Source: Onchidella celtica (taxonomy: Eukaryota > Mollusca > Gastropoda > Systellommatophora > Onchidiidae). From it: a stretch of DNA of 64,000 nucleotides. Both the position numbers and the translations under genes were made by a program. Below the pieces are notes generated by a model. It saw only the letters and a program-made list of their open reading frames with translations. It made no database searches and was not told where the DNA came from. Positions within the stretch are counted from its first letter, which is position 1; each line of letters begins with the position of its first letter. Positions 1 through 64,000 of this stretch are shown here, one piece after another. The stretch lies in contig OZ007575.1 in assembly GCA_963931925.1 (NCBI GenBank), positions 41,793,612-41,857,611 on the forward strand, given 5' to 3'.

Positions 1-3000
1 ATGGTGACTTGAACACGCAACAGATTGAAAAGAGAGCACGGAGAACTTCTTGAGAAGTAAATATGAACAGTGAATATTTTTGTTCCTTGCACAGTCTTAA
101 CGCATATTTCAAACAAAATTTTATAGTTTTTGCAAAACGTTTTTCCCTTTATTGAATATTTAAAACGAAAACAAAAACTCCATAACAAGTGAGGATAGCG
201 TTTTGTTGTTTTGTTTAATTTTTTCTAAAGATTTCAATGTTGTCCTTTGCATCAGAATAAAAAGTTACATTTCTCTCTCTGTTTCCAAATGCTCGCCAGT
301 GGTTGGAGGGAAGCGGATTTTATACCGGGAAGGTCGTACTAATGGTGAAACATTGCATAATGCCATGGCTGTGGGGGGTCGTTATGAATGCATGCCTAAT
401 TACCCTGATGTGGAAATGTGGAAGTGATCATTAGTCCAGGTCCTGGTGTAGGAGCCATAATTCTAGCAAAAACAATACCTTCGTGAGCAAAGAGAGTCAC
501 GATCGCAAAGGTAGGCTTGGTGAGTAATACGTCATCCAGAACTGCCCACGCACTGTTTTAGCAGGACGCTAATTATTTTGTTAGCATGATTAAATGGAAG
601 TGTTGCAAATGTACATCTTTTGTTGTAAATAGTAACAGCGGCAGCCAAAAGTCGCGGTCTTCAGACGTCTTCACGTTGTAGTCAGGTTATTTACATGTAT
701 ATAAAAGCAGAAATATTCTCGTTCTTATTTAGTTTCTAATTTCAGATGTTTGGTAACATATAAAAAAAAAAGTTTAATAGAAAGAAAAGGCTACACAGAA
801 AGAAAAGAATACATAGAAAGAAAAGACTACATATAAAGAACAGGCTACAAAGAAAGAAACGGCTACATAGGTAGGATCGAGTACCTAGTCTTGTCGGATA
901 AGGACGAAAAATCCAGAGGGCCCGTGTGCACGTTGCGCACGTTAAAGATACCTTGGCAGTTGGAAATCGTAAAGAGCAGGCCAAACAGGCCGCTGCCCGG
1001 GCAAAATTGAAATTTATCCATATCATCCCCCCACCAGCAACAACAAAATTTATTGTTCATTATTAAATATATATTAATATTATTAATAAATATTCAAATA
1101 TTATTTGAGTTGTGATATGAGTTGTGATATATGTGATGTGAGTTGTGAACTGTTGTGAGTTGTGAACTGCGCCTAACAGGCTGCGTTACAATTTGCTCTA
1201 AGATAGAGAGAGGCAGAGAGAGAGAGAGAGTGAGCGAGACAGGGAGAGAGAGAAAGGAGCAGTGTAATGTGTTGAGCGCTTCGCAGGCGCTCCATTCTGC
1301 CCTGTGGTTGACATGTTGCTTCTGTAAAGCGCATAGAGCATTTTAAATGGATATGAGCTATATAATGTCATCCATTATTATTATTACATAGATAGAAAAA
1401 GGTAAATAAAAAGAAAAGGCTTTATAGAAAGAAAAACCACACAGACAGAAAACAGTAAACTATGGTACAATCCAAGTACTAAAACGGCTTTTATAAATTA
1501 AACATCTTGTAATTAATAAGCTGGAAACCAAGCTGCTGGTACAAAGGAAAGCAAAACAGAATCGGTACCGAAAGATGAGGTAAAAACAAGATTTCGAAAT
1601 AGATAAAGAAAGAAAGAAAACATTTCTTCTGCTCCAATTACAAAGCAAAATCTTTATGACCCTTTGTTAAAAAAAAAAAAAAAGGACACCAGTTGGTTGT
1701 ATCACGATTTTGTATATTTATATTTAATTGTTGGTTGCTTTTGGCACGTGTAGTAAGCGTCTACATCTTCTCTCGGGACAGAGTCGCACTGCAGGGCTGT
1801 GAGTCTCCATAATATCAATAGTTGTTGATGCTGTTTAAAGGGAGCTATTGTTTACAAGTAATTACAGTACAAGGAAAGGTGTTGCCAAAGGATTGCAATG
1901 GCACTTCCTCTTCGCACAAATGCGGACATGCCCCTCAATTTGAGAATAATAGTGGTGCACGTCATTAACTACTCACTCCCTAGTGTTTTCTTAAAATGAC
2001 CTCATTATAAATATAAGCTCTCATAATACCCATTCTGAAAGTCAAAGATCAGAAAACAGTGTGAGATGTAGAAAAATGCCAAATTATTCGGCATTAAAAA
2101 AAAAACATGTTGCGTGCATGTGTAATTTTCATGCACCATTTCAACTGAATGCTTTTTTTCGTGTGAACCGCTGAGAGCGGCTTATTGGAGTAAATCATTT
2201 AACAAACATGCGATTCTTTTAGCGGTTCTGACAGATACACACGTTTTGAAAAGACTCTCACATGGTCAGACACACAGCTTTTTGTTTCAAATATAACAAA
2301 AACAACTCAAACATAAAAGAAAATGAACAGGAGAAACGTTCAAAGAAAAAAAAACAACGTTTAATACCTATTCTTTTGTATCTACGTATTTGTTTTTTTT
2401 GTACATAGGAAGAGTGAGTGAACAAATAAATTAAACACGACAAATTGTGGTATGCACACATTTCGTAGACATTCAACTTGAAGATTATCAGATAATGCTA
2501 GTTCTGAAACCAAGACTAAGCAAGCTAAGAACCAATAGAGATGGACTGTGACCAGCAAAGAAAAATGGCGGAGTTGTTAAATTATGACTGGTGACTTTGT
2601 CTGTCCTATCAGAGGCTGCTAAGCTGTGATTTATACAGTGTTAATTCTAGGCTCTGTGCGCCAAGCCTGACGATGAATAATGTAATACCAGACAACACGC
2701 TATAGTTAAGTTAGTTACGATTCGAAATTCTAGGCTCTGCGCGTCTTGTGGCACGTCCTAATTCAGTTCTTGTTTGGACCAACTACCCCAGCTGTTTCAA
2801 GTAGTCGAGACGAGATATTATCATATTTGTATCACATTATTCCCTATCAGGCTGAGAGCAACACATTTCAGCATGGAAGACTGTTTTTTTTTTTCCTAAA
2901 TGCTGAAAGTAAATTTCAGCTGTCACAACACTGTCAACAATGAAAGTGTGAATGTCCTTCATATGAACTCTAGTTCAATATCTAGAAGTGAGAGACCACA

Positions 3001-4662
3001 ACGTCCTATTGCACAATACCTGAAAACAGATTCAGAACACAGACATAGGGTCTGCTTTTGGGGGGATATTCGAAAAATAGGTTCAAATTTCATATTTACA
3101 TACCAAATAAAAAAAAAATACAAAATACAAAATGGCAAACCAAATCGAGGGGGCTACAAGTTGGCCTCCTTTTTTTTTTTCACTCATTAGTACCACGATT
3201 GACTATAAGTAGGTTGTAAACCCAGGCACATGATTAAGATGAAGTTACTGGAATATTTTACAGATCTCCGGATGATGACGTGAGGATTTGATTAAAGTAG
3301 AAACAAAAGAAAAAAACCCATTCAAACCCAGATTCAAAAACTCTATGATCGTCTAGATCGGTTTCAGAACACCTATCATGGGTCAATCAAAAACAAATTA
3401 ACTTAAACAGTGCCTTCCACAAAAAAAAAAAAAGAAACAACTAAAATACATGTCCAAAAAAAAAAATAATAATAATTAAATACGTTTCATACACAACTGC
3501 TTTAAAAGCAAACTGGCAAGTGCTAGTGATTTGTTTTCCGCATTGACGATCCTAAATTCACGCAGTCTGCTAAATGACATCTTTCAGCTTAACTTCAACA
3601 CCAGACTGGTCAAAAAGGAAGGCTGAATCTTGCTGATGGCAGACTCTTGTGACATCTAATTTCGAAGTTGATGGCGGTGACCTACGTTGTACTTTGATGT
3701 AAGTATTGGCAAAGCACACCACACGATTGATAGAGTCCTGGGTACACGTTGTCTTTTCTGGTTGTAGTTTTGGTGTTGAAGTCGCTGCAGTTGTTATTGT
3801 TGTTGCCTAGTGTATAATACTATTGCTTGGTGCCATCAATGTTGTATATTCCACCCAACATTATGGTGCGAGTAAATCTGCCAAGGAAAAGGTAGCTCAA
3901 CAAACGATTCCAGTGTTAAAATAGCCCAGTTTAACCCTGCAGAGAGACAAAACTAAATGGTGACTGGTTTGTGCATGAGGAAAACATTCCATATTATGAC
4001 ATTCAATGATGAAACAATCATGATTTTCCGAAAAAAACCTGATTAATATGCAATAGGCAGAGTCGCACCCGACACACAAAAAACAAACAAACATGTAATA
4101 CTAGATTTTTACTTGCATGAACGCACCCCTAGAGTTTTGTTCTAGGGGATCGTCCGTATATGTGCTTATTCCAAACCCCGTCATTATCCTCAACCCTAAA
4201 GCTCATCGAATCCCTAACCCTGTCCCTCCTCCACCTCGCAATCAACACCCAAGTGGAAAACAAAAAGAAAATCTGAAAGAACAATTAATTAAGGTTGTTG
4301 TTAGGAGTATTTCGGGAGGAGCCTTGTAGCTCTGGAGTCACAAAAGGCTTTAAAATTAGTAGCCTTAGCGCAAAAAAACTTGGGGAACTACATTCATGTA
4401 ACATTCTAAAAATAAACATGATTACAAAGAACACAACACTTCAATGGAATAGGGAGCTGTATAAATAAAGAAACAGTAATTATATGCTTGTCCCTTGGGG
4501 TGGCCTCCATTACTAGTCCCCAGTTACCGTGATGATGGGTGGTTACGTGCAACCACAATGTGTATTATAAGAGCGGTGGAGTTAAATGAATACATGAGTA
4601 AATAAATAGAAAAAGAAACAAATAAATAAATATAGTATATATAAATAAAATACGTGACTCAC
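1..4662. other. No gene identified; AT-rich sequence with one dispersed repeat
   Basis: Below troponin T I see no coding exon. The stretch holds the inverted copy of the ATATAGCGC repeat (about 997-1385), A-rich and GAAA-rich tracts (770-870, 1395-1450, 1600-1680), and otherwise featureless sequence. The final troponin T 3' UTR exon and polyadenylation site may lie here but I could not place them. Confidence 0.5.
997..1385 (-). repeat. Dispersed ATATAGCGC-type repeat, copy 1
   Basis: Read on the minus strand it runs ATT trinucleotides, TATATAGCTCATATCC, GCTCTATGCGCTTTAC, a CT-rich tract, GTAACGCAGCCTGTTAGGCGCAG, an AT-rich stretch and TTTTGTTGTTGCTGG, ending near TTGCCCGGGCAG. The same order occurs on the plus strand at 61935-62305. 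This is a middle-repetitive element seen once at each end of the window in opposite orientation. Its class is not clear to me. Confidence 0.8.
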
Positions 4663-32803
<28,141 letters not shown>

Positions 32804-33145
32804 CTGAAAATAGAAAGAGATGAGATAAAAATATTAGTGTATTACAATGGCAGTATCATATTTTTCAAATTGGGCTAATATTGATGAGCTTTCACGGAGC
32901 ATCAGCCTTCTCCATGTCTTCTCTATGCCATTTCAAATTGCAGATTTCTGAGGGCGGCAATAAAATGGTTTTACTTCATGCCATCGAGGGTTCAGAAGTG
33001 TTTCTTGCCGTCACAACTCACACAAAGACATTATCTCCGTTTACTGTGAAAGACCTGCCCTTTCGATACCCGTGAAGATTCTTATGGTTTATCGCTAACC
33101 ACATGCTGACAACTTTTTGGTACTTTTCCTGAGCACTACACAACC

Positions 33146-33382
33146 TTAGATCTTGTTTGTTCCAATTCCACTTTTTGCACGTGTGAGAAATTCGACGTTG
33201 AACCTTCGCAACCTGATATCATGATAAGGAGTTGGAATCAGACGGAACAGCGAAACAACTTGATGTGTGCTGCAATGCAATTTAAACAAGCAAAGTGTGC
33301 ATTTATTTTTCCTCTTGTACATACTATGACATTTTCAGTTTTTGTGCGTTTTTTTCTTCAGAAAATGGAGATTTAACACTAA
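33146..33382 (+). mobile_element. MITE family A, copy 1
   Basis: Starts CCTTAGATCTTGTTTGTTCCA and ends GAGATTTAACACTAAGG. The interior has CACTTTTTGCAC, GAGAAATTCGACGTTGAA, ATGATAAGGAGTTGGAAT, AAGTGTGCATTT and CAGAAAATGGAGAT, shared in order with copies at 54678, 59650, 62386 and 63259. No coding capacity. Target TA is inferred from the ends. Confidence 0.85.
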
Positions 33383-34884
33383 GGTGGCCACGAGGCCTGC
33401 AGTCGTTCAAAAACACGATATCACAATACTCAAAGTCTGTGTGAAGACCAGTTTGAATCGGTAATTTGTAGCTGTGTTTTAAAGCATGGATACTTGGTTA
33501 GAGTAACACCTTGTTTGTCATTGCGTGCAGATATGCTTTACCAGTTTTCCTGTTTTTAGTAACTTCAAGCCTGACGTAGTTTACTGGCATATACCCATTA
33601 ATGCGTGACTTTTTTTTTTTTGCGAATAAACAACAGCTGACAAAATAGTCGTTGATCGTCTTTTGGACAGCTGCAGTTTGAAGTGGAGAGGAATTTAGCG
33701 ATGTTTGAAATAATACTCTTCTTTTAATAACTTCCCTCCTGTGTCGCTGTGATCTCTAACGGGCAACTTTACTGATGACGTAATTTCAGTTGCTGTGTAT
33801 CCAAGTGTACAAATATGTGTAGTTAACAAACTAAGATCATCTGTTGATGAATCGCTCTCATCATGTCCTTTACAGAGTGGGATGTCTTTAATATCCACTG
33901 TCTATCTGCTTCATAGTCTCTAAAATCTATTCCTGGCGTACGTCATGATGTTTAATCGGCACCACACTCCTACAAAACAATTATAAGGATACCCTCTCTA
34001 AAGTATGGTGTCTGTCACTACTGTCCGACCCCCCGGACGTACGAGTAGGGCTAAAGGCAACCACAGAAATCCTGCCATCCTCGTATTTTGCAGATTCATG
34101 ACGGCTTTTGACTGTAGCATTTCTGTGTTACCCCTGATTTTGAAGTGGCAGGAATGGAAACGACGGGAGAGTTGGTGTGTGCAAAGAAACTCTCTAAAAT
34201 CTAATTGGAAACATCTCAAGGCCTCTTGCTTTCTTCTCTGTATAGCCAAAGTATTAAGCGCAAGTGCGGAACATCCTTGTGGTGTGGGCAATTGCTTGAG
34301 TTTGTAATCTGTTGTCTTGGTGAACATGTTTTATATTTACAGCACAGAACATAACCCTCTCATTTGGAAATCATTTTAGTTTCGAGGTTTCCGTTTAAAA
34401 ATGGTCGCATTGACATCTAGACTTTTCTTTTATTGGACTTCCTGAAATTCTAATACGAACAAGAGAATAAATAATAGTCAATAACACAACTGAAGACCCT
34501 CTAGGCGATAACGTGTTTCAAAGTCCACTCGCGCAAACAACACACATTGAAAATGATGTAAATACGACCACGGCCAAATGGAATAACATGAAAAGTGCAA
34601 GGCACCGTTTTCATGTCGTCCCGACACACAAATGTATGAAGGTCGTGAAGGATCAGATCATTAGCCTGAAAATGTTACTGGACAACTGAGTTTTCCATTT
34701 CGAGGGCCGCATGTAAACTACCTTAGCTCAACTTTTTCATACACCAACCCTGACTCGACAGGTTTACACTGAGCCATCGCTTTACACTTTCCTATTTACA
34801 GCATATTAGATCTGCAACCGGGCCAATAACAGGCGGGAAGGGAAAAGTAAGGAATACAAGAAGGTTACGAAATCGACATTCACA

Positions 34885-35150
34885 TTGCAAGTGTAGTGCT
34901 CAGAGATAGATAATAAAATGTAACTATGCAACAGAACTACAGCAACTCCACTTAAATGGGGCAGTGTTCAGAGATACATACTGTAAAGTCCACTTTACAA
35001 AGGCAATGTTCAGAGACAGATATAAAGATCCACCATGTCAACCGCAAGTCCACTTTACAAAGGCAATGTTCAGAGATAGATGTAAACATCCATCAGAACT
35101 ACCGCATCCGCCCTTTTACAATGACAGTATTCAGAGCTAGATAAAAAAAA
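34885..35150 (+). repeat. Tandem repeat of about 65-75 bp, four units
   Basis: Units share CTCCACTT or GTCCACTTTACAAAGGCA, then TGTTCAGAGATAGAT and a CA-rich end; starts near 34893, 34963, 35002 and 35062, plus a degenerate unit near 35125. No ORF of note. Confidence 0.75.
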
Positions 35151-36205
35151 ATGCAATGGAACTACTGCAACTCAGAAACTCATATAGAGTCTAATGGAAG
35201 GCCGCTGTATCATTTTTTTTCATCTGTTGAACATATTTTTTTATGTTCACATTTAAGATTTGGCTGTAGCAAAGGATCGCAGTTTAATTACAAAACCGAA
35301 TAGAGAAAAGACTTGGTTGTGTTCACTGCTCAGCTATAACTTATAATGTAAAACATTAGTCTGGGAGAAAACTGAGATAAAAGAAGTTGTGGAAATAGAA
35401 TACGAATTAATGATAATCGGATAATATAAAACTGCCCAAATAGGTCAAGAAATCCCAATTACATTGCCATCTCGTGATGCCTTTTATCGAGACACTGTAA
35501 TATGAAGAAGAGCGGAGAGGCTTTTTGCCCGCTTATCTCAAGCCAAAAAACCTAACACGAAAAAAGTTCAGTGGTGGGAGGATTTCATTGTGTTGCAGTA
35601 TGGTCTTTTTTTTTTTTTTTTTGTGCTCAACTCTGTAACCCGAATAACAGTTTTAAAGATTATGAAATTAATTTTCTCAGTCTAACCCATTCGCCTGTGT
35701 ATCGACCTATCGTGTGTTTTCAAATTCCAGGCCATTCTTTTGAAAAAAGTTTTAAAAATGTAAAATACAATGATCCTTTTTTGTGTGTGTGTGTGTCCTT
35801 TGACAAGACCTCCGCTCGGGAGACTATATTATTTGGCGTGCGTCCACTATTGTGCGTAATGGCCTGGCGCGCATGAGTTCTGTAGTAGGAATGTAAGTCA
35901 TTATAGGAAAATTGTCCAGAGAAGGGAGAGAGAAGGGTGGGGACACCGGTATAATTATGTCGGGTAACGCCGGGTACCACATCTAGTTGTTGTTTTTCTC
36001 ACCAACAGGAAATGAAATACACTGCACGATAGGCGTTTGGGAGCGCCGGGTACAGACATGAATCATCACTGCTCAGCGAGGCGGTTTGAAATTTGCTTTT
36101 TTTCTGTAGTTAGAGAGATCCATTCACTGAGGTACATGGATTGCGGAGATCAGGGTCATAGTGATCTGGAATGCCCCCACCCCTCCTCTTTTCTTTGGAA
36201 AATAT

Positions 36206-36271
36206 GTGAATGGATCTGACAAAATAGGGCTTGAGGTGAAAGACGAAAATCATGAGAAAACCCCTCCAGCC
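36206..36271 (+). repeat. Dispersed repeat, copy 2 of 2 (GTGGATCTGAC...AAAACCCCTCC type)
   Basis: Partner of 19376-19442, with GTGAATGGATCTGACAAAAT and GAGAAAACCCCTCCAGC. Confidence 0.75.
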
Positions 36272-37076
36272 GGGGAACAATTTTCTATGGAAATTCAAAT
36301 TTGCTTATAATATGCAAGATTAGCCATTTTTTCTGCATTGTTAAAATATTTTGCTTGAAATATTCTTAGAAATATTTTATTTTAATTTGTTTAAAGAGGT
36401 ATAAAAATTTCACCTTAAGCCCGAATTCGCCGGATCCTCTCTCCGGTTACTTCCCATTCATGCAACTTTGTATCAATGGCATTAAGGAAATTGTGAATCT
36501 GTGTACAAGTTACCATTCATGCAAGTTTGTGTCGGTGTGTTCTGTGCTCTGATCTACATAACCTGATAATTTTTGTGGGGTTTTTGTTTGTGACCATATA
36601 AAGGGGGGGGGGGGGAGCCACAAACCAACAAGCAAACAAAAACATTCATTGTGTCTGCAACTGACAGATGAACCGTCACATAACAGTGAATGGAAATGAC
36701 ACGATTTAGACGCGTAGAAGTGTTTTTTTTTTTTTCAAATGCACAACAAAGTCGCATTTACGCAATAGTTGCAGATTGTGGTGGGAGGGTGGGTGTTTGT
36801 GTGTGTGTGTTCTAAACCAAGTGTGTGTATAGAAGTGAAGGGTCGAAGCTTAAGCTGCTTCCGCAGAAATGGAATTTATTTGCTTTTTACTTCAACTGTA
36901 GAGGCATTAGTTAATATTAGTTAGCTCACCTGAATTTAAGGAGTATTCTACTGTAAATATATTCTAACGTAGATTTCGTCTGTACAGCTTCTTCCTTCAT
37001 ATTCTGAAAAAGCTGGAACTCTTACCGGCTTACCACCTATCTCTCTGTAACAACGTTTTTCAGAAAATGTTCATCA

Positions 37077-37078
<2 letters not shown>

Positions 37079-37147
<69 letters not shown>
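37079..37147. repeat. CT microsatellite
   Basis: Pure (CT)n of about 34 units. Confidence 0.97.
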
Positions 37148-37149
<2 letters not shown>

Positions 37150-39115
37150 CATTCGCTGCAGGCACCAAATGCCATGTACATTGTAAAAGAAGAACACAAG
37201 CAGCTTTCTGGCAAAGACCTTGCTGGCAAAAATGAAAAAAGCGCCAGCATGCAGGTAGCGTCAGCTAAAACAGCCTCTGAGTATTTTTAGAGATAGCCGA
37301 ATGGAGGTAGTGGTGAACTCAGGTAGGCTGCAGCCAATACAGGGGGCGTAGACAACCCCAAATTATCCGTACTTTTACCCCTTACTCTGTGTGCAAAACC
37401 TCAGTTCTTCAAAGAGGAACGGCACAGTCACCGTGTTCACATAATATAATAATGTAAGCAAACAAGGTTTTCAGCTGGTAAGTTAATTCTAAGGACATAC
37501 CCAAGCTACATTTCATAATAATATGTCCTAGTAAAGAAAATAAAGATACACATTAATAATGACCGTATCAACATTATCAAGATTGACATAAGGTCACTGC
37601 CTGGAAAACGTTTCATTAGGCTGTAATCCTTGAACATTACGGAACGATTACGATCCCTGCTCTGCAGGAAGTCCATGGGGTGTGATGAAATAACCAAGAA
37701 ATAGTCTGTATTAATCCAATCCCTTGGTTCCATCGTACTAGACACTCTCAATTTACTCTCAAAGAGTAAAACACACCAATACAAGCAGAAAGAAAATGCC
37801 GGCAGAAGTAACTGAGGTAAAAGTGTATGTTATATTCTTAGCTTTTATCAAACACAAAGACTTTTAACAAGTGAAAGAAAATAATTCAAGGTCGTAGATC
37901 TACGTATAAACACAACGATCTATAGGCCTACTGAAATGAAACAGTCCTCCCGCATGAAGCCGGTTCAAATGCTTACTTATCAGGGGGAAAAAACAGAGTA
38001 CAGTTTCAGATACTACTAGTTATTTATTTTATGTTTCTGTTATTTCGAGAAGGAAGCGGTAAACGTGATATGAAAATAGAAAAGCGGACTGGAGACGGAA
38101 AGATGGGAGTAGGAAGAACACAAGGGGCTAGAGCAGTGGAGACGGGTTCGGTTGCTACGCTCCTGAACACAGTACCACATACTTTTGTGGGTGAGCACGT
38201 ATGGCGTCGGCGCTCTTGTTCCAGGGGGAATAGGGGAGCAGTGCTTGTGTGTGTGGGTGTAGGTAGGGCACGTGTGTGTAGTCGGCGCAGGTAGGAAGGG
38301 GAGATGAGTAGAGAAAATGGCGATAAACCTGGGACAAGGGAGACGGTTGGAGATACGAGAAAGATTACATGAGGAGACGGCAGTAACTATAGAAAGGAAG
38401 AGACGAAGAGTCTGGAAGTGAGAGAAGAGAAAGTTTAAAAAAGAAAAAGAGGATAGTTAACACGATAGCTTGTGGGAATGGGGAAAATTAAATAAAAAAT
38501 TATGCATATTTTTGTAAGGGAAGCTTCGATAGTAAGGAGTACCTTTGGAAAACATGAGGAGAAAGTGAGAATCAGACCGGGAGAGTGAGAATCTCGTTTA
38601 AGCGACCCGAATATAATGCTGGAGAAAGAGGTCACGAGTCAACGGCATACTTTGTGCAAATAGCTGGCACAGCCGCCAGCCGGGAACATGAGAAAGTAAC
38701 TACGTGTCCAGAAATGCCACACACATGTTGCATTAAACATTGAGCTTAAGCGTTTTGTGGGAGCACAGAGCAGTGATCTAGGATCTGGCATAGAACATAG
38801 GTAAAATAGATTTTGGAAGAAGACAGTGGAGATCAAACCCAGCCCACACTGCCAACAATCTATGGCAATAAGCATTCAGCAGTACGCAGTAGATAAGTTC
38901 CTTCTCGCCCTTACTCTTCAACAATACGTCGGTGGCCCAGCGTGACTTTCTAGATACGAATCTAAACGTAGTAATAAAGCCGATCACTGTCTTATATCAC
39001 GATCAGTACATTGGATTATAAAACCACCAAGAAATCATTCGTATCCTGACAGTAATGTAAGGCCGAAAACTGCCATTCAAAGTAGAAGTGGTAACACGGA
39101 AAAGATTCTGTAGAG

Positions 39116-39331
39116 CACGGGTCGGCAACCATTTGGCTTTCATTTGCGGCTTCTTTGTTTTCATAATTGGCCGGTTAAAAGCAACAACAAAAAATCTTTA
39201 AATGATAAAAAAAAAAAAAACTACTACCGGAAAAGAGACTTTTGGATGCATGATGCAGCTCTACTCCAAATTTAAATTATTTCGAAAATCTCATTAACTT
39301 TTGCTCCTCTCAGAAAGGTTGCCACCCCCTG
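39116..39331. mobile_element. hAT-like MITE
   Basis: The left end CACGGGTCGGCAACC faces the right end GGTTGCCACCCCCTG; CAGGGGTCGGCAACC is the well-known terminal sequence of one group of hAT transposons. The flanks CTGTAGAG (39108-39115) and CTACAGAG (39332-39339) form an 8-bp target-site duplication with two differences, as hAT insertions make. 216 bp, non-coding. Confidence 0.85.
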
Positions 39332-40114
39332 CTACAGAGAGTACACTATGAAATTCTCAAATAATAATAATACACAGCATTTACATAGCGCGTCAAACAG
39401 CAGAACGACAATGGAAGCAACATGGACAACAGAGCGATCCAATGCCAATCTAAACGAAACACGTCACGTAACCACTCTTGAAACTCTGCACGATGTTCGA
39501 AATGCAACAAGTATCATTGACTCTGATGGTGTTATCATTATTGTTGTTGTTGTTATTATTATTATTTAATTATGTAGGGTCTAAGTAAGTGGTACTGAGG
39601 GTTGACCTATTATCCAGATGTTTTATTTAGTACAATAGTATCAGAACGTGTAAATTCATAGCCCTTGTCTCTTTAACGAAATGAATAATACAACCTTCAA
39701 AAAGACTAAAACATGAAGACCAAGCGAACTTGAATTCCTTAAAGCTGGAGCATTAAGCAGGGATTGAGTAATTAATCATAATTTACAGAATCTGAAGGTT
39801 CGGGGACGTAAGTTGTATTTTAGCCACATTCTAGCTAATATTTGTAGGCGAGATGCTTTACTTTAGAGACCAAAATTGTGAAGGACACAGGAACCTTCAG
39901 ATGCCAGACATCTTGTGAATCAAGCCTACAGGTAGACAGGTGTAACACTAAGTTCAACGGTATTCGGCCTGAATAACAAATATCTCACTGATTTCACGAT
40001 TGTCAGTGATTAGACTGGATATCATAGTATTTATATATTAAAGATGACAATGTTTGATGTCGTAAATGTCGTAAAAACTGACAAAATACTGACAGTAAAA
40101 ATCGCTCTTCTTAC

Positions 40115-40477
40115 CTTTCCTGTCGGAGCAAGATGGCAGCGGTCGCTGGTAGGAGGCGTCTGACGGCCTTGACATTCGCGATATTTGCAGAACAAGCACA
40201 AAAATTTTTTTTTAAATATCTTAAAGTAAACGGAACTATGAACCATAAATTTTATGTACTTACTTACGTGGACCAAAAATCGACAGAAATACAGTCACCA
40301 CTTTGTATCTCTCAGAACTGGCAATTTTTGATGGAAGAGAAACTGAAGAACACAGTTATTGACACATCCGCCAGAGAAGGCAAAGGAAAGGTTTCAGGTG
40401 TGTTTAGCTTACCTAGAGAAAGACGAAACAAGATGGCTGCCCGAGTGTATAGCTGGAATGTTCTAAGAGGATGCTAG
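40115..40477 (+). other. Promoter-like segment with AAGATGGC motifs and a 114-codon ORF (uncertain)
   Basis: A pyrimidine-rich stretch CTTTCCTGTCGGAGCA leads to AAGATGGCAGCGG; a second AAGATGGCTGCC lies at 40431. The plus-strand ORF from 40133 begins MAAVAGRRRLTALTFAIF, then loses protein-like character at a poly-T run. On the minus strand GGAAAG|GTAAGAAG (40115/40114) is a good donor, so this could be a non-coding first exon instead. I do not recognise a protein. Confidence 0.2.
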
Positions 40478-43400
40478 GGGGAGAGAATGAGTGTTTACAG
40501 GAACGTGCGGGCAGTGCACAGGCAAGGAACAGGCTCATTCATCCTTACAAGGGGTGGAAGTTCATCCCAAAAAAATCAGTTCCGCTTAATAGCATGTTTA
40601 AAACTTCGTTATTATTTCCTTTATGAGAATATCTATAGTATTCCCAAATTCGTGCTTAAGTAGCTGTAGTGTTGGATTTTTCGTAATGTGGAAGAATATA
40701 ATCTGTAAGGTCAAAACATTCTTTAAGAGAACTTTTCATCACCCTGCCACTCCTTGACCCTAAATTGGAACGCCCTGCACGCGCAGGCTAAACGGCTGAG
40801 CCAGCCACGAGCAAGCGAAGAAAACAGGGTGGCTCCTTTTATAGAAGTTACCCCTGGTTTACGCGAGGGAAGGGTTGCATGTACACGAGATGTAGGTAGA
40901 TAGAATGATAGTAACACAAGGGAGAAATACGTTAAAAAAATGTAAAGAAAAATACCAGCTACCTGTACAATAGATGTATTTTTATTTCGAATGGAAGATG
41001 TTCCGCCGGCTTCCCCTAATGCCTTTGCCTAAAACAACAGTGGCCCAGGTCTAAAGCTCTTTGAGTCATGTAATATGAGCGTGTACTTACAGCAAACACT
41101 GCTCAAAAGATTACCCAGGGCGAGCATTTTTCAATTTTAATATTTCGATATTCTTGCAGTCGGAGTTGTACGGAATGTGTGTACTCGCTGTGGATAGGAG
41201 ATAGACAGTAAAAGGGGCCCGGGGGGGGGGGGGGTCGGCTAGGAGTTCCCTCAGTGGCTGTCAGTACAAATCCCATTTTTCTGGTGGTACCAAAGGAGGT
41301 ATGTAGAGGAGGAGTGAGAGAACGAGTGGGGCGGAGGCTGGTGCTATGAAAAAGAGAAATCAAGAAATAGTGTCAGAGAAACAGTAAGCCAAAGCACAAG
41401 AAATACTTTGTAGAGAGAGGAGAAGTTATCTCGCACACATGTACACTCCTGTTACACATCTACACGCTGAGTTATAAACATCAAGCCGGTAGAGGGGAAA
41501 TACATAGGAGAGTGTTATTAGATAGTTGTAATCAAATTATGCTTTCAGCATTTAAATCGTCTTCCTCTGGTACCTATTTCGTTTTAAAAAATGGAAACAA
41601 AAATGAGATGAAGGTAATGAGGGATGAGAGGCTCACATGTGCAGGGAAAGGTTGACGCATGTGTGTTAAGAATGTATATCAAAACAGGAAGTGAGAGCAG
41701 GCGAGAAAGAGAAGAAAGAAAGACAACAGGAGGCACAGAACGAATGAAACGGAAAGAAAAAGGGGGGTGGGTGGGTGGGAAGAGGAACAGACAAGAAATA
41801 AGAAGAAATAAAGATAACGGGATGAATTAAACGAACAAAAGGGAGAGCAAATGCTGATGGGTTGGAAGGAGAGGGGGGGGGGGAGAGGAACAGGCAGGAA
41901 AAAAAGAAGAAATGTAGACAACGGGATTTACAGAACGAATAAATCCTGGGGAAATGACAGAAGGAAATGGAAATTAAGGAGGGAAAAAGAGAGAAACAGG
42001 GACCGAAAAGAATAAAGCAATGTAGAAAGTAAAATATTGGGAAAAACATTATACGAAAAATAAATAACCCTAACTGTGTGGCAAATTCACAGGTACAGGC
42101 AAAAAAAGTTGATGGAGGAGGCCCTGTCTGTGTTTCTTGAGACCACCTTACCACACAACTAACTATTACCGAGATCCATCCAGTGTTGGAAATGAGCCAC
42201 TCTACCGGTCTGTGTCATGTGTAAATTTGCCAACAGTCTGAGATAAACAGGTTCTTTGGTTAAAGAAAAAAGCCGCTTGTGATAAATTGCTGATGAGTCC
42301 AGCAGCTATAAAACTATTTATCATTATCTGCAGCTGTCGTTTAATAAGAAATGGTTGTACAATCGTCATGTAATATGCGTGAAGGAAAGACATCTCTAAA
42401 AGCACACTTTGCTAGTTAATTGAGCCATTAACATGTATTATTATGAAAGGAGAAAGTGTTCAGGCACAGGAGACAACGTTTTTGTAGGAATTCATTGAAA
42501 AATCTACTTTTATAATGTGGTAACTTGGAGGCTATGTTTCCCCCTTTTGAAAAAGAAAAAGTAAAACAATATACAGCTGGTATACAGATATGAAATTTCG
42601 GAGATAAGAAATAATGGTATTAGCTAGGCTTTTGTGGTATCAATTTTGTGTTGATGGTTTATTCTGAAAAGTAGTTACACAGAAAACAAAACACTGTAGG
42701 CGAGGCTGTGGACTTCCTTATCAACTTTTTAAAAAAGCACGATTCTCCGCACTAAGCACTACCGCTCAAAGACGCTGTATGTAGTTTTGAGTCCGAGTGT
42801 GGGTGTTACGGCGCATTGGCACGATATGGGCCTCCGTGGTGTTCAGATCTTGATTAATTTCAATTCCACACACAGAATTAAACAGCTTTGTATAAACCTT
42901 TGGTAAACTTCTCAAAAGCTGTTTTGTGTGATACTGAAAATCATTTTGTAAATAGATATGTATGTAAAGAAGTCTTTAAATCGAGTTGTAGATCCTAGCA
43001 CCTTTCGAAAAGGACAAGACGCACTATCAGTGTTACGGAACGTTCTGCCTATGAGAAGAAAAAAAAATCACTATCACAGAATTTCTTTTTCAAAAATCCG
43101 AAAAACCGCTATTGTCATTGCAGAAAAATTTAACAATGAATTATTTTGTTAAAAACATACTGGTACTGGTCCCTGTGGCCTAGCGTTTAGATTCCAGTTT
43201 TCTCCTTCACCGAAGGAGGGGGGGGGGGGGGAATAACCATGCTGGTATGTTTTAAGTGAGTATGATAATAAGAAACAAATTCGGGGAAAAGGAGGAGGGA
43301 GGGGGGAGGAGAGACCATTGCAGGCTACTGTTGGAAATTGAGGGGTCAGCGCAGCGATATCAGACACACTTTATTTATTTTGTCTCCATATTCAATGGCG

Positions 43401-43996
43401 GGTTAAAGTGTGTTTGTGCCTCGAGAAGCATTTTGTAGACCTTATCTGACAGTTCACAGAATAGCAAAGTTGTATGTTACTCTTGTAACATTTTTTTTTC
43501 GGAAAGGGGGGGGGGGTGGTAAAGGGCACATTTTATGGAATGCCAGTCTCTCATTTATGTGAAGACCCAATTCATACCGATTGCAAAACTGCCAAACACC
43601 CGGACTCCATAAAATTGGCAGTCACATTATGATAGTGATCATTGCAATCGTGTTCTTGGCAAACAGTAGCAGTCGTGAAACAAATTTACGACATCTCAGA
43701 CCGGTTACGACAACAAATAGGTTGTAAATTAGACAAACATACACGTATTAATAAAATAATGGCTTCTGTATGGGTTTCCGCGTGACACCAATTAGCATTA
43801 ATGGTCTGCAAGAGGTTTCTGGAGCCACTTCAGGCTGTGGTTTACCTCTTCACCGTTTTGAATGCTCTTCTGCCTCGTTTTGGGGGTTCTCTTGACTCCT
43901 TATGGAGTCTTAAGTCGTGTCATGACTACGTGAGTCTTTAGAGGTCGCTCCGAGTCTTCTGGTCAATGCCTTAAAGTCCGTGAGAAAGTTTTGCCG
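40478..43996. other. No gene identified; purine-rich tracts
   Basis: GGGAGA/GAAAG-rich stretches at 41640-42030 (several poly-G runs), poly-G at 41219-41234 and 43208-43222, and the second TTGTAGATC repeat at 42975-43022. The apparent long minus-strand ORFs over 41666-42154 are Pro/Ser/Phe-rich translations of the purine tract. Confidence 0.55.
42975..43022 (+). repeat. Dispersed repeat with TTGTAGATCT core, copy 2 of 3
   Basis: TTTAAATCGAGTTGTAGATCC, then CTTTCGAAAAGGACAAGACG; diverged match to 19018-19080. Confidence 0.65.
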
Positions 43997-44179
43997 TCAG
44001 AGAATATCCAGCTGTTGGTGCCATCTCCTTATGACAACTGGACATTCTTCCGTAACCCAAATACTTATGTCATTCCTAAGAACTGGGTTACGTCCACGTG
44101 GACCACATAACTGTGCTGGAATACGAAGAAGTTTGAAGTTTGGGGAAGGCACGTCGACACTATTAGCGGTCACTTTGTG
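43997..44179 (-). pseudogene. Exon-like open segment, unrecognised
   Basis: A good acceptor (GCCTTTTTCCAG) is followed by 60 sense codons beginning HKVTANSVDVPSPNFKLL, with GPRGRNPVLRNDISIWVTEE in the middle, ending in TGA at 43997-43999. After the stop the same frame stays open with NFLTDFKALTRRLGATSKD before further stops. It looks more protein-like than surrounding ORFs and may be a decayed transposon protein or a last exon. I do not recognise the family. Confidence 0.25.
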
Positions 44180-46290
44180 CTGGAAAAAGGCAAAACGATA
44201 GACGGAACATAACAGAAAGTTAGAACAGAAAGAGACTATCAGAAGTTCCAGCGAACTGCCAGTGGATAACGAAGAAAATGAATGCATTGATTAATACGTT
44301 TTTCTAACCATCGCTCCCTTGCCCAGCGACGAGGGTGGAAATGATCAGTAGGAGGATTGGTCTAAGAAAACGTTCTGCTGCATTATTTCCGATCTACTGC
44401 CATGTACTCATGGTCATTCCACAATTTGCCTAAGTAATGTTTTGGCGTTTTTTTGAAAATTGAAGAAAGCTGTTTATTTCGAATGTAGTGGTAGCTGTTG
44501 TTACGGGAGCGTAATATTCTACATAGAAAGCTAAAGTTAAACAATGAAAATAATTCAGTACTTTCTCTACTTGGCTTTGTGATTAGACTACTCTTACTTA
44601 ACAACAGCTAATGGTGAATTCCTTTATTTATGGAGCTAAGCAGCTGATATTAACCAGGACTAACAGGGATAATACAATGGGAAGAAAAAAGCATTGCACT
44701 TCGTTGGTTGCTATGGTTACCGCGGCTGCAAATAACTTCTTATTAATGTATTGCAGAAAAATTTCATACGGAACTTCCCGAGTCCAAACCAAAGGCCAAT
44801 TCTGAGAGTTTTCTTCAGGTATAAGACTTACTTTAATATTTCAAACAAAATGTAAATGAAAGTAGTCAGTAATGAAGAAAGCTTTCTTACACTTAAAACG
44901 TGTAAAAAAAAAAAAAATTCCATCACAACCACCAGTAACTATAGCAACAATAAATTTCATGTTTTATACAGTGTTTTGCTTCAAAGTATGTGATACCAAT
45001 AAGCTCCGCTTTTTATTAGCTTCGTGGCTTCTTAATAAAGAAAATAATTCACTTTCATCTGTAATCCCCCCCCCCCCCGCCCACCTCAATGAAAACCTGA
45101 TATCCGGTAACATGTCTTGTGCGGTCACACTGACATGTGTATCCCTGTACAGCTATGTCACTGCGCTTTCAAATTATTGTATGACCAGGTCAGAGTTCCT
45201 ACTTCGTAAAACGCCGAGCACTTGATGTCTAATTCAGATATCTGTTCAAAGACTTACTTATATTTTAAACATTATCAAACATTCACTTTGGCATCCTGTA
45301 AGGACAGGTCAACACGAGTGATAATTTAAGTTACCAGTGTGAGAAATATTTAGTTAGCGGCAATGAAAATGTTGCTTTTCACTTTGGAGATGAAAAAAGA
45401 AACCCACTCATGTGTGCTTCGAAAACGAGGGCCGTTTGTTGTATTCCGACAACTAATAATAGTTTCTCGGACTGGGGAACTAAAACATCACAGCTGTGCG
45501 CCTGGCTTAGGCGATGGGTAATTGTTCTTTGCTAGAAGAAATAAATTCAGTGATGATACCCGAGAAACAGGATACGGAGACCGATCAATCCGCCAAATTC
45601 CGTCCTTCGACATTTTGCCCGCGTATCATCCATCAATGCAACATTTTGCCCAACATCCCTTCATAACTGAACGAAAAAGACCTGTACCACAGAGCTCTGT
45701 GGGTAGTACTCATCGTGTTTATATGTACCCGCAAGTTGTGGACATTTAGTGAAAGAAGGAATGGTCCGTCTGGTATTGTGTGTCTCGGATGATACTACAA
45801 ACACCAAAAGTTGGCAGCTGTACATGACTTCCTAGCGGACGGCTGGTACTTCAAGAATTCCTAAGTTAATGGATATTTTAATTGATGATAGACAGCCAGT
45901 TCAGGAGAAGGGAAGGAAGAGGGGAGAGGGGAGAGGGAGGGACAACGTGGTATTTGACAAAGTAACCTTAGGCTGAACATAAACACAACTCGGAATTTTC
46001 AGTGTTTTGCTTTGTAATTTAACTACCTTACGGTCCCCTATCAAATACCAAATAAGAATGGCAGTTTATAATATTATCATAATGGCGTACCGCGGAATGC
46101 GACATCTGACATAGATACTAATACTATACTTCATTGTCACGCAATTTCATAAGTAAGCATGGGCGTACACGTTCAACAAATTATATACATGGACGGACGG
46201 AGAAAGATACAAAAGATAACGTTTGCCCTCGGCAGTTTCCTCAGCAAGACATAATATAGCTAGATGTGATCCATTCTTCACTGAGGTTCC
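44180..46290. other. No gene identified
   Basis: Unassigned sequence with a poly-C run (45065-45078). Short ORFs here have no features I would defend as genes. Confidence 0.5.
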
Positions 46291-46293
46291 TTA

Positions 46294-46942
46294 AGGCCTG
46301 TTTACACTGGTAGGTTTTAGGAATAGAAAAACGGAATCGCGGCCGTGGGGGAAGAACTCTCCTAGCTTTCCGATTTTTGCTTTCCGATTTCCCCCTCGAA
46401 ACGCGGCTTGTTTACACTAGTCCGTTTTCTGAATGAGAAGCGATGCGCATCGTTTGTTTTGGTCATGTGAGTGGGATGGACGCTCGCGTGGCGGCCGCTG
46501 GCCTCTCACTCGTCCAGCGAAGGAAATGTTCGGTTCAGGTTCAGCATTTCAATGTATGAATGTGAAATTAATCTGATCTTTCAAGGCTTTTATCACTCAC
46601 TAAAATTCCAAGGGCTTTAGTTCTCGTCTGCTTGTTATGACATGTGGGCGATTTAGTATCCCATAGACAGCTCTCGCCCTCAAGAATGTTTGGGTGAAAG
46701 TTTCTTCGATAGGTCTACCGAACGCCATTACACCGAGGCGGTAGTCACGTGACGCATAACCTTTCCGTAATCGGAATGAAAATAGGAATGGTCCTATTCC
46801 AGCGTTTCAGGGGGAAATCGGAAAGGAAATAGGAAAGGGTCGGATTCCATTCGGTTTTCGGAACAGTGTAAACCCGACAGGCTTTCCGCTAGATTTCCTT
46901 TCCTTTTTTCTATTCCTAAAACCTACCAATGTAAACAGGCCT
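46294..46942. mobile_element. PIF/Harbinger-like foldback MITE (649 bp)
   Basis: The left end AGGCCTGTTTACACTGGTAG faces the right end CTACCAATGTAAACAGGCCT, and the flanks are TTA on both sides (46291-46293, 46943-46945). A 3-bp TTA/TWA duplication is characteristic of PIF/Harbinger. The inverted repeat is long: TTTCCGATTTCCCCCT near 46380 faces GGGGGAAATCGGAAAGG near 46810, so each arm is over 100 bp. No transposase ORF is present. The centre (46440-46740) is GC-richer with ACGTGA. Confidence 0.9.
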
Positions 46943-47572
46943 TTACCATGTCACTTGATGTAATATGCATGTTATTGGGTTTATCGAGTTACGACATGTT
47001 TACGCAATGATGCGTTAGAAGTGTGTACCATGTATTTGCTCTTAAATGCTCAATGAAAGAGAATTTCCCGCATGGGGTAATAAAGTGATTATCTTATGTA
47101 CGCTTAACCCTCAGATGGTCTGATTGATTCGCTTTAAAGGGGTGAGGAGGGGGAGGATTGTTTGCAATCATGATTTTCTAGGACCTCACCATGATTTAAA
47201 AAGACCATGCACATGGAAAATTCTTTGCCCTGAACACTGAATTTTGCGACTGAACACTTTTAGATCCACTCTGGAAATGTCAAAGTGATCATGAAAACTT
47301 TCCTAAATTAATATAGTGATGAATCACAGTGCAGGTATAAAAATGTAGTTAATGAGCATCGGTGTGCGCTAGATTTCTTTAAAACTTTTCAGAAACGAAA
47401 ATACACATATTTATTCAAAAGTTTTGAATTAGGGTAAAACATGGAGACAAACAAACATTTACGCTGATGATTCCAACTATAAAGAAAAAAAAATATTTTA
47501 ACTGTATGTATAGACTTCATGCATATCCGAAGAAGACACTATGCCTGCGGATCCATGAAAGAATTGTTTTCT

Positions 47573-47633
47573 GACGTGGACCCACAACGCATCCTGTCCT
47601 TTCTGAGAGAGGCCAAGATCTACAACTTGATTT
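47573..47633 (-). repeat. Dispersed repeat with TTGTAGATCT core, copy 3 of 3
   Basis: On the minus strand AAATCAAGTTGTAGATCTTG, then TCTCAGAAAGGACAGGATGC and GTGGGTCCACG; matches 19018-19080 in inverted orientation. Confidence 0.8.
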
Positions 47634-48282
47634 AATAACGTTTATAGTCTATACTCATTTACAAAACTTTTTTCCAGATCTACACAAAACAACTGTTTCA
47701 GAATTTTACCAATATGTTGAAATCACATGGGTGTATTTAATTCTATGTTAAACTTAAAACCTCTGAATACAAAACAAAGATAAAGAAAGTTGTCAAGAAC
47801 AGATGAAGTCCATAAATGCCGTGCTAGGTCACGAGTTCAGTGAGTAAATTTTCACGACTTGTTAATTCTAACCAGCGTAATTTGTCCTTGAGCTGTTCTC
47901 GTGAACAGTTTGTTTGAAACACTTTTGTTTTAGAGATGGAAAGAAAGTGGGGCGAGATAGAATAAATGTATAGCTAGGAGTGACAGAGCCGTTCTCGACC
48001 CCGTGATTTTGATGAACACTTAGAAGGGAAGAGAAGGGGCGAATAAGGATAGATAGTTTAAGACGCTTAGTCGCGTTCAGAAATTCGTGCATAAAATGTA
48101 GAAAGCACGAGGGTTTAAAGATTTCAGTAGTTGTTTTGACATTTTAAATTGACCTTGTCTGTATTAGTGCAAGGCCGTAACCGACTTATACAATAGAATA
48201 AATTATACTGCGAGCTCAGCTCGGAGCTGACCGCACCAATGAAATCTAGGGATTTGGACGGTAGTTGCAGGTGGCTAGACAG

Positions 48283-48290
48283 TATAAAAG
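48283..48290 (+). promoter_or_regulatory. TATA-box-like sequence in unit 1
   Basis: TATAAAAG, about 25-30 bases before ATCCTGCACTCCA. Its position upstream of the hairpin cluster fits a pol II start there, but unit 2 does not keep it. Confidence 0.3.
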
Positions 48291-48352
48291 TCTGCCCAGA
48301 CATATATCCTGCACTCCATACAGAAAACTCCAATCTGTGCAGGCGTCGGCAC

Positions 48353-48490
48353 GATTCTGCCTGAAGAATCATAAAAGCGTTGTACGACTCATGTCTAGTC
48401 CACTATAGACATTTGAGATGAATCCATATGCCTGAATGAGATATGCCCACCGCTATTGTCCATCGTTCCCTGGTCTCTAACACCAGGGAA
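48353..48490 (+). ncRNA. Candidate structured RNA segment, unit 1 (three hairpins, then GTAAG)
   Basis: Hairpin 1: GATTCT 48353-48358 with AGAATC 48365-48370. Hairpin 2: CTCA-TGTCTA 48388-48397 with TAGACA-(TT)-TGAG 48406-48417. Hairpin 3: TTCCCTGGT 48466-48474 with ACCAGGGAA 48482-48490. A donor-like CGTAAG follows at 48495-48500. Each hairpin recurs in unit 2 with partner changes that keep pairing. A TATAAAAG lies 70 bases upstream. RNA status is inferred from covariation only. Confidence 0.4.
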
Positions 48491-48677
48491 TAATCGTAAG
48501 TGTTTGTCTATTGATGACTCAACCATGAACGAGGAGCTGAACATAAGTTATCCAGTAGGACAGGATTGCCGCATATACTAGGAGTGCTACCCAAGAATGC
48601 AAGATAAAGATATATATAGACTTGCAACTAGTATGAATGTATGGCATACACATCTGTGAATTGTGATTGATTTGTCT

Positions 48678-48749
48678 GGATGAGGCTGGGCATTGCCAGC
48701 CCATCCTAGAGTAGATCTCTAGACTTAACTACGTCAGTTTGTATTGACG
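48678..48749 (+). other. Second conserved hairpin group, unit 1
   Basis: GGATG-A-GGCTGG (48678-48689) pairs with CCAGCC-CATCC (48696-48706), an 11-bp stem with one bulged A; then CTAGAG/CTCTAG (48706-48722) and CGTCA/TGACG (48732-48749). Unit 2 has the same three at 51945-51973, 51973-51987 and 52002-52019. Confidence 0.6.
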
Positions 48750-50472
48750 GGCTCGATTATTATAAGCGTTAGGCACAAATGGCTGAGATGACATTGTCGC
48801 CAGAGACCATATTAGTGTATTGATTGATATATAGTAGGCAGACCAGATCTGAGATGTATATAATTAGTACTTAGATTGTTAGTGAGTCAGAAGTATAATA
48901 ATATTATAGGAATCTAGAGTAGAATTCTAGTGAGGTATTATTGAATTTGGATTTGATGCTGCTGATGTTGTCCTTACTATATAATAGATCTAGACAAAAT
49001 TGTTAGGGTAATTAATGTAATTAAATTTGTGGCCCTGCAGGTCTGTTTATGAAACTTATTCAGATTGTCCTTAGTGTGTGGCATGGTACGAAAGATTAAA
49101 TAGATATATAAAACTCTCGATTTAAAAGAATGCAGTCGAAGCCTTAAGTAGACGGATTCCCCCCAAATCCATAACATTAGGATAACAACATCGTAACAAA
49201 AGTGTCCCAAAAATAGACCGTGAAGGGCGTAAAGTGGCCGTCATCGTGCGGACTCGCCATAAAACCCAAAACTCAAACTCAGACCTTATTTACCAGATTC
49301 CGCATAATCTCTGACAGATGTACAAATACACTACGCCAAAAGAAGCAACAACATCTATGTACAAGTGATAGCAATTACTTGCTGGTTGGATGGGTCAGAG
49401 TTATGTACAGTAAACATCTTTGTCACGAGCAGGTGAGCTGGGATCAGTAGTTACGGGGGAAGGGGGTCGAGTAAAGTTAACCCACGGCCCACGGGTAATG
49501 AAAAGCGTGCATGTTGTGAGTGGGGGGGGGGGGGTCTGCATGAGGCGAGAGCGCTGTAGGACTATCACTGCAAGTTAGAAGGTCCCAGGGGACGGACGTG
49601 AGTGAGAACAGTCGGGAGATTGTGACAGTGTTTCCAGTGATGACTGGTAGGTGGAACGATGATTGATAATTATGATTGATGTATTATATTCGTCTACGAC
49701 CATGATGTAAATAAGTATATGTGAGGAATGTGGAAGTCCTTGATACTGTATATAGCAATGTGCGCCATGAGCGATAGATGGAAGTTAGCTTCATGGATTT
49801 GTAGCGAGAGTGAGTAGGGTGTAATACGGTGGAGGTGTTACCGTAAGATGTTTGGTGAGTGAAATGTGAACTAGTGTGTGTACGCTTCATGAGTTGTAAT
49901 GAGTGGTGAAGTGATTAGAAATGGTATGGTATTATACCAATGTAATGTTATTTTTGTAGGTGCCGGGGTCGGGCCGAAGAGCCGCCTACGGTGAGCACAG
50001 GGGATAGGCCAGCATAGGGCCGAAGGCCACACATAGGCCAGGAGTGAAGCTGTCGGTGTAGGACAGTCGCAGCACATGAGTCGTGGCAGTCTGGCCACAG
50101 ACAGGGATGTATATATGATCGTGAATGTGCTATTAAGATGTACTACTGTGACATGGATGTATTACTGTGCGAATGAGATATTCATGTGAATTGAAGTATT
50201 AACGTGCTATGGCCACGTGAGGTGTATAAGAGGCTAAAGTGTATTGCCATAGGGAGGCGCTATTGAGAGACTGTGGTGTGAAAGAATACTAGTGTGTCAT
50301 TAAGACCCTGAGTGGAGAGGCTGAGGTCGAGGTGTCTTTAGAAGTAATTACCGGGTTGTGGACCCGAGGAAGTGTGCTTACGGAAGAAGGCCGTGGACGG
50401 CAGTTAACTTGAAGAATATAATGTATGTATGTATGTAATTGCACTGTTATCCTTACCTTTATATTTATGTTT

Positions 50473-50478
50473 AATAAA
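50473..50478 (+). terminator. Possible polyadenylation signal
   Basis: AATAAA followed within 15-25 bases by a TG/GT-rich stretch (TGTGTGAGTCTGATGGGTTG). It could end a transcript starting in unit 1 and spliced to an exon beginning near 49960 (after TTTTTGTAG). Inferred without transcript data. Confidence 0.25.
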
Positions 50479-50620
50479 TGTGTGAGTCTGATGGGTTGTT
50501 CTGTTAAGTGTTATACTTGTTCGTTCGTGATTGTTGTCCTGTTATAACCATCGCATCTCCCAGTCTGGGATTTGTGACAATCTTTTTATATACTTATTAC
50601 ATCGAGAGAAGTTTAAGAGG

Positions 50621-50692
<72 letters not shown>
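50621..50692. repeat. (TCTA)n microsatellite
   Basis: About 18 pure units; a shorter TCTG/TCTA run at 50770-50810 belongs to the duplicated flank. Confidence 0.97.
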
Positions 50693-50774
50693 ACTGCCTG
50701 TCTGTGTTATATAATATATTATATATATACTTTATATATTTGCTACTTCGAGAGAAGTTTACGAGGTCTATCTC

Positions 50775-50809
<35 letters not shown>

Positions 50810-51206
50810 GAGATATATGAAAGACAGCCAGTGGTAATGAAACGAATAATCGGCCTCTTAAACTAATGTTTTCTTTTGCTTCGTACATCGGTTGTTTGGC
50901 TTTCATTTCCAGCTTCGAGTTCCTAGAATGAGAGACCAATTCTTTTGTGGTATGGCATCATGACTCACCAAGGGAGTTAATAGGTCTAGATTTTTCATCT
51001 TTCTCTGTTCGTTGTCTCCCATTGTCTATATATAGGATTGTGTTATGGTGGTAGTAGATCATTGTTTCCCTGTTGGAGTCAGCCTCAGTCTGTTTGTTAT
51101 TGAATTTGCTACAGTGCTATATTAATGATGTAAGTTGTCTTGTTTACAGCATCCGCTCCACTATTTTTACGGAAGATGACGTATGTGTCAGGGTTAGGAT
51201 TTGAAT

Positions 51207-52412
51207 TGCCGTGCTAGGTCACGCATTGTTTATTACATGGCATCATTGATTTTAGCCAGTGCAAACGTCCTTGAACTATTCCCGTGGACAGTTTGTTTTT
51301 GTAACGCTTTTCTTAGAGATGGAAAGAAAGTGGGTCAGGATAGAACGAATGGATAAATTAACAGTGACGATGCAGTTTTCGACCCCGTGGTTTGGGTGTA
51401 CTTTAACAGGGAAAGACGGGGCGAATAAGGAGTGAAGAAATTCGTACATAAAACGTTTAGGGTGTAGGGACTTTGCGAAAGGTTTTGACATCCTAGGTCT
51501 GACTTTGTCTGTTACTATTAATAGAATCTATTGGCGCTGCGAGCGGAGCTCGAAGTGGATGCACCTATCAAATTGGAGCAGTCACGTGGACTTGCAGGAG
51601 ATAAGCGAAGCCATCTTGAGATTTGGGCACTTCCATGTAGATCTTCCAGCTACGAAGGTCGTCGGCTAGAGGTTCAGCCAGAGAGAACCAACAGACTGTT
51701 AAGTCATGTCTATGTCCTGGATAGACAATGAAAATAATCCACAGCTATTTTCTCCAGTTCCCTGAAATCGTTTCAGGGAACCAATCGTAAGTTTCATCAC
51801 AATGATTCGAGATGATGTGAATCTGACCCTAACTTTCCAGTAGAAGTGCGACCAAAGGAATGCAAGACCATAAAGTTTTACTTGCAATTAAGATCTAGAA
51901 AGAGTGACTGATATACACATTTGTAAATTGTAATTGATGTGTCTGGATGAGGCTGGGGATTGCCAGCCCATCCTAGAACAGATCTAGATCTATCTTAACT
52001 ACGTCAGTGTGTCTTGACGGTTTGATCCTTTATAAGCAGTTAAATGAGTTAATATTGTCGTCTGAGACATAAGTAGAGTCTATATTATTTGTGAGATAGT
52101 AGGCAGTCTATATTTCTGAAGATAAATAATTGCTAGGTACACTGTGAATGAATCAGAATGATATAGAGCTTCAGATCTCTTAAGACTCTAGAGGAGATTG
52201 ATAGTTATGTATTTTAGTATTTTCATTTGATGCTGCTGATGTTGTCTTTTAATATGTAAACGATAGACGAAATTGTTAGGAATTTAAGTAATAAATTTGT
52301 GGCCCTACAAGGTCCTTGATATAACCTACTCGAAATTGTTATTAGTGTATGTGGCATGGTATGGCAGAGTAATTTCTAAACCCTCTCGATATTTATTAAA
52401 AATGCAGTCGAA
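51207..52412 (+). repeat. Diverged 1.2-kb direct repeat, unit 2 (structured, non-coding)
   Basis: Begins TGCCGTGCTAGGTCACG, 3390 bp from unit 1, same orientation. It keeps all the conserved blocks listed for unit 1, including GATGCTGCTGATGTTGTC at 52229-52246. The TATAAAAG of unit 1 is replaced by GATAAGCG here. Confidence 0.85.
51671..51781 (+). ncRNA. Candidate structured RNA segment, unit 2 (three hairpins, then GTAAG)
   Basis: Hairpin 1: GGTTC 51671-51675 with GAACC 51685-51689. Hairpin 2: TCA-TGTCTAT 51704-51713 with ATAGACA-(A)-TGA 51721-51731. Hairpin 3: GTTCCCTGAAA 51757-51767 with TTTCAGGGAAC 51771-51781. CGTAAG follows at 51786-51791. Same order and similar spacing as unit 1. Confidence 0.4.
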
Positions 52413-52675
52413 CACGTAAATTGATAATTAACCATCCCCGTAAAACACGAGCACAGTAATCCCCATCTGTAACACCATTCTTTGAACTCGTAACACTCGA
52501 GGACCCAGCTCGTAACAGTATGAAAACATCTCTTTGCCTCTATGGCGATGAGAAGCGTAGCGGAAAGGGTGCTGTGGACAAGTACCCAAAAGCAAAGACT
52601 GTTGTACGTCATTGTCTGTAAAAAGAACGAAGCAGAGCGAATGCTGTGGACCAGAGCTGTTGTAGGCGGACCAAA

Positions 52676-52946
52676 TGTCGCGCGGCCAGGTGAAATGAGT
52701 CGGTGGTGAACATTTTCAGATATTGAGATATATAAACAGATTCCTTTATCAGGTATTTCATTAGAAAGCGTCGAAAAAAGTGTCCAGTTGTTGCATGATG
52801 CCTTTATTTTATGATAGAAAAATGGCTAAAATGCATGTTTATGTGAAAACGAAAATTCGATATATTTCGACCCACAATCACTAAAGTTCGATTTTCTCAA
52901 TAAGACATCTTTTGATACCCGACTCATTTCACGTGGCAGCGCGACA
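52676..52946. mobile_element. Inverted-repeat MITE (271 bp)
   Basis: The left end TGTCGCGCGGCCAGGTGAAA (then TGAGTCGG) faces the right end CCGACTCATT followed by TCACGTGGCAGCGCGACA, about 28 bp with few mismatches. The interior is AT-rich and non-coding. I could not define a target-site duplication, so the superfamily is open. Confidence 0.8.
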
Positions 52947-53499
52947 AATATCTAAGGACTAAAAGTACCACTAAACAATTTAAGTGACTTTACCCCAGCC
53001 AACCCTAGGGAAATCTGATGCAAAGAGTCGACGTCAAGTTAGCACATAGGAATGACATTGTTCCCAGGCAGATCCATGCATTACGACATTTGCCCCGACG
53101 TTGATTTGATGTTGGAAATCTGCCCCTACAATGATCCTACCAATCTCACGGAAAATCTATGTTGGATTGACGTAGAGTTGCTGGCTGGGATTCTTCTTGT
53201 TGCTCTCCTGTTCTGACCCCCATCTCGTCCATACAGACGCAAACTACCTAACTTGTTTGCACTTAAGCAATAGATGCGATGTTTTCTCGACGCTGTACCT
53301 AATCTCTCTTACCATCATAGTACATACACCTATGCTACAGTGTAGATTTATGCCACATCAAGAATGTGCACCATTGCATTCTCTCCTCGGCAGATGGCTT
53401 CTGTTATTGTGTTGCAAATGGCAACCAGAGAGATTGTGGGCTCAGATCCAAGACGGTCTCAAGCCATTACATAGCTAGACATTATCAAGTTCAGGTCTT

Positions 53500-53545
53500 C
53501 TCAAACTGTGGGACGCGGATGCTTACAGTGGTCTAAAGTTCCCGT
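53500..53545 (+). mobile_element. hAT-like relic end
   Basis: GGTCTTCTCAAACTGTGGGACGCG resembles the CAGTGGTTCTCAAACTGTGGGGCGCG end of several hAT elements (family knowledge). No opposite end was identified. Confidence 0.3.
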
Positions 53546-53790
53546 GAAGTGTGTGCCAATATAATGGGGGTTGGAGAGGGGGGGGGGAGGATGATATCTG
53601 TGTGCTAATGTGTGTGTGTCCATGTTTGACACATGTGTGTGTGTGTGTGTCCATGTTTGACACACACACACATACACATTCAGAAGGACAGACAGAAAGA
53701 GAACGCGATATATACAAGAAGAGAGAGAGAGAGTGGGGGTAGGGGTGGGGGAATAGAACGGAATGAAGAAAAAGAAAGAAACACAGAGAT

Positions 53791-53798
53791 ACAAAGAC

Positions 53799-53855
<57 letters not shown>
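53791..53855. repeat. GA microsatellite, with GT repeats just before
   Basis: (GA)n with one interruption. At 53613-53672 a GTGTGTGTCCATGTTTGACACA module is present twice, flanked by GT and CA runs. Confidence 0.95.
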
Positions 53856-53858
<3 letters not shown>

Positions 53859-54180
53859 AATAAAAGGAGGCAGACTTTTACTTCATTATGTAAGTCTGTG
53901 TATGGTTAAGCATTTCTTTGCATTTCTCCTCTGTTTCAGTAACTGAGATTGTCGGTTCTGTCTGTAGCTTTAATAATATAAAAACCGTCCATTCAAACAC
54001 GCATGTTTCCTATGCATTTTAAACGTGAATAGTTTCTGTTCATATAATCTGTTGATATCGAGAATGCATACAGAGTTAAGCGCTCAGGCAAACAGGATTG
54101 CAGGCAGGTAGACAGACAGACAAGGAGCAGTCAGGCAGACAGACAAACAGGTCCATGACATTAGATTTTAAAACAGCTTA

Positions 54181-54184
54181 TCTC

Positions 54185-54278
<94 letters not shown>

Positions 54279-54300
54279 CATCTAGCTATCTATCCATCTG
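54181..54300. repeat. (TATC)n microsatellite
   Basis: About 27 units, with CCATC and TAGC substitutions at the end. A CAGACAGACA run lies about 70 bases upstream. Confidence 0.97.
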
Positions 54301-54677
54301 TCTTTGTGGATTTTGTCACCATGATTGGGCAGTCATTCAACCATAACTTTATCATCCAGTGAGAAGTTTGAGGCCCACTGAATACTTGCACACCACTGGA
54401 AACAGTTTACTGCAAACGAAATTAAGTAAAAAATACATGTTCGTCATTTATCTCCAATACTGTAAGTCTTTGTGTAGAAAAGCAATAACTGCGCTCATCC
54501 TCTGGTGTAGAGAAAGACAACTTTTTATGTTGAGAGATAAGACGGCCAGATTTTCCATGATTTCGTACATGTTACGGGACATTCATAGGGATTTCAAACG
54601 CTGACGTCATTGGAAAGGTTACACCGGCCTAGGAAATGATAATTATGAGAACTGGTCTAGAGTATCAGAGCATGATC

Positions 54678-54757
54678 TTAGCTTTTGTTTATTCCAACTC
54701 CGCTCTTTGCACAACTGAGAAATTCGACGTTAAATGTCTGCGGCTTTAGCATTATAT
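54678..54757 (+). mobile_element. MITE family A, copy 2 (truncated)
   Basis: Begins TTAGCTTTTGTTTATTCCAA and keeps GAGAAATTCGACGTTAAATG and CGGCTTTAGCATTAT, then stops where an AAT/TTGTACAGCGCC repeat begins. The second half is missing. Confidence 0.8.
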
Positions 54758-56135
54758 AATGTAATAATTAGCTTGTACAGCGCCGTAATCCACACAAAAA
54801 CGATGTGCTCCAAGGCGCTGGACTAAAATGAAAAAACAGGATTAACTTAATATCAATTCATTATGCTCCCCTCACACACATTAACAAACACTTGATCTAC
54901 CTTCATGCTCAAACCTCTGAGACCAAAACGGGACGTCATTCAGTTTCAAAGAAACCAGTCCTAAACAATTCAGTTTTTGGGCCTATTTTTAAATGTGATG
55001 ATGTTTTCACTTTTCCTGGTGTCAACGCTGATGTTGTTCCACAATTTAGGCCCACAAATAGAAAAAGCCTTTTCACCAAGTCTGACTGTGGGTGTCTCAA
55101 GAAGGAGTCCAGTCCAACTTAAGTAATTTTTTTAGCGCTTAATTCATTTAATCTCCTGATAAAGAGCGCCAGCAGTAACACGCCTTTACTTCTCTGAAGG
55201 ACCAACAACTACCAAGTGGCCATTTAGTGTTCTGTTATTCATTGTGGCATATTTTTTTTTCAAATTTATTGTACCAAATCTTTCTTTTTTTAAAACCTGA
55301 GGATGTCCTTTGTGACCAGAAAGATGGTTTTATCTTTCCCTCATTTCTAGTTCAAATAAAATTTATTGAGTTTCTTTCTCGTTCCTTCCTAACTCGGGGC
55401 TTTGCGATAAACATCTATTTTTCTTTTTTTTTCCGAGGCCTCTGCATCTGCTTTTCTCATCTCTGAGATGGCCTACTTGTGCTGAAAAGAGACGAATACT
55501 CCAAACGCCCATTCCAGCTTTTTTACGAACTTCATTAAGACACGAGTAGCTGAAAAGTAACAGCGGATTTTCATTATTTAGAGCTGGTGGTTGGTGTGGG
55601 CTTCTGGTACTGGTAGGGTCTCTTTCTGTTCTATCGTTCTGTTATATTGTCTATCGTCTTGCTTTTTTCCTAGCACAATGTGACTGTTATTATGGTGCCT
55701 ACCTTTCTCCAAACTCAAACTCGAACTCATTATATAGTCACGTAAAGTGGCAGATGATCTTGAAAAACCTGGACCTTGGTGTTCCAAATTCAGGGCATCA
55801 CCCAAAATGTCCATGCAAGGTGTCGATCATTCACTCACGCTAAGATGTCTGACGTGCCGAGCAATATCTTGGTGATGACGCAAGTGTGAGTAGAAGGAAC
55901 GCACGGAAACATCTGGGAGTTCTCACACAAGAGAAAGGATCACAGAAATATTTCTTTGCAGCATTTACCATGGACCATAATGGTATAAGACTGCAAAGAG
56001 TATAGCTGAACCAGTGTCCATAAAAAGGGGCCCCTACAATCAATGACAAAATTAACATTTTATTTTAAGGTTTATTTTTGCTTATATTTTAAATCATATT
56101 TATTATATATGAAAAAAAAAAACAGAGAGATATTC

Positions 56136-56640
56136 CTGGACCGCGAACTGCCAATGTCCCTTAAGGGACAAGTATTCAACCAGTGCACTATTCCAACGAT
56201 TACCTTTGGTTGCCAAACACGGTCGATAACAAAACAACTTACAAACAAGTTAAGAACTACCCAGAGGGCAATGGGAAAAGGAATGCTGAACATCAGACTA
56301 CAAGATAAAATTCCCCAAGCTGAAATACGCAAACAAACAAAGCTAACGGACATAGTAAAATTGATGCTACAACGAAAGTGGAACTGGGCCGGACATGTGG
56401 AAAGGATGAATGACAATAGATGGACAAAACGCAGTACTGAATGGCAACCATAGACAGGAAAAAGGAAATGAGGCCGACCAGGAAGAAGATGGCAGGGTGA
56501 TATTAAAAAAGAGGGGGGGGTGGGGGGGGGGTTCGGGAACAACATGGATGAGGAAGACATCAGACAGAAAGGAATAGAAGTCATTGTCGGAGGGCTACAT
56601 CCTACAGTGGATGGACAATGCCTTGGTGAAAGGTGAAAAT
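56136..56640 (+). pseudogene. RTE/BovB-like non-LTR retrotransposon relic
   Basis: In frame: LPMSLKGQVFNQCTIPTI, TFGCQTRSITKQLTNKL, RAMGKGMLNIRLQDKI, then KWNWAGHVERMNDNRWTKR and STEWQP, followed by stops at 56451 and 56487 but continuing TGKRK, GRPGRRWQGDI. These are the usual C-terminal motifs of RTE-type reverse transcriptases (family knowledge). A poly-G run (56511-56531) interrupts it, and a diverged end (about 56570-56640) can still be followed in a shifted frame. It is a dead 3' fragment, of a different lineage from 26706-27715. Confidence 0.8.
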
Positions 56641-56924
56641 ATAGTATATGGGGGCAACACAATGTTTTAAGGGCTTAGGTCCTGTAAAGGTCTGAATCTG
56701 GCCCGGGGTGGGGGGGGGTGGGGGGGGGGAGGAGAGGGTTCTACAGGTTCTCAGTCAGCAACCCCTCGGAAACCCCGACGCTTAGGATTGGCGTCAAATG
56801 TGCATATAGGAATGACCCGCAGTGTGGGCTGTGAGAAGTGTTTTAGTGTGATGCATAATAATTCGGGGCGGTGAGCCACCAGTGTGGGGCCTACGCCAGC
56901 CTTGGTCTGGCTTACCCTTTAGCC

Positions 56925-57075
56925 TGGTCAGACAGAGTCAGCTGCTGGCGGACAAGAAGTGCACACCATAATTTCCTATAGTTTGTCAGTAAATCCGTGA
57001 AGACCCTATCATACTAAGCCAGGTCAGACATAGCCAGCTTCTGCCATTATTTCTTGGGTGTACTTTATGCTGGCA
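56925..57075 (+). repeat. Dispersed repeat, partner of 7712-7885
   Basis: AGCCTGGTCAGACAGAGTCA, GACAAGAAGTGCACACCATA, ATTTCCTATAGTTT, AGACCCTATCATACTAAGCC, TATTTCTTGGGTGTAC. Overlaps the small inverted-repeat element at 57007-57110. Confidence 0.78.
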
Positions 57076-57110
57076 GCATGTGATTGCGTCTGACTGGGCT
57101 TAGTATGATA
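57007..57110. mobile_element. Small inverted-repeat element (104 bp)
   Basis: TATCATACTAAGCC at the left faces GGCTTAGTATGATA at the right, and the match continues inward through GGTCAGAC / GTCTGAC. CCC flanks both sides. Non-coding. Confidence 0.8.
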
Positions 57111-58685
57111 CCCTCCTAAAAGAGCAAATAAGGCTGTGAAGGAAAAACAACACAGTGAACAAATTGCCCAGAAACTGGCATACAGATAGATCAATAAACA
57201 AATGCATACGATGTGTTTCAGAAGAGCATTATTCCATTATACTGTTAACTGTGTGTTTGGCAGAGGTGTGCTCTTTGCGAGGTACAGGTAAAGTTATACT
57301 CGAAAGGTGAAACAGCGGGGGCGATGAAAGGGGGCATTCAAGGTTGAGTTACAGCGTTGTTGGCTCTGGTGAACCATCTCTCTTTTACGTCAAGACGGTG
57401 TTTAAGTAAGGCTTTGCATGCTGAGCTGAGTAACTTTTGACCTTTGACGTTTGACGAACAAATCATCCCCTTAGGAGGGCAAGGTTCTAACTCCCTTTCT
57501 TCAACTTTTGAGAAACTGATGATTGAAGTTTCATGTGGTGATAGCGTTTGGTGATAAGACTTTTTTTCTATCCAGTAATACATACAAACTACACACCGAA
57601 TCCGCTTGATATTTTCACAAACAATGGAGACGGCCTTTAGAGGTAGTGTGTAGTGTGTATAAAAACCTCTCTGAGACAAAATCAGGTTCTGGCGAAAGAA
57701 AAGGACGTAATGATATAATAAACATCGTATCTCATACATTTTCTTCTGTAAAAGAAAAAAGAAGAAGAAGAAGAAAAAGCATTGGAAAAGCTCAGGCGCC
57801 CACCAGCCGATTCTCATTGGTTGATTAGTTGGATGGTGACGCCACAACATCGACTTTCGGTGAGACTTCCTGCACCAGCCACCTACTTGGGTCTCGTTGA
57901 GTCTCAGGGCTATGACGTCACCATTCAACTAGTGAGCCTGTCAGCATCGGCTTATCCGAGTCTTGACCGGAGCTGCGCTTGAGGACAAATCTGCCACTGA
58001 AAATGTTGATTAGAACTATATCATATGACTGCAAAACACAACAACAACAACAACAACAACAAAAACACCAAAAGAAAACAAAAAAAAACAAAAACAGAAT
58101 TATAATAAGAATTACTCAATTGCATTTAGTAACACTTATTGTAAATAATAATATAGTAAGTATTTAATCAGTCTAAATATGGGTTCTGTGCCCACTTTGT
58201 AGCTTACCAAGGAGGCATTTGACCCAGATGGTCTTATTACAAATGTGCTTTTTGTTGGGTGTGTATGTGTGTGTCCGTGGGCGGGGGGGGGGCGGGGGGA
58301 GGGGGCTTACTGCTAGGCGACGACGATCACTAATGTTGCACAGGATAAGCTTCCTCACAGCGGAAACAATAACTGGGCCCCCACATTTTTACATTTGTCA
58401 CATCGAGCAATGGCTGTTACTAAATACATTATTTTAAACTTACAAGAAGGATTACAAGATCCGGAAAAAGCCTGAAATGTCACATTTACCGCAGAATTTA
58501 ACTTCCAGGCCCACATCGAAGGGCAAGAATTTCCTCAAAGTAATTAGGGAACACCTGTGCCGAGCAACTGCAGAACAATTTTCTTTAATGATTTAAGATG
58601 CAAGGACAACATTCCAAGTAGTTGGCCATCAAAATCGTCTGGTGGACGCCTAGACTGGGAGTATGAAAGAAAATTTGTAAAACAT
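57111..58685. other. No gene identified
   Basis: The minus-strand ORF at 57338-57928 (196 codons) is the longest open frame near here, but it contains a poly-Phe run from a GAA tract (57750-57780) and has no recognisable domain. A (CAA)n run lies at 58040-58063 and a G-rich run at 58278-58304. Confidence 0.5.
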
Positions 58686-58940
58686 CTAATTGATGAGCAT
58701 TTTTCCCAATCTGAATAGGTCAAATTTAACATGAGTTATGGCCATAGATAGCCATTTAAAATTAGTGTAAGACAGGGTATAAGTGTACAGTTAAAACTTC
58801 GGACAAAGACGAGACATAGCAAGTTTTAACTGAACACTTACGCCGTGTCTTACACTAATTTTGAATAACTATCTGAAAGGGACCATAACTCATGAAAAAT
58901 TTGACTTACCCAGATTTGGAAAAATGCTGTTCAATTGTAG
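58686..58940. mobile_element. Foldback element with near-complete arms (255 bp)
   Basis: Left arm 58686-58799 and right arm 58821-58940 are inverted copies with few differences: AATTAGTGTAAGACAGGGTA faces CGCCGTGTCTTACACTAATT, AACATGAGTTATGG faces CCATAACTCATG, GAGCATTTTTCC faces GGAAAAATGCT. The loop is about 21 bases. The arms make up over 90 percent of the element. It is either a MITE or a hairpin-RNA source. Confidence 0.88.
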
Positions 58941-61934
58941 TCAGAATCGGGTGATGCCACGGTGTTTAATCAAATTACCAGCACACATCCCGATAAACAA
59001 ACAAGTCTGTTTGATTACACGCTGAGGGTGTTTCATCGTGGATTGTCTATACAACACGTAAACACAATCATTAGCACTAGCATACAACCACCGCAGTGCC
59101 TACAGAGCCAAGTGCTTGTGTTATGAATTCGGAATCCTGAATTCATGTCATTTTCACGAAATCTCGGGGTCGAAGTGATACTATCATTACGAGCGAGAGG
59201 ACGAACATGTCAGCATTAGGGACTTGATGACTGCGTGACCAACTGTTATGAAACTTTGTGTCCTGCCTTAATTTTCAACGATAAATTATGTGGACACCTT
59301 CATATTGGACAACAGTTTGTCTTTAATCTTATTTATTTAGAGTTTTTTGTTTTGTTTTGGTTTTTTGTTGTTTTTTTTTATCGAAAAAGAGAGATCCATT
59401 TTTTGCCGGGTACAATCGAAAAGTGTGATTGATAATTTCGTTTTTCACCCCTCTTTTCCCTTAGAGCAAAGAATTTGCACGATTTTTTTTGATTGGGTAA
59501 GATAGTTTTACATTAATAAAGAGTATAATATGAAACTATCTGATGTCTCAAAGGAAATCGTAAGGAAAGATGTTACAAACTGTGAAGCAAGGTATGGTGT
59601 AGAATATAAGTCGGAAATGTTCTCATAAACCAAGAAAAGCATCGAGGCTTTAGTCCTTGTTTGTTTCAACTCCGCGTTTGGCACAGTTGAGAAATTCGAC
59701 GTTAAACATTAAATGTGCCTTTAGTATTATGACGAGGAGTTAGAATAGATAGGAACTGTGAAACAGCTTGATAAGGGCCACAACACATTTGTTATACCTC
59801 TGCTATTCGTTAAAAGATCTCCAGTTTTTCAGAAAATGGAGATAGAACGAACAAGAACTAAGTTGACGGCATGACTCACTGCAAAATGATGGCCACAGGT
59901 TGAAAAAAGAAAAGCGAAAGAGGTGAAAGTGGATCAGAGGAATGATGACGAAGAGGAAATGTAACAACACTGTGGAAGCGCGGAGGAAAACCCAGAATGA
60001 AGCCGGTATACTATTAATAGCTACCCAAATTACACGGAAATTCAAGTTAAGACCTGGGGCACATGGGCCTACAAGAACAGGTAGACAAATTCTTAGACAA
60101 GTGAAAGACTCAGTCTCAGAGGGGTGGGCTTTTTTTTTTCAGAACACAGAGATTGGCAAGATCGATACTCAAGGAGATTGTTAAGAAATTCCATGGATAC
60201 CAAGCGGTAATGGTGTATCGAACTCTGCGGGTGGAATTGTTAACATGATATTGATATGTTTAAAAGTAAAGAGTTGGAGTAGAAGAGAGGAGCATGCGCG
60301 CAGTGTTAGTTCATGTAAAACATATAAATGTCTGTCTTTAACCCCTTCCAGCCAAGCTTATGATTGTATAGGCTACGCCGGACACCTGCAGACTGGAGAA
60401 TCTCCATGTCTTTGAAAAAGCGACTTCTTTGTGCACCTGTAAATCAATATTGAGGACAAATCCTGAGAGGAAACAAAAACAAATGAAAGAAAACTCCGCA
60501 AATGAAATTTCATGATATGAAATCATCCACAAAATGTCTTTTTTCCCTTGGCATAATACTTCTTTATGCAATGGTGGCTTGTGAAGGTCAAATGAACAGT
60601 AGTGTTAATCATCTTGGTATTTTAGCTTAGTCTACATTAGGTGCAACATTGGAAGAATAGAGTAGATGAAGACTGTCCATTTGTAAGGAAAAATTCAACC
60701 CTCTATGAGCTGGTGAGATCATTTCTTAGATTTCTAGCCCTTTTTTTTTATTTCGTTCTATGAAGAACCAGTTGAACTAAACACAATGTTAATCTCTAAT
60801 GTAGTTTGGGATACCTTGAGGAGCGAATTGTCCATCGCCAGTCATACTGACTTGGCGAAGTAATTTCAACTGATTCAAAGATTATCACGAAAAGTGCAGG
60901 TTTGCGATAATATTGGAAAGCCTGTATTAAGGCTAGAGCGTCTTAACTACTGAACTTTCCTATTATCAAATCAGTTTAATCAAATAGTAGTAGGTAGTAG
61001 TGTAAAATTTAAAAAAAACCTGAAAATCTGTGGGTGGCAGAAGGGCTGGAAACAAAGTCACAATACGGCAAAAAGAACAAGAAAATGCAGATAAGTACTC
61101 ATATTTGTATAAAGTTCTACATTCTACATTTTGTTCAATATTTTCTATCCTGTTACATTTCCTTTTTTCTGGTGAAAATCAGTCGATCCAAAGCTTGATT
61201 TGTCTTCCCTTTGCGTTTTATTGTATATTTTCTTATTATTTCTTACGCAAGGCCTTGCTATATACAACTTTTTTCTTTTTTTTTTTTTGCCATATTTTGA
61301 CTCTCTACGGGAGTAACAGGTTCATGGCCTCAAAGAAGGAGACAACGTTCACTGTGGTTTCTCGAACTGACGCCGGCGAATCGCTTTTATGGCTATGTGA
61401 GAATGGTGGTATCGATATCCAGGAGTGTGTTCCATGGCTTGATTGAGAAAGGGAGAAACATGCCACGGTGGATATATGAAGAGCCCGGCTTGTTTATTGT
61501 ACCCAGTCCTGTCAGCTATGTTAACCTGTACTCACGCTGAACAGGTAAATCGACACACCTTGAAGGCTGGCTGAATGGGAGTGCACAGCTGTAGAAGTGT
61601 AACCTGAGATGGGTGCCATTCTGGGATGGAAGGCTCACTTCTAACATGACAATAAACTCGGAATTCTCAAAAGAAATTATTTAACATTTTAATATTCGCA
61701 AAATCCAAGAGCAGAGCCAAGCATCCCTATGTGTTTTCGGCGTAGATTTCAGTAGGATTCGTCTGAGTGCGGCAGGCACGGGTTCTGAATATCCAACCGA
61801 TGTCGGTGCGATGTCGTAACCGGCGGATCTGTATAGGAACGGTGTCATTCTTATGTGCAAACCTGACGTCACTCCTAAGAGGCGAATTTCCATAAGGTTT
61901 CTGGCTGGGCAGGTTTGCAACAAACACAGTACTT
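58941..61934. other. No gene identified; MITE copy 3 only
   Basis: Contains MITE family A copy 3 (59650-59861). At 61324-61446 a short plus-strand frame, MASKKETTFTVVSRTDAG to VPWLD, looks more protein-like than its surroundings but has no recognisable family. Confidence 0.45.
59650..59861 (+). mobile_element. MITE family A, copy 3
   Basis: TTAGTCCTTGTTTGTTTCAA at the left faces CGAACAAGAACTAA at the right, an inverted repeat of about 14 bp. The interior is full length and close to the family pattern. Confidence 0.88.
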
Positions 61935-62305
61935 CTCTAATAATAATAATAATAATGTATGGCATTTATATAGCGCATATCCATTTAAAATGCTCTATGC
62001 GCTTTACAGAAACAACATGTCAACCACAGAGCAGAATGGAGCTGCCTGCGAAGCGCTCAACACACTGCACTGCTTCTTTCTCTCTCCCTGTCTCGCTCAC
62101 TCTCTCTCTCTATCTCAGAGCAAATTGTAACGCAGCCTGTTAGGCGCAGTTCACAACTCAAATAATATTTGAATATTTATTAATAACAATATATATTTAA
62201 TAATGAATAATAATAAATTTTGTTGTTGCTGGTGGGGGAGGGGGGATGATATGGATAAATTTTAATCTATTAATCTCAATTTTCAGTTTTGCCCGGGCAG
62301 ATAGT
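61935..62305 (+). repeat. Dispersed ATATAGCGC-type repeat, copy 2
   Basis: Plus-strand counterpart of 997-1385: (AAT)n, GCATTTATATAGCGCATATCC, ATGCTCTATGCGCTTTACAG, CT tract, GTAACGCAGCCTGTTAGGCG, and TTTTGCCCGGGCAG at the end. Shorter relatives of its AAT/ATTTACATAGC/GCGCTTTA head occur near 6975-7060, 39355-39395 and 54755-54830. Confidence 0.8.
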
Positions 62306-62385
62306 CTATCTCTCAGATAGTCGGTTTCGGTCAATGCGTCGTTTTTCCACCAAGACCTGGACAAAGTCCCTACATTTCGCGATCG

Positions 62386-62616
62386 TAGTTCTTGTGTGTT
62401 TCAACTCCACTTTTTGCTCAATTGAGAAATCCGTAGTTAGACATTCGCGGCTTCAGGTATTATGAAAAAGAGTTAGAATAAATCGAAACTGTGTAACAAT
62501 GCCACAACGCATATCAAACAAAATAATGTCAAAGTGTGCATTTGTCATACCTCTTCTAAATACTAAAAAATCTCCGGATTTCTTCAGGAAATGGAGACGA
62601 AACAAACGGGAAATTA
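62386..62616 (+). mobile_element. MITE family A, copy 4
   Basis: TAGTTCTTGTGTGTTTCAA at the left; AAACAAACGGGAAATTA at the right. Keeps the family blocks in order, including AAGTGTGCATTTGT and GGAAATGGAGACGAAACAAA. Confidence 0.86.
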
Positions 62617-64000
62617 GGTCTCAATTTGCACAACGCATAGTGCAGTGTGCGATCTGAAGACACGCCTCAGGATCTAGCACAGCGGTGGTCCTCCAGACCT
62701 TTGCCAAAACAAATATTAATATTTTCTTACGTTTTAAATTACCACTTGAAACATACCATTCTCTGATGCCAATACCACGCTATCGTTTTTTGGGAGCCGC
62801 CACTGCAGAGAAATGGTTGGAGGAGGAGGGCGGAGGGGTGTGCGTGAACCAGTCAGGAATTCATGGCAGTGTCGGTGTGAAGGGATGAGCACAGAGAACA
62901 GTGAGGAAATGTAAGGCACAGGAAGATTCATAATATGAACCTGTATTATGGAAGCCGGTGAGAAAGGGATAAGTGATTTTGCAATGGCAATGGTAAAGAA
63001 GCCAGTCTAAAAAGAGTGGGAAGTCTGGGCAAAGCACCTGTGACATGTAGATATCGGGACCCATAAACACGCAACCCTCTGAGTCAAGTCTTTCTGAGGT
63101 CGGCGTTTACTCAGACTTAAACTCCCACTGAATCAATTAGCGAGACAAACTTCTTTCAAACTTACTCGTGTGTGAGGTTCTATTTAACCTTCTTCCCCAT
63201 GCCGTTATTTTACCTCCGATCTGTGCGTCCTGGGTAGCTTTGTAGACTTACAGCGACTTTAATTCTTGTTTGTGTCAACTCCACTTTTTGCACTATTGAG
63301 AAAGTCGGCGTTAAATGTTTGCGAATCTGTATTATGATAAGGGGTTAGAAAAAAATCGGAAAAGGGAGACAAAACAAACAAGAATTAATGTCGCCATACT
63401 ACTGCATAAAGGAAACTAATAATGCGTTTTTTAGCCGATCTGTTGGCCTAGATGTCCTAGGTAGTTTTGTAGACATACATTCCTTACAGTGAGGAGATCC
63501 ATCCTTACTGTTCATGATGGAGGCATTGAGGGTGGCTTTTTCCTTTTGTGGATATTACACATCTGTGTTCGACCAGTACATGAAGGGCTCCTCAAACACA
63601 AAATAAATCATAACAGAGAGAAATATCATAGGTAGTAATCCAGAGGGAGAGACAAATAAAATACTGCCTATGTACAGACAGAAGACTCAACAGACAATAG
63701 ACAGGTCGAGCAATACGAGACATTGACATCTGAGTTACACAGACAGACAAAAAGACAGTACCGAATGGCAAACACATATCCCGGTGGCGATTTTGATTTC
63801 GGGGTTGGGGGGTGGGGGTGGGGCAAAAAAAAAAGGGCGACGGGGGCCGGGGGGGGGCGGAAACGATGAAGGGGGTCGATTTAGAGGCAACAACTGACGT
63901 TCAACAGCACACGTAGGTGGGTTTTATGGATAGGAAAGGCATAATTTTTAGTCCACCTGAACGAGAAACTACTTTGTTTTAGAACGAATAAACAACACGA
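62617..64000. other. End of window; no gene identified
   Basis: Holds MITE family A copy 5 with a short direct repeat on either side (GATCTGTGCGTCCTGGGTAG at 63219, GATCTGTTGGCCTAGATGTCC at 63439, both followed by TTTGTAGAC). CAGCGGTGGTCC (62681) and GGAGCCGCCACTG (62794) may be the ends of a small hAT-like element. G-rich runs lie at 63800-63860. Confidence 0.45.
63259..63388 (+). mobile_element. MITE family A, copy 5 (internally deleted)
   Basis: TTAATTCTTGTTTGTGTCAA and GAC..AAACAAACAAGAATTAA give the cleanest terminal inverted repeats of the family. About 100 bp of the interior are missing after ATGATAAGGGGTTAGAA. Confidence 0.88.

Follow-up and report, generated by a model that had tools for sequence, protein, structure and literature searches.

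Two diverged units in the 64,000-nt window from Onchidella celtica, the window being the whole stretch of DNA that was analysed, are solo long terminal repeats (LTRs). They belong to two subfamilies of a single kind of Ty3/gypsy retrotransposon, which is abundant, has been active recently and has the Gmr1-type domain order. That the units are solo LTRs with their six shared hairpins in the R region is very probable. A sequence-only reading of the window had known no described family with this layout; the units are the ends of an LTR retrotransposon and not a new non-coding kind. What looked like a new non-coding RNA is a concrete example of an LTR retrotransposon with recently inserted copies, and it shows that leader structure of a transposon can account for hairpins common to non-coding units that have diverged. 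The genome contains thousands of matches to the LTR motif and at least six subfamilies, so that the family would allow a test, outside retroviruses, of whether RNA structure in LTRs evolves in step with the splice donor and with poly(A) choice.

Solo LTRs and full-length relatives

Unit 1 is a solo LTR of 1,408 bp on the plus strand (47791..49198; TGTCAAGAAC...ATCGTAACA) with TG..CA ends, flanked by the 5-bp target-site duplication AAAGT at 47786..47790 and 49199..49203. Unit 2, a solo LTR of a diverged subfamily, covers 1,332 bp of the same strand (51186..52517; TGTCAGGG...CTCGTAACA), likewise has TG...CA ends and lies between copies of the 5-bp target-site duplication GTATG (51181..51185 and 52518..52522). 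Both units had already been recognized as homologous yet diverged, which is borne out by 68.5% identity over the 852-nt stretch compared; their borders had been set at 47817-49140 and 51207-52412 and have to be moved to the ends given here.

Thirty loci of the unit-1 type were looked at; both borders were located by motif in 25, and 21 of these 25 carry exact 5-bp duplications. Among 30 unit-2-type loci the left border was found by BLAST in 29 and the right border in 24, and nine longer elements have both of their LTRs among these loci. All nine pairs have a matching 5-bp duplication, and a primer-binding-site-like sequence and a polypurine tract are found where they are expected. Because the two LTRs are identical in six of the nine pairs examined, the activity of the retrotransposon was recent. 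In full-length relatives the LTRs stand 7.2-8.1 kb apart. A 22-nt LTR motif has 4,825 matches with at most two mismatches in the 1.14-Gb genome (reversed control: 0), and among the first 100 places listed for it there are 19 pairs of neighbours on the same strand at a distance of 7.4-8.1 kb. For the unit-1 type, the link to full-length elements consists only of a motif pair and a gag start, the latter being the same in the unit-1-type element L136 as in the other type. Solo LTRs usually arise when the two LTRs of an integrated element recombine with each other, and by this usual route units 1 and 2 would have originated from LTR-LTR recombination within integrated elements. A terminal-inverted-repeat or non-LTR transposon was ruled out by the TG...CA ends, the 5-bp duplications and the gag-pol interiors of the relatives.

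The coding content was read from pieces of two copies. The gag of one copy contains a SCAN domain (28.9 bits against a cut-off of 27), and the pol of one copy contains Integrase_H2C2 (24-82), rve (98-195), RVT_1 (514-672) and RNase H (762-865); the best solved match is Ty3 Gag-Pol, over the reverse transcriptase (RT) part. Nine ORFs of the window itself gave a single Pfam match, which falls under its cut-off. The pol order given by these domains, integrase-RT-RNase H, is the Gmr1 arrangement of Ty3/gypsy. An integrase upstream of RT is described as a Gmr1 trait within Ty3/gypsy in passages of PMC8220671 and PMC6238403, and a passage of PMC4592553 says that the SCAN domain resembles the Gmr1-like gag capsid. 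The elements share with the Gmr1 clade of Ty3/gypsy (Metaviridae) a Ty3/gypsy-type RT with the integrase upstream of it and a gag with a SCAN-type domain; their LTRs are long (1.3-1.4 kb) and carry hairpins and GTAAGT, and the likeness to Gmr1 is one of domain order and gag.

Layout of the LTRs and positions of the hairpins

All motifs and hairpins described below lie on the plus strand. Unit 1 has a TATA box (TATAAAA, 48283..48289), about 30 nt downstream of which R would start, and an initiator-like CACTCCAT in a conserved block (48312..48319) at the presumed transcription start. Unit 2 has a degenerate GATAAG at the TATA position (51600..51605) and an initiator-like CACTTCCAT (51628..51636). 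Across 74 LTRs the CACTCCAT block is preceded by a TATA-type motif in 47 and by GATAAG in 13, with a spacing of 28-30 nt in 59 of the 74; the 27 LTRs without a TATA-type motif there comprise the 13 with GATAAG, 13 with neither and one that has no initiator block. The LTRs without a TATA-type motif include most unit-2-like subfamilies.

The splice-donor-like GTAAGT, a putative donor, is located inside CGTAAG at 48496..48501 in unit 1 and at 51787..51792 in unit 2. It follows CACTCCAT by 156-185 nt in at least 64 of the 73 LTRs having that block, and in the alignment GTAAGT is present in 70 of 74 LTRs and GTAAG- in the remaining four. The poly(A) signal is ATTAAA in unit 1 (49020..49025) and AATAAA in unit 2 (52290..52295); the pattern A[AT]TAAATTTGTGG occurs in 58 of 60 loci. 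The start of transcription, the borders of R, the use of the donor and the place of polyadenylation are all predicted from such motifs. The hairpins are assigned to the predicted R region because they lie between the TATA/initiator-like block and the poly(A) signal.

Hairpin 1 has a 5-bp stem, GATTC/GAATC in unit 1 (48353..48370) and GGTTC/GAACC in unit 2 (51671..51689). Hairpin 2 (6-7 bp) occupies 48392..48411 in unit 1 and 51707..51727 in unit 2. Hairpin 3 (8-9 bp) is found at 48466..48490, 5 nt before GTAAGT, with the stem TTCCCTGGT/ACCAGGGAA; its core in unit 2 (51759..51780) has the stem TTCCCTGAAA/TTTCAGGGAA, and its outermost pair is often unpaired in other subfamilies. The remaining three have conserved stems: hairpin 4 at 48598..48626 and 51861..51886, hairpin 5 (5+6 bp) at 48678..48706 and 51945..51973, almost invariant with three substitutions over 22 columns, and hairpin 6 (6 bp) at 48732..48749 and 52002..52019, with a nearly fixed G-U. 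The stems quoted for hairpins 1 and 3 by the sequence-only reading are exact in both units, and CGTAAG, at which it had both hairpin clusters end, lies at 48495 and 51786, after hairpins 1-3. It had reported six hairpins in the same order; six were recovered, three before and three after CGTAAG, but they may not be the same six, only two having been quoted.

Rfam gave 0 matches in the whole window at the gathering score and 0 at E<=1 in 47700-52600, and the window contains no tRNA match. A reading of the hairpins as microRNA or telomerase RNA, checked against Rfam alone, was dropped when the LTR ends were found.

Conservation, covariation and alternative explanations

The alignment comprises 72 distinct sequences, obtained from 73 fetched LTRs plus the two units by removing L096, which could not be aligned, and collapsing two duplicates. 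The 73 LTRs come from the 100 places listed for the 22-nt motif, all within about 30.8 Mb of one contig; of the 19 long and 5 short pairs among these places only the first member was used, and three further places were omitted. The hairpin region had been chosen for its hairpins in the sequence-only reading, the LTR copies had not. Local stems of at least 5 bp with a loop of 3-12 and at least 95% pairing numbered nine across the 72 LTRs; 300 column shuffles, which do not preserve neighbouring-base content, gave 1.33 on average and never more than 7. Two of the nine overlap hairpin 5 or 6, and hairpin 4, which has a longer loop, is absent from them. The units are LTR retrotransposon ends, and their stems are conserved across the 72 LTRs.

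Double compensatory changes occur among the nine stems in hairpins 1 and 3 only; pairing-preserving double changes on one branch are found in these two stems and in at most one stem of any of the 300 shuffles. One double event each is also seen in three further stems of the blind scan, which are of longer range. The covariation amounts to three base pairs, whose rarer types occur in 13, 14 and 29 sequences out of about 71, for the most part on a single deep branch each: one pair of hairpin 1 (A-T in 56, G-C in 14) and two of hairpin 3, of which one (G-C 29/A-T 42) changed on one branch and the other (T-A 56/A-T 13) had its arms changed on different branches. Hairpin 2 has no double changes and hairpins 4-6 no covariation. 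Selection on RNA structure, which had been read from the paired changes of the two units, is partly supported: the larger alignment keeps the stems and shows double changes in hairpins 1 and 3, but these are limited to three pairs, and hairpins 4-6 stay at null level.

It is rather unlikely that the stems are no more than a legacy of common ancestry that changes slowly by drift, selection on pairing being absent. Such drift would agree with hairpins 4, 5 and 6, which fail to beat a tree-based null (P=0.20, 0.46 and 0.46), with double changes that are mostly single events on deep branches, and with a looser count, stems having a pair of two Watson-Crick types, in which four of the 300 shuffles also reach two stems. 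Hairpins 1 and 2, however, have fewer broken pairs than expected for their substitutions (P=0.007 and 0.027; hairpin 3, P=0.065), and hairpin 3 has more two-type pairs than expected (P=0.024; hairpin 1, P=0.35), all of these values being uncorrected for six hairpins. The matched arm changes could also be mutational, RT template switching within a quasi-palindromic hairpin copying one arm onto the other. The double changes are few, the two of hairpin 3 adjoin its loop (48473/48483 and 48474/48482), and the family encodes a reverse transcriptase and has recent insertions; against this, the stems persist across six subfamilies despite loops differing in sequence and length, the arms at 48474/48482 changed on different branches, as expected of selection through intermediates, and some single changes pass via G-U (13 G-U, 4 A-C and 9 other mispairs among the cells of hairpins 1-3). 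We regard template switching, too, as a rather unlikely source.

LTRs carry regulatory DNA sites, and the inverted repeats may act as DNA, for example as sites for dimeric proteins in the LTR promoter region, and not as RNA. Folding is as strong on the minus strand (z of -1.63 and -3.84) as on the plus strand (-2.67 and -2.68), and folding energy does not favour the latter. What makes a role as DNA improbable is the position of the hairpins downstream of the TATA/initiator-like block and the lean of the wobble cells towards plus-strand G-U: 22 G-U stand against 6 A-C, nine of the 22 at one pair of hairpin 2 and the nearly fixed G-U of hairpin 6 set aside, and the latter is present in 68 of 70 sequences, being an A-C mismatch on the opposite strand. 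The sequence-only reading had implied a stand-alone structured non-coding RNA family, tandemly duplicated, with which the conserved hairpins and the lack of an ORF of at least 100 aa in either unit would accord. Such a family is left with hardly any probability by the TG...CA ends of both units, each with a 5-bp duplication of its own, by the thousands of motif matches in the genome, by the near-identical sequences found as the two LTRs of gag-pol elements and by the lack of an Rfam match; a stand-alone RNA gene was ruled out by the 5-bp duplications and the full-length elements.

A candidate leader function and comparable systems

Being in the predicted R region, the hairpins would be present at both ends of the element RNA. 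Hairpins 1-3 would make up its first 160-180 nt, ending at the conserved GTAAGT, and could serve as 5'-leader RNA elements. In the 5' LTR, U1 snRNP bound to GTAAGT might keep the poly(A) signal, which lies 500-530 nt further downstream, from being used, and hairpin 3, adjoining GTAAGT, might tune access to the donor in such a way that the copy in the 3' LTR permits polyadenylation. Use of GTAAGT could also allow leader splicing where an acceptor exists before gag. An acceptor-like TACTAAC..TTTACAG precedes gag in the unit-2-type element L061; it is not kept in L136 and L137, which have TACTAAT without TTTACAG. These two are the other elements in which the sequence retrieved includes the site, that of L138 and L139 beginning too close to the ATG. 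A spliced-junction pattern searched for in the genome with at most two mismatches gave 0 copies.

That the hairpins act on donor and poly(A) choice as 5'-leader elements is a tentative proposal. It is conceivable, with similar reserve, that in an evolution separate from that of foamy viruses the LTR of a Ty3/gypsy element gained a structured leader and a donor, placed in R ahead of the poly(A) signal of the same LTR. Equally speculative is the role that this reading gives to a hairpin-controlled U1 site, which would decide whether an LTR is read through (the 5' LTR) or directs polyadenylation (the 3' LTR).

Retrozymes and small-RNA-bearing LTRs (Cassandra, Helenus, Ajax) resemble the present LTRs in having a structured RNA embedded in the LTR and differ from them in that here Rfam and tRNA matches are lacking in the window and pieces of full-length relatives encode gag and pol. 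In HIV-1 the leader hairpins TAR, poly(A) and donor hairpin lie near the donor and the poly(A) signal. The present LTRs likewise have stem-loops in R or the leader near a donor-like motif and a poly(A) signal, a likeness for which no homology is claimed, whereas the HIV-1 donor is downstream of the 5' LTR according to a passage of PMC3694450. In foamy viruses the major splice donor lies in R and precedes the poly(A) signal (PMC3694450). The LTRs analysed here show the same sequence order, the predicted promoter and start being followed by the structured leader, the donor-like GTAAGT and, last, the poly(A) signal. The elements of O. celtica are not retroviruses, and their R would measure about 700 nt, against 193 nt given for prototype foamy virus (PMC3694450).

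Solo LTRs and their full-length relatives

Units 1 and 2, two diverged homologous stretches of the window, are long terminal repeats (LTRs), each standing alone. Unit 1 extends from 47791 to 49198 and is flanked on both sides by the duplication AAAGT, unit 2 extends from 51186 to 52517 and is flanked on both sides by GTATG. Their homology, noticed in the sequence-only reading, was borne out by comparing both sequences, and the CGTAAG reported from both was found at 48495 and 51786, but the unit ends proposed there were too short, as the dispersed copies reveal. A 421-nt query from unit 1, searched against the 1.14 Gb assembly, turned up 2,180 first-look candidates, of which 40 were scored, unit 1 among them; all of these match with 99-100% identity across the full query. 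Both LTR borders (TGTCA...CGTAACA) were located by motif in 25 of 30 fetched unit-1-type loci, the left border being absent in four and the right in one. An exact 5-bp duplication occurs in 21 of these 25 loci, and the remaining four agree at two to four of the five positions. Such borders and duplications, at the units and at the dispersed copies, are marks of lone LTRs. Genome-wide, the LTR motif has 4,825 matches at up to 2 mismatches, versus 0 for the reversed control. Four unit-1-type copies (L002, L011, L016 and L028) differ in their first 21 bases, TGTCACGAACACAATGTCTTC, a 5'-end variant of the LTR; their 3' end is unchanged, and each has a 5-bp duplication of its own, exact in three and 4/5 in the fourth.

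With the unit-2 query 40 matches were scored of 2,562 candidates, many of them same-strand pairs approximately 7.2-8.0 kb apart. In unit-2-type loci the primer-binding-site-like CTGGAGAGGGACCC lies 3' of the upstream LTRs and a G-rich polypurine tract precedes the downstream LTRs. The 5-bp duplications match in all nine LTR pairs compared; six pairs are identical over the compared length and the others agree at 1279/1280 (with 53 gap positions), 1329/1331 and 1281/1283 positions; insertion was therefore recent. Among the first 100 listed LTR-motif places, 19 neighbour pairs are 7.4-8.1 kb apart and five are 3.7-4.0 kb apart. Same-strand motif triplets spaced by 3,973-3,993 bases occur on one contig (G000:C1) at 1139262-1147208 and 22726057-22734028, which suggests shorter elements in tandem LTR-internal-LTR-internal-LTR arrays.

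Proteins were read, as they stand, from pieces of two different copies, L061 from the 5' part and L062 from the 3' part. The gag frame of 432 amino acids (L061) has a Pfam SCAN match above cut-off and, as judged by eye, a zinc-knuckle-like C-terminal stretch. The pol frame contains Integrase_H2C2, rve, RVT_1 and RNase H in this order. Among the best 60 of 237 matches, the best solved match is Ty3 Gag-Pol, across the reverse transcriptase (RT) part, and prototype foamy virus supplies the best separate integrase chains. Passages of PMC8220671 and PMC6238403 describe the position of integrase ahead of RT, within Ty3/gypsy elements, as a trait of the Gmr1 clade, and the present pol has this domain order; the vertebrate SCAN domain is said in a passage of PMC4592553 to resemble the Gmr1-like gag capsid. 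The gag start of the unit-1-type element L136, whose 5' LTR (L125) is a member of the unit-1 cluster, is the same as in the unit-2-type element, and thus both subfamilies are the same kind of element. In L061 (1-1478) about 1.5 kb with GAGAGAGA-rich runs and repeated TTTGCAGTTTAAGTGATACTGCC separate the primer-binding site from gag.

Arrangement of putative signals within the LTR

Of 74 LTRs, 59 have a TATA-type motif or GATAAG 28-30 nt upstream of a conserved CACTCCAT-like block; over all 74, 47 have the TATA-type motif, 13 GATAAG and 13 neither, and one is devoid of the block. The splice-donor-like GTAAGT follows 156-185 nt after the block in at least 64 of the 73 LTRs having it; 70 of 74 LTRs carry GTAAGT at the aligned position, and the remaining four read GTAAG- in the alignment. 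In 58 of 60 loci A[AT]TAAA, with TTTGTGG behind it, lies some 500-530 nt downstream of GTAAGT; the 60 loci are the best matches of both queries and include both LTRs of the nine pairs. From this order hairpins 1-3 would lie between the putative transcription start and GTAAGT, and hairpins 4-6 past GTAAGT and ahead of the poly(A) signal. All six are accordingly placed inside the putative R region, which would be present at both RNA ends.

According to passages of PMC3694450, the R region of foamy viruses contains a splice donor ahead of the poly(A) signal. The parts of the present LTR come in this same order, with the donor-like motif GTAAGT immediately after a hairpin. One unit-2-type element has an acceptor-like TACTAACTTTACAG 13 nt upstream of its gag ATG, but L136 and L137 have not retained this sequence, and the genome yielded no copy of the predicted spliced junction. 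Given these two results, use of GTAAGT as a splice donor is proposed as a hypothesis, and a rather unlikely one. A search of open-licence literature, broader than this order of parts alone, found no description of the LTR layout for Ty3/gypsy elements.

Conservation and covariation of the hairpins

The stem sequences quoted in the sequence-only reading match both units exactly. Its claim of selection on RNA pairing was examined in an alignment of 73 LTRs of one contig plus the two units, reduced to 72 sequences of six subfamilies after removal of the unalignable L096 and collapsing of duplicates. A blind scan for stems of at least 5 bp that are paired in 85% or more of the sequences yielded 65. 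Pairing-preserving double events numbered two in hairpin 1 and two in hairpin 3; three other, longer-range stems had one each and the remaining stems none. At 95% pairing there are nine local hairpin stems (overlaps included) versus a mean of 1.33 and a maximum of 7 in 300 column shuffles. Two stems have Watson-Crick double events on a branch versus at most one in 300 shuffles; on a looser criterion, a stem having any pair that occurs in two Watson-Crick types, the observed two were reached in 4 of 300.

Under a tree-based null preserving the substitution number of each column, broken pairs gave P=0.007 for hairpin 1, 0.027 for hairpin 2 and 0.065 for hairpin 3 (single-test values, six hairpins tested), the last including an outermost pair often unpaired outside units 1 and 2; without this pair 571 of 575 cells of hairpin 3 are Watson-Crick. 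Two-type pairs gave P=0.024 for hairpin 3 and P=0.35 for hairpin 1, again as single tests among six. In the pair tables hairpin 1 changes from A-T to G-C, and hairpin 3 has G-C against A-T and T-A against A-T, the latter not changed on a single branch. Broken pairs in hairpins 4, 5 and 6 are indistinct from this null (P=0.198, 0.459 and 0.461). There is thus moderate evidence for selection on the pairing of hairpins 1-3, whereas hairpins 4-6 offer none beyond their conservation. Both strands have low folding energies. With a nearly fixed G-U of hairpin 6 set aside, plus-strand wobble amounts to 22 G-U versus 6 A-C cells, which leans to plus-strand RNA; nine of the 22 belong to one pair of hairpin 2.

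Neighbouring repeats

At 46295-46941 the window contains a 647-bp, MITE-like element with terminal inverted repeats agreeing at 35/36 bases (GGCCTGTTTACAC...) and flanks TTAA/TTTA. Another interspersed repeat lies between both solo LTRs at about 49417-50579, with matches of 82-90% in the flanks of loci L044, L055, L052 and L004; at two of these, L044 and L052, the repeat has apparently received an insertion of a unit-2-type LTR.
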